Below are positions 1-64,000 of a stretch of DNA of 64,000 nucleotides, one piece after another. Position numbers and translations under genes: made by a program. The DNA comes from Bryobacterales bacterium. Its GTDB lineage: Bacteria; Acidobacteriota; Terriglobia; Bryobacterales; UBA6623. The notes beneath the pieces were generated by a model that was given only the letters and a program-made list of their open reading frames with translations, searched no databases and was not told where the DNA came from. Where the stretch lies: contig JAJDTX010000003.1 of assembly GCA_022826925.1 (NCBI GenBank), positions 62,001 to 126,000 of the forward strand. The letters are read 5' to 3'. The first letter of the stretch is position 1. Every line of letters starts with the position of its first letter.

Positions 1-2
1 TC

Positions 3-350
3 GCAGCGTTCGTCGACGGCTTCGACAGCGACACGGTGAAGGTGCACTTCGATACCGGCAACATCATGCAGTACCAGTTCCCGGAGCACTGGATCCCGAT
101 CTTGGGCAAGCGCATCAAGAACATTCACCTCAAGGAGTGGGACAAGCGCACCCAGGAGTTCAACCTCCACACCTTCCGCACGCTGCTCGACGGCACGACC
201 AACTGGCCGGCGGTGATCGCCGCGCTGGAGGGGATTGGCTACGACGGCTATCTCACCTTCGAGTACTTCCACCCGCACCAGCACTATCCCGAGGCGCTGA
301 TCTACCAGACATCGGACGCGCTGGATCGCATGCTGCGACGAAAGGCCTGA
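3..350 (+). CDS. Sugar phosphate isomerase/epimerase, C-terminal part (cut by window edge)
   Basis: This is the 3' end of a gene whose start lies left of the window; the frame is open from base 3. The roughly 115 visible residues have the pattern of the last strands of a xylose-isomerase-like TIM barrel (AP endonuclease 2 superfamily): a DTGN metal-site motif, then HLKEW, then NWPAVIAALEGIGYDGYLT and a Glu just after it. Family members isomerise or epimerise sugars or sugar phosphates such as hydroxypyruvate or ribulose 5-phosphate. The substrate cannot be told from this fragment. A 93-base gap separates it from gpmI on the same strand. Confidence 0.8.
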   Translation, partial: AAFVDGFDSDTVKVHFDTGNIMQYQFPEHWIPILGKRIKNIHLKEWDKRTQEFNLHTFRTLLDGTTNWPAVIAALEGIGYDGYLTFEYFHPHQHYPEALIYQTSDALDRMLRRKA

Positions 351-420
351 CGTCGTCCGCGGCGGGCAGAACGCGCGCGAGACGCTCCCCAGGCCCCCAA
401 GTCCCCGATCCGCACTGGGG

Positions 421-426
421 CATAAT
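421..426 (+). promoter_or_regulatory. Possible -10 element of gpmI
   Basis: CATAAT lies 17 bases before the gpmI start, in the short gap after the isomerase gene. No convincing -35 hexamer is visible 16 to 18 bases upstream, so this is a weak call. Confidence 0.25.
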
Positions 427-443
427 CGAGTCAAAGGGGCTCG

Positions 444-1985
444 ATGGGATTCTCCAAGCCACTGGTGCTGACAATCATGGACGGTTGGGGCCACAACCCC
501 GACCCCGCCAACAATGCGGTCGCGATGGCGCGCACGCCGACGTTCGACCGCCTCTGGGCGGAGAACCCCCACACGTACATCCGCACCGACGGGCCCTACG
601 TGGGCCTGCCCGCGGGACAGATGGGCAACAGCGAAGTCGGGCACCTCAACATCGGTTCCGGGCGCATCGTCCAGATGGACATCACCCGCATCGACGAAAT
701 GGCGCAGCTCGGCGCGTTCGACCGCAACCCGGCCCTGGCGGCGGCTTGGGACCGATCTCGCAGCGGCGGCGCGCTGCACCTGATGGGGTTGCTAAGCGAT
801 GGCGGCGTCCACTCCCAGGCCAGCCACTTGTACGCCCTGCTGGAAGCGGCCAAGCGCCAGCGCGTCAAGAATGTCTTCGTACACGCTTTCACCGACGGGC
901 GCGACACCCCCCCTCAGAGCGGCGTGGGCCACGTCGCTCAACTGCTGGCCTTCATGGAGCGCTTGGGCTGCGGGCGCCTGGCCACGGTCTGCGGGCGTTA
1001 CTACGCAATGGATCGAGACCGGCGCTGGGAGCGCACCGAGCGAGCCATGCGCGCGTTGCTGGACGGGCTGGGGCACAGGACTCAGGATCCTATAGCGGGC
1101 GTCGAGGCCTCCTATGCGGCCGGCGTCACCGATGAATTCATAGAGCCGATCGTAGTGACAGACGCCCAGGGCGCTCCGGTCGGACGAATCGGCAGCCGTC
1201 AGGCAGCCGTTTTCTTCAATTTCCGTGCCGACCGGGCGCGGCAGCTGACAAGTGCGCTCAACGACCCCCGGCTCGAAGGCATCAGTCGTGCCGGGCTGCC
1301 TGCGGACCTCGTGTTCGTTACGATGACCAAGTACGCGAAGGACTACCCCTACGACGTGGTCCTCGAGCCGCAGTTTCCCGATCGCATCCTGGGCGAGGTC
1401 TGCGCGGACCTGGGCTGGAGGAACCTGCGCGTGGCGGAGACCGAGAAGTACCCCCACGTGACCTACTTCTTCAACGGCGGCCGCGAACAGCCCTACGACG
1501 GCGAGGAGCGGGAGCTCGTGCCGTCGCCGAAGGTGGCGACCTACGACCTGCAACCCGAGATGAGCGCTGCCGGCGTCTGCGATGCGGTCGTGCACGGCAT
1601 CGAGAGCGGCTCGTTCGAACTCATCGTGGTCAATTTCGCCAACGGCGACATGGTCGGGCATACAGGCGTGATCGCGGCCGCCGTGCGAGCCTGCGAGACG
1701 GTCGATAGCTGCTTGGATCGGATCGAGGCGGCGCTCAAGATCCGCGGCGGACAGTGGATCGTGACAGCCGACCACGGCAATGCCGACCTGATGGTCGATC
1801 CGGAGACTGGCGCCCCGCACACGTATCACACCACGTTTCCCGTGCCGCTGATCTTGGTTGGCAATCATCGCGGGGGGCTCTCGGAAGGGGGCTCTCTGCG
1901 CGATATCTCTCCCACCATCCTGGGGTGCCTCGGCGTCGGCCGGCCGGCCGAAATGACTGGCCGCGACCTGCGCGGGGGCGACTGA
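444..1985 (+). CDS. gpmI: 2,3-bisphosphoglycerate-independent phosphoglycerate mutase
   Basis: Interconverts 3- and 2-phosphoglycerate in cytosolic glycolysis and gluconeogenesis through a phosphoserine intermediate, using Mn2+. The 513-residue length is normal for the family. The start shows the alkaline-phosphatase-superfamily signature LTIMDGWG. GNSEVGHLNIGSGR carries the catalytic serine (about residue 63). The C-terminal TADHGNADLM and GAPHTYHTT blocks carry metal ligands. Translation most likely starts at the ATG at 444. A Nudix gene follows after 7 bases on the same strand, so the two are probably co-transcribed. Nothing looks truncated. Confidence 0.97.
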   Translation: MGFSKPLVLTIMDGWGHNPDPANNAVAMARTPTFDRLWAENPHTYIRTDGPYVGLPAGQMGNSEVGHLNIGSGRIVQMDITRIDEMAQLGAFDRNPALAAAWDRSRSGGALHLMGLLSDGGVHSQASHLYALLEAAKRQRVKNVFVHAFTDGRDTPPQSGVGHVAQLLAFMERLGCGRLATVCGRYYAMDRDRRWERTERAMRALLDGLGHRTQDPIAGVEASYAAGVTDEFIEPIVVTDAQGAPVGRIGSRQAAVFFNFRADRARQLTSALNDPRLEGISRAGLPADLVFVTMTKYAKDYPYDVVLEPQFPDRILGEVCADLGWRNLRVAETEKYPHVTYFFNGGREQPYDGEERELVPSPKVATYDLQPEMSAAGVCDAVVHGIESGSFELIVVNFANGDMVGHTGVIAAAVRACETVDSCLDRIEAALKIRGGQWIVTADHGNADLMVDPETGAPHTYHTTFPVPLILVGNHRGGLSEGGSLRDISPTILGCLGVGRPAEMTGRDLRGGD

Positions 1986-1992
1986 CTCGCGC

Positions 1993-2412
1993 ATGCCGAA
2001 CGGATCCAAGACGGCCGGCCCGGTCCGCGCGGCAGGCGGGATCGTGTGGCGCGATCGCGACCGCAGCGAACTTGCGGTCATCTACCGGGATCGTTACGCG
2101 CCGGGCGAGTGCTGCTTGCCCAAGGGCAAGCTGGACCCGCCGGAAGGCTGGGAGGAGGCGGCCGTTCGCGAGGTACTCGAGGAGACCGGCTGCGCGGCCG
2201 AGATCGCCGGCTTTGCCGGACTGCTCCACTATCACGTCGGCAAGCGGCCCAAGGTCGTCGTCTACTTCGACATGTTCGCTGTCACCGAAGGGACGTTCCT
2301 GCCTTCGCAGGAAGTGACCAAGATGGCCTGGCTCAAGCCGCCTGAAGCCCTTGACGAACTCGCTCACGAAGGCGAGCGCGAGCTGCTCCGCGAGTTCCTC
2401 GAGCGAATCTGA
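1993..2412 (+). CDS. Nudix hydrolase
   Basis: A 139-residue single-domain protein expected to hydrolyse a nucleoside diphosphate linked to another group. It contains a perfect Nudix box (G-x5-E-x7-REVLEETG) at about residues 45-66, preceded by the usual RAAGGIVW strand. The PKGKLDPPEGW context resembles the diadenosine polyphosphate or MutT-like branch, but the substrate cannot be assigned from sequence alone. It starts 7 bases after the gpmI stop and ends 11 bases before the convergent minus-strand gene. Confidence 0.9.
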   Translation: MPNGSKTAGPVRAAGGIVWRDRDRSELAVIYRDRYAPGECCLPKGKLDPPEGWEEAAVREVLEETGCAAEIAGFAGLLHYHVGKRPKVVVYFDMFAVTEGTFLPSQEVTKMAWLKPPEALDELAHEGERELLREFLERI

Positions 2413-2423
2413 ACCGGCCGGGC

Positions 2424-2843
2424 TCAGTGCCTGCGGAGCTCGCGGAGGGCGTCGGCGTTGCTTTGCTCGCGCCTGCGCCTGCGCTCTTCGAGAATCTTCT
2501 CGTACTTGACCTGCTGGTCTTCGTAGAGCACTGACATGATGCGGTCGGCGCGCTGCCGGCGGATCGCCTCCAGCTCGGGCTCGATCGCTTCCCTGACAGA
2601 CTGGAAGCGCTCGCCGATTTCATCAAGGATGGCCGCGATCTGCTGGCGCTGTTCGATGTCAAGTTCCAAGTCCTCGGTCAGGTGGTTTAGCAGGCGCGTC
2701 CGGTACTCGGCGGGCGCGAGGTTCCGGCCGGGGCCGCCACGCACCGTGTACGAGTACACCCCGGCAGCTCCGAGAGCTGCGCCGGCCAAGCAAACTGAAG
2801 CGAGCGCGAGGAGCGCCCGCCTCTTAGGCTGCTGAAGCGTCAT
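2424..2843 (-). CDS. Small helical periplasmic protein, CnrX/Spy/CpxP-like candidate
   Basis: A 139-residue protein with an N-terminal membrane anchor or signal (residues about 10-32, Ala/Leu/Val rich) followed by a charged, almost wholly helical region without Pro or Gly breaks. That region carries the pattern LDIEQRQQIAAILDEI and a run of Arg and Glu, as in Spy/CpxP-fold proteins and the CnrX metal sensor. I chose the ATG at 2843 because it forms an ATGA overlap with the preceding gene; eight more in-frame residues exist upstream but lie inside that gene. As the third gene of an ECF sigma operon, it is a candidate envelope-stress or metal sensor. That role is inferred from fold and context. 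Confidence 0.6.
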   Translation of the reverse strand: MTLQQPKRRALLALASVCLAGAALGAAGVYSYTVRGGPGRNLAPAEYRTRLLNHLTEDLELDIEQRQQIAAILDEIGERFQSVREAIEPELEAIRRQRADRIMSVLYEDQQVKYEKILEERRRRREQSNADALRELRRH

Positions 2844-3184
2844 TGACCGTACCTGGCAAACACCCACACCGCGCCGTCGTGCTCGTCCATAGATTGGAGG
2901 GCGAGCGTGTCCACGTAAGTCGCGTTGAGCAACTCGGACTCGTCACGCTGGCTGGCCTGCGTCCAGTGGAAGCCGACCAGCAGGCCGGCGATGGCCACTG
3001 CCGAGAGCGCCAAGCGCGGGGCCCACGCGACTAGGTCGGTGGCCCAGCCGCTCTGTTCCTCGTGCCGCGCCCTGATCTTGTCCCAGACTTCGGCGACAAA
3101 CGAGGGGCCGGGCTCAAAGGCCACCATCATCTCGCGGTAGACCGAGAACAAGCGATCCAATAGCTCGTCATGTCTGGTCGTCAT
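2840..3184 (-). CDS. Short single-span membrane protein, candidate anti-sigma factor
   Basis: A 114-residue protein with a soluble N-terminal half (about 50 residues), one membrane segment (LALSAVAIAGLLVGF, about residues 54-69) and a short outer tail. Its start overlaps the 3' end of the ECF sigma gene by 17 bases and its stop overlaps the next start. Size, topology and position are those of small membrane anti-sigma factors such as CnrY. There is no HxxxCxxC zinc motif, so it is not a ZAS-type anti-sigma factor. The function is inferred from gene order. Confidence 0.5.
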   Translation of the reverse strand: MTTRHDELLDRLFSVYREMMVAFEPGPSFVAEVWDKIRARHEEQSGWATDLVAWAPRLALSAVAIAGLLVGFHWTQASQRDESELLNATYVDTLALQSMDEHDGAVWVFARYGQ

Positions 3185-3785
3185 GTCTGTCTCCCTCCGG
3201 TCGCGCCAAGCGTTGGTTGGCTTCCTCGGTGATCTTCCCGTACGCTTTCAGCGCTCGCTTGCGGGCACGGAAGAGCCGCACCTTGAGGACGTTGGTGTTG
3301 ACCTTGTACACGCTGCTCAACTCCTTGAGGGACAGGCCCTCGATTTCCTTGAGTACGAGCAAGAGCCGGTCCTCTTTCGAAACCCGGCCAAGCACCACCT
3401 CCAGCAACTCCTTGGCACCCGCCTTGTGGCCGTCTTCGATCGCCCTCCGTCCGCTCAACGCAGCGTCGATCGCGACGATCTGCTCCTCGCTCAAGTCCGC
3501 CATCCTGACGTCGATCTCCCTGCGCTTGCGGCGCAGGTAATCATAGCAGGCGTTGACGGTCAGGCGGTAGAGCCACGGCTCGAACACCTGCGGCGTCCTC
3601 AGCTGACCGATCGAGTCGTAGAGTCGGACGAATACCTCCTGCCCGACATCTTCGACATCGTCCCCGCGACTGATCATCCTGTAGACCGTACCCAGAATTC
3701 GCTTCCTGTACGCTCGGATGATCTCGCCGAAAGCCTCGTCGTCGCCCGACTGAGCCCTCTCGATCGTCTCGGGTTCAACCAGCAT
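3168..3785 (-). CDS. ECF-family RNA polymerase sigma factor
   Basis: A 205-residue sigma-70 family protein of the extracytoplasmic-function group. Region 2 runs from about residue 10 to 90, with the -10 recognition stretch VEDVGQEVFVRLYDSI and FEPWLYRLTVNACYDYLRRKR. Region 4 is near residues 130-190 (LVLKEIEGLSLKELSSVYKVNTNVLKVRLFRAR read in two parts), the usual -35 binding helix-turn-helix. It heads a three-gene minus-strand operon with a membrane protein and a periplasmic helical protein, which probably control it. The gene is complete. Confidence 0.95.
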   Translation of the reverse strand: MLVEPETIERAQSGDDEAFGEIIRAYRKRILGTVYRMISRGDDVEDVGQEVFVRLYDSIGQLRTPQVFEPWLYRLTVNACYDYLRRKRREIDVRMADLSEEQIVAIDAALSGRRAIEDGHKAGAKELLEVVLGRVSKEDRLLLVLKEIEGLSLKELSSVYKVNTNVLKVRLFRARKRALKAYGKITEEANQRLARPEGDRHDDQT

Positions 3786-3832
3786 TCAGGGGCAGCCGTT
3801 GCGAGCGGCGCCTGTGTTGTTTGCTCCAAGCA

Positions 3833-3862
3833 TTTAGGCGCAACCGTAGCAATTCAGGTTAC
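3833..3862 (-). promoter_or_regulatory. Possible ECF-type promoter of the sigma operon
   Basis: On the minus strand, GTAACC (3857-3862) is followed 16 bases later by CGCCTAAA (3833-3840), about 50 bases before the sigma gene start. The AAC core and spacing resemble -35 and -10 elements of ECF promoters, which often control their own operon. The match is loose. Confidence 0.2.
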
Positions 3863-3927
3863 GACAATTGGATGAACACAGTGAGCGGGCTGCGCCGCGC
3901 TCTCGGACTCGCCGCGGCGCGGCCGGA

Positions 3928-4650
3928 TCAACCGGCTGCCGTGCCGGTGCTCAGGCGCTGCAACTCGGCCAGTTCGTCAAGCTTGAGATGTCCGGTATAG
4001 ACCGCCATGCCCAGGGCTGCATGCACGCCGATACCGACAAGCGTGCGGATCTCCGAGATGCTGGCGATCCCTCCTGCGGCCGTGATCTCGTGGTCCGTTG
4101 CCGCCCGCAACCGGCGGTACCAGTCCAAGTCAGTGCCCTGCATCGTGCCCTCTTTGTCGACGTAGGTGCACAGGAACGTGCCGCAGTACGGCTCAAAGCG
4201 GGAAATGACCTCTTCAGCCGTCAGGGCCGTGGATTCGCGCCAGCCCTTAATCACGATGCGACCGTTCATGGAATCCAGAGAGATGATCAGTCGCTCGCGC
4301 CCGATGTTTCGGGCTAGCGCTTCAAGGAAATCGCTGTTCGGGCCGTTGTCGCAAAAGGCGGCTGTGCCGACGATGACCCGCTCGGCGCCGCTGCGGACCA
4401 AGTCTTCGGCACGCTCCAGCGTCCTGACACCGCCGCCTACCCAGGTGCGCGCTCGGCCAGCGATGCTCCGCACGATGGGCAGGTTTGAACCCTGCCCAAT
4501 GGCTTGGTCCAGGTCGATGACTTGGATAACCGGGAACGCCGAAAAGCGCTCCAGCATGGCGTCGGGAGAGTCGCCCTCAAGGGCCTTCTCCCGGCCCCGG
4601 ACGAGCTGGACGACCTTCCCATCCATCAGGTCGATACAGGGAATGATCAT
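3928..4650 (-). CDS. hisA: Phosphoribosylformimino-AICAR-P isomerase (HisA)
   Basis: Catalyses the fourth step of histidine synthesis, an Amadori rearrangement of ProFAR to PRFAR, in the cytosol. The 240-residue TIM barrel begins MIIPCIDLMDGKVVQLVRG with the catalytic Asp at residue 8; the second-half Asp lies in ISLDSMNG. Phosphate loops GGGVRTLE and AAGGIAS are present. Unlike the usual hisH-hisA-hisF order, this gene is separated from hisF by about 1.35 kb that holds a Uma2-family gene and spacers. It therefore probably needs its own promoter or read-through from the his run. Confidence 0.96.
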   Translation of the reverse strand: MIIPCIDLMDGKVVQLVRGREKALEGDSPDAMLERFSAFPVIQVIDLDQAIGQGSNLPIVRSIAGRARTWVGGGVRTLERAEDLVRSGAERVIVGTAAFCDNGPNSDFLEALARNIGRERLIISLDSMNGRIVIKGWRESTALTAEEVISRFEPYCGTFLCTYVDKEGTMQGTDLDWYRRLRAATDHEITAAGGIASISEIRTLVGIGVHAALGMAVYTGHLKLDELAELQRLSTGTAAG

Positions 4651-4997
4651 GGTCCGGTACGCACACTGCTCGGTCGGCAGCCCGAGACAGGTTCCAGCTT
4701 ATCCGAACCTGCTGGTGTCGCGAAGACCAGGGATCTAGTGAGGCGGAGCCTCAGAGCCATGAAGGCACGCAAGCGGGGGCGAGCGGAGTTCCCAGCGTCC
4801 CTCGCTTCGTGAACCGTGCAGAGCGAGCGGGAATATCGCAAATGGCGGCTTCCGTCGCCGCAGACCGCACGACTGCTGCAAAGCGTCGGTTGCAATCGAC
4901 ACCGTCTGAATCGGAAGCGTATCCGCAGCCTGGACCAGCAAGGCCTGCGCGGTGTTGTCTTGGCGGTTGGCTGGAAACCGCGCCGAACGCTGGAATC
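4651..4997. other. Intergenic spacer between hisA and the Uma2-family gene
   Basis: A 347-base stretch with no supported gene. It contains a small perfect stem (TGAGGC, 3-base loop, GCCTCA at 4739-4753) without a T tract. Open frames across it are continuations or shadows of the neighbouring genes. With the 251-base spacer on the other side of the Uma2 gene, it is one of the longest non-coding stretches in the window. Confidence 0.5.
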
Positions 4998-5753
4998 CTA
5001 AGCGGACTTGTCGGACAACCGCAGTCGCGCTTCCAATTCGCGAATCCGTTGATTCGCCTCGTCGCGCTCCCGCACGACTCTGTCGCGCTCCAGAACCGCC
5101 TCATCCCGCTCCACAACCGCCTCATCCCGCTCCCGCACCGCTTCCGCGTGCGTCGGCATGTCTTGCCCCAGCCGTGGATCATGAAAGCGCAGCAGCCACC
5201 GCTCCGCCCGCAACTCCAGCCCCAGTGCCTCGCTCCGGTGCCAGCCTTCCGCTCGCACAGCCCGCACCCGCTCGTAGCGACCACCGGCCAGCCGCCAGCC
5301 CTCCAGCCGCCCAGCAATCAACTCGCCCAGCGGGTCGAAGCGCCAGTATTCGTGCACCCCCATCCGCTCGTACGTGGCGCGCTTGGTGGTCGCGTCGCGA
5401 CGGCTCGTGGACGGCGACGCCACCTCCACCACGAAGCTCGGCACCACGCCGCCCTCCTCCCACAGCAGATACGACTTGCGCGCCTGCTTGTGCAAAGCGC
5501 CCAGCACCACGAACACGTCCGGCACCACCACGGCCGCGGGGTCGCCTTGGCGATAGTACAGCGCCATGCTGCCAGCCACATAGGCGTCTTGCCGGGCCTT
5601 GAAATGCGTATCCAGCTGACAACGCATGTCGATGATCGACCGCGCATGCGGGTCCGTCTCCATCAGGACCTTGCCGTCGGAGTACGGGTACTCCACCGGT
5701 TGTCCTGCGTCCGGTTCGGTGAGGGCTTCCACAAGCGTGCCGGGAGCGGCCAT
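4998..5753 (-). CDS. Uma2-family putative endonuclease (DUF820) with coiled-coil tail
   Basis: A 251-residue member of the Uma2/DUF820 family, which has a PD-(D/E)xK nuclease fold. The core is visible: PDVFVV (Asp79), SFVVEVASPST (Glu110), then Asp120 and Lys124 followed by YERMGVHEYW. After residue 205 it carries four seven-residue units of the type VRERDEA, then RIRELEARL, predicting a charged coiled coil. The biological role of the family is poorly known; copies are often scattered through genomes in variable numbers. The gene sits alone between hisF and hisA with long spacers on both sides, so it may be a later insertion into the his region. Confidence 0.85.
   Translation of the reverse strand: MAAPGTLVEALTEPDAGQPVEYPYSDGKVLMETDPHARSIIDMRCQLDTHFKARQDAYVAGSMALYYRQGDPAAVVVPDVFVVLGALHKQARKSYLLWEEGGVVPSFVVEVASPSTSRRDATTKRATYERMGVHEYWRFDPLGELIAGRLEGWRLAGGRYERVRAVRAEGWHRSEALGLELRAERWLLRFHDPRLGQDMPTHAEAVRERDEAVVERDEAVLERDRVVRERDEANQRIRELEARLRLSDKSA
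5058..5138 (-). repeat. Tandem 21-base coding repeats (heptad coiled coil)
   Basis: Within the 3' part of the Uma2-family gene, four near-identical 21-base units encode VRERDEA, VVERDEA, VLERDRV and VRERDE. The period of seven residues matches a coiled coil. Such repeats can gain or lose units by slippage without breaking the frame. Confidence 0.75.
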
Positions 5754-6004
5754 GGCTGCATGATAGCAGGCGGGATTGGGGCCGGAGCGAAGCCAGTTCG
5801 GGCCTGCTGGTCAGGTCCGGTTCCCTCGGAGCAGGCGGCTGAGATCTAGCGTCAAACCGCTCCCTACGATCAAACTAGCTGCTTGACTTGACTGTCAAAA
5901 GGGCAATTCCCCGAGCGAACACGCCTTCCCGGTAGAGCGACGCACGGGCATTCGACCCAGGCTGCTGCGGAATCAACTGTCCAGACCGCTGGATCTGCGG
6001 TGGT
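5754..6004. other. Intergenic spacer downstream of hisF
   Basis: A 251-base gap between the hisF stop and the Uma2 gene start. It holds an 11-base palindrome TTGACTGTCAA (5888-5898) and no recognisable gene. No hairpin with a T run was seen for the end of the his transcript. Confidence 0.4.
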
Positions 6005-6784
6005 TCAACTTGGCTGGACTTGCTCCAGAATTCGCACAGGAATCCCCGCTTTCGCGAGGATGCCCTTCAAGCCGTTTGACGTGTAGGTGCCGTAGTGAAA
6101 GATCGAGGCTGCCAGGGCCGCATCCGCGCAGCCGTCTGTCAGCACGTCCACAAAGTCCCGTGGCACGCCCCCGCCGCCGCTCGCAATGACCGGTATGCGT
6201 GTTGCCTCCGCGATGCTGCGGGTTAGCTCGCAGTCGAAGCCATCCTTGGTCCCGTCCGCATCCATCGATGTCAGCAGGATTTCGCCCGCTCCCGTGGACT
6301 CGCCCTGCTGGGCCCATCCGACCGCGTCGATCCCAGTGTCCTTGCGGCCGCCGTACGTGTTGACGCTCCAGCGCCGCGGCCCTTGGCGCCGGGCGTCGAT
6401 TGCCAGCACCACTGCTTGCGCTCCGAATTCTTCAGACAGTTCCCGTATCAGCCCGGGGCGCTCCACGGCGGCCGTGTTTACCGAGACCTTGTCCGCCCCT
6501 GCCATCAGGATCTTGCGCGCATCGGCGACGGATCGAATCCCTCCCCCAACGGTTAATGGGATGAACACCTTGCGAGCTGTCCGCAGCACCACGTCCACCA
6601 TCGTCTCGCGATGATCGCTCGATGCGGTGATGTCCAAGAACACCAGCTCGTCAGCGCCGTCCTCGTTGTAGCGCGCGCTGAGCTCGACGGGGTCGCCGGC
6701 GTCCTGCAGGCCGACAAAGTTCACCCCCTTGACCACCCGGCCCCCCGTGACGTCGAGGCAGGGGATGATGCGTCTGGTCAGCAT
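6005..6784 (-). CDS. hisF: Imidazole glycerol phosphate synthase cyclase subunit (HisF)
   Basis: Uses ammonia delivered by HisH to turn PRFAR into imidazole glycerol phosphate and AICAR. The 259-residue TIM barrel begins [20 protein letters not shown] with the catalytic Asp near residue 11; the second Asp is in VVLAIDARR. Phosphate-binding loops GGGIRS and SGGGG are intact. Its start overlaps the hisH stop by 7 bases, as expected for two subunits made in equal amounts. It is the last gene of the his run. Confidence 0.97.
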
Positions 6785-7389
6785 GGCTCGACTTCTAGGA
6801 AGTTACGCACGATGCGCTGCCCAAGAGGGCCCGACTTCTCCGGGTGGAATTGCACGCCGAACACGTTGCCGCGTTCGAGAGCGGCGCAGAAGCTCTTCTC
6901 CGCATAGCTGCATAGGGCGGCGGCATGGCCGGCCGCGTCGGACGCGGGCACGTAGTAGCTGTTGGCGAAGTACACGTATGGTTCCGCCCCGATCTCGCGC
7001 AGGAGCCGCGATTCGCCCTGCACCTCGAGACGATTCCAGCCCATGTGCGGCACCCGCGCGTCGGAAGGAAAGCGCACCACGCGGCCCGGATAGACTCCCA
7101 GCCCCCGCTCGGGTGCCTCCTCGCTGCTTTCGAACAAGGCTTGCAGTCCGAGGCAGATTCCGAGGAACGGCACTCCGGCCGCAATCCGCTCGCGCAACGT
7201 CTTGCGCACCTGCAAGCGGTCCAAGGATCGCAGCAATTGGCCGTAGTGGCCGACTCCCGGCAGGATGATGCGGGCCGCGGACTCCAGCCCGGCTGCGTCC
7301 GAGACGATGCGAAACGGTGCCGCCACGCTTTCCAGCGTGTTGGCAACCGAGCGCAGGTTTCCGGCTCCGTAATCGAACACCGCGGTCAC
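6778..7389 (-). CDS. hisH: Imidazole glycerol phosphate synthase glutaminase subunit (HisH)
   Basis: Class I glutamine amidotransferase that supplies ammonia to HisF. The 203-residue protein has the full triad: Cys79 in FLGICLGLQ, and His182 and Glu184 in VQFHPEKSG. It begins with GTG, one base after the hisB stop, and overlaps hisF by 7 bases, so it is translationally coupled on both sides. Confidence 0.97.
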
Positions 7390-7390
7390 T

Positions 7391-7996
7391 TCAGGCCCCT
7401 TTCGCCAGCACGCCCTTGGTGCTCGGAAGTTGATCCTTGAGTCGCGCGTCCCTAGAGCAGGCGAAGCGCATGGCCTTGGCCCAGCACTTGAAGAGCGCCT
7501 CGATGCGGTGGTGGCTCGAGCGTCCGTACAGGATCCGCAGGTGCAGGTTGGCGCCGCAATGCGACACGAAACCGTCGAAGAAGTCGTGCAAGAGTTCGAC
7601 CTGCAGGTCGCCGACCAAGCGGAATCGGGCCGGTGCCCGATATACGAGAGCCGGGCGTCCGCTCAGGTCCACCGCGGCAGCCGCGAGCGATTCATCCATG
7701 GGCATCAGGAAGTACCCGCTGCGCAGGATGCCCGTCTTGTCTCCAAGCGCGGACGCGAACGCCTGGCCCAGGACAATTCCGCAGTCCTCGACCGTGTGGT
7801 GCTGGTCCACGTCCAAGTCGCCGTCCGCCCTCAGGGTCAGGTCGAAGCCGCCGTGGCGGGCGAACGACTCCAGCATGTGATCGAAGAAGCGAATCCCGGT
7901 CTGGATCTCGTACTGGCCGGTGCCGTCGATGTTGAGATCGGCCCGGATGCGAGTCTCCTTGGTGTTGCGCTCAACTCGCGCCTTGCGTGGCGTCAT
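7391..7996 (-). CDS. hisB: Imidazoleglycerol-phosphate dehydratase (HisB, monofunctional)
   Basis: Dehydrates imidazole glycerol phosphate to imidazole acetol phosphate with a Mn2+ centre. The 201 residues cover only the dehydratase: [27 protein letters not shown] and [16 protein letters not shown] carry the metal-binding His and Glu residues. The N-terminal HAD phosphatase domain of the enterobacterial fusion is absent; a separate HAD gene lies immediately upstream with an ATGA overlap. Confidence 0.97.
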
Positions 7997-8670
7997 TGCA
8001 GCACGTCCTCCAGGTCGTTCACGCTTTCAAGCACTGCTTCTGCCCCCAGTTGCTCGAACAGGCGGCGCGTCTCGTCATGCCGGGGCGTGTCGGGCGCGGC
8101 GATGCCGACGAAGCGCACCCTCGCGCCCAGGGCGGCCCGGCAATCGTCGACGTTGTCGCCGACGAACACGATCTCCGCCCCGGGCACGGCCTCCGCGATC
8201 CTGAGCAGGCCGTCCGGTGCCGGCTTGCGCTTCTCGACTTGCTCGTGCGTGATGATCGGATCGAACACTATCTGCGGGCAGAAGCGGCGCAGAGTGTGCT
8301 GTGTCGAGCGCATGCCGCGCCCGGTAAAGATGCCGAGGCGGCGGTCCGCGGCCAGCCTCTCTAGCGTTCCCGAACGCACAAGCCAGCGTTCGTCGCGGAT
8401 GTACCCCTCGCCGGCGCGACCCCAGTACAGCTCGCGGCCGAATTCCCGGACTTCCCGCTCGTCAGCGTCCACGCCTGCTTCCAGGATCGCGCGCATGGCG
8501 ATGTCCGAGTCGTCGTTGTACCCGCCCCGGTTCTTGATGCGAACGATGTCCGCTTGCGACATCTCGCGACCGCAGAAATGCCGAACCGTCTCGATCAGCG
8601 CCCGCCGAAAGGTCTGGGCCGGGTCGACCAGCACCCCGTCCATGTCGAATACCAGCATGCGCTCCCTCAT
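7993..8670 (-). CDS. HAD-superfamily phosphatase inside the his operon, candidate histidinol phosphatase
   Basis: A 225-residue HAD subfamily IA hydrolase with all four motifs: FDMDGVLVD (nucleophile and acid/base Asp), FTGRG, the Lys of KRKPAPDG, and GDNVDD. It overlaps hisC upstream and hisB downstream by four bases each, so it is made together with the histidine enzymes. Histidine synthesis needs a histidinol-phosphate phosphatase and hisB here lacks that domain, so this gene is a natural candidate. The pattern [16 protein letters not shown] resembles a HAD clade (TIGR01548-like) without an assigned substrate. A HisJ-like PHP protein at 46-47 kb is a competing candidate. Confidence 0.88.
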
Positions 8671-9689
8671 CGCCCGAGCACCTCTCGCAGGGCCGCAATG
8701 AATCGCACGGTCACCTCCAGCGGCCCGACTGTGACGCGCACCGCTCCGGGGATGTGCCGGGATTGATTGCGGATCAGGATGTCGCGGTCAGAGAGCGCGT
8801 CGCAGACTTCTGCCGCTGCGTCGCCAACCTCGAAGAGGACGAAGTTGGCACGGCTCGGCCAGTACCGGACATGCAGTTCTTCAAGTGCCGCGCAGAGCAG
8901 TTCCCGGGCTTGCAGCACTTGCCGGACGTACTCCCGGACGTAGGCCTGGTCCTCGATCGCGGCCAGGGCGCAGCGAATCGCGAGCGAGTTGACGCCATAG
9001 GGCGACTGTCCCTTCCGCGCGATGGCGATATTGCCGAGCTGGGATGCGAGCACGCCCACCCGCAGCCCGGCCATGCCGTAGGCCTTGGAGAACGTGCGAG
9101 CCACGAATAGATTCGGCCAGTCCTCTATCAGCCCGACCGCCGTCTCGCCGTGGAAGTCAAAGTAGGCTTCGTCGATGAGCACCGCGCAGCCGTCTGCGGC
9201 TCTGAGGATCTGTTCCGCTTGCTCCTGCCCGAGCACGCCGCCGGTCGGGTTGTTGGGAGACGCGATGCAGATCGCCCTCGTCCGCTTGCCGATCGCTGCG
9301 AGCAATTCGCCGACTGGAAATCCTAGATCAGGCTGCCTGTACGGCACGGAGACCGGCACTCCGCCGACCAATTGCGCGTAGAACTTGAACATGCTGAACG
9401 AGGGCGTGGGAATGATGACCTCGTCGCCTGGGTCCACGTAAGCGTGCATCACCGCGTTGATCACCTCGTCCGTGCCCGCGCCGATGATCACTTGGTCGGC
9501 ATCCACGCCTAGGTGGGCTCCCAGTCTGCGCCTCGCCTCGGCGTATTCCGGATAGGTGGCCACGAAGCCGCGGCTCGCCGCCGTCCGCAGCACGTCCAGC
9601 ACCTTCGGCGAGCAGCCCGCTACGTTCTCGTTGAAATCCAGCCGCAGCTTTTGGCCGCGGCCTTCCAGGGGAGGGTTGTACGGGTCCAT
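8667..9689 (-). CDS. hisC: Histidinol-phosphate aminotransferase
   Basis: PLP-dependent class I/II aminotransferase that makes histidinol phosphate from imidazole acetol phosphate and glutamate. I placed the start at the ATG at 9689 (MDPYNPPLEGR), giving 340 residues with the usual LDFNEN N-terminal motif; 36 extra in-frame codons upstream overlap the hisD end and look non-coding. The cofactor pocket is visible as SPNNPTGG, the Asp/Tyr of LIDEAYFDF, and the Schiff-base Lys in TFSKAYGMAGLRVG. hisD ends 31 bases upstream; the HAD gene starts with an ATGA overlap. Confidence 0.95.
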   Translation of the reverse strand: MDPYNPPLEGRGQKLRLDFNENVAGCSPKVLDVLRTAASRGFVATYPEYAEARRRLGAHLGVDADQVIIGAGTDEVINAVMHAYVDPGDEVIIPTPSFSMFKFYAQLVGGVPVSVPYRQPDLGFPVGELLAAIGKRTRAICIASPNNPTGGVLGQEQAEQILRAADGCAVLIDEAYFDFHGETAVGLIEDWPNLFVARTFSKAYGMAGLRVGVLASQLGNIAIARKGQSPYGVNSLAIRCALAAIEDQAYVREYVRQVLQARELLCAALEELHVRYWPSRANFVLFEVGDAAAEVCDALSDRDILIRNQSRHIPGAVRVTVGPLEVTVRFIAALREVLGR

Positions 9690-9720
9690 CTGCCGCACGG
9701 CTCGGCGCGGTGTCGGAGGC

Positions 9721-10995
9721 CTAGGCACAGGGGGATCCCCCCAGCCCGCCCGTGCGGGTCTCGATCGACCGGGCGTGCGCTTCCAGCCCCTCGGCACGCG
9801 CGAGCGCCGTGGCAGCCGGGGCCAGCTTCGCCAGTCCGGCTTCGGTCAGCTTCTGCACTGATACGATCTTGACGTAGTCGAGGACGCTGAGCCCTCCCCG
9901 CAGGCGGGCGCTGCCGCTGGTTGGGAGAACGTGGTTCGGTCCGGCCACGTAGTCCCCGGCCGCTTCCGGGCTCCACTTGCCCACGAACACGCTGCCGGCG
10001 TGACGCACTTGCTCCAAGGGCACGGACTCGCTGACCGCGAGGTGCTCTGGCGCGATGCGGTTGGACAGCTCGCACGCTTCCGCAAGGCTGTCCGTGACGA
10101 CTGCGGCGCTATTGTCGCGGATCGCCCTGGCGGCGACTTCACGGGTCGGCAGCGTCTGGACCTGCAGAGCCACCTGGCCGGCGACGGCTTCGGCCAATCC
10201 CCGTGACGGCGTCAACAAGATCGCGGCGGCGTCGACATCGTGCTCGGCTTGGGCCAGCATGTCCGAGGCAAGCGCCCGCGGATCGCCTTCGTCGAAGACC
10301 AGCACGATCTCCGTCGGCCCGGCCACGAAGTCAATGCCCGTCTCCCCTGCAAGCAGCTTCTTGGCCGCCGCGACATAGGCGTTACCCGGACCCACGATCC
10401 TGTCCACCTTGGGAATGGATTGCGTTCCGAAGGCGAAGGCAGCGATGGCTTGCGCGCCGCCAACGGCATAGACTTCGTCCAGGCCCAGCAGGGCCGCCGT
10501 GCCCAGCGTCTCGGCCGATGGCCTTGGGGAAGCGACCGCGATCCGTCCTACTCCCGCGACCATTGCCGGGACGGCCGTCATCATGATCGTGGAGGGCAAC
10601 GGGTAGCGTCCTCCCGGAATGTAGGCTCCCACTGCCGCCAGCGGCCGCACCAACTGTCCCAGTTCGATGCCGGCACCCGCAGCCTCCATCCACTCGAGCG
10701 GCATCTGGCGCTCTGCGTAGGCCCGGATCCGCTCGCTGGCGAACGAAACGGCATCCGCGAAGTCCGGAGCCAAGCTCGCCCGCGCTTCGGCGATACGTCC
10801 CGGCCGTACGCGAGGGGACTCCTCGGAGAGACCGTCCAGCCTCCGCGCGTACTCGCACAGCGCTTCGTCTCCGCGCTCGCGAATCGCTTGAATGATCGGC
10901 TCGACGACTCGCTCCGCCTCGTCGAGCCGGTCGGCGCGGCCTTGCAGGAGTTGCTCGACTGCCTCTCGGTCCCGGCTGGAGACGATGCGAAGCAT
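9721..10995 (-). CDS. hisD: Histidinol dehydrogenase
   Basis: Zinc enzyme that oxidises histidinol to histidine in two NAD+-dependent steps, the end of the pathway. The 424-residue length is typical. Visible blocks include the family signature around VDRIVGPGNAYVAAAKK, the zinc-ligand Gln and His in MLAQAEHDVDA, and the C-terminal GPNHVLPTSGSAR. It starts 16 bases after hisI and is followed by hisC. Confidence 0.97.
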   Translation of the reverse strand: MLRIVSSRDREAVEQLLQGRADRLDEAERVVEPIIQAIRERGDEALCEYARRLDGLSEESPRVRPGRIAEARASLAPDFADAVSFASERIRAYAERQMPLEWMEAAGAGIELGQLVRPLAAVGAYIPGGRYPLPSTIMMTAVPAMVAGVGRIAVASPRPSAETLGTAALLGLDEVYAVGGAQAIAAFAFGTQSIPKVDRIVGPGNAYVAAAKKLLAGETGIDFVAGPTEIVLVFDEGDPRALASDMLAQAEHDVDAAAILLTPSRGLAEAVAGQVALQVQTLPTREVAARAIRDNSAAVVTDSLAEACELSNRIAPEHLAVSESVPLEQVRHAGSVFVGKWSPEAAGDYVAGPNHVLPTSGSARLRGGLSVLDYVKIVSVQKLTEAGLAKLAPAATALARAEGLEAHARSIETRTGGLGGSPCA

Positions 10996-11011
10996 GGCTG
11001 CTGCGCCCGGC

Positions 11012-11386
11012 CTAGGGGCCGAAGACCTTGGCGGGGTCGTAGGTGGGCTCTTCGGTCACCTTCAACTCCCCGCCGTCAAGCGTGCGGAAGAAACAGCTTC
11101 GATAGCCTTCGTGGCAGACTCCTGGACCGGCTGCTTCGGCATGCACCAGAACGCTGTCGAGATCGCAATCGACCTCTAGGCGCTTGACGAACAAGTAGTG
11201 TCCTGAAGTCTCGCCCTTGGTCCAGAGCTTGTTGCGGGTGCGGCTGAAGAAGGTGACCCTGCCAGTGGACACGGTCTTGTCGAACGCTTCTTGGTTCATG
11301 AACCCCAGCATCAGCACGCGCCCGTCGTGGTGATCCTGCACGATGGCGGGCACTAGCCCGTTGGATTTGGCGAAATTCAGTTGCAT
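11012..11386 (-). CDS. hisI: Phosphoribosyl-AMP cyclohydrolase (HisI, monofunctional)
   Basis: Opens the purine ring of PR-AMP, the third step of histidine synthesis. The ATG at 11386 is preceded by GGAGG six bases upstream, which decides the start and gives 124 residues. Motifs include GFMNQEAF, FFSRTRNKLWTKGETSGH, and the metal-binding Asp/Cys residues in DCDLDSVL and the later CHEG. There is no HisE pyrophosphohydrolase domain, which many bacteria carry fused at the C-terminus. It is the first his gene of this run, 118 bases downstream of trkH. Confidence 0.96.
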   Translation of the reverse strand: MQLNFAKSNGLVPAIVQDHHDGRVLMLGFMNQEAFDKTVSTGRVTFFSRTRNKLWTKGETSGHYLFVKRLEVDCDLDSVLVHAEAAGPGVCHEGYRSCFFRTLDGGELKVTEEPTYDPAKVFGP

Positions 11387-11504
11387 CGCAATCCTCCGCG
11401 CGGATCGGCTCCGGACGTGCACCCAAGCAGCGATCAGCGTCCCTCGCGGCTGAGCACGGAGCCAGAATCTCAGAATATCAAGCTCTCAAGCGGGCTGACT
11501 CGGA

Positions 11505-12956
11505 CTACTTGCGCCAGAACCACGGCGTCAGGGTCACCAGCATCGTGTAGAACTCGAGTCGGCCCGCGATCATGTCGAAGCTCAGCACCCACTTGGCCAG
11601 CGTCGGCAGTGCTGCGTAGTTGTCGGTCGGCCCGACTCCTCCCAAGGCCGGGCCGATGTTGAACATCGAGGCGGCCACGGCCGAGATCGCCGTGAAGACA
11701 TCGACCCCGACCGCGGCCAGCAGCAGGCAGGACACGAAATTGACCATGAAGGCGAGATAGACCAGATTGAGCAGGCTCTGAATGGTCGACTCGGGCACGA
11801 CCCTGCCTCCGAGCCTGACCGCGAACACGCCGTGGCGCTCGACCATGCGCTTGAACTCGCGAGACACCACCTTGAACAGGAGCAGGATCCGCGAGACCTT
11901 CATCCCGCTGGCAGTCGATCCGGTGCAGCCGCCGGTGAACATCAGCACGAGCAGGACCAGTTGGCCCAGGGGCGGCCACAATTCGAAGTCGTCCGTTGCG
12001 AAACCGGTCGTTGTGGTGATGGAAGAGACTTGGAACAGCGCGGTGCGCAAGGATTCTTCCGCAGCGTAGTCGAGTCGCCAGTACAGCATGGCCGCCACCG
12101 TGAGGGTTGCGAGGCCGATCAGCGCCAGGTAGTGCCGGAACTCGTGGTCGCGCAGGGCTGCCACCGGTCGGCGCTCGCGCAGAGCGCGGTAGTGCAGGAT
12201 GAAGCTGGCGCCGCCGAGAATCATGAACGCGGTCGTGAGGTATTCGATGGCAGGGCTGTTGAACGCGCCGATGCTGGCTGTCCGGGTGGAGAAGCCGCCA
12301 GTTGCCAGCGTTGTGAAAGCATGCGCGACCGCATCGAACGGCTCCATTCCCGCGACTGCCAGCAAGAGAACCAACGCCCCCGTCAGGGCTACGTAGACAC
12401 CCCACAGAGAGGTCGCGGTCTCGGCTACCCGCGGCGTTAGCTTCTCCGACTTGGCGCCCGAAAACTCCGCCCGATACAGGTGCATTCCGCCGTGTCCGAC
12501 CAGCGGCAGGACCGCAATGACCAGCACCACGATGCCCATGCCACCCAGCCACGAAGACATCGCTCGCCAGAGCAGGATCGGGCGCGAAAGCGACTCCACG
12601 GCGGCCAGAATCGAGGCCCCCGTGGTCGTCACGCCGGAAGTGGCTTCGAACACGGCATCCGTGACGTTGTCGATGCCTGGAGCGAGCATGAAGGGCAGGC
12701 TGCCGAACAGGCTTGCTCCCAGCCACACCGCCACGGTCAGCAAGATGCCCTCGCGCTGCGTGAGTTCGCGGCGAGCTCCGCGGCAGGCCAGCCAAAGCGC
12801 GATTCCCACCCCGCTAGTCAGGCACGTGGCACCGGCCAGCGCGGCCAGGTCTTCGCCGCCGGTGGCGAGCGAGTACGCCAGCGGCACTCCCATGCAGGCG
12901 CCGAACGCCGCGAGGAAGAGCCCGAGGACCCGGCCGATGAGGATCCAGCGGATCAT
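11505..12956 (-). CDS. trkH: Trk potassium uptake protein, membrane subunit (TrkH family)
   Basis: Inner-membrane K+ channel subunit. The 483 residues are mostly hydrophobic, with the repeated pore-loop pattern of the TrkH/KtrB family: TSGVTTTGASIL, LATGGFSTRTASIG, TTTTGFATDDFELW and FNIGPALGGVGPT, each with the selectivity-filter Gly. Its start forms an ATGA overlap with the end of trkA, so the channel and its regulator are made together. The length is normal. Confidence 0.94.
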   Translation of the reverse strand: MIRWILIGRVLGLFLAAFGACMGVPLAYSLATGGEDLAALAGATCLTSGVGIALWLACRGARRELTQREGILLTVAVWLGASLFGSLPFMLAPGIDNVTDAVFEATSGVTTTGASILAAVESLSRPILLWRAMSSWLGGMGIVVLVIAVLPLVGHGGMHLYRAEFSGAKSEKLTPRVAETATSLWGVYVALTGALVLLLAVAGMEPFDAVAHAFTTLATGGFSTRTASIGAFNSPAIEYLTTAFMILGGASFILHYRALRERRPVAALRDHEFRHYLALIGLATLTVAAMLYWRLDYAAEESLRTALFQVSSITTTTGFATDDFELWPPLGQLVLLVLMFTGGCTGSTASGMKVSRILLLFKVVSREFKRMVERHGVFAVRLGGRVVPESTIQSLLNLVYLAFMVNFVSCLLLAAVGVDVFTAISAVAASMFNIGPALGGVGPTDNYAALPTLAKWVLSFDMIAGRLEFYTMLVTLTPWFWRK

Positions 12957-14335
12957 GCGGCGTTCCTGTGGCGGATCCTTTTCCCCAAGAACTGCGATTC
13001 CAGCTCAGGCACTGTGTCTGCCAGCGAGAAGATGATCACGCGGTCGCCTTGCTGGACCGACGCCTGACCTCGCGGCACGGTCACGTAGCCGTTATCGCGG
13101 ACGATCGCCCCGACGATGGCCCCGCGGGGCATCTTGATGTCGCGCAGCTTGCGGTTGACCATGTTGGAGCCCTTGGTCGCGATAAACTCGAGGGCCTCGG
13201 CCTCTTCTTCGCGAAAGGTGGTCACTGACAGCACGTCGGCCTTGCGGACGAAGCTCAGGATCATGTCCACGGCGGTCAGCCGCTGGCTGATGGCCGTGTT
13301 GATGCCGAGACGTTGCACGATTGGCAGATAATTCGTGCGGTTCGTCAGGGCGACGATCTTGTCGGCCCCGAGACGGCGGGCCAACAGCGAGGCGACGACA
13401 TTGTCAGCGTCGTCGCGGGTCAGCGCGAGAAAGGCGTCCGCACCTTCGATGTTCTCCTCTTCGAGGGTCTGCTGGTCGGTCGGGTCGCCGTGGACCACCA
13501 CTGTCCTGTCAAGGATCTCCGAGATCATCTCGCACCGGGCCGGGTCGCGCTCGATGAGCTTGACCTGAACTCCGGCCTTTTCGAGTTCCTCCGCGACCCA
13601 GATGCCGAGCTGTCGTCCGCCAACGATGACGACCCTTCGCAGGGCCGTTTTCTCCTGGATCCCCATGAACGCGAAGACTGCGCTGAGGTCCTCGCTGGTG
13701 GTGCAGATATAGATGTGGTCGCCGGGCTGAAGCTTCTGTGCCCCATGCGGGATGATGACCTCCTGGCCCCTGAAGATCATCGCGATCATGCTGTTCTTCG
13801 GGGGTCCGGCGGCGTCGAGCTCCTCCACAGTCTTTCCGGCGAACCAGCTGTCGGCCTGGACGTTCATGCCGAAGAGCTTGATCTTGCCGTCGGCGAAGTC
13901 CAAGATGTCGGACACGCCCGGCGCATGCAGCACGCGCATGATGCGGTCCATGATCGTGGTCTCCGGGTGAATGATCCGGTCCACGTTGAGCCCGAGGTTG
14001 CCAAGGATCTTGTCCCAGTGGCGGAACTCGTGCGTCCGAAGCCGGGCGACCTTGATCGCGATGTTTGAGTTTGCCTGGGCGATCATGCAGCTGAGCAAGT
14101 TGATCTCGTCGGAGTCCGTCTCCGCGATCAGCATCTCGGAATCGGCCAGTCCGGCCTTCTCCAGAGTGCTCACGCTGCTGGCGCTGCCTCGGATTATCTT
14201 GGCGTCGAGGTGTTCCTCCAGCTCGGCGCAGCGCTGGGCATCTTTCTCAACAATCGTGACTTGATTGCCTTCTCGAATTAGGCGAGCTGCGATGAGGGCG
14301 GCACCTTCGCCCCCTCCGGTGAGAAGAATGCGCAC
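12953..14335 (-). CDS. trkA: Trk potassium transporter peripheral regulator (TrkA)
   Basis: Cytosolic NAD(H)- and nucleotide-binding regulator of TrkH. From the GTG at 14335 the protein is 460 residues and begins with the first nucleotide-binding fold, RILLTGGGEGAALIAARLI. A second RCK unit starts at VVIVGGRQLGIWVAEEL, and TrkA-C ligand domains follow each. In the second unit the glycine-rich loop is GGRQLG, looser than the classical GxGxxG. I rejected 25 extra upstream codons because GTG plus RILLTG is the standard family start. trkH follows with a four-base overlap. Confidence 0.93.
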   Translation of the reverse strand: MRILLTGGGEGAALIAARLIREGNQVTIVEKDAQRCAELEEHLDAKIIRGSASSVSTLEKAGLADSEMLIAETDSDEINLLSCMIAQANSNIAIKVARLRTHEFRHWDKILGNLGLNVDRIIHPETTIMDRIMRVLHAPGVSDILDFADGKIKLFGMNVQADSWFAGKTVEELDAAGPPKNSMIAMIFRGQEVIIPHGAQKLQPGDHIYICTTSEDLSAVFAFMGIQEKTALRRVVIVGGRQLGIWVAEELEKAGVQVKLIERDPARCEMISEILDRTVVVHGDPTDQQTLEEENIEGADAFLALTRDDADNVVASLLARRLGADKIVALTNRTNYLPIVQRLGINTAISQRLTAVDMILSFVRKADVLSVTTFREEEAEALEFIATKGSNMVNRKLRDIKMPRGAIVGAIVRDNGYVTVPRGQASVQQGDRVIIFSLADTVPELESQFLGKRIRHRNAA

Positions 14336-14662
14336 GGGCGTAGGCCACCAAGACCTTGAGCGTATCACGGGCGGGCACCTTCGCGAGGTGGGTTGCGCAT
14401 GCCGCCGCAAGCGACCGGAATGAGCCCTTCGACAGCCGCATTCTGACGGACGGCAGGGCGCGAGGGGGCGTCACAAAGCGCCAGGCTGCGCTTGGGATGA
14501 CGACAGCCGCCGCGCAAGTCGAGTTCGGCCTCGATGGCAGACGGGAAGCGGTGGCATCTCGGGCCATGAGCGCGGCAAGCGCGCCCGCATCGCCGCAGCG
14601 CTTGGGGCCGACCGGAACGAATCCCGCGGCGGCTTCCCCGACAGCGATGTCGGGCTTCCGAG
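14336..14662. other. Intergenic spacer between the amidase gene and trkA
   Basis: A 327-base gap read on the minus strand from the amidase stop to the trkA start. I found no supported gene; a frame starting with TTG at the amidase stop (14247-14666) runs into trkA in another frame and looks like chance. The stretch begins with a strong stem-loop (14637-14654). Confidence 0.5.
14637..14654 (-). other. Perfect 7-bp stem-loop just after the amidase gene
   Basis: CCCGACA and TGTCGGG pair perfectly around a four-base loop, 8 bases after the amidase stop. It has no T tract, so it could be an mRNA 3' stabilising hairpin or a weak terminator of the amidase transcript. Confidence 0.4.
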
Positions 14663-15943
14663 TCAATCCTGCCTGTGGAGGAGTTCCTCGCAGGCAGAGG
14701 CTGTTGCCAGCACCAATGCGTCGAGTCCCGGGGCGGCCGCAAGCTGCAGTCCCATTGGCAGCTGGCTCGGCAGCGTCGGCATCGGGACTGACACCGCAGG
14801 CGCGCCCAGCGCGGTAAACGGTGCGTTACAGCGCGGATCCCCGCTGGATTCCAGACCCTGGGGAGCCGGGCCAAGCGCGGCAGGGGTGGCTACGACCGGA
14901 TGGTGGCGGGCCCATTGTTTGTAAGCATCCCGGGCCGAGGCTAGCGTCTGCCGCGCGCTGGCGTACGCGTCTGGGCCGATCCCGAGGCCTTCCTCCAGCA
15001 GGGCGGCGAGTTTGTCACCGATTGCCGGACCGTGCATGCGATAGTGCTCGCCGTGCTCCCGCACTGCCTCGTAGGCCATGACTGTGTGAAGCGCTGCGGG
15101 CAAGGCGTCCAGAAATCCGGGGCGGGGAACTCGTCGAATCGGCATTCCGGCACTCGCCAGAGTCTTCATCGCCGCGCGGAAGCACACCGCCATATCCGGA
15201 GTGAGTGGCCCTTCAGGCGGCCAGTCCATGATCGCAAGCGCATCGGCTCCCGCCTGCGTAGGCTCAGATCCGAGCGCCTGCCAGGCGAATTCCATGTCCG
15301 CTGCGGATGCTGCGAACAGTCCCGCGTGATCCAAGGTCGGAGCAAACGGCATCACGCCGCCGAGCGGCAGGGTGCCGAAACTAGGCTTGAAGCCAACCAC
15401 ACCGCAAAACGAAGCCGGGCGCAGAACCGATCCTTGTGTCTGGCTGCCGATGGCCAGCGGCACCATGCCGGCCGCCACGGCTGCGGCCGACCCGCTGGAC
15501 GATCCGCCGGGAGTGTGCCCGGCCGCGAGCGGATTCCTCGTGGGCCCCGTGTCGTAGTACGCATATGCAGTGCTGTGTGTCTTGCCCACGAGGACGCAGC
15601 CAAGCGAGTCCAGTGCCGCAACGAGTTCGCAATCGTCGCTCGGAACGCGACCGCGCTGGGTTGCGCTGCCCCACTCGGTGGGCAGCCCGGCGGTGTCGAA
15701 GATGTCCTTCGCTCCGTAGGTTGCGCCGTGCAGGGGACTGACAGGCGGGGAGCGTTTCAGCGCTTCGGTCAGGATCTCTGCCCGCTGGAGGGCTGCATCT
15801 AGGTTCAAGCGGCACCATGCTTGAACCGCGGGCTCGGCTTGGCGGACGGCGCTGGCCGTGGCTTGCACGATGTCCAGCGGAGACAGCTCGCGCTCTTGGA
15901 CGAGCCCGCTGATTTGGCGCAGCGACCAGGGGAACGATGGCAT
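14663..15943 (-). CDS. Amidase signature family hydrolase
   Basis: A 426-residue amidase (GatA-like fold) that hydrolyses a C-N amide bond. The Ser-cisSer-Lys triad is visible: Lys in YGAKDIFDTAG, and the serines in TPGGSSSGSAAAVAAG. The ATG at 15943 (MPSFPWSLRQIS) starts the standard N-terminal helix; 24 upstream codons look non-coding. gatB and gatC are not nearby, so a role in Glu-tRNA amidation is unlikely, and the substrate is unknown. It is divergent from xseB. Confidence 0.9.
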   Translation of the reverse strand: MPSFPWSLRQISGLVQERELSPLDIVQATASAVRQAEPAVQAWCRLNLDAALQRAEILTEALKRSPPVSPLHGATYGAKDIFDTAGLPTEWGSATQRGRVPSDDCELVAALDSLGCVLVGKTHSTAYAYYDTGPTRNPLAAGHTPGGSSSGSAAAVAAGMVPLAIGSQTQGSVLRPASFCGVVGFKPSFGTLPLGGVMPFAPTLDHAGLFAASAADMEFAWQALGSEPTQAGADALAIMDWPPEGPLTPDMAVCFRAAMKTLASAGMPIRRVPRPGFLDALPAALHTVMAYEAVREHGEHYRMHGPAIGDKLAALLEEGLGIGPDAYASARQTLASARDAYKQWARHHPVVATPAALGPAPQGLESSGDPRCNAPFTALGAPAVSVPMPTLPSQLPMGLQLAAAPGLDALVLATASACEELLHRQD

Positions 15944-16010
15944 GGTGGCGAGCCGATGCGGCAATTGTCGCACCAAGCCAGCCTCAAGACCCCTCAAGCC
16001 TGAAGCGAAG

Positions 16011-16016
16011 TACAAT
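16011..16016 (+). promoter_or_regulatory. Possible -10 element of xseB (GTACAAT type)
   Basis: TACAAT preceded by G, 16 bases before the ATG of xseB. The same seven-base string occurs before four other genes in this window. No clear -35 hexamer is seen. Confidence 0.35.
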
Positions 16017-16032
16017 GGCGCTTCAGCGCACC

Positions 16033-16281
16033 ATGTCCGACGAAAAGACCGAACTGACGTTTGAACAGGGGCTGGAATCCTTGGACAAGATCGTCGACAA
16101 GCTCGAGAGCGGCGATCTCGAGCTGGTGGAGTCCTTGAAGCTCTTCGAGGAGGGCGTGCTCCTGAGCCAGAACTGCCGCAAGCAGCTTGAACAGGCCGAG
16201 ACCAAGGTTGAAGCGCTGATCAAGCGGGATGATCGGCGCGAGCCCGAGCCCTTCCAGCTCGAAGACAAGGAGCCGTTCTAG
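16033..16281 (+). CDS. xseB: Exodeoxyribonuclease VII small subunit
   Basis: Small helical subunit that binds several-fold to XseA in the single-strand-specific exonuclease VII. The 82-residue protein from the ATG at 16033 has the family pattern FEQGLESLDKIVDKLESGDLEL, then SLKLFEEGV and a helix ending QLEQAETKVEAL. Another ATG six codons upstream is possible. xseA is not in the window. ispA follows after 3 bases, a common pairing with xseB. Confidence 0.95.
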   Translation: MSDEKTELTFEQGLESLDKIVDKLESGDLELVESLKLFEEGVLLSQNCRKQLEQAETKVEALIKRDDRREPEPFQLEDKEPF

Positions 16282-16284
16282 CCG

Positions 16285-17172
16285 GTGGGGCTCGAAACCC
16301 TAGCCGACTACCTGCGCGACCGCCGCCAGCGTGTCGACCGCGATCTGGATCGGCTCCTGCCGCCAGCCTCCGCCCCGCCGGGAACGATCCACGCGGCCAT
16401 GCGCCACAGCGTGTTTGCCGGCGGAAAGCGCATCCGTCCGATCCTAGCCATTGCCGCCGCGGAGGCCTGTGGCCGGCAGATTGGTGTCACGGACGCGGCC
16501 TGCGCCTTGGAGTGCGTCCACACCTACTCGTTGATCCATGACGATCTGCCGGCGCTTGACGATGATGACTTGAGGCGCGGCCAGCCGACGTGTCACAAGG
16601 CCTACGGCGAGGCCGTGGCTATCCTCGCGGGGGACGGCCTGCTCACGCTGGCGTTCCAGTTGCTGGCGGGGTTGGACGCTCCGGACCGTGTCAAGACCGC
16701 ACTGGTCGCCGAGCTTGCCCTTGCGGGCGGCACTGTGGGTGGGATGATCGGCGGGCAAGTGGAAGATCTTGCTGCCGAAGGCGGCGTCCCGTCTCCGGCC
16801 CAGGTCGAGTACATCCACCGCGCCAAGACCGCCGCCCTGATCCGGGCATCGGTGCGCTTCGGAGCCCTCATGGCCGATGCCGACGCCCGGCGGTTGGAAG
16901 CGCTCGGCGAGTTCGGAGGCGGGATCGGGCTGGCGTTCCAGATCGTGGACGACGTTCTGGACGTGGTCTCGTCCTCAAAAGAGCTGGGCAAGACTGCCGG
17001 CAAGGATCAGGCACAGAGCAAGGCCACCTATACCGCGGTCTACGGCGTCACGGAGGCACGGTCGCGCGCCCGGCAGTGTGTCGACGAAGCCTTGGCTGCG
17101 ATCGAGGACTTCGGCGAATCCGCTTGGCCGCTGCGCGAGATCGCCCGATACATCGTCACGCGGACGAATTGA
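16285..17172 (+). CDS. ispA: Farnesyl/geranyl diphosphate synthase (short-chain polyprenyl synthase)
   Basis: Condenses isopentenyl diphosphate onto allylic diphosphates to give C15 (or C20) chains for quinones, undecaprenol and hopanoids. The 295-residue protein has FAGGKRIRP, the first Asp-rich motif starting HDDLPALD (Asp86 onward) and the second in QIVDDVLD. The length and the two-residue insert of the first motif fit the bacterial FPP synthase type. It starts with GTG, 3 bases after xseB. Its 3' end overlaps the convergent truA gene by 17 bases. Confidence 0.94.
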   Translation: MGLETLADYLRDRRQRVDRDLDRLLPPASAPPGTIHAAMRHSVFAGGKRIRPILAIAAAEACGRQIGVTDAACALECVHTYSLIHDDLPALDDDDLRRGQPTCHKAYGEAVAILAGDGLLTLAFQLLAGLDAPDRVKTALVAELALAGGTVGGMIGGQVEDLAAEGGVPSPAQVEYIHRAKTAALIRASVRFGALMADADARRLEALGEFGGGIGLAFQIVDDVLDVVSSSKELGKTAGKDQAQSKATYTAVYGVTEARSRARQCVDEALAAIEDFGESAWPLREIARYIVTRTN

Positions 17173-17950
17173 GGAGCGGCGCATCGGCAGCCGCGGTCTC
17201 GTCCGGGTATTCCACGCTCACTAGGAAGAGTCCCCGAGCCGGAGCGGTGGGACCCGCTTCGCGGCGGTCGCGGGCGGCGAGGATGCGATCGATGTCATCG
17301 GGCTGGAGATTGCCCCGACCGACTTCTAGCAGCGTGCCCACGAAGTTTCGCACCATCCGGTACAGGAAGCCCGAACCGCGCACGCGGTAGACCAGCAAAT
17401 CGGCCTCTCTTTCCAGCACTGACGAGTACACCGAGCGCTCGGTTGATTCTTCGACACCGCCGCCGCTCGATGCGAACGAGCGGAAATCGCGGTCCCCGGC
17501 CAGTCGCGACGCCGCCGCGCGCATGGCGCCCTCGTCCAGCGGATACGGGTGCCAGTAGGTGAATCGAGCCTCGAAAGGCGGACAGATTGGCGCCCGCTGG
17601 ATTCGGTATTCGTAGGTCTTGGCCGTGGCCCAGTGGCGAGCGTGAAACCCTTCCGGCGCCAGGCGGGCGTCGGTCACTCGGATGTCGGCCGGCAAGAGGC
17701 GATTGAGCGCCTTGACCAGGCCATGGGCGGGAATCGGGCTGGCCAGCGTGCAAGAGCACACCTGGGCCAGTGCGTGCACGCCCGCATCGGTGCGTCCCGA
17801 ACCAGCGAGTTTGACCGGTCGTCCCTCGACCACCGCGAGCGCATCCTCGACGGTGCCTTGTATCGTCGTCTCGGCGGGTTGGACCTGCCAGCCGCTATAG
17901 GCGGTGCCGTCGTATGCTAGCGTGAGTCTCCAACTGCGCTCGCCAGCCAC
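17156..17950 (-). CDS. truA: tRNA pseudouridine synthase A
   Basis: Converts uridines 38-40 in the tRNA anticodon arm to pseudouridine. The 264-residue protein contains LAYDGTAYSGWQVQ at the N-terminus and the catalytic Asp55 in GSGRTDAGVHAL, followed by the FHARHWA and FLYRMVRN blocks. The start is a GTG at 17950, directly preceded by TATATT, which could belong to the promoter. The C-terminal residues are encoded antisense to the end of ispA. Confidence 0.96.
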   Translation of the reverse strand: MAGERSWRLTLAYDGTAYSGWQVQPAETTIQGTVEDALAVVEGRPVKLAGSGRTDAGVHALAQVCSCTLASPIPAHGLVKALNRLLPADIRVTDARLAPEGFHARHWATAKTYEYRIQRAPICPPFEARFTYWHPYPLDEGAMRAAASRLAGDRDFRSFASSGGGVEESTERSVYSSVLEREADLLVYRVRGSGFLYRMVRNFVGTLLEVGRGNLQPDDIDRILAARDRREAGPTAPARGLFLVSVEYPDETAAADAPLLNSSA

Positions 17951-18083
17951 AATATACGCAGCGTAGCGCTGTTCGCGGGTCGGTTCCCGGCACCTGTCGC
18001 GTAACCAGCGGACCCCCCGTAGCGTCTAATCTTTCTGGGATTCTGCATTCGCCTGCAGTGCTTTGGCCCCTATCCCCTCCCCT

Positions 18084-20033
18084 ATGAAGATTTGGACTGG
18101 CCAACTATCGCTGTTGCTGGTCGCAGCAGTGCTCCTGCAGCCGATCGCGAGCGCCCAGCAGATAAGGGCTAGGCCGGCCGACTACAGCATGGGCAACTCG
18201 GCCTGGCCGCCGTTCACCAACATCTTCAAGGCACCGGATGTTCCCGAGATCTCGCTAAGCAATTCCGGCCGGCTGGAAGGCCTGCTGCACGACGCGAAGA
18301 TCTATTTGTCGCTGGCGGACGCCTTGGCGCTGGCGATCGAGAACAACCTCGATATTGCGTGGGCCCGCTACGGCCCACAGAGCGCTGCCAACGACCTGAT
18401 GCGGGCCAAGTCGGGCGCGCAGTTGCGCGGCGTGCAGAACCAGATCAGCACGCTCTCCACGGGCCTCGGCGACACCGGTGGTGCCGGGCCCGCCGGCCAA
18501 GCCACAGGCATCACCCAGCGCGCCGGGGGCGGCGGCGCTGCCGGCGGCCAGGGCGGGGCGGCGGATATTGGCGATGCCAGCACTTTCTTTGGCACCCAGG
18601 CCGTGAATCTGGATCCCTCGATCTTCAGCAATGTCGATTGGGGGCACTTCTCCAATCCGCAGACCAGCAACTTCGTCACGGGCACGAACACGCTGGTGCG
18701 CGAGATCAGCAACTCGCAGCTCGGCGTTCGCACGGGCTTCATTTCCGGTGCAACGGCCGCGCTGATCTGGGCCAACTCGCGCAGCGACACCAACAGCGTG
18801 CGCACCAACTTCAACCCGTCGCTGGTCAGCGCGATTACGCTGCGCGTCACCCAGCCTCTGCTGCAGGGCTTCGGCGTGGCGGTCAACACGCGCAACATCA
18901 GCGTCGCGAAGAACAACAACGAGATCTCGAACCTTCAGTTCAAGCTGCAGGTCGAAGAGGTCGTCTCGCGGGTTGCCGGGATCTACTGGGGCTTGGTCTC
19001 GCTGCGGGCGCAAGTCGAGAGCCAGCGGCAGAACCTTGCCTTGGCGGAGAAGCTCTACAGCGACAACAAGCGGCGCGTCGAGATTGGGACGCTCGCGCCG
19101 ATTGAGATTATCCGCGCCGAAGCCGAAGTCGCGGCCCGCGAAGCAGACCTGACCGCGGCGCAGACTGAGGTGCAGTTGCAGGAGACCATCCTCAAGGACG
19201 CCATCAGCGTCAATGGAATCGCAAGCCCCACGTTGCTGCATGCCGAGATCGTGCCGACGCAAGACATTGAGATCGACCCAAGCGAGGTGTTCGAGCCGCT
19301 GCCCACTCTGATGGAGGTTGCGCTGGCGGCACGCGCGGACATGGAGCAGAACCGCCTGCGCCTCAACAACACCGATTTGGGCTTGATCGGCGTCAAGAAC
19401 GGCATGCTGCCCAGCGCGAACCTGATCGTGGACCTGACCAACAATGCGCTATCCGGATCGGAGAACGAACTCTTTAGCGGCTTGCCGGGCGAAAGTTCGC
19501 TGGTCTCGCCATACTTCCTCGGCGGGCTCGTCAACGCGGGCGGGCAGCTACTGCGCCGCAACTTCCCGGACTACCAGGTTCGGATGCAGGTCAACATCCC
19601 GCTGAAGAATCGCCAGGCTCGCGCCGATTACACCGCGGCGCTGCTGGAGAAGCGCCAGCAGGAGATTCGCTTCGTGCAGGCGGCCAACGCGATCCGGACC
19701 GAGGTGCAGTCGGCGCTGATCCGCATCCAGCAGGCGCGAGCGCGTTACGCAGCCGCGCTGAAGTCGCAGGACTTGCAGCAACAGACGCTGGATGCCGAGC
19801 AGAAGAAGTACAACCTGGGCGCGTCCACGATCTTTCAGGTCGTGCAAGCCCAACGGGACCTGGCGAACGCCCGCACCAGCGTGATCGCGACCCAGAACGA
19901 GTACGCCAATGCGCGAATCAACCTAGATCGCGCCACGGGCCATATGCTGACAGCGCATCATATCTCCATCGCCGAAGCGTATGATGGAGTCGTTAGCAGG
20001 CGGCCCGATCCGCTGCCGGTTTCCGCCCAGTAG
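18084..20033 (+). CDS. TolC-family outer membrane efflux protein
   Basis: A 649-residue protein with a signal peptide (MKIWTGQLSLLLVAAVLLQP, cleavage near SAQ) and two outer-membrane-efflux repeats. The first is around residues 230-370 with helices such as YWGLVSLRAQVES; the second is around 540-640 with ALKSQDLQQQTLDAEQKKY. TolC trimers form the outer-membrane duct for efflux pumps and type I secretion. Between residues about 127 and 162 there is a Gly/Ala-rich insert that ordinary TolC lacks. No adaptor or pump gene is adjacent, so its partner is unknown. Confidence 0.9.
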   Translation: MKIWTGQLSLLLVAAVLLQPIASAQQIRARPADYSMGNSAWPPFTNIFKAPDVPEISLSNSGRLEGLLHDAKIYLSLADALALAIENNLDIAWARYGPQSAANDLMRAKSGAQLRGVQNQISTLSTGLGDTGGAGPAGQATGITQRAGGGGAAGGQGGAADIGDASTFFGTQAVNLDPSIFSNVDWGHFSNPQTSNFVTGTNTLVREISNSQLGVRTGFISGATAALIWANSRSDTNSVRTNFNPSLVSAITLRVTQPLLQGFGVAVNTRNISVAKNNNEISNLQFKLQVEEVVSRVAGIYWGLVSLRAQVESQRQNLALAEKLYSDNKRRVEIGTLAPIEIIRAEAEVAAREADLTAAQTEVQLQETILKDAISVNGIASPTLLHAEIVPTQDIEIDPSEVFEPLPTLMEVALAARADMEQNRLRLNNTDLGLIGVKNGMLPSANLIVDLTNNALSGSENELFSGLPGESSLVSPYFLGGLVNAGGQLLRRNFPDYQVRMQVNIPLKNRQARADYTAALLEKRQQEIRFVQAANAIRTEVQSALIRIQQARARYAAALKSQDLQQQTLDAEQKKYNLGASTIFQVVQAQRDLANARTSVIATQNEYANARINLDRATGHMLTAHHISIAEAYDGVVSRRPDPLPVSAQ

Positions 20034-20102
20034 CAGCGGCCGGGGACAGGCGGTGCGGCAGGCCCGCGCCGCGCAGGCGGCTTGGAGGTGGTGGAAACGG
20101 CA

Positions 20103-21803
20103 ATGGCCGAGACTGAGTTCGACGTAGTCGTGGTGGGTGCCGGTGCCGGCGGCGGCACCATGGCGCGCGTCCTGAGCGAGAAGGGAATCAAGGTCGCCCT
20201 GCTCGAGGCGGGTCCGATGTTGGACCCGCAGAAGGACTTCAAGACCAACAAGTGGCCGCACGATTACGGTCACCGCGCGGCCGAAGAGGGTGGCAAGGCA
20301 TACTTCGGCACCGGTCAAGCTTACGGCTTCATGACCGCGGTCAGCGGCGGTTGGGAGTTGGAAGGCGAGCCGTACACCTCCGCGCCCGGCACCGAGTTCG
20401 CCTGGTTCCGCTCGCGCGTGGTGGGCGGGCGCACCAACCACTACGGCCGGATGTCCTTCCGCTTTTCCGATCTGGACTTCAAGCCGTACTCCCGCGACGG
20501 CATCGGCTGGGACTGGCCGATCAGCTACGATGACCTCGCGCCGTGGTATGACCGCGCCGAAGAGTACATCGGCGTCACCGGCACCGTCGAGGGCATCCGC
20601 AGCGCGCCGGACGGCAAGTTCCACGAGCCACCGCCGCCGAAAGTGCACGAGCGCCTGGTGCGCGCCGCTGGCAAGAAGCTCGGAGTGCCGTTCATCGCAA
20701 ACCGGCGCGCCGTCATCACCCGGGCTCTCAATGACCGCCCCGCTTGCCACTATTGCGGCCAATGCGGGCGCGGCTGCCTGACGGCCTCGAACTACTCGGC
20801 GTCCCAAGTGGATATCTTCCCCGCCATGGAGACAGGCAACCTGTCCGTGATCACCGATGCGATGGTGCGAGAGGTCGAAGTCGACGAGCAGGGGCTCGCC
20901 AAGGGCGTGGCCTACGTCGACAAGGCAGCGAGGGCCGAAAAGCGCCTGCGCGGACGGGCCGTGGTGCTGGCGGCATCGGCGTGCGAGACGGCGCGGCTGA
21001 TGCTCAATTCCAAGTCCAAGCATTTCCCCGACGGGATCGCCAACGGCTCCGGTCTGGTCGGGCGGTATCTGATGGACACGGTGGGCTTCAGCCTGCGCGG
21101 CACGCTGCCAGCCTTGGAGAACCTGCCACGCTACGACACGGAAGGCTTCGGAGGGGCGCACCTGTACGCCCCGTGGTGGCTGTGGGATGGTCACGACCAG
21201 CTGGACTTTCCGCGCGGATATCACATTGAGATGGGAGGGGGCTTCCGCATGCCGGGTCCCAACAGCTTCGGAAGAACTGCGCGGGCAGCGGGGTACGGAG
21301 CCGAGATGAAGCGCAGGATCCGCCAGGAATACGGCTGTGGAATCGGCCTGTCCGGACGCGGCGAGATGATTCCCAACAACCAGAGCTACATGGACATCGA
21401 CCCGGACACGGTGGATCGCTGGGGGATTCCCGTCCCGCGTTTTCATTTCTCGTTCAGCGACTACGAGTGGAAGCAGGCGCGCCACATGGAGCGCACGTTC
21501 CGCGACCTGATCGAGGCCGCGGGCGGCCGGGTGCTGGGGATTGGAAACGTTGCGCGCGAGGCCCAGGGAATCGCCGTGCCGGGCTCGATCATCCACGAGG
21601 TCGGCACCGCCCGCATGGGCGACAATCCTGGCAGCTCGGTGCTGAACCGGTATTGCCAGGCGCACGAGGTCAAGAACCTATTCGTGGCCGACGGGGCGAG
21701 CTTCGTCAGCAATCCGGACAAGAATCCGACACTCACGATCAACGCGCTGTCGTGGCGCACGGCGGAGTACCTAGCCGAGGAACTGAGGAAAGGCAATGTC
21801 TAG
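20103..21803 (+). CDS. GMC-family oxidoreductase (FAD), large subunit of a putative sugar/alcohol dehydrogenase
   Basis: A 566-residue glucose-methanol-choline oxidoreductase. FAD binds at VVVVGAGAGGGTMARVL near the N-terminus. RVVGGRTNHYG marks the flavin-stacking region, and DGASFVSNPDKNPTLTINALSWR is the C-terminal signature. The nearest functional type is the flavoprotein subunit of membrane-bound gluconate 2-dehydrogenase and relatives. The next gene, a subunit 3 homologue, starts inside its last codons. No cytochrome c subunit gene is nearby. I chose the ATG at 20103 over a GTG seven codons upstream. Confidence 0.92.
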   Translation: MAETEFDVVVVGAGAGGGTMARVLSEKGIKVALLEAGPMLDPQKDFKTNKWPHDYGHRAAEEGGKAYFGTGQAYGFMTAVSGGWELEGEPYTSAPGTEFAWFRSRVVGGRTNHYGRMSFRFSDLDFKPYSRDGIGWDWPISYDDLAPWYDRAEEYIGVTGTVEGIRSAPDGKFHEPPPPKVHERLVRAAGKKLGVPFIANRRAVITRALNDRPACHYCGQCGRGCLTASNYSASQVDIFPAMETGNLSVITDAMVREVEVDEQGLAKGVAYVDKAARAEKRLRGRAVVLAASACETARLMLNSKSKHFPDGIANGSGLVGRYLMDTVGFSLRGTLPALENLPRYDTEGFGGAHLYAPWWLWDGHDQLDFPRGYHIEMGGGFRMPGPNSFGRTARAAGYGAEMKRRIRQEYGCGIGLSGRGEMIPNNQSYMDIDPDTVDRWGIPVPRFHFSFSDYEWKQARHMERTFRDLIEAAGGRVLGIGNVAREAQGIAVPGSIIHEVGTARMGDNPGSSVLNRYCQAHEVKNLFVADGASFVSNPDKNPTLTINALSWRTAEYLAEELRKGNV

Positions 21804-22503
21804 CACCCAAGGATTCGCATCTCTGGACGCACTGTCGAGACGGGACGCCCTGCGGCGGATCGCACTGGCGCTAACCGCCGCCGGGCTCGGCCAAGGCATG
21901 GACGCGGCGGACGCGGCCCAGGTCCACCAGCAGGTCGGCGAGGAGCGCACGCTGCAGGGCCAGTACAAGATCAAGTACTTCAACGAGCACGAGTTCCGCA
22001 CGTTGGAGCGGCTGTCGGAGTTGATCGTGCCGGCTGACGAGGGCGGGCCGAGTGGTCGCGAGGGCGGCGCTCCGGAGTTCATTGACCTGCTGTCGAGCCA
22101 GAACGAAGAGCTGGCCCATGTCTTTTCCGGCGGAATCCTGTGGTTGGACAACGCCTCGGTCGAGCGAGATGGCGCGCGCTTCGTAGAGTGCTCGGAGCAG
22201 GCGCAGACCGGACTGCTGGACTCGCTGGTCGATGCCGAGCGCAACGAAACCGGCGCGGAGACGAGTTGGGACACCCGGGAATACCGGCGCTTTTCTGTCT
22301 TCGGCGTCAAGTCGCCGTCCGACATGCGTCAAGGGCTGGAGTTCTTTGGCTGGTCGCGCCGTCTGATCGTAGATGCGTACTACACCAGTCCCGCGGGAAT
22401 CAAGGATCTAGGCTTTCTGGGAAATTCCGCGCACACCGAGTACACGGTGCCCCGAGAGGCGATTGATTACGCATTCAAGCGCAGCTCGCTGCGCGACGCG
22501 TGA
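21796..22503 (+). CDS. Gluconate 2-dehydrogenase subunit 3 family protein (Tat-exported)
   Basis: A 235-residue partner of the GMC protein. The N-terminus carries a twin-arginine signal, SRRDALRRIALALTAAGLG, which would carry both subunits to the periplasm if the GMC protein has no signal of its own. The body shows the family pattern LERLSELIVPADEGGPS, LEFFGWSRRLIVDAYY and the tail YTVPREAIDY. Its ATG lies 8 bases before the GMC stop, so translation is coupled. Electron transfer to the respiratory chain is inferred from the family. Confidence 0.88.
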   Translation: MSSTQGFASLDALSRRDALRRIALALTAAGLGQGMDAADAAQVHQQVGEERTLQGQYKIKYFNEHEFRTLERLSELIVPADEGGPSGREGGAPEFIDLLSSQNEELAHVFSGGILWLDNASVERDGARFVECSEQAQTGLLDSLVDAERNETGAETSWDTREYRRFSVFGVKSPSDMRQGLEFFGWSRRLIVDAYYTSPAGIKDLGFLGNSAHTEYTVPREAIDYAFKRSSLRDA

Positions 22504-22534
22504 TGCTGCGTTCGGCGGGCCGCTGGCTGGCAGA

Positions 22535-23029
22535 ATGGTCGCGCAAGCGAGCCTGACGACACGCCTGAGCGGAGCTCGATGCCGCCGGTTGGGGGCGATC
22601 TTCGCGGTCGTCGCGCTCCTGGCGTCTCCGACCGCGGCGCGTTCCCAGGGCTCCGATCCAGCCACTGGCATCAAGCGGCTGCTGCTGGATGCCAGCCGCT
22701 CCCTGCAGTCAGCCAACGCAGCGCTCTTCATGGGGCTTTTCGACCGCGCCTCGTTTGACGGCTATGCCGCTCTCCAAGAAGACATCGGCGCGCTGACCGC
22801 GCACCGCCGCATCGCGTCGTCAGTCTCTGTCGGCGTGCCCGAGGGCGGCCCCGAGCAGTGGACCGCCAGCGTGGATTGGTTGCTGGAACTCACGCCCAAG
22901 CTGGATCCGGGGCCTGTGGAGCGGCGTCGCCAGACCCTCCGCGTCTCGGTGCGCAAGCGTGGCAAGCGCTGGAGAATCGTCGGCTTGGCACCCGTCGGAT
23001 TCTTCGCTCCCACCCAGCCTGGCCGATAG
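22535..23029 (+). CDS. Secreted protein of unknown function, possibly NTF2-like
   Basis: A 164-residue protein with an N-terminal signal (LGAIFAVVALLASPTAARSQG) and a body predicted to mix helices and strands. The pattern of an initial helix (LLLDASRSLQSANAALFMGLF) followed by strands ending in KRGKRWRIVGLAPVG resembles the NTF2/SnoaL cone fold. I do not recognise a named family. It begins 31 bases after the subunit 3 gene on the same strand; an upstream in-frame ATG would overlap that gene and was not used. Confidence 0.6.
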   Translation: MVAQASLTTRLSGARCRRLGAIFAVVALLASPTAARSQGSDPATGIKRLLLDASRSLQSANAALFMGLFDRASFDGYAALQEDIGALTAHRRIASSVSVGVPEGGPEQWTASVDWLLELTPKLDPGPVERRRQTLRVSVRKRGKRWRIVGLAPVGFFAPTQPGR

Positions 23030-23122
23030 CAGCGCGGGCGCTCGCGGCATCGGGTCCGGCGTCGCGCCGAAACCGTGTGTGGGCCCAGCATGACGCTAGC
23101 TTCGCATGCGCGCCCTCTCGCA

Positions 23123-23128
23123 TATACT
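23123..23128 (+). promoter_or_regulatory. Possible -10 element of the aldo/keto reductase gene
   Basis: TATACT ends seven bases before the ATG at 23136. If it is the -10 box, transcription would start at or next to the A of the start codon, giving a leaderless mRNA. No ribosome binding site is visible. The -35 region is not convincing. Confidence 0.35.
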
Positions 23129-23135
23129 AGTTGCC

Positions 23136-24137
23136 ATGGCGACTTCGAGAATCCCGCATCCAGCTGCCGCCGGCTCCGGCCTTGGTGCGCTGGCGGCACA
23201 GGCGATTGCCCAAGACGACGAAGGCCGCGGCATCCCGACCCGTCGGCTGGGGCGCACTGACGAGCAGGTCTCGATCCTGTGCCTCGGCGGGGCTCACTTG
23301 GGTCGCGCTGCCCAAGACGATGGCGAGCCGGTCGCGCTCAAGCTGGCCCATGCCGCGGTAGACAACGGTGTCTTCTTCTGGGACAACGCTTGGGCATACC
23401 ACGATGGGTATGCCGAGGAGTTCATGGGCAAGGCTCTCAAGGGTCGCCGGGAGCAGGTCTTCCTCATGACCAAGAACTCCGGTCGCGACGAGAAGTTCGC
23501 CCGGCAGTGCTTGGAAGACAGCCTCACGCGCATGCAGACGGACTACATCGACCTGTGGCAGTTCCATGAGATCAACTACGACAATGACCCGGAATGGGTG
23601 TTTGAGCGCGGCGGTCTCAAGGTGGCGCTGGAGGCGCAGCAGGCCGGAAAGGTGCGCCACATCGGGTTTACCGGGCACAAGCACCCGCGCATCCACCTCA
23701 AGATGCTCGGCAAGGGGTACGAATGGGCTTCGTCGCAGATGCCGATCAATCCGATGGACTACTTCTACCGGTCCTTCCAGAAGGAAGTCGTGCCGATGTG
23801 CCTGGCCAAGGACGTAGGCGCGATCGGGATGAAGTGCCTGGGCGGCGGGCCGCGGATTGGCGAAATCCCGGCGACCACCAAGGTCACCGCCGAAATGTGC
23901 GTGCGCTGGGCGCTGAACGTGCCAGTTTCGTCGATCGTCCGCGGCTATTTGACGATGGAACAGTTGATGGCCGATGTGGAGCTTGCTCGCGAGTTCCGCG
24001 GACTCTCAGATGAGGATCGCGAAGCGATACTGGCTCTCGCGTATCCCGAGGCCGGAGACGGTCGCCACGAGCACTTCAAGTCGACCCAGCGCTACGACAA
24101 CTCGCTCTACCAGAAAATGCACGGCTTCGCCGCTTGA
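23136..24137 (+). CDS. Aldo/keto reductase family protein
   Basis: A 333-residue NAD(P)H-dependent oxidoreductase with a TIM barrel. The catalytic tetrad is visible: Asp in FFWDNAWAYHDG, the Tyr five residues later, Lys in LMTKNSGRD and His in LWQFHEINY. The first 28 residues are Ala/Gly rich (AAAGSGLGALAAQAIAQ) and look like the hydrophobic part of a Tat signal, but no twin arginine precedes them in this frame. The substrate is unknown. It lies downstream of the GMC pair and ends before a terminator. Confidence 0.88.
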   Translation: MATSRIPHPAAAGSGLGALAAQAIAQDDEGRGIPTRRLGRTDEQVSILCLGGAHLGRAAQDDGEPVALKLAHAAVDNGVFFWDNAWAYHDGYAEEFMGKALKGRREQVFLMTKNSGRDEKFARQCLEDSLTRMQTDYIDLWQFHEINYDNDPEWVFERGGLKVALEAQQAGKVRHIGFTGHKHPRIHLKMLGKGYEWASSQMPINPMDYFYRSFQKEVVPMCLAKDVGAIGMKCLGGGPRIGEIPATTKVTAEMCVRWALNVPVSSIVRGYLTMEQLMADVELAREFRGLSDEDREAILALAYPEAGDGRHEHFKSTQRYDNSLYQKMHGFAA

Positions 24138-24251
24138 GGGAGCGCTTGCCCTCGGGCTCGCACCGTGGCGCCGGCCGATCGCTTCGGCGTCTGCCAACCG
24201 AGTGCCGTGAACCGGGAGAAGGTGGGCCTTGCCCATCGCAAGGGCGGGGTT

Positions 24252-24273
24252 TGCCTCCCTCGAGGCACTTTTT
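24252..24273 (+). terminator. Rho-independent terminator after the aldo/keto reductase gene
   Basis: TGCCTC and GAGGCA pair around the loop CCTC and are followed by C and five T residues. A second small stem (CCTTGC/GCAAGG) lies about 20 bases upstream. The position, 115 bases after the stop codon and before the glmM promoter region, suits transcription termination. Confidence 0.65.
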
Positions 24274-24300
24274 CGCCGGATCGGAAGTGCATGAAAGTCG

Positions 24301-24306
24301 TACAAT
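24301..24306 (+). promoter_or_regulatory. Possible -10 element of glmM (GTACAAT type)
   Basis: TACAAT preceded by G, 39 bases before the glmM start and just after a terminator. It is one of five such elements found before genes in this window. Confidence 0.4.
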
Positions 24307-24345
24307 CAGGGGAGCTTCCGCGCTCTTTGGCGGCTTCCCGAACCC

Positions 24346-25689
24346 ATGTCTCTCAAGCTCTTCGGCACGGACGGAATTCGCGGTCGTTCCGGCGAATTCC
24401 CCCTCGACGACAAGACCGTGTACGCCGTTGGCCGCGCATTGGCCGGCCAGATCGCTAAGTCTCGAAACCCCAATGTGCTCATCGGCATGGACACGCGTGT
24501 GTCGAGCATGCACATCGTGCGGTTGTTGGCAGCCGGCCTGCAGGACGGAGGAGCCGCGCACGCGTTCGCCGGCGTAGTGCCCACGCCCGCGGTGGCCTAT
24601 GCCACACAGCAGGGAGACTATTCGCTGGGCATCGAGGTGTCGGCGTCGCATAACCCGTTCGACGACAACGGCATCAAGGTGTTCGGCCCGTTCGGCTACA
24701 AGTTGCCGGACCAGACTGAGTCGGAAATCGAAGCGCGCGTCGAGGGCCTGCTGGCGCAGCCCGGTCGAGTACGAGCGATCGAGCCCGATGATGAGCCCGA
24801 TGTCGCTTTGCAGTACGCGCGGCACCTAGTGCGCGCCGGCGCGGTGCCACGGCAGGCGCGGCACCTGCGCTTCGTCGTGGACTGTGCGAACGGTGCTGCA
24901 TCCGAGGTCGCCCCGATCTTGTTCGAAGCGATCGGCGCGGACGTAAAGTTCATCGCCTGTGCTCCGAACGGGAGGAACATCAATCTCGATTGCGGCGCCC
25001 TGCACATGGACCGCTTGGCCGAGGAGGTCGTTGCCAGCGGAGCGGACTTCGGCGCGGCGCTTGATGGCGACGCCGACCGCTGCCTGTTCGTGGACGAGCT
25101 CGGCGGCGAGTTGAACGGTGACAACGTCTTGCTGCTGATGGCGCAAGCGTTGAAGCGTAAAGAAATGCTGCCGGACGACTTGGTCGTGGCGACCGTCATG
25201 TCCAACCTCGGGCTCGAGTTGGCTCTGCAGGATCAGGGAATCAAACTGGTCCGCACGCCGGTGGGCGACAAGTATGTGATTGATGAGATGCTGTCCACCG
25301 GTGCGGCACTCGGCGGAGAGCAGTCCGGCCATGTGATCTTCGGCGATTACTCCACGACCGGTGATGGCTTGCTGAGCCTGCTCATGGTGTTGCGCACCAT
25401 CGTCGAAGAGGGCGTGCCGTGCAGCGAACTCCGCAGCCGGTTGAAGGTTTCCCCGCAGAAGCTGATCAACGTGCGCGTGCGGGAGAAGCGCCCGCTCGAG
25501 CAATTGCCCGAAATCCGCGACGCGGTGGCCGACCGGGAGCTTGAGCTAGCCGGCCGCGGTCGCGTGGTGATCCGCTACTCGGGCACCGAGCCGGTCGTCA
25601 GGGTCATGGTTGAGGCAGAGAACCAGCGAGATGTGGTGCAGCATTGCACCGATATCGCGCGACTGTTCGAAAAGCACCTCGGACAGTGA
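24346..25689 (+). CDS. glmM: Phosphoglucosamine mutase
   Basis: Converts glucosamine 6-phosphate to the 1-phosphate on the way to UDP-GlcNAc for peptidoglycan and lipopolysaccharide. The 447-residue length is standard. Motifs: KLFGTDGIRG at the start, the phosphoserine loop SASHNP (Ser101), the metal loop DGDADRC, the sugar loop GGEQSGH, and the phosphate loop RYSGTEPVVRV. It stands alone between an upstream terminator and the convergent ftsK gene. Confidence 0.97.
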   Translation: MSLKLFGTDGIRGRSGEFPLDDKTVYAVGRALAGQIAKSRNPNVLIGMDTRVSSMHIVRLLAAGLQDGGAAHAFAGVVPTPAVAYATQQGDYSLGIEVSASHNPFDDNGIKVFGPFGYKLPDQTESEIEARVEGLLAQPGRVRAIEPDDEPDVALQYARHLVRAGAVPRQARHLRFVVDCANGAASEVAPILFEAIGADVKFIACAPNGRNINLDCGALHMDRLAEEVVASGADFGAALDGDADRCLFVDELGGELNGDNVLLLMAQALKRKEMLPDDLVVATVMSNLGLELALQDQGIKLVRTPVGDKYVIDEMLSTGAALGGEQSGHVIFGDYSTTGDGLLSLLMVLRTIVEEGVPCSELRSRLKVSPQKLINVRVREKRPLEQLPEIRDAVADRELELAGRGRVVIRYSGTEPVVRVMVEAENQRDVVQHCTDIARLFEKHLGQ

Positions 25690-25845
25690 AGTCGCGGCCG
25701 GTGCGTGAAATCGAGGTCGACCGTCACCGCGAATAGGAACGCAAGCTGGTCCTGTCTTCGGGTGAGGCCCCGCGCGGCTCCTATTCCGGCGCCTTCCGGC
25801 GTCGTTCGGCCGAGAGCGCCGCACGCGCCATCGTTGGCGCTCGGC
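25690..25845. other. Convergent spacer between glmM and ftsK
   Basis: A 156-base spacer between two convergent genes. A 7-bp inverted repeat, AATAGGA (25732-25738) and TCCTATT (25779-25785), spans about 40 bases. It could help end transcription in both directions, but no T tract follows. Confidence 0.3.
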
Positions 25846-28176
25846 TCAATCCGAGTCCGCTTGGTCAAGCCAGTCGGGCCGCCTCAGCACGTCGCGCGGC
25901 CTGCTGCCATCGGGCGGGCCGATAATGCCGTCGCGCTCCATTGCGTCCAGTATCCGGGCCGCCCGCCCGTATCCCAAGCGCAGTCGCCGCTGTAGCGTGG
26001 ATGTCGAAGCCTTGCCCAGCTCCAGCACAAGTTGGACCGCGTCCTTGTACATCGGATCGTCGAAGTCTGGATCCGAATCCGGGCCGTCCTCGTCTTGGTC
26101 GCCATCGGGAGATGCCAGGTAATCGGTCTCGTACTGTGGGCTGGCGAGATCTTTCCAGTGGGACACCACTCCTTCGATTTCGCCTTCGGAAACGAGCGGG
26201 CCGTGCAAGCGCCTCATGCGCCCGGCGCCACCCGGCGGCAAGAACAGCATGTCACCCTGGCCGAGCAGGGACTCGGCGCCGTTCGCATCCAAAATGGTGC
26301 GCGAATCGACTCGCGTTGCCAGCAAGAACGATAGCCTTGCGGGGATGTTCGCTTTGATCACACCCGTGATCACGTTGACGCTCGGGCGCTGAGTCGCGAG
26401 CAACAGGTGGATGCCGACCGCCCGCGCCATTTGGGCCAGGCGCTGGATCGATCCTTCGACTTGGTTGCCGTGCTGAATCATCAGATCGGCCAGCTCGTCG
26501 ACGATCACGACGATGTAGGGGAGCTTCTCGAGTTCGAGGCTGGCGATGTCTTCGGGCCCGTCCTCGCCCTGGCGCTCTACGTACCTGTTGAATTGGCTGA
26601 TGTTGCGGCATCCGTGCCTCGCCAGCAGCTGCAGGCGGCGCTCCATTTCGCGTGTCGCGTTCTTGAGCGCGTTGCTAGCCTCCTTCATGTCGATGATGAC
26701 CGGCGTGAGCAGGTGCGGGATGTCCCGATACAGAGTCATCTCGACCGCCTTGGGGTCGATCAGGATGAAGCGCACATCGTCTGGCGTGGCATGCAGCAGG
26801 ATCGACATGATCACCGTGTTGACCATGACGCTCTTGCCCGAGCCCGTCTGCCCGGCTACCAGCAAGTGAGGCATCGTGGCTAGGTCCGCGCAGTGGATTT
26901 TTCCGTTGATGTCCTTGCCTAGGGCGAATGTCAGCATGGACTCTGAGTTCTCGAAGACCGGAGTCTCGACGACTTCGCGCAAGGAAATGATTTCGCGCTC
27001 TTGGTTGGGGACTTCGATGCCGACCGTGGATCGGCCGGGTATGCGCTCGATCAGAATGGACTCGCATTTCAGGGCGAGGCATAGTTCTTCCGAAAGGTTG
27101 ACGATCCGTGCGACTTTCATGCCCGGCGCGGGACTGAACTCGAAGGTTGTCACCACAGGTCCGGGGTTGATGCGTTCGATGACGCCGCGCACTCCGAATT
27201 CTTCGTATCTCGCGACGATCTGGCGCCCCGTTTCGTGGAGCTGGGCCTCGTCGTACGGCGCACGCCCGAGCGGCGCGTTGAGAAGGCCGGTGGTCGGCAG
27301 CACGTATTCCGTAGCCGGACCGCCGGTCGCAGCATCATCGCTGCTGGCAGTTGGGCCGCTTCCGAGGCCAGTCAGCATGCTCGCCAGATCCCCGTCCTCG
27401 TCGCCCTCGAACGGCACGATCGGCGGTGGCTCCGGCGGGCCAGGGTCGGGTGCCTTGCGCGGCTCGGGCAGCCTCGGCCGAACTGGCACTGGATCGGGAT
27501 GAGTGCCAAGGGCCGGCCTCGACGGCGCGGAATCAAGGTCCGAGCGGATGGTTACCGGGATCGCTTGAGTGCCGTCGCCGCCATCTGCCGGAGAGGCGTC
27601 TTCGAGTTCTTCGGGGTCGCGCTCTCTGGAGCGTCCCACGAGATCGACCACTCGGATTGAGGTCAGCAAGTATGTGCCGATGGCCGCGACCGCCGCCATC
27701 AACAGGATCGTGCCGCCGATATTCAGCACCGAGATCGACGATTCGGCGATGACCTTGCCGGCCGTTCCGCCGGCCTTGACGGTTTGATGCCAGCGGTCGG
27801 GCAGGGCACCGTCGACAGGCCGGCCGAGCATGTGCAGCACCGTGCATAGCACACCGGCCAAGAGGGCCATGCCGACACCGCGCCGAATCGGGTTCTCCAC
27901 CTCCAGTTGGCGAATCCGGTTCCAGCCGAGCTTAGCCAGACAAGCGGGCAGCAGGAAACCGACCAACCCGAACGCCTGCAGGAGCAGGTCTGCGCCATAG
28001 GCTCCCGGGAAACCCATCCAGTTGCGGGCTTGGCCCGGCCCGGCGGCAACGTTGGTAGAGGGGTCCGCGGGGCTGTAGGAGACCAAGCTCAACAGCACTC
28101 CCGCCGCGGCGATCCACAGCAGGACGCCTGCCATCTCATTGAAGCGCGGGTTGTCTACGAGGAGCTTGATTCTCAT
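25846..28176 (-). CDS. ftsK: DNA translocase FtsK/SpoIIIE
   Basis: Septal ATP-driven DNA pump that clears chromosome ends and aids dimer resolution. From the ATG at 28176 the protein is 776 residues. Order: about four membrane segments (residues 14-175), a Pro-rich linker (about 200-290), then the motor with Walker A GQTGSGKS at 442-449 and Walker B VIVDELADLM. The C-terminal gamma winged helix (YGRAARILDAMERDGIIG) reads KOPS sites. The start overlaps the uppP stop as ATGA; a much longer open frame upstream runs through uppP and was rejected. Confidence 0.95.
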   Translation of the reverse strand: MRIKLLVDNPRFNEMAGVLLWIAAAGVLLSLVSYSPADPSTNVAAGPGQARNWMGFPGAYGADLLLQAFGLVGFLLPACLAKLGWNRIRQLEVENPIRRGVGMALLAGVLCTVLHMLGRPVDGALPDRWHQTVKAGGTAGKVIAESSISVLNIGGTILLMAAVAAIGTYLLTSIRVVDLVGRSRERDPEELEDASPADGGDGTQAIPVTIRSDLDSAPSRPALGTHPDPVPVRPRLPEPRKAPDPGPPEPPPIVPFEGDEDGDLASMLTGLGSGPTASSDDAATGGPATEYVLPTTGLLNAPLGRAPYDEAQLHETGRQIVARYEEFGVRGVIERINPGPVVTTFEFSPAPGMKVARIVNLSEELCLALKCESILIERIPGRSTVGIEVPNQEREIISLREVVETPVFENSESMLTFALGKDINGKIHCADLATMPHLLVAGQTGSGKSVMVNTVIMSILLHATPDDVRFILIDPKAVEMTLYRDIPHLLTPVIIDMKEASNALKNATREMERRLQLLARHGCRNISQFNRYVERQGEDGPEDIASLELEKLPYIVVIVDELADLMIQHGNQVEGSIQRLAQMARAVGIHLLLATQRPSVNVITGVIKANIPARLSFLLATRVDSRTILDANGAESLLGQGDMLFLPPGGAGRMRRLHGPLVSEGEIEGVVSHWKDLASPQYETDYLASPDGDQDEDGPDSDPDFDDPMYKDAVQLVLELGKASTSTLQRRLRLGYGRAARILDAMERDGIIGPPDGSRPRDVLRRPDWLDQADSD

Positions 28177-29045
28177 CCGTCTTGCCCGATCGCGGCCAGA
28201 GATTCTTGGAGCCCGGAGGTACTGGCAAGAACTAGCACGATTATCCCAAATGCCACGCGATAGTAAACGAACGGTGCCATGGTCGCGCTCTGCAGGAAGC
28301 GCAGGAATCCAGCGATCACGCCGTAGCCCGCCACGGCGCTCACCGCCACGCCCACGCCTAGCGGGCCGTACGCGATCGCCAGGGTCTCGCTGCCCGAGAG
28401 GGTCTCCAGCCCTGTCTTCAGCGATGCGCCCAGCACTACAGGCATAGCCAGCAGGAAGGAGAACCGTGCTGCGGCCTGGCGCTGCAGGCCGAGCAGCAAT
28501 CCCGCGGCGATGGTGATGCCCGAGCGCGAAGTTCCCGGTATCAGCGCTATTGCCTGCGCGCAGCCAACCAGCATGACAGCGTAGAACGGAAGCGAGCCCA
28601 GATCGCTGCGAGGGGCCGACCGGCGGTCCGCCCACCAGATCAAGCATCCCACAGCGATCAGCATGAACCCGATCACGGCAGGACTGCGCAGCCTCGCTTC
28701 GATGAGATCCTGCCAGAGCAGCCCGGCCAGCCCCGCCGGCACCGTCGCTGCCGCCAGATACCACAGCAAGCGAGGATTCTTGTAGAGGTCGAGGTCGGGA
28801 TCGCCGGCGTCGGGGCGGTGCACTTCTCGGCCCGCGGCGAGCCCGAAGATTCGCATCCAAGTGCGGGCGAAATACGCGGCCAGGGCGAGCAGGGTGCCGA
28901 AGTGCAGCGCTACATCGAAGAACAGGCCTGGGTCCTGCCACCCGAGCAGCCAGCGGGTCAAGATCAAGTGGGCTGAACTGCTGATGGGCAAGAACTCGGT
29001 GAAGGCCTGCACCAAGGCCAGCACGACCGCTTGCAAGATGTCCAT
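28173..29045 (-). CDS. uppP: Undecaprenyl-diphosphatase (UppP/BacA)
   Basis: Integral membrane enzyme that recycles undecaprenyl diphosphate to the lipid carrier used in cell-wall synthesis; it also gives bacitracin tolerance. The 290-residue protein has both conserved blocks: AFTEFLPISSSAHLIL at the N-terminus, and PGTSRSGITIAAGLLLGLQR with the active-site Ser/Arg. It overlaps ftsK by four bases, linking two envelope and division functions in one transcript. Confidence 0.96.
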   Translation of the reverse strand: MDILQAVVLALVQAFTEFLPISSSAHLILTRWLLGWQDPGLFFDVALHFGTLLALAAYFARTWMRIFGLAAGREVHRPDAGDPDLDLYKNPRLLWYLAAATVPAGLAGLLWQDLIEARLRSPAVIGFMLIAVGCLIWWADRRSAPRSDLGSLPFYAVMLVGCAQAIALIPGTSRSGITIAAGLLLGLQRQAAARFSFLLAMPVVLGASLKTGLETLSGSETLAIAYGPLGVGVAVSAVAGYGVIAGFLRFLQSATMAPFVYYRVAFGIIVLVLASTSGLQESLAAIGQDG

Positions 29046-29117
29046 TGGGAACAGGCCTAGCGCTGGCTCCCCGTGAAAGGCGTACTGTCGCAGCCCGTCA
29101 ATTGCCCGAGCTTGAAG

Positions 29118-30407
29118 TCACGCGGCCGTGTGGCGCGCCGCAGACGCCTCGAACGGGCTGATCAAGTCGCCCGAGGGGTCAAAGGGCAGCCCGGCGGCCT
29201 CGCCCTCCAGGGAGATCGAATCGTTAGCGGCCAGTTCCTCCAGCAGGTTCTCGCTAGCCAGCAGGTAGGACAGATCCAGGGTGTTGCGAATCCAGATGAT
29301 CGAGCACGTCGCCGGGTCGAGCTTGCCGCACGTCGGCAGCACGCGCTCCAAGCACTCGCGATCGGTCGCGAAGTGCAGCGGCGTGAATCCGGGCGATGTG
29401 ACCGAGGATGTCAGAGCATTGACCCAAGTGGCCTGAAAGTCGACCTTCTTTACGAGGCGGTCGTGCACAATGTCCGCCAGGCCCATTCCAATGGCGTTTC
29501 CGTAGGTGTTGCCGGACAGGTCGCGGACGAAGATTCGATGCACCGTCGGCACGCCCTGCCAGTTGTTGGGCCCGTGCCCGCCGCCGCGATTGACCACCTT
29601 CGTGTCCATCCCGGCGCCGCTGATGTCCTTGCCGATCTCATCCAAGATCAGCAGGTCGACCTCGCTGACGGGGAGGTTCGGCTTCCAGCCCTTGACCCGG
29701 CGCAGCAATTCCTCTTCACGCTCGGCCATGCCATCGGCACCCAGCGCGTGGACCTCGGCAGTGCCGTGGTAGGCGTCCTCCAAGATCGCCAGGCCGCCGA
29801 GCATCTTGCCCGTGGCCAGCATTGCGGATCCCACGCTGCGGATCACTTGGCCCATGCCGATCTTCAATGCCCAGCTGTGATATCGCTTGGCGCCCTCCCA
29901 CTTGCCGAGGCCGATCGCCATCATCTTGTGAATGCCGCTCTCCAGGGAGCCTTCGAAGTCGGTGTGCCACTTGACCCGGCCGCAAAGCATGACGCCGTCG
30001 CTCTCGAACGCCCGGCGGTCCATCGAGACCTCGATGCCCTCCGGCGTGGTGCCCACCCGGACGACCTCGAGCGAGCTCTCAACCGGCACTCCCATGGTGG
30101 ACTCGTCAATGCCGTAGTGGGCGAGCACGTCCGCCTGGCCCTGGGCGGTTGCCGCTCCGTGGCTGCCCATCACGGGCACGATGAACGGCTGGACGCCGCG
30201 CGACTTCCAGAACTCGACCGCCGCCTTGGCGATCACGTCGATATTGCGGATGCCGCGACTGCCGACCCCAACCGCGACGCGGCTCCCTGCCGGAACCTGC
30301 CGCGTCCAAGCGGCCGCCTCCATTTGCTGTCGGACGGCTCCTGCGACATCCGCGAGCGCTCGGCTGGGAAAGCGCTGGAGAACTGGGACGAGCTTTTGCA
30401 TGCGCAT
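29118..30407 (-). CDS. LarA-superfamily (DUF2088) protein of unknown substrate
   Basis: A 429-residue protein related to the N-terminal domain of nickel-pincer lactate racemase. It shows the superfamily blocks VGVGSRGI, VMGSHGAATAQGQADVL, and a middle region with CGRVKWHTDFEG and GLGKWEGAKRYHSW, whose Lys and His positions could correspond to cofactor or substrate residues in LarA. The typical LarA THR motif is replaced by SHG, so it is probably not a lactate racemase. No larB, larC or larE genes for cofactor synthesis are nearby. The start MRMQKLV lies 29 bases downstream of the ppiD-like stop; longer frames run into that gene. Confidence 0.75.
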   Translation of the reverse strand: MRMQKLVPVLQRFPSRALADVAGAVRQQMEAAAWTRQVPAGSRVAVGVGSRGIRNIDVIAKAAVEFWKSRGVQPFIVPVMGSHGAATAQGQADVLAHYGIDESTMGVPVESSLEVVRVGTTPEGIEVSMDRRAFESDGVMLCGRVKWHTDFEGSLESGIHKMMAIGLGKWEGAKRYHSWALKIGMGQVIRSVGSAMLATGKMLGGLAILEDAYHGTAEVHALGADGMAEREEELLRRVKGWKPNLPVSEVDLLILDEIGKDISGAGMDTKVVNRGGGHGPNNWQGVPTVHRIFVRDLSGNTYGNAIGMGLADIVHDRLVKKVDFQATWVNALTSSVTSPGFTPLHFATDRECLERVLPTCGKLDPATCSIIWIRNTLDLSYLLASENLLEELAANDSISLEGEAAGLPFDPSGDLISPFEASAARHTAA

Positions 30408-30436
30408 GGTCGGGCTTCCTGGCCTTGGAGACGAGT

Positions 30437-32383
30437 CTAGATCACGCTCTGCATCGACTGCAGGTATTGCTGGATGCGGTCGGCGTACCGCACCACCAGC
30501 CCCTGCTCGCTGTAGTCTCGGACCTTCTGGCTGCGGAAATAGTCGAAGACCATGGTCCGCTTCTCGTTGAGGAGGGTTTGGCGCAGGGCATCGCCATCGG
30601 AGGCGAGCGCGGATTCGTCGGCGGGCTGCATGCCGGTCGTGCGGAAGACGACCCAGCGGTCGCCCACGGCGACGGGACCTTGCAGCTCGCCGTCTGTCAT
30701 GGTGAATGCCGCCTCTCCCAGCGCGTTGATGGATCCCAAGCCCTCGATCTCCCCTCCGCGCTTGGTCCAATCCGTCGTGGTGGTGGACAGTCTGCTGCGT
30801 CGCGCGGCTGCGGTGAGGTCCCCGGACGCATCCTTGGCAGCCTGTGCCAGATCCTCTGCCCGCTGGCGCGCGATATTGGCAGACTCGGTGTCGATATAGT
30901 CTTGCCGGACCGTCGAGCTGACCTCTTCGTACTCGGCGTCGCGGGCGGGCACGGCCTCGGTCACGAATCCGATGTACAAGGTGTCCGCCTCGGCCACGGT
31001 GAGGACTTGGCCGACGGGCTGTTCGAAGATGGCCTCGACGAGGGCAGAGGCCTTGGGCAACTGGTCGGGCAGGTCCGCTCGGCTGAAGGCCTCGAAGGCC
31101 TGATACGGCAGGTCTAGCTCGCCAGCGGCGTTCTCTAACGCGGCGCCGGCCCGTTCGGCGGCCGCCATGGCCCTTTCCATCAGGCTGTAGCGGTCGCTCT
31201 GGGCGCGTTCGGCGCTCAGGTCTTGGCGAATTACGTCGCGCACCTCGCTGAGCGGCTTGACGCTGGGCGCTTGGCGGTCGTCGAGCCGGATCAGGTGGTA
31301 GCCGAATTCCGACTTTACCGGTGACTGCGTGATCTCCCCGGTTTCCCGAAGCGCGAAGCTGGCTTCCTCGAAAGCCGGGTCCATCATGCCCCGGCTGACC
31401 CAGCCTAGGTCGCCGCCGTTCTCGGCGTTGCCCGGATCCTGGGAGTGCTCCTTGGCTAGCTCCTCGAAACTCCCTCCGCCGCGCAGCTCTTCGAGCACGG
31501 CGTCGGCGTCTTTGCGGGCCTGCTCGGCTTCGGCTTCGGACTTGCCCATGGTCATGAACAGGATGTGGCGCACCTTGACCCGCTCGGGATTCTCGAAGCG
31601 GTATTGGTTTTGCGAGTAATGCAGATCGATCTCCGCGTCCGTGATCTCGTGGTCGCTGACGGAGGCGTCGGGGCCGATCGTCATCAGCTTGAGCGGCCTC
31701 CGCTCCGCATGCCGGTAGCGCAGCTTGTTGGCGTCGAAGTATGCGCGCAACTGCTCTGGGTTTGCCTCGACCTCGCCGCGCACGCTCGCCGAGTCAACCG
31801 CTGCCCATTCGATCCGGACACTGTCGTTTTCGTCGTGGAATCGCCGCTTGAGTTCGTCCTCGGTCACGCTGACGCCGTCGGTCACCAGCTGCCGCAAGTG
31901 CTGTGAAATGGCGATGTTGTAGAGGATCTCTTGCTCGAACTCGGGCACCGTGCGGCGGAACTGCTGGCGAACGAAACGATGGTAGGCGTCCGCGCCGATG
32001 TACTTGCCATCCGGGAACAGGACCTCTGGGAGCTGTTCGCGGATCCAGACCGCGAGTTCTTCGTCCGTGGGGACCAATCGGAGCGCCGCAGCCTCGGCAA
32101 AGAGGACGCGCTCCGCGATCAGGGCGTCGATCGTGTTGCTGGCAATCATCGAGATCGCCGCGGGGGGGACGTTGTTTGCGCGGTGCTGCCGCAGCTCCAC
32201 CTCCACGTCGCCAGTAGTGACCGGCACGCCATCCACCTCTGCGAGGATGTCGGCGGCGCCCGGACCGGCCGGGCCGAACACGTTCGGCACCAGCGTGATG
32301 ATCATGGAGCCAGCCACTAGGAAAAGGATGATCCCCATGGTCCAGCGCAGGATCTTCCCTTGGTTTTGAAATAGCTTCAGCAT
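30437..32383 (-). CDS. PpiD-like membrane-anchored peptidyl-prolyl isomerase and chaperone
   Basis: A 648-residue envelope folding factor. The N-terminus has one membrane anchor (WTMGIILFLVAGSMIITLV) that places the rest in the periplasm. A SurA_N-like chaperone region follows, then a parvulin domain at about residues 260-360 that opens VKVRHILFMTMG and ends FGYHLIRLDDR. A second, degenerate parvulin-like region and helical tail follow. PpiD works with SecYEG on emerging outer-membrane proteins. The ATG at 32383 (MLKLFQNQGKI) matches the family start; eight upstream codons were dropped. Confidence 0.88.
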   Translation of the reverse strand: MLKLFQNQGKILRWTMGIILFLVAGSMIITLVPNVFGPAGPGAADILAEVDGVPVTTGDVEVELRQHRANNVPPAAISMIASNTIDALIAERVLFAEAAALRLVPTDEELAVWIREQLPEVLFPDGKYIGADAYHRFVRQQFRRTVPEFEQEILYNIAISQHLRQLVTDGVSVTEDELKRRFHDENDSVRIEWAAVDSASVRGEVEANPEQLRAYFDANKLRYRHAERRPLKLMTIGPDASVSDHEITDAEIDLHYSQNQYRFENPERVKVRHILFMTMGKSEAEAEQARKDADAVLEELRGGGSFEELAKEHSQDPGNAENGGDLGWVSRGMMDPAFEEASFALRETGEITQSPVKSEFGYHLIRLDDRQAPSVKPLSEVRDVIRQDLSAERAQSDRYSLMERAMAAAERAGAALENAAGELDLPYQAFEAFSRADLPDQLPKASALVEAIFEQPVGQVLTVAEADTLYIGFVTEAVPARDAEYEEVSSTVRQDYIDTESANIARQRAEDLAQAAKDASGDLTAAARRSRLSTTTTDWTKRGGEIEGLGSINALGEAAFTMTDGELQGPVAVGDRWVVFRTTGMQPADESALASDGDALRQTLLNEKRTMVFDYFRSQKVRDYSEQGLVVRYADRIQQYLQSMQSVI

Positions 32384-32644
32384 TGCAGGGTTCCGGCGGG
32401 CGGGCACATCGTCCGATCCGCCTGCGGCGAGCGCCCTAGATTCTGCGACCGCTCGGCCAGTTCGCGGGGGCGCGGCCGATCCGTCTTGATTGTACTATGC
32501 GGCATGCGCTGCGGGCTTCCGGCACCGCCTTACGATGGCCGTCACGGACACCAGCGCAGTGTCGCGCGGGAAGGCCGGCCTGACGCTGGAGCGGTCCGCC
32601 GCCGGATACATGGGCGCGAAGAGCTGGCAGGCGCCCCAGCCGAT
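32384..32644. other. Spacer between the nuoM-like and ppiD-like genes
   Basis: A 261-base gap on the minus strand after the large ion-transport operon. It contains a GTACAAT element (32489-32495, minus strand) that could start the ppiD-like transcript about 105 bases upstream. A 38-codon minus-strand open frame inside it shows no family resemblance and is not called. Confidence 0.5.
32489..32494 (-). promoter_or_regulatory. Possible -10 element of the ppiD-like gene (GTACAAT type)
   Basis: On the minus strand TACAAT, preceded by G at 32495, about 105 bases before the ppiD-like start and after the end of the nuoM-like gene. Confidence 0.3.
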
Positions 32645-34144
32645 TCATTCTCCGGGAGCGGATGCGCTCTGGACGATGGCGGGCGATCGGTCGAGCAGAT
32701 TCTTGACGGTCGAATCCAGCTTCGTCGTCAGCGTGGCGGGAATCAGGCCGACCACGAAGACGCCGACTACCAGCGGGACGAGCGTAGCGATCTCGCGCGC
32801 GTTCAGGTCCGGCAGAGATTCGAGCGACGCGCGGGGCTGGCCCAGCACGACGCGCTGCAGCATCCAGAGCATGTACGCGGCTGCCAGCACGATCCCGCTC
32901 ATCGCGAGCAGGACCTTGAGCATGCCGCCGAAGGATGTGCCCAGCAGCACCAGGAACTCGCCCGTGAAATTCCCCATGCCGGGTAGCCCGAAGGAAGCCA
33001 TGGCGAAGATCGAAAGCAGGACGACGAATCGGGGCATGGGCTTCTGCAAGCCGCCGTAGTCGGCGATCATCCGGGTGTGCGTGCGGTCGTACAGGAAGCC
33101 GATGGCAAGGAACAGGGCCCCTGTCGACATGCCGTGAGCGAACATCTGGATCACGGCGCCCTCGATGCCCTGTTCGTTGAAGGCGAAGATGCCCAGGGTC
33201 ACGAATCCCATGTGGGAGATCGAGGAGTACGCTACTAGCTTCTTGAGGTCGGACTGGGCCAGTGCGAGGCACCCGCCGTAGATGATGCCGACGATGGAGA
33301 GCCACAGGATGAACGGGGCAAACTCGACGGATGCCTCGGGCAGGATCGGGAGGCAGATCCGCAGGAAGCCGTAGCCCCCCATCTTCAGAAGCACCCCCGC
33401 CAGGATCACGCTGCCGGCAGTCGGGGCCTCCGAGTGGGCGTCGGGCAGCCACGAGTGGAAGGGAACCATCGGCAGCTTGATGGCAAACCCTAGGAACATG
33501 AACGAGAAGATCCAGATCTGGACATCCTCGGGGATGGCATGCCCCACCATGGCCTGAATGTCGAACGAGCGGCCCGTCTGCAGGTACAGGGCGAGGATCC
33601 CGACCAGCATCAGCAGGCTGCCTGTCAGGCTGTAGAGCACGAACTTGATCCCCGCCTGGATCCGGCCCGGGCCGCCCCAGAGAATGATCATGAAATACAT
33701 GGGAATCATCGTGACTTCCCACAGCATGAAGAACAGGAACAGGTCGAGCGCGGTGAAAACGACGATCATCGCGCCTTCCACCAGCAGGATCAGGACCATG
33801 TAGGCCTTGACCTTGCTTGCGATCGAGGTCCATGAGGCGAGCACGCAGAGTGGGCCCAGCAGCGTGGTGAGCAGGACAAGGACCAGGCTGATGCCGTCGA
33901 CGCCGACCGCGTACTGGATGTTGAAGTTCTCCATCCAACTGGTTCGCTCGACGAACTGCATGCCCTCGATCGACGGATCGAATCTCCACCACAGCGCCGT
34001 GGACAGGCCCAGCGCGAGCAGGGAAACCCCCATGGCGACGCGACGGACCCACACATCGCCCCGAACGAACAGCAGGGCCACGATTCCGGCAAAAGGAACA
34101 GTGATCAACGACGTGATCAGGTGTTCTGTGAAGAGTGATGTCAT
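32645..34144 (-). CDS. NuoM-like proton-translocating membrane subunit
   Basis: A 499-residue multi-span protein of the NuoM/Mrp antiporter-like family. The conserved membrane Glu is in FMLWEVTMIPMYF and the key Lys in AIKLPMVPFHSWLPDAHSEAPT; a second Lys follows in GVLLKMGGYG. By sequence it is closest to complex I NuoM, yet it ends an operon with Mrp and DabA genes and without nuoA-K or nuoN. It may act as an additional ion channel of the Mrp-type complex. It begins 27 bases after the NuoL-like stop. Confidence 0.88.
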   Translation of the reverse strand: MTSLFTEHLITSLITVPFAGIVALLFVRGDVWVRRVAMGVSLLALGLSTALWWRFDPSIEGMQFVERTSWMENFNIQYAVGVDGISLVLVLLTTLLGPLCVLASWTSIASKVKAYMVLILLVEGAMIVVFTALDLFLFFMLWEVTMIPMYFMIILWGGPGRIQAGIKFVLYSLTGSLLMLVGILALYLQTGRSFDIQAMVGHAIPEDVQIWIFSFMFLGFAIKLPMVPFHSWLPDAHSEAPTAGSVILAGVLLKMGGYGFLRICLPILPEASVEFAPFILWLSIVGIIYGGCLALAQSDLKKLVAYSSISHMGFVTLGIFAFNEQGIEGAVIQMFAHGMSTGALFLAIGFLYDRTHTRMIADYGGLQKPMPRFVVLLSIFAMASFGLPGMGNFTGEFLVLLGTSFGGMLKVLLAMSGIVLAAAYMLWMLQRVVLGQPRASLESLPDLNAREIATLVPLVVGVFVVGLIPATLTTKLDSTVKNLLDRSPAIVQSASAPGE

Positions 34145-34171
34145 TAGGGCACCTTTTCGATCGCTACTCCG

Positions 34172-36283
34172 TCAGTTGGCCAGCAAGTACGTAAGGCCGA
34201 TCGCAAGCGACAGCCAGCACACGATGATTACCAGATGGTGGCGCAAGGTCCTGGGCCCGATCCGCTGCAGTGTCTCGCCGGTGTTGTCGGCGAGCCCGCC
34301 GACTCTCGGGACGGTCTCTTCCGTCACGGGCTTGTCAACAACGCGGAACAGCCAGCCCGATACCCGCACGAGCAGGTTCGTAGCCACCCGGGGCCCGCGG
34401 GTCACCAGGCCCGACTCGGCCAGCCTTTCCAGCCAAGCTGCGGTGCCGGTCACGAGACGGGCCACCCCGGTCACCGCGGGGTCGATCACGCCGCTTTCCG
34501 CCGACCCTTCGAGCACCCGAGCGCCCTCTCGCACCCCTGCCCCCACTTCGTGGACGGTCCGGTTGATGATGCGCTCTTCAAGCTGGTGCAACAACCAACG
34601 CGAGATCCTCAGGGCAGGGTTCACGGCAACCGCCCGGTGGATCTCGTCGAAGTAGAGCTTGTTCAAGAAGAGCACGTACGCTGTCTTGACCCATTCCCGA
34701 CGCGCGAAAGGAACCGCCGCGGGGCGCAGGTGGCAATAGTACGCGAAGCACCATCCCAAGATTGCAACTGCCAGCGACACCGCAAGTGCAACTGTCAGGC
34801 TCGCGTCGGCGGTCTCGGCCGGGAGCGCGCCAAGAGCTGGCTGCAGGAATTCGCTGAACCCTGACCACACCCCGGCCAGCAGGGCCGTTACCGCGATTCC
34901 GCAAACGGCCAGGCCTGGCAGGTGGGCGGCCGAGAACAGGCTTGGCCGGGCCTGAACGGACTTGCCGACTGTGGCGCCGAACAGCGAGACGACGCCGCGA
35001 AACGCGTAGACCGCGGTCAGGAACACGGCCGCGAGGGCCACGACCCAGAACGCGATTCGCGCTGACGGGACATGCTGCGAGTTCCAGAGCTGCTCGTACG
35101 GCCCGGAAAACAGGACCAGCGGCGGCACGCACGCGAGCAGCAGGGAGCCAGCCGCCAGCGGCCGGATCCGGCCGGGGGCAGCGTCGGCGTGCGCGTGCCC
35201 CCCGGTCGCCCAGAGGGAATCGCCTGTGGACAGGAACAGGTACGCCTTGAGAAATCCGTGCGCCAAGAGATGGAAGATGGCGGCCCCGAATGCGCCGACA
35301 CCGCACGCGAAGATCATGAAGCCGATCTGGCTGATCGTCGAGTAGGCCAGCAGCCTCTTGATGTCCGACTGGGTGAGCGAGACCAGCGCGCCGTAGAGTG
35401 CGGTGATCGCGCCAACGACCGCAATCGCTGCCATCGCGGACGGGGCCAGCAGCACCAGGGGGCTGAGCCGTGCGAGCAGGAAGGGCCCCGCGTTCACCAT
35501 CGTCGCGGCATGGATCAGCGCCGAGACCGGCGTCGGCGCCTCCATGGCGTAGGGCAGCCACACGTGCATGGGCACCTGTGCCGACTTGCCGATCGCCCCG
35601 CTGAGCAGGCAGAGCGCGATCAAGGTGTTCCGCTCGATTTCGAACCCGAACGCGCCGAGGGTCTGCCCTTGCATGGCCGGAGCTTGGGCAAGGATTTCCT
35701 GGATGTTGAAGGTCCCGTATGTGGCGAACGTGAGCACGACGCCGAAGCCGAGGCCGACATCGGCGACGGCGTTGACCAGGAATGCCTTTGTCGCCGCCTG
35801 GCCCGCTTCCCGCCTGTGTGCCCAGTGGGAGATCAGGAGATAGGAGCAGATTCCCATCACTTCCCAGCACATGTAGGTCACCAGCAGGTTGTCGCTCATG
35901 ACCAGCATCGTCATGGCGAACGTGAACAGGCCGATGACCGCGAAGAACTTGCGGTACCTCGGGTCGCCGGTCATGTAGCGGGCCGAGTAGACATGGACCA
36001 CGAAGCTGACCCCCGTGATGAGCGGGAGCAGCAACACGGTGAGCTGGTCGGCGTAGAGGCCGACCGTGACGACAAGCTCGCCCACGTCCAGGAAGCGGTA
36101 GAGCGGGATCGAGAGCGCTCCGTTTCGGGCCACCTCTGCCAGCGCCGCGATCGAGAGCGCGAAAGAGAGGCCGACTGCGGGAATCCCGACCCGGTGGCTG
36201 GCATCGCCGAAGCGACGCCCGGCCACCGCCAGGATCACGAAGGCGGCGAGCGGAAGGCCGGGAATCAGGGCAAAGATCGGCAT
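34172..36283 (-). CDS. NuoL-like proton-translocating subunit (candidate DabB/MrpA N-module)
   Basis: A 703-residue protein with the full NuoL core: YMCWEVMGICSYLLI (membrane Glu), then GKSAQVPMHVWLPYAMEAPTPVSALIHAATMVNAG (read in two parts, with the channel Lys) and a His-containing later helix. The C-terminal 180 residues include LYFDEI and a final membrane helix, reminiscent of the NuoL extension, though they are divergent and charged. DabB/MpsA proteins are also NuoL-like, so this is the best DabB candidate for the dabA gene of the same operon. Alternatively it replaces the N-terminal part of MrpA. It starts 45 bases after mrpD. Confidence 0.88.
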   Translation of the reverse strand: MPIFALIPGLPLAAFVILAVAGRRFGDASHRVGIPAVGLSFALSIAALAEVARNGALSIPLYRFLDVGELVVTVGLYADQLTVLLLPLITGVSFVVHVYSARYMTGDPRYRKFFAVIGLFTFAMTMLVMSDNLLVTYMCWEVMGICSYLLISHWAHRREAGQAATKAFLVNAVADVGLGFGVVLTFATYGTFNIQEILAQAPAMQGQTLGAFGFEIERNTLIALCLLSGAIGKSAQVPMHVWLPYAMEAPTPVSALIHAATMVNAGPFLLARLSPLVLLAPSAMAAIAVVGAITALYGALVSLTQSDIKRLLAYSTISQIGFMIFACGVGAFGAAIFHLLAHGFLKAYLFLSTGDSLWATGGHAHADAAPGRIRPLAAGSLLLACVPPLVLFSGPYEQLWNSQHVPSARIAFWVVALAAVFLTAVYAFRGVVSLFGATVGKSVQARPSLFSAAHLPGLAVCGIAVTALLAGVWSGFSEFLQPALGALPAETADASLTVALAVSLAVAILGWCFAYYCHLRPAAVPFARREWVKTAYVLFLNKLYFDEIHRAVAVNPALRISRWLLHQLEERIINRTVHEVGAGVREGARVLEGSAESGVIDPAVTGVARLVTGTAAWLERLAESGLVTRGPRVATNLLVRVSGWLFRVVDKPVTEETVPRVGGLADNTGETLQRIGPRTLRHHLVIIVCWLSLAIGLTYLLAN

Positions 36284-36328
36284 CCTAGCTAGTGCCCCCC
36301 GTCGTGCGTGCCGTGTCCGTCATGAGCG

Positions 36329-37798
36329 TCACATCCCGAGAGGCGCTGTGGCGTCTACCAGCAGGCCGACCACCTGGTCGTTCCAGATGCCCAGTCCCAC
36401 GATTGCCGCGACGAGGGCGGCCATGGTCGCGCGCAGCGGCCATGGCGTCTCCGGCTGGTGAGCGGAGGCGCTGTCGCTCCCTGCGCGAACAAGCTTCTCG
36501 AAGACTTGGGCGAAATAGCCCAGTGTGATGAGCGTGGTCAGCACGACCGCCGCGGCCGCGATATTGTTGTCTGCCTCCAGGGTGCCGAGCAGGATTCTCA
36601 GCTTGCCGAAGAACCCTCCCGTGGGAGGCAGGCCGACCATGCCGAGGCCAACCGCCACGAAGGTCACGATCGCCCACGGGTTCCGCACATGGGCGCGGCC
36701 CAGCTCGTCCAGCGTGGACGCCCCGTATCGCAGGGCCAGGAATCCGGCCAGAACGAACAGCGAGCACTGCATCACTGCGTCGTTGAGCAGGTAATACATA
36801 GCACCCGACAGGCCGGTCTCGTTGGCCTGCCCGACCCCGATCAGCACCAGGCCCACATGGGAGATTCCGCCATAGGCGAACATTCGCTTCAGCTCGCGCT
36901 GGCGAAGGGCAAGACAGGCCCCGGCGACCGACGCCAGGATGCCGAACGTGGTGACGAGAGCGAATATGGTGAGGGTCCCGCCGTCGGCGCTCGGCTGCAT
37001 GACCCAGTACAGAATCCGCGCCCAGACGAGAAGCGAGATCTTTGTCACCAGGCCGGCGAGCAGCGGCACGGTCGAGGCCGGCGCGTCGCTGTAGGCGTCG
37101 GGAAGCCAACCGTGCAGCGGCATGAGGGCCATCTTGATGGCCAGCCCGATGAACATGAAGATCAGACCGCCCATGACCGCCTTGGAGTCGAGCAGTCCGG
37201 GCAGCCGCTGGGACAGGTCGGCGATGTTCAGGGCGCCGGTCGCGGCGTAGAAGTACCCCACGCCCAGCAGGTAGAAGGCGGTCCCCAAGGCGCCCATCAA
37301 CAGATACCGGAAGGCCGATACGAGCGCGCGGCCGCCCGGGACGGCCACGAGGGCGTAGGCGGACAGCGAGACCACTTCCAAGAACACGAAGATGTTGAAC
37401 AAGTCGCCGGCATAGATGGCGCCGCTGAGCCCGGCGACCAGCAGCAGCACCATCGTGTAGTAGGGGACCGCGCGGCCGCCCAGCGGGCGATCCCCGAGCC
37501 CGTCGGCGAACAGAAGGCAGAGCACGCCCAGCCCGCTCACAACCGTGACCATCGTCGCGGCAAGCGAATCCGCGAGCCACTCGATCCCGATGGGGGGCAG
37601 CCATCCGCTGAACGAGTAGCGGATCTCTCCGTGAACGGACACCGACCACAGGCTCGCCACCGACAGCACGGTCATGCAGCAGATCGCGATGAGCGCAATC
37701 GGGCGGCACAGGGCCGGGCGCCGGTGGCCGGCCACTGGCATGGAGATTGCCGTGGCGAGCGGTGTGAGGAACACCAAGGCCGGGAGGTGCTCGGTCAT
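36329..37798 (-). CDS. mrpD: Mrp-type antiporter subunit D
   Basis: A 489-residue membrane protein of the MrpD/MnhD group. The membrane Glu is in NIFVFLEVVSLSAYALV and the Lys in LAIKMALMPLHGWLPDAYSDAP, with a second Lys in GLVTKISLLVWARI. It provides one ion-translocation path in Na+/H+ antiporter complexes. Its start overlaps the mrpC stop as ATGA. I call it MrpD, not NuoN, from its position after MrpC and from the MrpD-like spacing of these blocks. Confidence 0.88.
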   Translation of the reverse strand: MTEHLPALVFLTPLATAISMPVAGHRRPALCRPIALIAICCMTVLSVASLWSVSVHGEIRYSFSGWLPPIGIEWLADSLAATMVTVVSGLGVLCLLFADGLGDRPLGGRAVPYYTMVLLLVAGLSGAIYAGDLFNIFVFLEVVSLSAYALVAVPGGRALVSAFRYLLMGALGTAFYLLGVGYFYAATGALNIADLSQRLPGLLDSKAVMGGLIFMFIGLAIKMALMPLHGWLPDAYSDAPASTVPLLAGLVTKISLLVWARILYWVMQPSADGGTLTIFALVTTFGILASVAGACLALRQRELKRMFAYGGISHVGLVLIGVGQANETGLSGAMYYLLNDAVMQCSLFVLAGFLALRYGASTLDELGRAHVRNPWAIVTFVAVGLGMVGLPPTGGFFGKLRILLGTLEADNNIAAAAVVLTTLITLGYFAQVFEKLVRAGSDSASAHQPETPWPLRATMAALVAAIVGLGIWNDQVVGLLVDATAPLGM

Positions 37799-38172
37799 CC
37801 TAGCTTCTCCAGGACCTCGTCCTCGTCAAGGCTTCCGAACCTCCGGTAGATCCTCGAAACTAGCCCCAGCGAGACCCCCAGAGTCGCGATCTGGACGACG
37901 ATTGCCGTCAGGGTCAGCACTTGCGGGAGCGGGTTGACATAATCGTCCGCTCCGGGCGCCTCCACCCCGCCCAAGATCACGGGCACGGTGGCGTCCTCTT
38001 TGGCTCCCGTCGTGACGAGAAAGAAGATGACGCTGGTCTGGACAATGTACAGGCCGACAAGCTTCTTGACGTAGTTGTGGTGGGTGATCGTGATGTACAG
38101 CCCCCACAGCAGCAGCAGTACGAACGCGATGAGGTTGGGCCGGCGCAGGGCCGCTTCGATCAGCTCAAGCAT
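37795..38172 (-). CDS. mrpC: Mrp-type antiporter subunit C (NuoK-like)
   Basis: A 125-residue protein with three membrane segments and the NuoK/MrpC pattern: LLLWGLYITITHHNYVKKLVGLYIVQTSVIFFLV (read in parts) and, at the end, PLPQVLTLTAIVVQIATLGVSLGLVSRIYRR. It is one of the small Mrp subunits that couple the antiporter modules. Eight bases overlap mrpB and four overlap mrpD. Confidence 0.9.
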   Translation of the reverse strand: MLELIEAALRRPNLIAFVLLLLWGLYITITHHNYVKKLVGLYIVQTSVIFFLVTTGAKEDATVPVILGGVEAPGADDYVNPLPQVLTLTAIVVQIATLGVSLGLVSRIYRRFGSLDEDEVLEKLG

Positions 38173-38617
38173 CGGTCTTTCCGGCTGCGACGCTACGCGA
38201 CAGGCTGTACACGATCGAGACCGCTGCGACGGCGACGTCCAGCGCCACGCCTACCTGCGTCAGCAGGATGCCTAGGTACCGCCGGGCCGCGCTGTCGAGC
38301 CCCGGAATCGGGGCTTGCGAGTAGTTGAGAAACTCGCCGCCGCCGATCAGGCAAAGTCCGCCTACCGCAACGAAGAGGAGCAGTCCCACGCCGTCCCCCG
38401 CCAGCAGGCGCGTGGCCCGTTGTGCAGTCGCACTGTTCTCTCCGAACACGAGCAACCCGAAGACCAGGCTTGCCGCGATCATCACCCCCGCGACAAAGCC
38501 GCCGCCGGGCCCGTACTGGCCGAAGAACAGGACATAAAGCGCAAATAGCTGTACCAGAGAGACCAGCAGCGAGGCGGTTCTCCGGACGATGACGCTGCCA
38601 AACGGGGATTCGATCAC
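38165..38617 (-). CDS. mrpB: Mrp-type antiporter subunit B (MnhB domain)
   Basis: A 150-residue protein with about four membrane segments. The MnhB signature is clear in FFGQYGPGGGFVAGVMIAAS, and the later GGGEFLNYSQ and LTQVGVALDVAVAAVSIVYSL match the end of the domain. It overlaps the upstream MrpA C-terminal-module gene by four bases and mrpC by eight. Confidence 0.9.
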   Translation of the reverse strand: MIESPFGSVIVRRTASLLVSLVQLFALYVLFFGQYGPGGGFVAGVMIAASLVFGLLVFGENSATAQRATRLLAGDGVGLLLFVAVGGLCLIGGGEFLNYSQAPIPGLDSAARRYLGILLTQVGVALDVAVAAVSIVYSLSRSVAAGKTDA

Positions 38618-39144
38618 TCTGGATCCCTCCTGAGCAGGAGCCAGCAGGCAATGCCGGAAGTGAAGACAACGACCGTCTCGATCAGGGTGTCAAGGACGCG
38701 GTAGTCCATCAGGACGGACGTCACGACGTTGGGGGTGCGGGTGTCGGCGAGGCTGTTCTCGATGTAATGGGGGGACACATGCACGCTGGCCGGTGATGTG
38801 GGATCTCCGAAGGCGGGCAGGTCGTTCGCCGCGTACAGCAGGAGCAGGCCCAGAAGCGGCAGCGCGATCACGGCGATGAGCGGAGGCGGAGGCCTTCGGA
38901 TGCGGGTGTCCTCTGGAGAGGTCTGGGAGAGCGTCAGCAGGAAGAACACTGTTGCAAGCCCGGCTCCGACGACTGCCTCCACGAATGCGACGTCCGCCGC
39001 CCCCAGCCAAGCCCAGACCAGCGCGAGGAAGAAGCTGTATGCCCCGAGAATCAGCACGGCGCTGATCAGCTCCTTGACAATGATTGCCCCGGCAGCCGTA
39101 AGGATCAGCAGCGCGAGCAGGGGCAGCTCGAACGAATATGTCAT
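38614..39144 (-). CDS. Free-standing MrpA C-terminal module (MbhD + MbhE domains)
   Basis: A 176-residue membrane protein. Residues about 8-70 match the MbhD/DUF4040 domain (GAIIVKELISAVLILGAYSF and ADVAFVEAVVGAGLATVFFLLTL). The C-terminus NVVTSVLMDYRVLDTLIETVVVF matches the MbhE part of MrpA. In Bacillus-type Mrp these domains are the tail of a roughly 800-residue MrpA; here they form their own gene between mrpG and mrpB, while the NuoL-like part is at the end of the operon. Four-base overlaps occur on both sides. Confidence 0.85.
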   Translation of the reverse strand: MTYSFELPLLALLILTAAGAIIVKELISAVLILGAYSFFLALVWAWLGAADVAFVEAVVGAGLATVFFLLTLSQTSPEDTRIRRPPPPLIAVIALPLLGLLLLYAANDLPAFGDPTSPASVHVSPHYIENSLADTRTPNVVTSVLMDYRVLDTLIETVVVFTSGIACWLLLRRDPE

Positions 39145-39452
39145 CGCCGGTCCTCCGCGACAGGCTTCTGGCCCGACCGCAACGCTGCGCGGACGGTTGC
39201 GTGCGAAATGACGGGATTCACCAAGATCAGCAGCGCGAGCACGACAAGTATCCGGAATGTGTTGGTGCTGAATCCGTGGTAAGTCGCCAGTCCCATCAGG
39301 ACGAAGAAGGCGCCCAGGGCGTCAGTCAGCGAGACCGCGTGCGAGCGGGTGTATACGTCCGGCAGTCGCACCATCCCGACGGCCGCGACGACCAGGAAGA
39401 ACAGGCCGACGGCAATCATCACTGTCACAGCGACCGGCACTATGTCCTCCAC
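39141..39452 (-). CDS. mrpG: Mrp-type antiporter subunit G
   Basis: A 103-residue protein with three membrane segments and the MnhG pattern GLFFLVVAAVGMVRLPDVYTRSHAVSLTDALGAFFVLMGL (read in parts; the RLPDVYTRSHA block is diagnostic). Its start lies 12 bases inside mrpF and its stop overlaps the next start by four bases. Confidence 0.93.
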   Translation of the reverse strand: MEDIVPVAVTVMIAVGLFFLVVAAVGMVRLPDVYTRSHAVSLTDALGAFFVLMGLATYHGFSTNTFRILVVLALLILVNPVISHATVRAALRSGQKPVAEDRR

Positions 39453-39700
39453 CTCTCGGTCAGGTACTTGGTGATTGCCAGCACGCCCACCAGGTTCAGA
39501 AGCGCATAGCCGGTCGAGATGTCAACGAACATTTCGACTCGTTCGTACACGGTTCCGATCACGACAAGCAGGATGATGGCCTTGGTGGAAATGCCGTTCA
39601 GCCCTAGCAGGCGATCGAACACCGTCGGCCCCCGGACGACCCGGTACAGGTACATCACGATCAGGATCGCGATGACGTCCAGAACGAAGAGGAGGCTCAT
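39440..39700 (-). CDS. mrpF: Mrp-type antiporter subunit F
   Basis: An 86-residue protein with three membrane segments. RVVRGPTVFDRLLGLNGISTKAI is the typical MrpF block (RGPTxxDR), and the C-terminus YALLNLVGVLAITKYL also fits. ATGA overlap with mrpE; 13-base overlap with mrpG. Confidence 0.93.
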   Translation of the reverse strand: MSLLFVLDVIAILIVMYLYRVVRGPTVFDRLLGLNGISTKAIILLVVIGTVYERVEMFVDISTGYALLNLVGVLAITKYLTERWRT

Positions 39701-40191
39701 CTCTGCCCGCCCCCGGCAGGGAAGACCGTGGCCACCATCTTCTCAAGCCTCTGGCTGATCACATCTCCGGTCGAGTCCTCGTCCAGCGCGTGCACGATTA
39801 GTTCCTCTGAATCCGCCTCGACAGTGACAGTGCCCGGCGTCAGCGTGATGGAGTTGCCCATCAGCAGAACTGCCTCCTCGCTGCCCAAATCGGCCCGGTG
39901 GCGAAAGAGCACGGGCTTGATGGGCAGCCGCGGATGAAGGATGAGATACGAAACGTGAATGCCGCTGACGAGCATCCGGCTGAACAGCCACGGAATGTAC
40001 AGCAGCGCCCTCCACCAGCGAATGAGGTAGGTCCGCTCGGCGCGCAGGTCTGTCCGCAGCAGCGCGACGAGCAAGGCCGCGCCGAGGCCAACCGCCATGT
40101 GCAATGCGTTGAAGCTCTCTGAAAGCATCAGCCACAGCACGAACAGGAGGGCTGTCCAGTAGGCCAGGCGCTTGGTGTAGAGAGTGCTCAT
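39697..40191 (-). CDS. mrpE: Mrp-type antiporter subunit E
   Basis: A 164-residue protein with two N-terminal membrane helices (LAYWTALLFVLWLMLSESF, then LHMAVGLGAALLVALL) and a cytosolic MnhE domain containing GNSITLTPGTVTVEADSEELIVHALD. From the ATG at 40191 (MSTLYTKRL) it starts 5 bases after the dabA stop, so dabA and the Mrp genes form one unit. Confidence 0.92.
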   Translation of the reverse strand: MSTLYTKRLAYWTALLFVLWLMLSESFNALHMAVGLGAALLVALLRTDLRAERTYLIRWWRALLYIPWLFSRMLVSGIHVSYLILHPRLPIKPVLFRHRADLGSEEAVLLMGNSITLTPGTVTVEADSEELIVHALDEDSTGDVISQRLEKMVATVFPAGGGQR

Positions 40192-40196
40192 CGCAG

Positions 40197-42974
40197 TCAG
40201 GCCGCCGCCTCGAGAGTCAGTCGTGTCCAAGTCGCATCAGTGCCGTATCTTCGGAACTCGTTCCGGTCGGCATCGAAGGCTAGCAGGTTCACCCACTGGT
40301 TGTGAAACAGAGCCTGCAGGATCTCGTGCTTAGCGATGATCCCGGAAATCCTTTCCGCCGGCGCGTCGATGACGGCTAGCAGGCGCATCGGTTCGTGGTA
40401 GCGGCGCGGCCCGTCAATCACGCCCTGCACTGGCAGGCCGCCCTGCAGGTCGCCTTGGCTGCCCAGCATCACGCCGACCCCGCCCACCACGTTGTGGATC
40501 ACCTTGCTCCCGCTTCCGTAGACCCATGGATCGGCCGAGGAGAAATAGTACTCCATGTTAATCCACTCCCCGACGATGAGCGGAGCGGTCATGATGCGTT
40601 CGAGGAAGCCGCCGTCAGGGTCGCTGGCCGGGTCGTAGGAATGCAGAAACGACCGCGCCTCCAGATCCAGCCCCTTGGTCAGCCAGCGCCTGCCGATCAG
40701 AAACGCCGCGTTGCTGGAGAGCCCCCATTCCGGGCGCGGATTGGCCCAGTCCACGCTGCGTCCGATCGCGTGGAGCATGGCGCGGCGCGCGCTCAGGCCT
40801 CGCGGCGCCCCGGGCAGCTTGGCGATCCGCTCGCTGGCCTGCGCCACCCCGGCCGAGGCCAGGTTCCGTTCCAGCCGGCTGAGCTCCTCCCGGTGGCTCG
40901 ATGGCAGGTCGATCAGGTCGAAGAATGAGACGCGGTCGGTGGCAGTGTCGTGCTTGGCCGGGACGAACCAGACGTCGTCGGGAATCTGGAGGCCGCTCTC
41001 GGCCACGGCCCGGCGGACAACCGGGTCGTTCGCCATCGTGGCGAACACTCGCGCGTTCGGATCGCCGTGCGCTCCCCCGCAGGCGCCGCAGTTGTAGGCC
41101 GCCGCGTACGGGTTGTTGTCGGACTCCGAGCCGTGCCCGCACACGACCACGAGCCGGGCCATCGGGTCGGTCAGCCCGATCATCCGCAGGCCGCCTCCGA
41201 CGAAGCCAGCCCTCTCCTCGATGGTGAAGCCGCTAGGCCCGACCGATTCGACCTCGGCCGTGTCCAGCGTAAAGCTCGTCTCCAGCTTGGCTCGGAACCG
41301 CCTCGCCAGCAACGAACGGATCGCGGCGTAGGGCCGTTGGAACAGGGTCTTGCCGACCAAGGCGACGCTGAACAGCAGGCCAAGCACGTCGACGAGCACG
41401 AACGAGCCCAGGGGGTGCTGCTTCAGGTCGTGGAAGAGCTCGTCTCCGAAGCGCCGCCAGCGCGTGCCTGAGGCATACTTCGCCAGCGGTGTTTCCTCGC
41501 CGGGCCGCGGCTCCTCGTCAACTGCGCGGGGTGGCTTCAGCAATACGGGGCACAGCGCGAGGCGGTCATGGCTGTCGAACGCCTCGTGACTGAAGGGAAC
41601 GCCGAAGAACCCTGCATAGCCGAAGGTTTCGTAATTGCCGGAGGCCTCGATGTGTCGCCGGAACGGCTCGGAACGGGCATCGATGCAGAAGATCAGCTGC
41701 GCGTCCGGCCGGGAGCTGGGCTCCCGTTCCTCCCGGCGGTGTCCCGCCAGCTTGCCCATCAGATGGTCCGCGTAGGTGTCTTCGTAGGCGGCCAGCCACA
41801 CCGGCCCGTGCTGATCTTCAGGAAAGCGCTCGAGCCAGCCCAGCAGGGTCCCGGCTCCGTCGCCGGCCAGCTCGCGGACCTGTTCCGGAGTCAGCCCTAG
41901 GACTACGGCCAGCTGGTACAGGCGGCCGACCGCGAGGTCGCGGGCGCCTGCCTCCCCCCCGCGGCCCGCTTCCTCGCGCGCCCAGGCGCGGATCCCGTCC
42001 AGGGTGCCGGGCACGCCTAGTTCATTGCGGCAGGCGGCCGCGACCAGCTCGACCTCGTAGAATAGCCTCACGGCCAGGTAGTCCACCAAGTCGATGGGGT
42101 GCTCGCGCTGGGCCGGGTACTGCGGGTTCTCGCTCCTCCAGCGCGCGAATCCGGTCCAGCCCGGCAGCTGCGCGAACATGCGCGACTGGTAGTCGTTCCA
42201 TCGTTCCGGGGGGATGCCGAGCCGCTCCAAGCCCTCTTGGACCCAGGCCTCGGCGGCGTCCGGCAGCGCGTCCACCTTCGCTGCGAAGTCGGCGACGCCC
42301 AGGAATCGACCTGACCGGTCCCGTCTCGCCAGGTCGCGCCAGCAGCGATAGAAGCCCTCTTGCCGGGAAGGCATTCCCCAGCCGGCCATGCCTTCGTCGA
42401 GGAACGAGGCCGACCACTTGATCATCTCGTCGTTGATCGAGTCCACGACCGGCTGGCCGGCCAGCTCAGCGACCCAGTCGCTGAGGGTTCTCGCCGGCGG
42501 CAGGTCCTGCATCCTGTCGTGGTTGCCGTTTCCGTTCCCGGGGCAGGCCTCTGAGGCGGCTGCCAGCAGCTCCGTGCTGCCCTCTTCTCTGGCCTGCCAA
42601 GCAAGCACCGCCGGAGAGGGGGCCTCCACGCCTTGCGTCAACTGCGCCCAGACCACCTCGTCCGGGTCGAGGGCCCGGCCGCTGACGTGCACGGCCCCTT
42701 CGGAAATGTCGGGGCCTAGCCGGGCCAGCGCCCGGCGCAAGTGTGCGTCCGAGATCCGCCCGGCACGCCGGAAGGCCCGATACTCGCTGCCTGAAAGAAA
42801 GCCGGCCCCCCCGATCATCCCAGCCGCCTCGCGCACGCCCTGGTCGAACGGAAGGTCTTCGTAGCCGCGCACAGGATTGCGGTAGGCGAAGGTCTTCAAG
42901 GGCCAGATCTGGGCCGCGGGGCGAGCCGCTTCAAGGACCTGCTCGCGCAGTGCTTGGGTTTGGTCGGGACTCAT
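40197..42974 (-). CDS. dabA: DabA-type inorganic carbon transporter subunit (DUF2309/UPF0753)
   Basis: A 925-residue protein of the DabA/MpsB family. With a NuoL-like partner (DabB/MpsA) it is thought to hydrate CO2 or move bicarbonate by cation-gradient-driven vectorial chemistry. The carbonic-anhydrase-like zinc site is complete: Cys430 and Asp432 in LIFCIDARSEPFRR, His614 in VVVCGHGS and Cys629 in YNCGACGG. The His-to-Cys spacing of 15 is the same as in studied DabA proteins. It lies 32 bases after sulP and 5 bases before mrpE, all on one strand. Most unusual is its fusion into a whole Mrp operon. Confidence 0.94.
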   Translation of the reverse strand: MSPDQTQALREQVLEAARPAAQIWPLKTFAYRNPVRGYEDLPFDQGVREAAGMIGGAGFLSGSEYRAFRRAGRISDAHLRRALARLGPDISEGAVHVSGRALDPDEVVWAQLTQGVEAPSPAVLAWQAREEGSTELLAAASEACPGNGNGNHDRMQDLPPARTLSDWVAELAGQPVVDSINDEMIKWSASFLDEGMAGWGMPSRQEGFYRCWRDLARRDRSGRFLGVADFAAKVDALPDAAEAWVQEGLERLGIPPERWNDYQSRMFAQLPGWTGFARWRSENPQYPAQREHPIDLVDYLAVRLFYEVELVAAACRNELGVPGTLDGIRAWAREEAGRGGEAGARDLAVGRLYQLAVVLGLTPEQVRELAGDGAGTLLGWLERFPEDQHGPVWLAAYEDTYADHLMGKLAGHRREEREPSSRPDAQLIFCIDARSEPFRRHIEASGNYETFGYAGFFGVPFSHEAFDSHDRLALCPVLLKPPRAVDEEPRPGEETPLAKYASGTRWRRFGDELFHDLKQHPLGSFVLVDVLGLLFSVALVGKTLFQRPYAAIRSLLARRFRAKLETSFTLDTAEVESVGPSGFTIEERAGFVGGGLRMIGLTDPMARLVVVCGHGSESDNNPYAAAYNCGACGGAHGDPNARVFATMANDPVVRRAVAESGLQIPDDVWFVPAKHDTATDRVSFFDLIDLPSSHREELSRLERNLASAGVAQASERIAKLPGAPRGLSARRAMLHAIGRSVDWANPRPEWGLSSNAAFLIGRRWLTKGLDLEARSFLHSYDPASDPDGGFLERIMTAPLIVGEWINMEYYFSSADPWVYGSGSKVIHNVVGGVGVMLGSQGDLQGGLPVQGVIDGPRRYHEPMRLLAVIDAPAERISGIIAKHEILQALFHNQWVNLLAFDADRNEFRRYGTDATWTRLTLEAAA

Positions 42975-43006
42975 CGAGGTGCTAGGCCTGGCCGCTCAGG
43001 ACTTCT

Positions 43007-44596
43007 TTACTTCTTCGTGCGGGCTGCAGTGGGATCGTCCGAGAAGGGGCGATGTCCATCCAGACCCTGGATCTCGAGACGCGCCCCCTCTTCTTCGAAT
43101 TCTTTCTCCATTTCGCGCAGCCGGTCCATGACCGTGTGATCGACGAGCGCGGTGCCAGACAGGTCAAGCCGGACCCGGGTTTCGCCCTTGAGGGCCTCAA
43201 GCCGCTTCTTGAGGCCGATCCAGGTCGAGAACACGGCCGAGTCGCTCACTGTGACGGTGGCTCCATCCTCGGAACGGTCTACGGCAGCACGAAGCCGGAA
43301 CAGCGAGGCGACCGGCACGCCGTTCACGAGGTGGATGATGACCTTGACCAAGATCCCGATCCCGATCCCTACGAGCAGGTCCGTGGCCAGCACTCCGACG
43401 ATCGTGGCGACGAAGATGACGAGCTGCTCGCGGCCCACGTGGTACATGTGCACGAACTCCTTCGGCGAGGCCAGCCGGAAGCCGGTAAAGACCAGCATCG
43501 CTCCGAGGGCGGCCAAAGGGATCATGTTGATCAGCGCGGGTGCAAGCGCCACAAAGACCAACAGGAACATGCCGTGGTGCATGTTCGCGAATCGGGTCTT
43601 CGCCCCGTTGTCGATGTTCGCCTTGCTGCGGACGATCTCGGAGATCATCGGCAGGCCTCCCACCAGCGCGGAGGCCGTGTTCCCCACTCCGATCGCCAGC
43701 AGGTCGCCATCGTAGTTGGTCTTCCTGCGGTACGGGTCGATCTGGTCGACCGCCTTGGCGCTGAGCAGCGACTCGAGGCTGCCGATCAACGAGAAGAGAA
43801 TGATGTACTTGACCCCTGTCGCGGTGGCGACGCCGGAAAAATCCGGGAACGTCAGGGCGCCGAACATATTGGACGGAACGTCGACGAGGAACTCGCGCCC
43901 CAGGCCGTAGTGCAGCCCTAGCGGCACAGTGACTAGCACGACCACGAGCGGTGCCGGTATGGCCCTCAGGCCCGGAATCTTCAGGAACGGATATCCGAAC
44001 ATGATGACCAAGCTGATGATGCCGATCAGGCCCACTTGGGGGTGCATGTCGGTGAAGTAGCTGGGAATCCTGGCCAGCAATTCGAGCGGGGTCCCCTCCG
44101 AACCGAGCCCTAGGGTGACCGGTAGCTGCTTGGCAAAGATAATCACGCCGATCGAGGCGAGCAGCCCGTGGACGGCGGCCGGGGGGAAGAACTCGCCCAA
44201 GATGCCGGATCGGAATACGCCGAAGAGAATCTGGATGACGCCTGCGACGACGCCCACGCCCAGGGCCAAGCGGTACGCCTCGATGTCCGCGGCCGGATCG
44301 CGGCCGGCGGTGAAGCCGAAGTCCGTCACGCACCCGATAGCGATCACGATGAGGCCGGCCGCCGGGCCCTTGATCGTCAATTCGGAATTGCTGAAGACGG
44401 TGCCGACGATCCCGCCGATGATTGCGGTGAAGATCCCCGCAATGGCCGGGTAGCCGCAAGCCAGCGAGATTCCGAGGCAGAGCGGCAGCGCGATGAGGAA
44501 GACCAGGAATCCTGACAGCAGGTCAGGCCCCCAGTAGCGCTTAAAGCCCGATCCGTTTCCTTGCGGAATGTCCCCGGTGTCGACCATAAGAGACAT
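43007..44596 (-). CDS. SulP-family anion transporter with STAS domain
   Basis: A 529-residue SLC26/SulP protein. The membrane core begins RYWGPDLLSGFLVFLIALPLCLGISLACGYP and contains the repeated half-helix region NSELTIKGPAAGLIVIAIG; the cytosolic C-terminus (about residue 425 on) is a STAS domain. Within SulP, BicA-like members carry bicarbonate with Na+, others sulfate. Location directly before dabA supports bicarbonate here, but this is inference. The start could be 44596 or the ATG nine bases later, because TATCCT immediately precedes the first one. Confidence 0.92.
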   Translation of the reverse strand: MSLMVDTGDIPQGNGSGFKRYWGPDLLSGFLVFLIALPLCLGISLACGYPAIAGIFTAIIGGIVGTVFSNSELTIKGPAAGLIVIAIGCVTDFGFTAGRDPAADIEAYRLALGVGVVAGVIQILFGVFRSGILGEFFPPAAVHGLLASIGVIIFAKQLPVTLGLGSEGTPLELLARIPSYFTDMHPQVGLIGIISLVIMFGYPFLKIPGLRAIPAPLVVVLVTVPLGLHYGLGREFLVDVPSNMFGALTFPDFSGVATATGVKYIILFSLIGSLESLLSAKAVDQIDPYRRKTNYDGDLLAIGVGNTASALVGGLPMISEIVRSKANIDNGAKTRFANMHHGMFLLVFVALAPALINMIPLAALGAMLVFTGFRLASPKEFVHMYHVGREQLVIFVATIVGVLATDLLVGIGIGILVKVIIHLVNGVPVASLFRLRAAVDRSEDGATVTVSDSAVFSTWIGLKKRLEALKGETRVRLDLSGTALVDHTVMDRLREMEKEFEEEGARLEIQGLDGHRPFSDDPTAARTKK

Positions 44597-44602
44597 AGGA
44601 TA
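44597..44602 (-). promoter_or_regulatory. Possible -10 element for the sulP-dabA-mrp operon
   Basis: TATCCT on the minus strand abuts the first ATG of sulP and lies nine bases before the second in-frame ATG at 44587. If functional, the transcript would start near that second ATG. No -35 match was seen. Confidence 0.25.
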
Positions 44603-44899
44603 CAGGATTCGGAGCTGCGACCGCCGCGTCGCCCCGGCTATCGCAGGGATCTGCACCGGGGGACGATTCTGCTAGGGCCGGCGCGCGAGGGCGGGCCGAG
44701 GTCTGCGTGCCGCAGCCGGAGGCCGTGCACTTGCTTGGACCGGCGCCTTAACGGGGCGGGCTAACGCGCGCCGAGTGGTTCGGAGCACGAGGGGCGGACG
44801 GTGCAGCTGGTGCAGGACACGACGATCGCTGGCAGCAACTGTCCCCGCATGCTTCTGCGGGCCCTCGGCGTTCGCAGCCCCGCTGAGACTGCGACTTGC
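44597..44899. other. Spacer upstream of the sulP-dabA-mrp operon
   Basis: A 303-base GC-rich gap between the lipoprotein gene (its 3' end) and sulP. It must hold the promoter of the large operon if that is separate. A stem CCCGCA/TGCGGG with a six-base loop lies at 44844-44861, 55 bases before... the end of the lipoprotein gene on the plus-strand scale, without a T tract. No gene is supported. Confidence 0.4.
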
Positions 44900-45931
44900 C
44901 TATTGCCGCCCGGGGCTCTCTGGAGGTGAGAATACATAGCGCGAACCGAAGCCGCCCGGCGGAACGTGCCGCGGCGCCCCGGCCACAGGCTTCTCCTCTA
45001 GTTGGTAAACCCGGTTAGCGGTGTAGACATAGTTCCGGCCGTGCATCTGCCCGTCTCTGTCTAGGAGAACTTGGATGCCCACGCCCGTCCCGCGCTCGGA
45101 CTCGAGGTTGGGCCTGATCTCGATTGGCATGTAGCCGCTGAGGTTCGAATACTGCCGAATTACGATGTAGCGGCTCCGTCTGGCGTCCCACCGGAGCGCT
45201 GCCATGCGGTCAAAGTCATGCACTTGTCCGCCGCGGCTCGATTGGAACCACAGCCAAGTGGTCTTGGCCTCGCCGCTTGCCCGGTCGGCCACCGATCCGA
45301 TTGGAAAGTAGGCAACGATCGAGCGGCCTTGGCCCAGCATCGCGACTTCGAGCGGGACGTCGGCGTACGCCATGTTCGCGATCAGCCAGCCGGCTTGGTC
45401 GAGTCTGGGGATCCGCACTAGATACCAGTAATCCAAGCCGGTCGGCTGGGGCAGTGTCCTAGCAGTGGCTGCAGCCGCCGGCAGGCGATCGACCAGCATC
45501 CGATCCAGCATCTCAACGCCCTCGTCCTTTTCCAACTGGTAGAAGGTCGGCGCCCAGCGATATGGCTGCGTATGCACGTTGAGCGTGTCCCGTGCGCGGT
45601 AAAGCCCTTGACTTGGCAGCGCAGCAGTCTGGCTCGTAAGCGCTCGCAGCCCGCTGCGCAGGTTGCTGTCAAGCAGCATCGCCTTCGGGGCCCAGCCCTC
45701 TCGGCCGTCGACCGTGCGCAGCCGGACAAAGCTCCGGTGCGTTTCCAAGATTCGCGCGCGCGTGTCGAAGTCAAGGACGGCTACCGAGGGTGCGTCGGGC
45801 TCGAGCCCGGAGTACAGCTCGACGCGATTGCGGCTGTAGAACGTTTCGTCCTCCGCGAGCTCTTGCGGCCCCCCGCCGCAACTGGCCAGCAACCATGCCG
45901 AGACGACTGCGACGATCGCACGTAGCAACAT
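44900..45931 (-). CDS. Lipoprotein with bacterial SH3-type domain, function unknown
   Basis: A 343-residue protein with a lipoprotein signal: MLLRAIVAVVSAWLLASCG, with the lipid-attachment Cys at residue 18. Next comes an SH3-like segment (about 35-95: NRVELYSGLEP to RTVDGREGWAPKAMLL), a fold that binds cell wall or peptides. The remaining domain, with WLWFQSSRGGQVHDFDRM and a final YVYTANRVYQL, is not recognised. I chose the ATG at 45931 because a GGA lies seven bases before it; an ATG at 45964 is also possible. Confidence 0.7.
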   Translation of the reverse strand: MLLRAIVAVVSAWLLASCGGGPQELAEDETFYSRNRVELYSGLEPDAPSVAVLDFDTRARILETHRSFVRLRTVDGREGWAPKAMLLDSNLRSGLRALTSQTAALPSQGLYRARDTLNVHTQPYRWAPTFYQLEKDEGVEMLDRMLVDRLPAAAATARTLPQPTGLDYWYLVRIPRLDQAGWLIANMAYADVPLEVAMLGQGRSIVAYFPIGSVADRASGEAKTTWLWFQSSRGGQVHDFDRMAALRWDARRSRYIVIRQYSNLSGYMPIEIRPNLESERGTGVGIQVLLDRDGQMHGRNYVYTANRVYQLEEKPVAGAPRHVPPGGFGSRYVFSPPESPGRQ

Positions 45932-46114
45932 ACGCGTTCCAGGCCGCGACGAGTCCATCTTCATGGCGTGAACTACGCGCTGCGCGGCGGCGGTGACGGC
46001 TGCGCCGCCAACCATGTTAAACCCGCCAGGGCGGGCAGCGCCTCGGACTTGCGTCCTGGGCTTGGCAGAAGCCGGGGACGGGGCCTGGCCTAGCGATGGG
46101 CGATCCCGCGCACT

Positions 46115-47002
46115 TCACGCCTCGAGAGGGACTTGTCGCCGCTCCAAGCCATTTGGTCCCAATCCGAGAGCGGTGATCGAATTGACTCCGTGGTCTAGCA
46201 AGTACTGTCTCGCCCGCCCCAGGCCGTAGCCAACCTGCGACGGGGCGTGGCTGTCGTCGCCGAAACAGAAATGCACGCCAGCCTCGGCCGCCAGGCGCAC
46301 CAGCCAGGGGGAGGGGAACGGTTCGGGCAATCCCTTGCGCCAGCCCGCCGTGTTGAGGTCGAGGATACAGGAATGCGATCTGGCGGCCTCGATCGCGGCC
46401 TCGGCGGCCCTGCGGATCTTCGGGGTGCACAGATCGGCGCCTCTCGGCGCGTGCAGCTTGGGCAGATCGAGGTGGCCAACGATCTCCGGGCGCACGCTGC
46501 GGATCATTTCCTCGACCAGCCTGAAGTAACGTTCCATGAGCCGTTCCAGGCCGTTGCAGGCGACCACGGCCTCTCGAAAGTGCTGGGGGGTCTCGTCGAT
46601 GGGAATGTCACAGACATGGTGTACCGATCCGACGAGATAGTCGAACTTGTGCTCGCGTCGTAGCGCCAGCATCGATTCGGCGTAGCTTGACGTCGGCACG
46701 GCCTCGGTTTCGAAGCCGCGCAAGAGTTCCAGCGAACCGCGCGCCTGGCGCTGGAGCCGCAACGACTCGCGCGAATACGCCTCAAACTCCCGGTGCAGTC
46801 GCTCCACTTCGTAGCCCTTGGCGCGTTCGGAGTCGTACAGGAAGCGGTCGTCCGAACGCGGTGCGTGCTCGGTGACGCCGTAGGTGCTCAGTTCAACAGC
46901 TACGGCCGCATCGATGATTTCGCGGAGCGTGCCGCTAGCGTGTTCGCAGAATTCGCTGCTGTGGCCGCCATGCAGCGACAGCATCCATGGGGGGCTGGCC
47001 AC
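46115..47002 (-). CDS. PHP-domain phosphatase, HisJ-like (candidate histidinol phosphatase)
   Basis: A 295-residue PHP-family metallohydrolase. Metal-site motifs include SLHGGHSSEFCEHASG near the N-terminus, YGVTEHAPRSDDRF, the Glu of FETEAVP, VGSVHHVCDIPID, VGHLDLPKLHAPRG, and FGDDSHAPSQVG at the end. These match the HisJ/HisK histidinol-phosphatase type of Gram-positive bacteria. It is outside the his run, 30 kb away, next to a nucleotide-salvage gene. A GTG at 47002 or the ATG at 46984 can start it. Confidence 0.82.
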   Translation of the reverse strand: MASPPWMLSLHGGHSSEFCEHASGTLREIIDAAVAVELSTYGVTEHAPRSDDRFLYDSERAKGYEVERLHREFEAYSRESLRLQRQARGSLELLRGFETEAVPTSSYAESMLALRREHKFDYLVGSVHHVCDIPIDETPQHFREAVVACNGLERLMERYFRLVEEMIRSVRPEIVGHLDLPKLHAPRGADLCTPKIRRAAEAAIEAARSHSCILDLNTAGWRKGLPEPFPSPWLVRLAAEAGVHFCFGDDSHAPSQVGYGLGRARQYLLDHGVNSITALGLGPNGLERRQVPLEA

Positions 47003-47005
47003 GAT

Positions 47006-47548
47006 TCAACAGGAACCCGCGCCGGGAGGAGGCTCGGGAGTGGCTTGACGCGACACGTCGCCGTTCAGCCATTGGGCCAGAGCTTTCCGTGGGTCGGCGA
47101 TCTGCTCGATGCTGGTCAGCCAGTATCGTTCCCAGCTGTGCTTGGGCAGGCCGCAGAAGAGCATCAAGTTCAGGGGGTACACGCCAGAGTCGGTGCAGCG
47201 GCGGAAGTCGTCCCGGAATAAGAACACCGGCTTGCGCCAAGCGATCGCCATGCCCAGTTCCACCATCACGCCCTCGTCCGGCGGGCAGCCGTTGACGACT
47301 GCGAAGAGGCCATCGGCCTCTCGGACATCGCGCATGTCCCTTTGGCCCACCAGATATGCCCAGTCGGCGCCGTCCATGTCTTTAGTAGTGTTGTTGCGCG
47401 CGAACGGCTCCCACACCTCGGCCCCGGCCTTTTCGAGGGCAGCGACCAGTTCGGCGAGGGGGCCGGATCGCTGCTGTGCCGAGAACCCGTAGGCGCTGGC
47501 TAGGTACAGTGTCTTGCGGCTGCCGGTCGGGGGCACGGCGGAAGTCAC
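47006..47548 (-). CDS. Nucleoside 2-deoxyribosyltransferase-like protein
   Basis: A 180-residue protein of the nucleoside deoxyribosyltransferase/Toprim-like fold. It has the family start LYLASAYGFSAQQRS, a central WAYLVGQRDMRDVREADGLFAVV and the catalytic-type acidic block PPDEGVMVELGMAIAWRKPVFLF. Such enzymes cleave or exchange the base of deoxyribonucleosides or modified nucleotides. It starts with GTG behind an AAGGAGGA-like site (AAGGAAGGAGC). The next gene begins 3 bases after its stop. Confidence 0.85.
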   Translation of the reverse strand: MTSAVPPTGSRKTLYLASAYGFSAQQRSGPLAELVAALEKAGAEVWEPFARNNTTKDMDGADWAYLVGQRDMRDVREADGLFAVVNGCPPDEGVMVELGMAIAWRKPVFLFRDDFRRCTDSGVYPLNLMLFCGLPKHSWERYWLTSIEQIADPRKALAQWLNGDVSRQATPEPPPGAGSC

Positions 47549-47690
47549 GCTCCTTCCTTACGCTAGCATTGCGGCCGCGGCCCACAAAGGAGCCCGTGCG
47601 GCGGTCCCGGAAGTGAGTCGCTCCGCAGATCTGCATGGGCTTGCCGCGATCCTCCGCCCTGCGTGACAATCACCTTCTGCGGGAGGTCCT

Positions 47691-49160
47691 GTGGCGCGAG
47701 AACACTGCTTGGCGATTGACTTGGGGGCTGGTAGCGGCCGCGTGATGCTGGGGAGCTTTGATGGCGAGCGGATTGCCGTCGAAGAACTGCACCGGTTCGA
47801 CAATCCGGGCACGGAAGTGCTGGGATCGCTCTTCTGGGATCCGCTGCGCTTGTTCGGCGACATGCGGGACGGAATCCGCGCTGCCGCGGGGGCCAAGCCT
47901 GTCTCGCTCGGAGTGGATACGTGGGGCGTCGACTTCGCGCTGTTGGACCGTGACGGCAAGCTGGCCGGCAACCCGTACCACTACCGTGACTCGAGCACCA
48001 ACGGCGCGATGGCGGAGGTCTTCGAGGTCATCTCGAAAGAAGAGATCTTTGAACATACCGGCCTCCAGTTCATGGAGCTCAACAGCCTGTTCCAGCTCTA
48101 CGCACGGAGAGATAGCCCGGCATTGGAGTCGGCGAGTTCGCTGCTGATGATGCCCGACCTGTTCCACTACTGGTTCACGGGCGAGCAGGCTTGCGAGTTC
48201 ACGGATGCGACGACCTCGCAGTGCTACGATCCGCGCCGCCGTGCTTGGGCCCGTCCGGTGCTGGAAGCGCTCGGCCTGCCCGCCGGGATCTTCGGTCCCG
48301 TGATCGAGCCCGGCACCGTGCTGGGCCGCGTGCGCCGGTCAATCGCCGAAGAATGCGGCATCGGTGGCCTGGACGTGATCGTGCCCGGCACGCACGACAC
48401 GGCCTCGGCCGTCGCGGCCGTGCCCGCCGAAGGCCCGAGCTGGGCCTACCTCAGTTCCGGCACTTGGTCGCTGCTCGGTGTGGAGACCTTGCAGCCCCAC
48501 GTGACCCCGGCCGTGCTGGCAAAGAACCTGACCAATGAGGGAGGCGTGTGCCGCACGAACCGCCTGCTGAAGAACATCTGCGGCCTGTGGCTGCTAGAGG
48601 AGTGCCGCCGCGAGTGGTCGCGGCGCGGGATCGCGACCGAATACGACAAGTTGCTCTCTGGTGCCGAGGCCAGCCAGCCGTTCCGCTCGGTGATCGACGT
48701 GGACGATCCGGAGTTCGCCCCTCCGGGCGACATGCCGGGCAGAATCGCTCGCAAGTGCCGCGCCACCGGCCAGCCCGTGCCGGGCTCTCCGGGGGACTTC
48801 GCGCGGGCGATCTTTGAAGGCTTGGCTCTGAGGTATCGCTCGGTGATGGGAGACATCGCCGATGTGACAGGGGTTGCCCCGGCGGCCCTGCATGTGGTCG
48901 GTGGCGGCTCTCGCAACCGGCTGCTCTCGCAATTCGCCGCGGACGCTTGCGGCGTGCCCGTGATTACGGGCCCGGTCGAAGCCACCGCCGTTGGCAACGT
49001 ATTGATGCAAGGCATGGCCGCTGGACGAATCGGCGATCTGGCGCAAGGCCGCGAGATCGTGCGCCGATCGTTTGCGCTCGGCCGCTATGAGCCCAACCCA
49101 GAACTGGCAGGCGGATGGGACGAGGCCGCGGGCCGGCTCGCCGCGCTCTGCTCGGGCTAG
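47691..49160 (+). CDS. rhaB: Rhamnulokinase (FGGY carbohydrate kinase)
   Basis: Phosphorylates L-rhamnulose in rhamnose breakdown. The 489-residue FGGY kinase has the N-terminal phosphate loop AIDLGAGSGRVMLGSFD, the substrate region VDTWGVDFALLDRDG, SSGTWSLLGVE, and the C-terminal adenosine loop VVGGGSRNRLLSQFAADA. The start is a GTG behind GGGAGGT (47681-47687); GACAAT at 47665-47670 could be its -10 box. No rhaA or rhaD lies in the window, so kinase specificity rests on similarity. Confidence 0.88.
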   Translation: MAREHCLAIDLGAGSGRVMLGSFDGERIAVEELHRFDNPGTEVLGSLFWDPLRLFGDMRDGIRAAAGAKPVSLGVDTWGVDFALLDRDGKLAGNPYHYRDSSTNGAMAEVFEVISKEEIFEHTGLQFMELNSLFQLYARRDSPALESASSLLMMPDLFHYWFTGEQACEFTDATTSQCYDPRRRAWARPVLEALGLPAGIFGPVIEPGTVLGRVRRSIAEECGIGGLDVIVPGTHDTASAVAAVPAEGPSWAYLSSGTWSLLGVETLQPHVTPAVLAKNLTNEGGVCRTNRLLKNICGLWLLEECRREWSRRGIATEYDKLLSGAEASQPFRSVIDVDDPEFAPPGDMPGRIARKCRATGQPVPGSPGDFARAIFEGLALRYRSVMGDIADVTGVAPAALHVVGGGSRNRLLSQFAADACGVPVITGPVEATAVGNVLMQGMAAGRIGDLAQGREIVRRSFALGRYEPNPELAGGWDEAAGRLAALCSG

Positions 49161-49210
49161 GGTGCCGCGGCCAGCGGCGGGTCGACTTCCGGCGGTGCTA
49201 CCCTGCGGCC

Positions 49211-50332
49211 ATGTCGGCCCTCAACGTCGCTCTCATCGGTTACGGCTTCATGGGCAAGGCCCATAGCAACGCCTACGCGCAGGTAGGGCACTTCTTCCCG
49301 CATCTCACCAAGGTCCGGCGCAAGGTAGTCTGCGGCCGCGGCCATGCTGGGTTGCAGGCATTGGCAGGTGCGTGGGGGTGGGAGGACACAGAGACGGACT
49401 GGCGGCGCGTGATCGAACGCCCGGATGTCGACCTGGTCGATGTCTGCACGCCCAACTACCTGCACGCCGAGATCGCGATCGCGGCTGCCGAGGCCGGCAA
49501 GATCGTGCTCTGCGAAAAGCCGCTCGCGAACACGCTTGCCGAGGCCGACGCCATGGCCGCGGCCGCCGCGGGCGTGCCGACCTTCGTTTGGTTCAACTAC
49601 CGGCGGGTGCCCGCGGTCGAGTTCGCGGCAAGGCTGCTGGCGCAGGAGCGGATCGGCCGGGTGTACCAGTACCGGTCGCAGTACTTGCAGCAATGGGGCC
49701 CGGACCCGAATCGTCCGAACAACTGGAAGATGTCGAAGCGGACGGCGGGGTCAGGCGTGAACGGGGATCTCAATTCGCATCTGCTCGACATGGCCATGAT
49801 GCTGCTGGGCCCGATTCGCGAGGTCTCCGCCACCATGGAGACCTTCTTGCCGGAGAAGCCCGATCCGAGCAGGCCCGGCCAGACTTACCGGATCGACATC
49901 GACGATGCAGTGCTGGTGCAGGCGAGATTCGCCAGCGGAACGCTCGGCTCGTTTGAGGCGACCCGATTTGCCACCGGCTTTCAGAACGACAACAGCTTCG
50001 TCGCTCATGGCGAGTCGGGCATGCTGGAGTTCCATTTCGAGGACTTGAACCATCTCACTTACGCCGACATGTCGGGAGAGCCGGATCTGCGCGGGCGCCG
50101 CAAGGTGTTGGCGCCGGCCACGGGCCCGCAGGCCAGCCCCCATTTCTGGAAGCCCGGCCATCCGATCGGCTACGAGCACACCTTCATCAAGTCGCTGGCC
50201 GATTTTCTCGCTGGCTTGGATGCCGGCGAGCCCGCCCGCCCGACATTCGAGGATGGCTTGGCCGTCCAGCGAGTGCTGGACGCGATCGAGCGCTCCGCGC
50301 GGGAGCGGAGATGGATCGAGACCGGATCGTAG
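49211..50332 (+). CDS. Gfo/Idh/MocA-family oxidoreductase
   Basis: A 373-residue NAD(P)-dependent sugar or inositol dehydrogenase-like protein. The Rossmann fold starts ALIGYGFMGKAHSNAY; the signature EKPLANTLAEADAM has the catalytic-type Lys; the C-terminal sheet contains GDLNSHLLDMAMMLLG, with the usual His. The ATG at 49211 gives the standard start. It follows rhaB by 50 bases and probably shares its transcript, suggesting a role in sugar use. Confidence 0.92.
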   Translation: MSALNVALIGYGFMGKAHSNAYAQVGHFFPHLTKVRRKVVCGRGHAGLQALAGAWGWEDTETDWRRVIERPDVDLVDVCTPNYLHAEIAIAAAEAGKIVLCEKPLANTLAEADAMAAAAAGVPTFVWFNYRRVPAVEFAARLLAQERIGRVYQYRSQYLQQWGPDPNRPNNWKMSKRTAGSGVNGDLNSHLLDMAMMLLGPIREVSATMETFLPEKPDPSRPGQTYRIDIDDAVLVQARFASGTLGSFEATRFATGFQNDNSFVAHGESGMLEFHFEDLNHLTYADMSGEPDLRGRRKVLAPATGPQASPHFWKPGHPIGYEHTFIKSLADFLAGLDAGEPARPTFEDGLAVQRVLDAIERSARERRWIETGS

Positions 50333-50400
50333 CCCTCCCGTGATGGTGGCGGAATCGAACGCGCGGCGAAGCGGCCCCGGCGCCCGGGCCGGTCGCAGGG

Positions 50401-50406
50401 TACAAT
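50401..50406 (+). promoter_or_regulatory. Possible -10 element of the first DUF3604 gene (GTACAAT type)
   Basis: TACAAT preceded by G, 91 bases before the GTG start. The predicted RNA start would fall just before the leader stem-loop at 50415-50455. Confidence 0.4.
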
Positions 50407-50414
50407 CGGCCCGT

Positions 50415-50455
50415 CGCGCCGGCTGACGGCTCTTGCTGGTCCGGCAGCCGGCGCG
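50415..50455 (+). promoter_or_regulatory. 11-bp perfect inverted repeat in the 5' leader of the first DUF3604 gene
   Basis: CGCGCCGGCTG (50415-50425) pairs without mismatch with CAGCCGGCGCG (50445-50455) around a 19-base loop. It lies between a -10-like element and the ribosome binding site, so it would form a strong hairpin at the 5' end of the mRNA. It could stabilise the message or bind a regulator as DNA. Confidence 0.5.
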
Positions 50456-50497
50456 CAGGATCGGATCTGCCTCGATCTGGTCCAGGAGGTTCGTACC

Positions 50498-53479
50498 GTG
50501 TCTTTTCGCTGGCCCACCGTCAACCCGTTCAAGCCGCTCGTCGCGGGTGCGGTGCTTGGCGCGCTTGTAGGCGTTCCTCTCCCGGCACAGTCGCCGCCCG
50601 CCACCCAGTCGGGCGCGGCGGCCGCCGCTTCGTCAGATTTCCTCGACCATTTCACCTGGCACCCGGGCGGCACCCGCGAAGCCGACATGTGGCAGGTGCT
50701 GGTCCTGTTCGGCGTCGGCGATGCCGCCGGCGAGGAATGGGACGGCAGCCTGTCGATCGAGGGCGGCGAAATCCTGGCGCTCACGCCGCACCGCCAGGAG
50801 CCGCCTGATCGGATTCTGCCGCAGGGGGGATGGCGGCTGCAGACACAACCGGTGCAGATCTTGCTGCGCTCCACGGTAGTGGCTCGCCCGACGCCGAGCA
50901 CGCGCGAGGAAGTGCTGCCCAAGGGAATGTGGATTCGCGGCAGCGGCACCCGCTCGACTTCGGTAGCCGTGCGGACCGCCCAGGGTGAATTCGCCTTCGA
51001 GCCGATGGCGATGGAGTTCGGCCCGTGGGCCAGGGCGCTGGGCGGCCGCGTCGCTATCCAGCGCACTCCGCCCGCCACGGACCTCTCCGGCACCGAGTTG
51101 CGCCAGCACGACTCGCCGGCCATCGCGGCTGACTCCGCCGGCAATCTCTTCACCACCTGGTACAGCTATCACGACCGGCGCGAGGAGCTGAACTTCCGGC
51201 GCTATCACGAAGGCCGCTGGTCGCGGCTGATTCCGGTCGGTCGCGCCGAGGAAGATCTGTGGCGCCCGCAGATCGCGGTTGACGGAGCGGACAAGCCGTG
51301 GCTGGTCTACTCCCAGCGGCCGTCCGAAGACGGCCCCGGGAATTGGGACATCTACGCCATGGCGTGGGAAGACGACGAGTGGGGCCGGCAACATCGCTTG
51401 ACCGACAACCCGCTGCCAGACATCGAGCCGCACGTTGCCCGAGCCGTCGATGGCACGATCTACGTGGCATGGCAGGCCATGGCCGGCCGCCACTCCCAGA
51501 TCCGCCTGAAGTACCTGCGCAACGGCCGTTGGTCCGAGACGGTGGCGGTCACGAATTCGGCGGCCAACGACTGGTCGCCCTCCGTGGCCGCGGGACCGGG
51601 AGGCACGGCGTGGATTGTCTGGGACCGCTATCGCCGGGGATCCGGCGGCAGCTATGACGTATACGCGAGATCGTTCGCGCCAGCCAGCGGGCTTGGGCGG
51701 GAAATGCCTGTGGCGACCACCACGCGCTTCGAGGCGCACGCGAGTGTTGAAGTCGACAGTCGCGGGCGTCCTTGGATTGCGTGGGAAACCTCTGGCGTGA
51801 ACTGGGGCAAGGATCTCGGCCGGGGCTTGGGCGAGGTCCAGCCGGGCACCCCACTCGGCGCGGCGCGGCGCATCGAGGTCGTGTGTCTAGATGGCGGTCA
51901 GTGGAAGGCGCCCGCCGCGGTCGAATTTGACGATCCGGCGATGGCCGGCTCCACGGGAGAGAGCCGGCCGCAGCTCTACTTCGACCCCGACGGGAACCTC
52001 TGGATGTCATTCAAGCGTCGCTACAGTCGGCGCTCTTATCGTCCGACGTCCTACTGGGAGTCGTTTCTCACTCGTTTGGACGGCCGACGCTGGACCGAGC
52101 CGATTACGCTCCCGCAGAGCTGGGCGCGCAAGAGCACGCGCATGGGCATGACGGCCGCCGATGGCCGCCTCTGGTCCTTCTGGCCGGACGAGAGCCGCCA
52201 GTGGGCCTTTGCCAGCCGCCCCAGGCTGAATCGGGTCGTAGCGGGCTCCTTGGAGCTGCCCGGGGCGGGTCCGGAACCCCGGCTGGCCCCGTACCGTCCC
52301 TCCCCTGGCGAGTCCCGGCCTGACTCGCATCCCAACGAAGTCGACGATGTCCGCTTCATCCGCAATTTCCGCACCGAGCATGGCGGGGATTCGCTGCGCA
52401 TCGTGCGGGGCGACCTGCACCGCCACACGGAATTGTCGCAAGACGTGGGCGGCGTGGACGATGGCTCGCTGCCGGAGTTCTACCGGTACATGATTGACGC
52501 TGCGGAAATGGACTTTGGAGCGTCCACCGATCACCAAGCGGGCGGCACGGACTTTTGGAACGCGATGACCCAGAAGCTGGCCGACATGTACCACTTTCCG
52601 GAGCGGTTCTCCACGCTGTACGGGTACGAGCGCAATCCCGGCAACCCGTACGGCCACCGCAACCTGATCTACACGCATCGCAACTATCCGATCGTGCCGT
52701 TCTTCATTCCGGCCCACCCGCGCTTCCTGCTCCCTGACAGTCCTGACGGCGAGCTGCTGACGTTCAGCTCGATGGGATTCGGCAGCGGCGTCCGCAACGA
52801 GACCAAGCTCATGTACGAGGTCGCCCGCCGCACCGGGGGTATCGCGATTCCCCACACGTCCGGCACCAATTCCATGGGCACTGACTGGCGCGACCACGAC
52901 CCCGAGGTCGACATGGTGGCCGAGATCTACCAAGGGGCGCGGCAGAATTACGAGCATAAGAACGCTCCGCGTGGCATTCGAGACGGTGAAGAGGCCGACG
53001 CGGCCGGGGGATTCCAGGAGCCCGGCATGTTTTGGAACGCTTGGTCGAAGGGGTACAAGATCGGCGTCATTGCCAGCTCCGACCACTTCTCCACGCACAT
53101 CTCGTATGCGATGGTCTATACGCCCGACACCAGCCGGGAGGCCATCCATGACGCCATCCGGGAGCGGCGGACGTACGGAGCGACGGACAACATCGTGCTG
53201 GATTTCCGCATGGGCAATGTCTTCATGGGGGGAGCCGCCATCGTCTCCGAAGCCCAGCCCGCCCGGGTGAGGGTGCGCGGCACCGACAACATCGCTGCGA
53301 TCCACCTGATACGCGACGCCAATTACGTGTACAAGGTCGAACCCGGACGCCAGGAGGCGGAGTTCGAATACCTGGATGTCGCCGCCCAGCCGGGCCAGCA
53401 CTGGTACTACGTGCGGGTCGAGCAGCAAGACGGCGAGCTGGCGTGGTCGAGTCCGATCTGGATCGACCACCGGCCCTAG
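50498..53479 (+). CDS. Large secreted DUF3604 protein with N-terminal propeller-like repeats
   Basis: A 993-residue exported protein. GTG start behind AGGAGGT. A signal peptide (LVAGAVLGALVGVPLPAQ) is followed by repeats of the type GNLFTTWYSYHD, KPWLVYSQRPSED, GTIYVAWQAMAG and GTAWIVWDRYRR (about residues 210-400), suggesting a beta-propeller. The C-terminal half is DUF3604, a PHP-like metallohydrolase: GDLHRHTE (His641, His643), STDHQAGG, IPHTSGTN and SSDHFSTH. The substrate is unknown; a periplasmic or surface hydrolase is likely. It is paralogous to the DUF3604 gene at 59-61.6 kb. Confidence 0.85.
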   Translation: MSFRWPTVNPFKPLVAGAVLGALVGVPLPAQSPPATQSGAAAAASSDFLDHFTWHPGGTREADMWQVLVLFGVGDAAGEEWDGSLSIEGGEILALTPHRQEPPDRILPQGGWRLQTQPVQILLRSTVVARPTPSTREEVLPKGMWIRGSGTRSTSVAVRTAQGEFAFEPMAMEFGPWARALGGRVAIQRTPPATDLSGTELRQHDSPAIAADSAGNLFTTWYSYHDRREELNFRRYHEGRWSRLIPVGRAEEDLWRPQIAVDGADKPWLVYSQRPSEDGPGNWDIYAMAWEDDEWGRQHRLTDNPLPDIEPHVARAVDGTIYVAWQAMAGRHSQIRLKYLRNGRWSETVAVTNSAANDWSPSVAAGPGGTAWIVWDRYRRGSGGSYDVYARSFAPASGLGREMPVATTTRFEAHASVEVDSRGRPWIAWETSGVNWGKDLGRGLGEVQPGTPLGAARRIEVVCLDGGQWKAPAAVEFDDPAMAGSTGESRPQLYFDPDGNLWMSFKRRYSRRSYRPTSYWESFLTRLDGRRWTEPITLPQSWARKSTRMGMTAADGRLWSFWPDESRQWAFASRPRLNRVVAGSLELPGAGPEPRLAPYRPSPGESRPDSHPNEVDDVRFIRNFRTEHGGDSLRIVRGDLHRHTELSQDVGGVDDGSLPEFYRYMIDAAEMDFGASTDHQAGGTDFWNAMTQKLADMYHFPERFSTLYGYERNPGNPYGHRNLIYTHRNYPIVPFFIPAHPRFLLPDSPDGELLTFSSMGFGSGVRNETKLMYEVARRTGGIAIPHTSGTNSMGTDWRDHDPEVDMVAEIYQGARQNYEHKNAPRGIRDGEEADAAGGFQEPGMFWNAWSKGYKIGVIASSDHFSTHISYAMVYTPDTSREAIHDAIRERRTYGATDNIVLDFRMGNVFMGGAAIVSEAQPARVRVRGTDNIAAIHLIRDANYVYKVEPGRQEAEFEYLDVAAQPGQHWYYVRVEQQDGELAWSSPIWIDHRP

Positions 53480-53503
53480 TCGGCCTCTGGCGCGAATTGG
53501 CGA

Positions 53504-53509
53504 TATTAT
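53504..53509 (+). promoter_or_regulatory. Possible -10 element of ftsY
   Basis: TATTAT, 41 bases before the ftsY start, in the 71-base gap after the DUF3604 gene. No good -35 match. Confidence 0.3.
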
Positions 53510-53550
53510 CAAGTCATTCGACCGTGGGCGCGCCGCCCGCGTGCCTGCCG

Positions 53551-54516
53551 ATGCGCTCGCTATTCGAAGCCCCACCGGAAAAAACGGGCCTGCTGGGGCG
53601 CTTTCGGCAGGCAGTTTCGAAGACGCGCAGGGCCTTCACCGATCAGATCGGCGACATTCTCGAAGGCACCAAGGAATTCGATCCGGAGCTGCTTGAAGAC
53701 CTCGAGATGACCCTGATCGGCGCCGACCTGGGTGTGCAGACCACCAACGAGATCCTCGAGGACGTGCGCTCTAGGCTGGCGGGCGACCAACTCCGGGACA
53801 GCGAGGAGGTCAAGGGCGTGATCGCCAGCCACATGCTCGAGATCCTGCGCAAGGCCGACAGCGAGGCCAGTCTGCAAGCTGGGAAACCTGCCGTCGAGGT
53901 CATTCTGGTGGTAGGCGTGAACGGAGTGGGCAAGACCACTACCGTCGGCAAGCTCGCCCATCGCCTAAGAGGCGAGGGTCGCGAGGTTCTGCTGTGTGCC
54001 GCTGACACGTTTCGGGCCGCCGCCGCCGAGCAACTCGTGATCTGGGGCGAGCGGGCCGGCTGTCCGGTGATTCGCCAGCAAGCCGGCGCTGACCCGAGCG
54101 CCGTGATCTACGATGCCTTGCAGGCGGCCAAGGCTCGGGGAGTAGACACCGTGATCGCCGACACCGCAGGGCGCTTGCACAATAAGGCGGGCCTCATGGC
54201 TGAGTTGGAAAAGATCCGCCGCACCACCGGACGGCTCGTTCCCGGAGCGCCCCACCAAGTGCTGTTGGTCCTCGATGCCGTGACCGGCCAAAACGGACTT
54301 GAGCAGGCCCGCCAGTTTGCTGCCACCACAGGTGTGACCGGCATCGCGCTGACCAAGCTGGACGGCACGGCCAAGGGCGGAATCGTGGTTGGCATCGCCA
54401 GAGAGCTTGGCGTGCCCATCCGCTGGGTTGGAGTTGGCGAACGGACTGCGGACTTGGTCGAGTTCGACCCGGAGACATTCGTGCGCTCGCTGTTCGATGG
54501 CGGAGGCGAGGGATGA
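53551..54516 (+). CDS. ftsY: Signal recognition particle receptor FtsY
   Basis: Membrane-associated SRP GTPase that docks ribosomes carrying membrane proteins. The 321-residue protein has the N domain helices, then the G domain with GVNGVGKTTT (residues 122-131), DTFRAAAAEQL, DTAGRLHNK and TKLDGTAKGG, and ends GERTADLVEFD. The acidic A domain found in enterobacteria is absent, as in many bacteria. I chose the ATG at 53551; the longer frame overlaps the previous gene. ribD begins with an ATGA overlap. Confidence 0.95.
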   Translation: MRSLFEAPPEKTGLLGRFRQAVSKTRRAFTDQIGDILEGTKEFDPELLEDLEMTLIGADLGVQTTNEILEDVRSRLAGDQLRDSEEVKGVIASHMLEILRKADSEASLQAGKPAVEVILVVGVNGVGKTTTVGKLAHRLRGEGREVLLCAADTFRAAAAEQLVIWGERAGCPVIRQQAGADPSAVIYDALQAAKARGVDTVIADTAGRLHNKAGLMAELEKIRRTTGRLVPGAPHQVLLVLDAVTGQNGLEQARQFAATTGVTGIALTKLDGTAKGGIVVGIARELGVPIRWVGVGERTADLVEFDPETFVRSLFDGGGEG

Positions 54517-55646
54517 CGCCGCAGGACCACCGATGGCTGGAACGGGCGCTCGACCTGGCCCGCTCGGCGTACGGCTTAGCCAGCCCGAACCCGGCGGTCG
54601 GCGCGGTCGTGGTCGATACCACCGGCACGGCTGTGGGCGAGGGTGCCCACGCCTACGAAGGCCGCAAGCATGCCGAAGTCTTGGCGCTGGAGCAGGCCGG
54701 CGCGGCAGCGCGGGGCGCGACGCTGTACGTCTCGCTGGAGCCGTGCTCGACGCACGGGCGGACTCCGCCGTGCGTGGACGCGATCTTGGCGGCTGGCATC
54801 GCGAGGGTCGTGGCCGCGAGTCGGGACCGCAATCCGGCTGTCGACGGCTCTGGCTTCGCGTTGCTCAGGCAGAACGGTGTCGAGGTCGACGAAGCAGCGG
54901 GAGAACTGGCCGCGTCGGCGCAGCGCCTGAATGAAGCCTTCTTCTACTACGTGCGCACCGGTCGACCCTTGGTCACGCTCAAGACGGCCCTGACGTTGGA
55001 CGGCAAGATCGCCGCTCCGGACGACAACACCGGCTGGATTACGAGCGACAAAGCGCGCGCTCACGTGCAGCAGGTGCGCCACCGCCATGACGCGATCATG
55101 ACCGGCATCGGCACAGTGCACGCCGACGACTGCCTGCTGACCGATCGAACCGGCCTGCCGCGGAGGCGCGCCCTGCTGCGAGTGATCGCCGACTCGCTCT
55201 TGCGCATCCCGCTCAACTCGCGCCTGGTCGAGTCAGTCAGCGACGACCTAGTGATCGCGACGACCTCTGCCGCCGGCCGGGAAAAGCGGAAGCCGCTGGT
55301 GGAGCGCAACATCACGGTTCAAGACTTCGATTCCCCGAGCGGTCGCGTAGACCTGCATGCGCTGCTTGACTGGCTCGGCGAACGCGAGGTCACTTCGCTG
55401 ATGATCGAGGGCGGCGCAAAGTTGAACTGGGCGGTGCTCGAAGCCGGGATCGTCGACAAGGTCTTGCTCTACTACGCTCCCAAGATATTGGGCGGCTTGG
55501 AGTCGCTGCCGATGGTCGGCGGGGCCGGGCGGCGCTCGCGCTCGGGAGCCATTCGCCTCGAGAACCTGCGCACGATACCCGTCGCCGTCGACGAGTTCGC
55601 GGTCGAGGCCGATGTGATCAACGATGCGCAAGCTCCGTCCTCGTGA
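54513..55646 (+). CDS. ribD: Riboflavin biosynthesis deaminase/reductase RibD
   Basis: Bifunctional enzyme carrying out the second and third steps of riboflavin synthesis. The N-terminal zinc deaminase shows His53 in HAEVLALE and the Cys pair in EPCSTHGRTPPC (Cys78 and Cys87). The C-terminal NADPH reductase starts RPLVTLKTALTLDGKIA and contains MIEGGAKLNWAVLEAG. The length of 377 residues is normal. It is coupled to ftsY by a four-base overlap and followed by ribE after 21 bases. Confidence 0.96.
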   Translation: MTPQDHRWLERALDLARSAYGLASPNPAVGAVVVDTTGTAVGEGAHAYEGRKHAEVLALEQAGAAARGATLYVSLEPCSTHGRTPPCVDAILAAGIARVVAASRDRNPAVDGSGFALLRQNGVEVDEAAGELAASAQRLNEAFFYYVRTGRPLVTLKTALTLDGKIAAPDDNTGWITSDKARAHVQQVRHRHDAIMTGIGTVHADDCLLTDRTGLPRRRALLRVIADSLLRIPLNSRLVESVSDDLVIATTSAAGREKRKPLVERNITVQDFDSPSGRVDLHALLDWLGEREVTSLMIEGGAKLNWAVLEAGIVDKVLLYYAPKILGGLESLPMVGGAGRRSRSGAIRLENLRTIPVAVDEFAVEADVINDAQAPSS

Positions 55647-55667
55647 CGCGCGGCGGGAGACCGAGAG

Positions 55668-56288
55668 ATGTTCACTGGGATCGTCGAAGAGACGGGGGCG
55701 GTGCTGGAGCTGGTCCACTCCTCGGCCGGTGCGCGCATGGTCGTGGCCGCGCGCGAGGTGCTCGCCGACCTTTCCAGCGGCGGGAGCGTCGCTGTCAACG
55801 GCTGCTGCTTGACGGCGGTTGACTTCGACGAGCGCGGATTTTCCGCCGACCTGTCTCCGGAGACCCTCGACAGGACGAACCTAGGCGCTCTCGAGGCGGG
55901 ATCCCTCGTCAACCTGGAACGGCCGCTGCTGCCAACGAGCCGGCTCAGCGGGCATTTCGTCCTGGGGCATGTCGACGGCACTGGCGAGGTGCTGGGGCTC
56001 GACGACGTTGGCGACGGGAATTGGTGGCTGTCGGTGCGCGCGCCGGAGGACCTGCTGCAGTTCTTGGTTTACAAGGGCAGCATCGCCATTGACGGCATCA
56101 GCCTGACGATCGCTTCGCTCGATGAGGACGTTCTCGGATGCGCGATCATTCCGCACACGTACGAGGTCACCACGCTGCGCGCGACGCGCGTCGGCGCTTC
56201 GGTCAACTTGGAGTGCGACATGCTCGCCAAGCACGTGCATCGCCTGCTAGCGACAGGATTGCCGGGCGCGCCGCCCGCCGGTCAATAG
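55668..56288 (+). CDS. ribE: Riboflavin synthase, alpha type
   Basis: Dismutates two lumazine molecules to riboflavin. The 206 residues hold two lumazine-binding barrels, the first starting MFTGIVEETGAV with GCCLTAV, the second with LSGHFVLGHVDGTG and the equivalent DGISLTIAS. The start follows GGAGA. ribBA and ribH are not in the window. It ends 13 bases before the convergent SDR gene. Confidence 0.95.
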   Translation: MFTGIVEETGAVLELVHSSAGARMVVAAREVLADLSSGGSVAVNGCCLTAVDFDERGFSADLSPETLDRTNLGALEAGSLVNLERPLLPTSRLSGHFVLGHVDGTGEVLGLDDVGDGNWWLSVRAPEDLLQFLVYKGSIAIDGISLTIASLDEDVLGCAIIPHTYEVTTLRATRVGASVNLECDMLAKHVHRLLATGLPGAPPAGQ

Positions 56289-56301
56289 CCGCGAGCGCGA
56301 C

Positions 56302-57138
56302 TCAGCCGGCCTTTTCGGCGGCGATGCAGGCGGGGATGCCCTCGCGGAAGCTAGGGTAGCGCAGGCGCATTCCCACCAAGCGCAGGATGGCGCTGCCGTC
56401 GACCCGCCGATCCGCTCTGCGCGTCTCGCTCAAACATTCGTCCGCGACGACCTCAGGGGCCGGGAGGTCCAGCAAGCTGGCGCAATGGCGCGCAACGTCG
56501 GCCGAGGTTGCCGGGCACTCGTCCGCAACAGGGTAAGCCCCTTCGACACGCAGTTGGAGCGCCCGGGCGACGATCGCGGCCAGGTCGTCGACATGGATCC
56601 GCGAAACCATGCGCGGCGGGTCGCGAGGGAGTCGGAAGCGACCTTCTCGCATGGCTTGGTGGACCCCTCGCCCGGGACCGTATATCGCAGCCGGCCGCAA
56701 CACCAGAGCGCTGCAGCCATGAGACTGGACCGCGTCCTCGGCGCTGGCGCGGAGTTTCTGGCGCTCGGTCTGCGGTGACACTGGCGTCCGCTCGTCAACC
56801 TGCCGCGTGGCCCCGTAGACGCCGGTGGTGGAAAGATACGTCAGGTGTCGCGGCTGGCCGCGCAGGGCCGCGACCAAGCTTGGAGTCGGCTCGAACAGCT
56901 GGCCGTCAAGCTTGAGCGTCGGCACGGAGAGCAGCACGCTTGCTCCCTCCGCCGCAGCTTGGATGCGCCGGTCGCGAGCCGCGTCGAAGCGCACCACGCG
57001 AGCCCCTGCGGCCTCGAGCGCGGCCAGATTCTCGGGCGACCGGCTTGTCGCCGTCACGTCCCAGCCGGACTTCAGCAGCGTCCGCGCGGCGCGTTGCGCA
57101 GTGAACCCGCAGCCGATGATCAGGGCGTGGCGGCTCAT
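56302..57138 (-). CDS. NAD(P)-dependent SDR/epimerase family protein
   Basis: A 279-residue Rossmann-fold protein of the extended or atypical SDR group, similar in build to YeeZ-type proteins. It begins ALIIGCGFTAQRAARTLL (a GxxGxxG-like NAD loop), with YLSTTGVYG in the middle and LVLRPAAIYGPGRG further on. The catalytic Tyr/Lys pair of classical SDRs is not clear, so the reaction is uncertain. Its start overlaps the miaA stop as ATGA; the convergent ribE gene ends 13 bases away. Confidence 0.82.
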   Translation of the reverse strand: MSRHALIIGCGFTAQRAARTLLKSGWDVTATSRSPENLAALEAAGARVVRFDAARDRRIQAAAEGASVLLSVPTLKLDGQLFEPTPSLVAALRGQPRHLTYLSTTGVYGATRQVDERTPVSPQTERQKLRASAEDAVQSHGCSALVLRPAAIYGPGRGVHQAMREGRFRLPRDPPRMVSRIHVDDLAAIVARALQLRVEGAYPVADECPATSADVARHCASLLDLPAPEVVADECLSETRRADRRVDGSAILRLVGMRLRYPSFREGIPACIAAEKAG

Positions 57139-58109
57139 TGCGCGTCGGGACTCGCCTCGCACCCGATCTCGAGCCAGCCTGCGCACTCGCCAGCCGCCCA
57201 CTCAAAGGCCCGCTCGGAATCCCCGAATTCTCCTAGCCAGCGAATTCCCGGCTGCTTGCCGCGCAGCCACGTCAGCTGCCGCTTGGCATAGCGCCGGGTA
57301 TGCATCGCCGTGGCCGCGATCGCTTCGTCCAGATCAGACTTGCCATCCAGGTACTGCAGGCACTGCGCGTAGCCAAGGGCCCGAAAGGGCCAGCACTGTT
57401 CGGAGACCCCGCTCTGCAGCAGTCTCCGGACTTCTTCTACCAAGCCTCCGGCAAACATCTTCCGAGCGCGTTCGCCAATGCGGGCATAGAGCGCTTCGCG
57501 CGGAGGGTCCAGCCCGAGCAGCAGCATGCGGTAGCCTTCCAAGCGCTCGCCGGCCTCCCGCCATAAGTCGGTAATTGGCCGCTTGCCGAGCAGTGTAACT
57601 TCGATCGCTCGAACGATCTTTGGCGAGTCATTGGGATGGATGGCCTGTGCCGCCAGCGGATCCAGCCGCGCCAGCATCCGCCACAGATGCCCCGCGCGGT
57701 TCCTGGCGGCCGATTCTTGCAAGCGCCGCCGCAGGTCGGTATCCCGCCTTGGGCCGGGAAAGAGCCCGTTGAGAACCGCGTCGAGGTAGAAGCCGGTGCC
57801 GCCGACCAGCACCGGGAGTTTTTGCCGCTGCCTGAGCCGCTGCAAGACGGCTCGCGCGTCGCGCGCGAACTCTCCCGCCGAGTAAGGTCGTTGCGGTTCG
57901 ACGTGGTCGATCAGGTGGTGCGGGATCCCGCGCCTGGCGTCGAGCGGTGTCTTGGCCGTGCCAATGTCAAAGCCTCGATAGACTTGAACCGAATCGACAT
58001 TCACGATTTCGGCGTCGAAGCGCTCGGATATGCGCACTGCCAGCGCGCTCTTGCCCGACGCGGTCGGGCCGACGATAGCGAGTGCGGGCGAGAGGCCGGA
58101 TCCGTTCAC
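57135..58109 (-). CDS. miaA: tRNA dimethylallyltransferase
   Basis: Adds a dimethylallyl group to adenosine 37 of tRNAs that read codons beginning with U. From the GTG at 58109 the protein is 324 residues. It has the P-loop IVGPTASGKSALAV, the substrate segment VDSVQVYRGFDIGTAKT, GGTGFYLDAVLNG and the C-terminal tRNA-binding ALGYAQCLQYLDG, ending in RRYAKRQLTWLR. The GTG overlaps the upstream stop as GTGA; a longer frame runs into that gene and was rejected. Confidence 0.95.
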   Translation of the reverse strand: MNGSGLSPALAIVGPTASGKSALAVRISERFDAEIVNVDSVQVYRGFDIGTAKTPLDARRGIPHHLIDHVEPQRPYSAGEFARDARAVLQRLRQRQKLPVLVGGTGFYLDAVLNGLFPGPRRDTDLRRRLQESAARNRAGHLWRMLARLDPLAAQAIHPNDSPKIVRAIEVTLLGKRPITDLWREAGERLEGYRMLLLGLDPPREALYARIGERARKMFAGGLVEEVRRLLQSGVSEQCWPFRALGYAQCLQYLDGKSDLDEAIAATAMHTRRYAKRQLTWLRGKQPGIRWLGEFGDSERAFEWAAGECAGWLEIGCEASPDAQ

Positions 58110-58954
58110 GGGCGACGGTCCATTTCTGGGAACCAAATGCGGCGTGCAGTTTCGCCCAGCACGAGCCTGCGGTCCCGTTCCGACAGCGCCAGATGATTGC
58201 GGAAGATGTCCAAGTGCTCGCCATAGCTCAGCGGGCGGGCGTATTTCTGGGTGGGGAAGTGCGAACCCCAAGCGCAGCGCTCGGCGCCGAAGGCCTCGAT
58301 GACGCGGCGGACTGTGCCGTGCATGCTCGAACAGGGGTGCCCGTCGGCGCAGCCCTGCTCTCCGTTGGCGATGAACGAGAGCTTCGCGTACAAGTGACGG
58401 TGCCGCGAGAGGCGCTGCAGTGCCGCGAGCGTCTCGGGAGCTTCGCTGCCCGCGCGGAGGCCGAGGCTGTGATCCAGCACCACGGGAAGGCTTGGAAAGG
58501 CGTTCAGCATGCGCTCCAACTGCTCTTCCAGGATCCGCCCGCCGAGCACGTTGACCGGGAGTCCCTCGTCACAAGCGGCGCGCCACAGCGCCCTGACCCC
58601 GGGGTGGTCGAGTTGATTGCCCCCGGCCGGTACGCTGCGCAGCCCGCGCATACTGCCGTCGCGGGCGAACCGGCGCAACAAGCCGGGGGCGGCTGTGTCG
58701 AGCGGGTCAAGTGTGCAGATTCCCGCTGTCCAGTGCGGGTTCTGCAGCGCCACCGCCCGGACGTAGCGATTGTCGAAGCCGTAGAATCCGCTGACCTGCA
58801 CGATGGTCACCGCGCGAATCTCGTGCTGTTCCACCTCTTCGGTGAGCCGCGCAATCGTGCCTGTTCCGGCGGGCGGCCTGGACGGCTCGGGCTTGGGCGG
58901 ATAGGTGCTCTCGTCCTCGGAGAACACGTGGGCGTGGGTGTCGATGATCAGCAT
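58106..58954 (-). CDS. Amidohydrolase family 2 (TIM-barrel metal hydrolase)
   Basis: A 282-residue metal-dependent hydrolase or decarboxylase. Motifs: the N-terminal metal pair in IIDTHAHVFSED, the middle His in VVLDHSLG, and the C-terminal WGSHFPTQ, where an Asp is more usual. The substrate is unknown; relatives act on lactones and aromatic acids. It follows the second DUF3604 gene by 25 bases and overlaps miaA as GTGA. A GTG two codons upstream of the chosen ATG is possible. Confidence 0.87.
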   Translation of the reverse strand: MLIIDTHAHVFSEDESTYPPKPEPSRPPAGTGTIARLTEEVEQHEIRAVTIVQVSGFYGFDNRYVRAVALQNPHWTAGICTLDPLDTAAPGLLRRFARDGSMRGLRSVPAGGNQLDHPGVRALWRAACDEGLPVNVLGGRILEEQLERMLNAFPSLPVVLDHSLGLRAGSEAPETLAALQRLSRHRHLYAKLSFIANGEQGCADGHPCSSMHGTVRRVIEAFGAERCAWGSHFPTQKYARPLSYGEHLDIFRNHLALSERDRRLVLGETARRIWFPEMDRRP

Positions 58955-58979
58955 GGCCACACGCCAGCCGGCGGCGGAG

Positions 58980-61595
58980 CTAGCGCCGCGGTTCGCCTCC
59001 AACCCACACCGGAGAGGAGTACGCCCTTGCGCCGTCGAGCTGGTCTACCCGCACGTAGTAGTAGTCTCCGCGCTGCATCTCGCCGGTATCGGCGAAGTCG
59101 ACCTCGGCTTCCATGGGCTGGTTGGAACCGATCAGCTCCAGCGTGACCGCATCGCGGTCAACCGAATCGGAAAGGTCCCTACGAGCGAAGCCGTCGGAGA
59201 GATCGCTCAGAGCGACCTTGAAGCGCTTCGCCGCCAGCCTGCGCGTCGGGCGGATCGGCACGGGCGATTTGCCCCACTCCCGGCCTTCCTCCAAGTCGAA
59301 TGCGATCGTGGTCGAAGGCGATGCGCCCTCGAGTTCGAGCAGCAGCGTGTCGGCTTGGCCGCGCGTGCCCGTGCTGAACTGCACCGTGTTCGCGTCGCTC
59401 GCGGAAATCCTGGCCCATTCCTTGTGCTGGTTGTCGAAGTGTAGAGTGCGCATGCCGACCAGCTTCGCGCCCGCGACCTTCAGAGAGCCCGTCCACGGCC
59501 GGTAGCCGCGCGGATTGTCGCGGAAGAACGGTTCCGACGACGAGGCGAAGCCGACGACGATCTGCGCATTGCTTGAGAGCGAGACGCTCAACGGCCGGCT
59601 GGTGTAGACCGTGGCGCCGTTCTTCACGACCGCCACGCGGCGGATCGGCGACGTGCCGACGACCTTGGCGCGCAGCCTGCGCTTGTCGCGGTATTCCGAA
59701 CGGGTGCCCATGCCCGTGCCGTTCACGTCCATTTCCAGAATGATTCGCTGCGCGTCCGTGACGGCATAGGCGCTGCGGCGTTTGAGCGAATCGAAGATCG
59801 AATCGGCGGTCTTCGCTTCCGCCTGCACGCCGGCCAGGCCGCCGAACTGGCTGAGCGAGGAATTCGGCTGGCGGCTGGACGTCCAACTGTAGCCGGGCCG
59901 GGAGCGGTGGTCGTCCGACGCGGCAAGGAAGCCGACTTGGTGGCCTTGGCGCAGGTAGTAGTTGCCGAACCACTCGAATGTCCCGTGCATCGACATGATC
60001 TCGATCATCGTCTCCATCTCCGGATCGTTCGTCCGCCAGTCCCCCGCTTGGTGGGCGTGCGGGATGATCAAGACGTCCTCGGTGGCGTACTTCGAGCGCA
60101 GGCCCTCGTACAGCCCGGTCAGCGTGGGCGCTGTCTGCGCTCCGACGCGCGCCGCGTCTGGCGAACGGAAGAACACGTTGTGGTGTCCGCCCCACTGTCG
60201 CCGCAGCGTCCACTCATAGCCGAGGAACGCCACGAACTCGCCCGGAACCGTGTTGCTCTCGGCGGCCTGGCGCATGGTCTGCCATTCGAGGTCGTCCAGC
60301 CAGATGTCGTGCTCGGACAGCCCCATGAAGTCCAGGCGGGCGTCCTGGCGGGCGAACCGGTACGAGCGGACGATCGATCCCTGTCCCTCCGCCATGCCGG
60401 TATGCGTGTGAGTTTCCCCCCAGTACAGGCGGAAGGGGGGATCCTTGCGCACCCACACGGGGTTGCTCAGCGCCTTGATCCGGCCGTCCGAGCTGGTGAC
60501 CTGGAAGCGATAGACACCCTCCTCCTCGAGGCGGACGGCCTCGATCACTTGCAGTGCATCGCCGTCGGCGTCCAAGGTGCGGAAACTCTCTCCATTGAGC
60601 GTGACCGCAGCTCCGGGCATGGCTCCGGTGGCTCGATTGCCGTTGCTGTCCTCCCAGCGGATCGACAGATCGAATTCCTCTCCGGGCTCGACGATCGAGG
60701 GCACGACCGCCGTCACGCCCTCGGCACCGGTGCCCACAATCTCAAAGGCCGGCCAGCGCGGTGTCAGGAAGTTGCCCGAGCCGTCCAAGTCGATGTAGAG
60801 CGGCAGCATCGCCTGATCGGTGGCGAACGTCTGCAGGAGCCACCCCTCCGATCCGGCGCTGCGGTCGCCGTAGACGAACGTCACCGTGTCTCCGGTCTCA
60901 AGAGTGCCCTCCTCGACCTTGAAGGCGGGCATGGGCGCCGGGCCCCGGAAGCCGCCGTGCATCCCCGACCAAGGGAATGATGTATTGCCCAGCCTGACCT
61001 CGCGGTTGGATGTGCTCGCCGAGAGGTAGTGAGGACCGTCGGGGTCAGAGTTCTGCACAAGCCCGCCATCGGCTTGCAGCTGCTTCGCGACCATGATCCG
61101 TGCGCCGGGTCCGAGCGGCGCTTCTCCAACCGTGTAGGTCTGCTTGATCGTCGTCCAAGCGCCGACATGGGTTGGGCCGGCGACTTCCAAGGCGACAGTG
61201 CCCAGCGCTCCCGGCCGCTTGTCTTTGATGGTGAACTCGTGGACCAGTCCGTCGATGGCCTCCAGCACAGCCGCACTGGGCTGCGTCCCGTCCAAGCGAA
61301 GGGCCTCGACCGCCCGATAGGCGGTGGCAACCTGTAGCGTGGCGTTGACGGGCATCGGCCCGCCCGTCAGAGCGTACGCGTTGATCCAAGGCCAGAGCGT
61401 GTCGAGCCGTTCCTTCAGGTTCGTCGCGCTGGTGGGAGTGCTGGAAGCCGAACGCTGGAGTTGCTCGACCTGCGCGCGCAGCTCTGCCGAAAGATAGTCC
61501 CGGTCTTGCGGGCCTTGGGCTCGCACCATCGAGACCCACAGCACCAGGGCAGCTGCGGCGAGGGCTGCGAACGTGGCGGAGCGAATGCCTGACAT
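58980..61595 (-). CDS. Large secreted DUF3604 protein, second copy
   Basis: An 871-residue exported protein with a signal peptide (ATFAALAAAALVLWVSMVRAQG). An N-terminal region with a sandwich-like domain runs to about residue 385. The PHP-like DUF3604 domain then begins at YWGETHTHTG (393-400) with SEHD at 427-430, IIPHAHQAGD and AASDDHRSRPG later. The C-terminal end (YYYVRVDQLDGARAYSSPVWV) matches that of the first DUF3604 protein, so they are paralogues, but this one lacks the propeller repeats. It probably heads a transcript with the amidohydrolase, miaA and SDR genes. Confidence 0.85.
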   Translation of the reverse strand: MSGIRSATFAALAAAALVLWVSMVRAQGPQDRDYLSAELRAQVEQLQRSASSTPTSATNLKERLDTLWPWINAYALTGGPMPVNATLQVATAYRAVEALRLDGTQPSAAVLEAIDGLVHEFTIKDKRPGALGTVALEVAGPTHVGAWTTIKQTYTVGEAPLGPGARIMVAKQLQADGGLVQNSDPDGPHYLSASTSNREVRLGNTSFPWSGMHGGFRGPAPMPAFKVEEGTLETGDTVTFVYGDRSAGSEGWLLQTFATDQAMLPLYIDLDGSGNFLTPRWPAFEIVGTGAEGVTAVVPSIVEPGEEFDLSIRWEDSNGNRATGAMPGAAVTLNGESFRTLDADGDALQVIEAVRLEEEGVYRFQVTSSDGRIKALSNPVWVRKDPPFRLYWGETHTHTGMAEGQGSIVRSYRFARQDARLDFMGLSEHDIWLDDLEWQTMRQAAESNTVPGEFVAFLGYEWTLRRQWGGHHNVFFRSPDAARVGAQTAPTLTGLYEGLRSKYATEDVLIIPHAHQAGDWRTNDPEMETMIEIMSMHGTFEWFGNYYLRQGHQVGFLAASDDHRSRPGYSWTSSRQPNSSLSQFGGLAGVQAEAKTADSIFDSLKRRSAYAVTDAQRIILEMDVNGTGMGTRSEYRDKRRLRAKVVGTSPIRRVAVVKNGATVYTSRPLSVSLSSNAQIVVGFASSSEPFFRDNPRGYRPWTGSLKVAGAKLVGMRTLHFDNQHKEWARISASDANTVQFSTGTRGQADTLLLELEGASPSTTIAFDLEEGREWGKSPVPIRPTRRLAAKRFKVALSDLSDGFARRDLSDSVDRDAVTLELIGSNQPMEAEVDFADTGEMQRGDYYYVRVDQLDGARAYSSPVWVGGEPRR

Positions 61596-61603
61596 CGCCC
61601 GGT

Positions 61604-61609
61604 ATTGTA
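61604..61609 (-). promoter_or_regulatory. Possible -10 element of the second DUF3604 gene (GTACAAT type)
   Basis: On the minus strand TACAAT, preceded by G at 61610, ends eight bases before the ATG at 61595, so the RNA would start at or very near the start codon. Confidence 0.4.
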
Positions 61610-61750
61610 CAAGGCCGCTGCGCTCTCGACGTATTCAATCACGCGAACCGATCGCGCTTTCTTGGGGCTGGCCGCTGCCGTAACCGTGCCGTCCGACATG
61701 GTCGAGGATGTTTCCGAGCGGCACTTGGGTTCGAGAACGCTGTCCTTGGG

Positions 61751-62857
61751 CTAGCGATCTCTTCCGGCGGCGACGCGAAGCGCCGCGTTCGCGAGCCTGC
61801 GCCAAGGCAAGGCGGAGATGTCTGCGAAGGGTACGAATTCGCCCTTCCTAAAGCTGCTGGCATACCAGCGCTGCAAGAGAGACAGGTGGTCCTGGCGTTC
61901 GTCCGTGCTCGCCTCGAGCCAGTCAAAGTCCGAGAAGGCGGCCCGGATTTGAGCGTTCAAGGCGCCAGAGGTCGGTGCTGCTTGTTCATAGTGCAGCCTG
62001 ACGGGCGCCTGCAAGGATCCCCGGTACACAGCGGTCAGCTGAAGACATGCGGGGGCCGCCGACCGCTGCACCACCACTCCGTGCAGCGAGCCAAGCTCGC
62101 CGGACAGCGCAGCCCGCAAGCGCAGGACCTGTTTCGTCCTTCCAATCAGCTTGTGGAACCTAGCGGCCGCCTCGAAGTCGAGGCTGTTGCTGGCGCTGTC
62201 CCTCGACAGCTCGGACTCGCACAACAGCGACTCGCCGTCCGTCTCCAGAAACAGGGCCATGCGCCGCGCTTCGCGAGCATAGGCGTCATCGTCACAGGCA
62301 GCTTGACAGGGGCGCATGCAGCGCCCCATCTCTCCCCACACGCAGCCTGGATGAAATGGCGATGGCTCCAGGTTTTCCGTGCATCGGCGCACGAGGAACA
62401 GGTCAAGGAACTCGTTTTGAAAATCCTCGGCGGCGTTGCGGTTCGGGAACGGGCCGTAGAATAGCGACTTTCCCCGCGTGAGCTGCCGCGTCACGCAGCT
62501 GCGCGGGAAGCGGTTTCCAAGCAAGAGCTTGACGTAGAACGCCGGGCGCAGCTTGAGGTAATCCCGGCACTCGCCCGGGCGGTAGCGCCTCACCGCGCGG
62601 TAGAGGGCGATGTCAGATTCAAACGCAGAACCGGTGCGACGGTAATGCACGCGGGTGGCGATCTCGCGCAGCGTCAGGCGTGTCGATGCGCCGTCCGCTG
62701 GTCGAAGCAGGCGGCGCAAGCGCTTCCGCAGAGCAGCGGTCCGGCCGAGGTAGGGCAGGCCTTCGGGGAACTCGACGACGAAGATGCCGCCGCAATTGGG
62801 CACCGCGTCCAATGCACTGTCACGTCGCCAGTCCACGACTTCTTCAAGATCGGTCAT
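61751..62857 (-). CDS. UvrC N-terminal-half homologue (Cho-like GIY-YIG nuclease)
   Basis: A 368-residue protein matching only the first half of UvrC. The GIY-YIG domain is visible as GGIFVVEF, LPYLGRTAALRKRLRRLL, and a Glu in RPGECRDYLKLRPAFY that aligns with the UvrC metal-binding Glu. FYGPFPNRNAA and CTENLEP follow. HPGCVWGEMGRCMRPCQAAC resembles the UvrC Cys cluster; a UVR-like helix pair comes near residue 220. The RNase H-like 5' nuclease and HhH domains are absent, as in Cho, which makes only the 3' incision. A role in repair is inferred. Confidence 0.75.
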   Translation of the reverse strand: MTDLEEVVDWRRDSALDAVPNCGGIFVVEFPEGLPYLGRTAALRKRLRRLLRPADGASTRLTLREIATRVHYRRTGSAFESDIALYRAVRRYRPGECRDYLKLRPAFYVKLLLGNRFPRSCVTRQLTRGKSLFYGPFPNRNAAEDFQNEFLDLFLVRRCTENLEPSPFHPGCVWGEMGRCMRPCQAACDDDAYAREARRMALFLETDGESLLCESELSRDSASNSLDFEAAARFHKLIGRTKQVLRLRAALSGELGSLHGVVVQRSAAPACLQLTAVYRGSLQAPVRLHYEQAAPTSGALNAQIRAAFSDFDWLEASTDERQDHLSLLQRWYASSFRKGEFVPFADISALPWRRLANAALRVAAGRDR

Positions 62858-62896
62858 CGGAACGCCGGTCCGTACCTGAAGCTACAGTAACCGACA

Positions 62897-63832
62897 GTGA
62901 CATCTATCGGTTTGGCGGTGGCAGTCGGGGCGGCTGGGGCGCTTGTCGGGCGCTGGCTGCGCATGCCGCGCGCCGCCGCCTTCGGACTCGCTGGAATGGC
63001 CGGGCTCGGCGTGTTCTGCGGTTGCGTGGTGATCTTGGCCTTGCCGTTGTCCGAGCATGCCGCGGTCGGCCCGCTCGCATGGACCGGCTATGTTCTGGCG
63101 ATCGACGCCGCTGTGTTCGCTGCCCGCGGCAGATCGCTGCTGCGGTCGCGCCCCGACGCCTTCCTCTGGCTGGCCATGTTGTCGGTCTTCCTGTGGCTGC
63201 CGTTCGAGTGGTACAACGAGCGACTGGCCGGATGGTACCGCTCCGGCCTGCCGCCGGATCTGTCGCGCTATGTGCTGCTGGGATGGTCGTTTGCGTGCAT
63301 CTGGCCAGTGCTCTTCGAAACAGCCGACCTACTGCTGGCTCTCTGGTTCAAGAGAGGCGGCGACGACATCGCGGCCCGACGACCCGGCCTGTCTCTTTCG
63401 TGCAGCGTCGCTGCTGCCGGCGCGGTCCTGCTGCTGGCCCCGTTGGCCGTGCCTCGCCTCGACCTCGGCGAGCATCTGCTGCCGCTGGTGAGTGCGGGCT
63501 TTCTCCTGTTGCTCGAGCCTTGGAACGCTGCGGGAGGGCGCGCGAGCCTTTGGCTCGACGCGCGCTCCCGCGAGTACTCGCGGCTGCTAGCTCTCGCTGG
63601 AGCTGGCCTGCTTTGCGGACTCTGGCTGGATGCCCTCAACCACTTCTCGCGCGCCAAGTGGCACAGCCTGTGGAATCTAACCTCGACCGGAACGTTCTTC
63701 GAGCTGCCTTGGCTGGCCTATGCGGCGCTGCCTCTGCTCGGATGGCAGGGCTTCGCGATGTACGAGTTCGCGGCGGGCGTGCTGCATCTTCCTCGTTGCG
63801 AGCTCGGCGCGCTTGGCGACGATGCCGTTTAG
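62897..63832 (+). CDS. Multi-span membrane protein of unknown function
   Basis: A 311-residue protein with about eight hydrophobic segments spread along its length, for example LAVAVGAAGALVG, GLGVFCGCVVILALPL, FLWLAMLSVFLWLPF and AGAVLLLAPLAV. I do not recognise the family. Conserved-looking aromatic patches such as PFEWYN and ALNHFSRAKWH may matter. The start is a GTG at 62897, 39 bases from the divergent Cho-like gene. No partner is evident. Confidence 0.65.
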   Translation: MTSIGLAVAVGAAGALVGRWLRMPRAAAFGLAGMAGLGVFCGCVVILALPLSEHAAVGPLAWTGYVLAIDAAVFAARGRSLLRSRPDAFLWLAMLSVFLWLPFEWYNERLAGWYRSGLPPDLSRYVLLGWSFACIWPVLFETADLLLALWFKRGGDDIAARRPGLSLSCSVAAAGAVLLLAPLAVPRLDLGEHLLPLVSAGFLLLLEPWNAAGGRASLWLDARSREYSRLLALAGAGLLCGLWLDALNHFSRAKWHSLWNLTSTGTFFELPWLAYAALPLLGWQGFAMYEFAAGVLHLPRCELGALGDDAV

Positions 63833-63866
63833 GGGCAGATTGCGCGACAGGCTCGGCCGTGAGCGC

Positions 63867-63998
63867 CTATAGCTCGAACACCGGCGTGGGACTGCCTTGC
63901 GAGGCGACGACAACGCGGGTATGGTCCGCCCGGACCGAGCTGATCGCGCTGCATGCGTCCATTTCCGCAATCGTCGGGTGATTGTTATTCGTGCTCAG
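63867..63998 (-). CDS. C-terminal end of an unidentified gene (cut by window edge)
   Basis: On the minus strand a frame is open from the window edge to a TAG at 63867, giving 43 residues that end SQGSPTPVFEL. The composition (Asp, Val, Ser, Thr, with few Arg or Cys) and the G or C bias at third positions look like real protein, but the fragment is short and I do not recognise it. It is convergent with the membrane-protein gene, 34 bases away. Confidence 0.4.
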   Translation of the reverse strand: MSTNNNHPTIAEMDACSAISSVRADHTRVVVASQGSPTPVFEL

Positions 63999-64000
63999 GT

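Follow-up and report, generated by a model that had tools for sequence, protein, structure and literature searches.

The window analysed here is a stretch of 64,000 nucleotides from a Bryobacterales bacterium (Acidobacteriota). Profile searches recovered eleven genes in it, all on the minus strand and in the order sulP, dabA, mrpE, mrpF, mrpG, a gene for the MrpA C-terminal module (A'), mrpB, mrpC, mrpD, a nuoL-like and a nuoM-like gene (Table 1). A preliminary description of this DNA had them mostly overlapping or nearly touching on one strand, and this was borne out: no intergenic gap exceeds 45 bases, and the 5 bases claimed between dabA (stop at 40197) and mrpE (ATG at 40191) are exact. 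sulP and dabA are separated by 32 bases, mrpD and nuoL by 45, and nuoL and nuoM by 27; all other neighbours overlap. The distances on either side of nuoL vary more among 12 named relatives (25-195 bases). A scan for sigma-70 sites only found no promoter-like site on the cluster strand, neither within the cluster nor upstream of sulP. The single such site in the region lies on the opposite strand and says little on transcription, as do the four terminator-like sites (6.1 expected).

Table 1. Genes and features of the cluster, listed from the upstream end
Feature	Position	Strand	Evidence
sulP, SulP-family anion transporter, 529 aa	43007..44596	-	ATG 44596; PF00916, 183 bits
dabA, CO2-hydrating subunit, 925 aa	40197..42974	-	PF10070, 853 bits, full length
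DabA hydrophobic finger helix, ~residues 520-545	41340..41417	-	alignment to 9rd0_A
mrpE, 164 aa	39697..40191	-	PF01899, 108 bits (scored on longer frame from 40230); ATG start
mrpF, 86 aa	39440..39700	-	PF04066
mrpG, 103 aa	39141..39452	-	PF03334; TIGR01300 above cut-off
MrpA C-terminal module (MbhD+MbhE), 176 aa	38614..39144	-	PF13244, PF20501; NF009159 above cut-off
mrpB, 150 aa	38165..38617	-	PF04039
mrpC / NuoK-like, 125 aa	37795..38172	-	PF00420
mrpD-like antiporter subunit, 489 aa	36329..37798	-	PF00361, 183 bits
NuoL-like subunit, 703 aa	34172..36283	-	TIGR01974, 492 bits (cut-off 407.5)
NuoL-like extended lateral segment, ~residues 515-678, 164 aa	34250..34741	-	length comparison and periodicity
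NuoM-like subunit, 499 aa	32645..34144	-	TIGR01972, 602 bits (cut-off 263.8)

The arrangement is conserved among these uncultured acidobacteria. The complete 11-gene set occurs in a single order and on a single strand in 15 of 18 genomes of its family (f1, Bryobacterales), spanning three genera, and every genome with a DabA of this type (15/15) has all eleven genes. In each of them mrpEFGA'BCD lies between dabA and nuoL-nuoM. DabA identity to the window copy falls as low as 52% among the carriers, and flanking genes are common almost only to the closest relatives; the arrangement is therefore not due to chance. These observations support the genes as a conserved unit and exclude, within the family, that the order is peculiar to one genome. 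In the 12-relative comparison, three of 132 gene calls were short stubs (mrpE in L016 and L022, sulP in L019). We attribute these to a window query that began upstream of the true start, and the same genes are intact by profile score.

Our survey covered one phylum, Acidobacteriota, and every carrier that it turned up is a member of a single family. At the 21 other acidobacterial dabA loci examined, no Mrp genes were found near dabA; 12 loci in the phylum carry DabA-NuoL-NuoM without Mrp, and split Mrp operons that stand alone, with no DabA, are frequent there. A scan of genome contigs from 84,980 species for exact short peptides of the window DabA, which reaches close relatives only, returned 12 loci, all labelled Bryobacterales, Terriglobia or Acidobacteria. 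No relative appeared among the viral contigs scanned with the DabA alignment. Plasmid-borne DabA was of the DabB-DabA type with no annotated Mrp gene in the eight cases looked at (40 listed of 123 records, with an incomplete gene table).

The window DabA matches DabA2 of the DAB2 system (9rd0_A; phmmer E 1.5e-110). Its zinc and active-site residues C430, D432, R434, H614 and C629 are kept in all 44 aligned DabA proteins, so that PF10070 is accompanied by the Cys-Cys-His zinc ligands and the Asp-Arg dyad of the DAB/Mps family. In the DAB2 structure, Glu444 of the DabA2 finger fills the place of the Lys-Asp pair in TM12 of NuoL, and changing it is reported to abolish activity (PMC13144422). The window DabA has Asp529 at this place, a conservative change that leaves the finger acidic, and Asp is found in 15 of 15 cluster DabA. 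The finger acid is Glu in 9/9 DabB-DabA loci and 8/8 plasmid DabA, and is lost in 12/12 DabA-NuoL-NuoM loci.

The partner site in the NuoL-like subunit has changed as well. NuoL K399-D400 is replaced by P395-Y396 (codons 35096-35101), and the position reads P/T-Y in all 15 cluster L. The pair is kept as K-D in five of five acidobacterial complex I L and in E. coli, and as K-E in six of six MrpA. The TM12 Lys is also absent from the DabB of acidobacterial DabB-DabA loci (8/8), and a NuoL-type partner without the Lys-Asp pair is what DAB/Mps systems have. In one respect the subunit departs from DabB. Glu144, which is Ile151 in DabB2 and is lost in 8/8 acidobacterial and 8/8 plasmid DabB, is kept in 15/15 cluster L and in 12/12 DabA-NuoL-NuoM loci. 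At R175, the partner of this Glu, 14 of 15 cluster L have Ala, a change that is not DabB-specific because MrpA is also altered here (Gly, 6/6). In a careful tree the cluster L form their own clade, with a weak grouping with DabB (76/52). Judged by its residues, the NuoL-like subunit bears a signature of the DabB type that corresponds to the DabA finger, and we propose that it is the docking subunit for DabA. AlphaFold2 models built on alignments of 13 related rows were poor for both proteins (mean pLDDT 60.2 for DabA, 45.6 for the NuoL-like protein).

The other two antiporter-like subunits group with different families. The NuoM-like protein keeps the complex I residues E144, K234, K265, H322, H348 and E407 and groups with complex I NuoM. 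The MrpD-like protein keeps E133, K217 and K395 (E. coli NuoN numbering), has Thr for K247 as in Mrp, and groups with D1 of split-type acidobacterial Mrp (100). Unlike the L tree, the tree behind these placements and a second tree are quick ones with SH-aLRT only, in both of which long branches meet; the one placing MrpD and NuoM covers 9 of 15 cluster loci and 8 of 9 DabB loci. By sequence, then, the cluster is a hybrid, with MrpD from the split-type Mrp group and NuoM from the complex I group, and the residue tables show that L, M and D have each retained the main channel residues. We also considered whether L and M are those of the DabA-NuoL-NuoM operons with Mrp genes inserted, and rejected this: M goes with complex I, L forms its own clade, and the residues differ.

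Subunits B, C, D, E, F and G of an Mrp (CPA3) antiporter are all present by Pfam, but the single MrpA that combines a NuoL-like half with the C-terminal module is not. The module stands without an antiporter half, with the NuoL-like half encoded on its own downstream of mrpD; the Mrp module would thus need the NuoL-like subunit. Among solved structures, the best match of the MrpD-like protein is MBS subunit 6u8y_H and the best matches of MrpF are the MBS/MBH subunits 6u8y_B and 6cfw_B. The C-terminal module matches that of MrpA (7d3u_A) and the D and E subunits of MBH/MBS.

The lateral segment of the NuoL-like subunit is unusually long. It measures 133-165 residues in 15 of 15 cluster L, compared with 80 in E. 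coli (1.7-2.1 times that length) and 82-111 in five acidobacterial complex I NuoL. Periodicities of 27 and 54 residues were detected in a pool of 8 of the 15 members (z 17.1 and 9.8, with related sequences treated as independent) and in the window segment alone (z 4.7 and 3.6). Amphipathicity, scored in 5 of the 15, gave z values of 4.2, 3.4, 2.7, 1.8 and -0.5. Complex I variants with an extra pump subunit have been described whose lateral helix carries an insertion of 26 residues, and a similarly longer helix without an extra pump gene is also on record (both in PMC9040806). Two complex I NuoL of the family (L100, L106) likewise have a lateral segment of 109 residues, one unit longer, yet three pump genes are seen there. 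Segment length is thus not a strict subunit count. The long periodic segment nevertheless fits one elongated complex that would include the Mrp set.

The preliminary description held that known systems pair DabA with a single DabB. This is incomplete: COG3002 clade C operons, in which ybcC lies upstream of nuoL and SulP and NuoM are frequent additions, have been published (PMC5700660), and we found such operons without Mrp in acidobacteria. More than one membrane gene is also known from DAB1, which includes a third protein (PMC13144422, PMC7714395). The cluster is a system of the DAB/Mps kind in a new form. The 12 acidobacterial loci of the clade C type share its DabA-NuoL-NuoM order (12/12), and SulP precedes DabA on the same strand in five and on the other strand in one. 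They differ in having no Mrp genes in their stretches, in the lost finger acid, in a NuoL that does not align at TM12 and in mostly changed NuoM residues, and their L and M fall in clades separate from those of the cluster.

DAB2 (DabA2-DabB2) of Halothiobacillus neapolitanus and the homologous MpsAB of Staphylococcus aureus resemble the cluster in the DabA zinc site, the finger acid and a NuoL-type partner without the TM12 Lys. DAB2, however, consists of two proteins, with a DabB2 whose lateral helix is short and in which E144 is missing, and is reported not to need Na+ (PMC13144422). In the cluster, the place of DabB2 is taken by a full-length NuoL that retains E144 and has the long lateral segment, accompanied by NuoM, Mrp and SulP genes.

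Split-type acidobacterial Mrp operons (E-F-G-A'-B-C-D-D2-D3) share the EFGA'BCD order. The cluster A', B, C and D score clearly higher with split-type than with fused-MrpA profiles, while the ranges for E, F and G overlap. The cluster differs in having the NuoL-like and NuoM-like genes in place of D2 and D3, and in the added dabA and sulP. In the membrane arm of MBH/MBS of Pyrococcus furiosus (6cfw, 6u8y), an Mrp module is likewise joined to a foreign catalytic part; in the cluster, DabA takes the role that a hydrogenase or sulfur reductase has there, and it would sit at the NuoL end. Among the 11 cluster and 10 flanking genes scanned, we found neither NiFe nor sulfur-reducing catalytic subunits (group 4 hydrogenase/MBH/MBS), nor a complex I redox arm or quinone module (NuoB, C, D, H, I). 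The 2M complex I of Nitrospira and Complex_I_3 of Manganitrophaceae also have extra pump subunits and a lateral helix longer by about 26 residues (PMC9040806, PMC6606698). These are redox enzymes with one extra unit, whereas the cluster has two or three relative to 80-84 residues. The combination of DabA with Mrp and NuoL/NuoM-like genes was not met in the literature searched.

We consider it more likely than not that the eleven genes specify a single elongated complex in the membrane, a vectorial, energy-coupled carbonic anhydrase of the DAB/Mps type in which a complex-I/Mrp-like arm replaces the usual small membrane partner of DabA. DabA would hydrate CO2 at its cytoplasmic zinc site and insert its finger helix into the NuoL-like subunit, where Asp would substitute for the lost TM12 Lys-Asp. 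NuoL, NuoM and MrpD would stand in a row, followed by MrpC, the MrpA C-terminal module, MrpB and MrpE-F-G, with the lateral helix and its 27-residue period tying the row together. Inward flow of H+ and/or Na+ would drive hydration so that bicarbonate accumulates, and SulP may offer a second route for it. A large ion-driven CO2/bicarbonate complex had been envisaged in the preliminary description. The conserved unit, the DabB-type signature and the long periodic segment uphold it in part; the assembly as one complex, its subunit order, the helicity of the segment, the direction, the coupling ion and the substrate of SulP are what we infer. More tentatively, the cluster may represent a new class, with a three-channel complex-I-like arm plus an Mrp Na+ module, a carbonic anhydrase head held at the distal NuoL end by the finger helix, an arm length set by countable 27-residue lateral-helix units (~40 angstrom each if helical), and both Na+ and H+ gradients coupled to CO2 hydration.

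If one complex forms, DAB/Mps, Mrp and complex I, which are usually treated apart, become linked. It would be a natural test of long-range energy transmission by antiporter-like modules without redox chemistry, with CO2 hydration at the end opposite to the complex I engine. The matched exchange of a charged residue between NuoL TM12 and the DabA finger opens the DAB2 mechanism to tests by comparative genetics, and the 27-residue period suggests a simple hypothesis on what sets arm length.

Alternatively, though we think it somewhat unlikely, the operon could serve two machines: a DAB transporter of DabA with the NuoL-like and perhaps the NuoM-like subunit, and, apart from it, a Na+/H+ antiporter of the Mrp type, which either shares the MrpA antiporter half or does without one. 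Their co-expression would let the antiporter balance pH as CO2 hydration releases protons. The 12 DabA-L-M loci without Mrp, the split Mrp operons without DabA and the DabB-type signature would suit such a division. However, the cluster M groups with complex I and not with the M of those 12 loci, L is a clade of its own, and the Mrp part lacks D2 and D3 as well as the MrpA antiporter half. The lateral segment, far longer than that of E. coli NuoL, and the Mrp genes sandwiched between dabA and nuoL-nuoM in every carrier also speak against two machines.

A reversed direction, with the complex as a CO2-powered pump that exports H+ or Na+ at the expense of hydrating metabolic CO2, seems improbable to us. 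For ybcC operons, a 2017 proposal in outline was an ion pump driven by an unknown exergonic reaction, with more membrane genes in COG3002 operons meaning more ions moved (PMC5700660). The scarcity of RuBisCO in the family (see below) and the complete main channel residues of L, M and D are compatible with it. Against it, the free energy of CO2 hydration is small at physiological ratios, too small for several ions per CO2. The DAB2 evidence also supports hydration driven by the membrane potential, with uncoupler-sensitive uptake (PMC13144422).

It is very improbable that the NuoL-like and NuoM-like proteins are surplus subunits of complex I whose genes came to lie beside a dabA-mrp cluster by chance: M does group with complex I and L exceeds the NuoL family cut-off, but complex I L, M and N are encoded elsewhere in the source genome (C108; L there in two frames), the 49 kDa subunit is found in 15 of 18 genomes of the family, L has lost the K399-D400 kept in 6/6 aligned complex I L, and both genes belong to the cluster in 15/15. 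That the neighbours share ancestry only and no common function is hardly credible either; the restriction to one family would fit, but the order outlasts both DabA divergence and changed flanks, and the DabA finger and NuoL TM12 have changed in matched fashion.

RuBisCO was found in 2 of the 18 family genomes and not in the other 16, which include the source genome, and we rejected a RuBisCO-tied role on these grounds. Bicarbonate from the single complex would thus mostly serve biosynthetic carboxylations, which would suggest a powered bicarbonate supply in bacteria without detected RuBisCO. Since 13 of 18, the source genome included, also have a beta-carbonic anhydrase, it is not evident why DabA should be needed. 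The SulP protein scores below cut-off on TIGR00815 (166 bits, cut-off 380) and on the BicA model (120 bits, cut-off 880) and has a weak STAS_2 match, also below cut-off. An in-frame GTG at 44656 is a possible alternative start of sulP.

The preliminary description had placed eleven genes, from sulP to a NuoM-like gene, on one strand, with five bases between dabA and mrpE. All eleven are present in that order in a genome of 5.97 Mb (196 contigs), in which the window covers 62001-126000 of contig C114. The mrpE gene starts with the ATG at 40191, five bases past the dabA stop, and intergenic distances within the cluster are 45 bases at most.

Position of the eleven-gene cluster
Feature	Positions	Strand
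sulP, dabA, mrpE, mrpF, mrpG, MrpA C-terminal module (A'), mrpB, mrpC, mrpD, NuoL-like, NuoM-like	44596 to 32645	-

DabA was detected in 28 of 61 genomes near the window, at 29 places. We retrieved 35 DabA-bearing stretches, comprising every place except the window's own (28) and seven new ones from a phylum search; 14 of them carried the complete order on one strand. With the window, the arrangement recurs in 15 genomes, all from one Bryobacterales family of 18 genomes (f1): 11 in genus g1, one in g3 and three in g6. As for the remaining three, G013 has DabA-NuoL-NuoM without Mrp genes, and no DabA match was found in G011 (74% complete) or G014. The order was kept down to a DabA identity to the window of 52%, and the nine flanking genes tested were common to the closest relatives only, except one gene in stretch L017, indicating that the unit and not the region is conserved. 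In genome G006 (stretch L037, 16755-19624), sulP is directly preceded on its own strand by two genes of complex I type, which the tree assigns to NuoM and NuoN; this pair was not seen in the 14 other cluster stretches.

The preliminary description also held that DabA pairs with a single DabB. This applies to nine of the other 21 DabA stretches (DABs), where DabA lies downstream of a single NuoL-type DabB, but not to the remaining 12 (DABc, including G013), where it lies upstream of NuoL- and NuoM-type genes; nor does it fit the operons with SulP and NuoM near ybcC-nuoL that are reported in PMC5700660, where multi-ion complexes are proposed. Mrp genes were seen in none of these 21 stretches (11-20 kb each). 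Aligned against 257 genomes of the order, DabA matched 87, in 28 of which its neighbourhood was inspected; cluster-type DabA (1445-1860 bits) occurred in only 15 of the 257, and the next best score was 561. The phylum sample contained DabA in 9 and MrpE in 76 of 396 genomes, and 60 further stretches around MrpE and complex I genes yielded MrpE in 53 and DabA in none. The survey of DabA and Mrp neighbourhoods covered Acidobacteriota only, and the related named loci belong to Bryobacterales, Terriglobia or Acidobacteria. Among the literature matches listed, no description of DabA with an Mrp set was found, which is weak evidence because most subscription papers and preprints lay outside the search. 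We conclude that the cluster is a real, conserved and new variant of the DAB/Mps kind.

A sigma-70 scan gave no promoter-like site on the gene strand, either within the cluster or upstream, and four terminator-like sites in the region, versus 6.1 in shuffles, so that spacing and conservation alone argue for an operon. Among 12 named relatives, mrpD-nuoL and nuoL-nuoM are 25 to 195 bases apart.

In the structure reported for DAB2 (DabA2-DabB2 of Halothiobacillus neapolitanus), the zinc ligands of DabA2 are Cys351, Cys539 and His524, accompanied by an Asp353-Arg355 dyad, and a finger enters DabB2 with Glu444 sitting where NuoL has Lys399-Asp400 (E. coli numbering); both E444A and E444Q abolish activity (PMC13144422). 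Alignment to DabA2 places C430, C629, H614, D432 and R434 of the window's DabA at the zinc site and dyad, and D529 at the position of Glu444. The zinc-site residues were kept in 44 of 44 DabA proteins (15 cluster, 12 DABc, nine DABs and eight plasmid). The finger acid was Asp in all 15 cluster proteins, Glu in all DABs (9/9) and plasmid (8/8) proteins, and absent from all 12 DABc proteins. On the partner side, NuoL of E. coli and five of five acidobacterial complex I NuoL retain Lys399-Asp400, and six of six MrpA have Lys-Glu there. The cluster NuoL has Pro-Tyr (13) or Thr-Tyr (2) at this site; at Lys399, DabB has another residue in eight of eight DABs and in five of eight plasmid proteins (a gap in the other three), and DABc NuoL has a gap in 12 of 12. 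Judged by these residues, DabA and the NuoL-like subunit of the cluster fit each other.

The cluster NuoL retains E144, D178, K229, S250, H254, K305, H334, H338 and K342 in all 15 loci. It differs in E144 from plain DabB: the residue is lost in DabB2 (PMC13144422) and in all 16 DabB proteins of the DABs and plasmid loci. R175, the partner of E144, is Ala in 14 of 15 cluster NuoL and Gly in MrpA. Likewise kept in 15 of 15 are E144, K234, K265, H322, H348 and E407 of the cluster NuoM and E133, K217 and K395 (E. coli NuoN numbering) of MrpD, in which the NuoN K247 position is Thr, as in other Mrp. These residues point to a DabB-type docking subunit with a NuoL body, followed by two subunits with the main channel residues. 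In the DABc loci (L047, L050-L053, L055, L056, L058, L064-L067), most NuoM channel residues are changed and the TM12 acid is mostly kept (Glu 9, Asp 2, Gln 1). The changed channel residues, along with the loss of the finger acid, suggest that DABc loci may use a different coupling route.

Stand-alone Mrp operons are common in acidobacteria, with additional antiporter subunits after E-F-G-A'-B-C-D. This split type has D2 and mostly D3 (L113-L118 without L116, L129, L130, L133, L136, L138, L139, L143 and others), which form separate clades of their own in the antiporter tree. The cluster D profile scored 302-413 against the split type versus 120-243 against the fused-MrpA type; A', B and C likewise favoured the split type, and the ranges for E, F and G overlapped. 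In a quick tree of 129 antiporter-type proteins (SH-aLRT only, nine of the 15 cluster loci), support was 100 both for placing the cluster MrpD with the split type's first antiporter and for placing the cluster NuoM with complex I NuoM, apart from DABc NuoM. For the cluster NuoL, this tree gave a clade (100) that also held DabB and the NuoL of complex I and of DABc, with no resolved placement inside it; a more careful tree made the cluster NuoL a clade of its own (100/100), joined weakly to DabB (76/52). Cluster DabA also formed its own clade (99), and SulP stood beside SulP of four DABc loci, far from three other copies.

The eleven genes likely encode one complex, in which DabA would dock on the NuoL-like subunit, NuoL-NuoM-MrpD-MrpC-A' with B, E, F and G would form a row, and ion flow would drive CO2 hydration. 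Na+ is a plausible coupling ion because of the Mrp module; DAB2 is reported to use protons (PMC13144422).

The segment from TM15 to the last helix has 80 residues in E. coli NuoL, 82, 84, 109, 109 and 111 in acidobacterial complex I NuoL, and 133, 137, 139, 139, 164 (seven) or 165 (four) in the cluster, in steps of ~27 residues. If helical, 27 residues would be ~40 angstrom long, roughly the span of one antiporter-like subunit. Similarity within the segment peaked at lag 27 (z 17.1) and lag 54 (z 9.8) when eight of the 15 were pooled, related proteins being counted as independent; for single proteins, lag-27 z was 8.6 (L036) and 4.7 (window). Of five members tested for amphipathicity, four scored above shuffles (z 1.8 to 4.2) and one, L045, did not. 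In published variants of complex I, an extra pump subunit comes with 26 additional residues inserted in the lateral helix (PMC9040806), and a lengthened NuoL is also reported (PMC6606698). The long periodic segment is the best sequence hint that the products may form one long complex. The hint is weaker in that a segment longer by one unit also occurs in two complex I NuoL of f1, L100 and L106. Their segments and that of L104 have 109-111 residues, about one 26-27-residue unit above E. coli, and three pump genes were seen at each of these loci.

The complex I 49 kDa subunit was found in 15 of 18 f1 genomes, and the window's genome has a classical fused Mrp operon elsewhere, so neither NuoL/NuoM nor the Mrp genes of the cluster are its only copies. 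Its complex I NuoL (L098, contig C108, 14599-15482) is split over two frames (PF00361 positions 1-97 and 96-294), which is a frameshift or an assembly error. Beta-carbonic anhydrase occurs in 13 of 18 f1 genomes, including the window's. RuBisCO was not found in the latter and occurs in two of the 18, G012 and G013 (93% and 97% complete); these two gave no match to the 49 kDa subunit and no PF00361 proteins beyond those of their dabA cluster. As to plasmids, a 23.7 kb plasmid of Mycolicibacterium aubagnense (L159) lines up a DabB-type gene with genes for DabA, a regulator and carbonic anhydrase, and on plasmid 1 of Nitrobacter hamburgensis (L161) a set of DabB-type, hypothetical, DabA and PII genes occurs twice in tandem, adjoining carboxysome genes.
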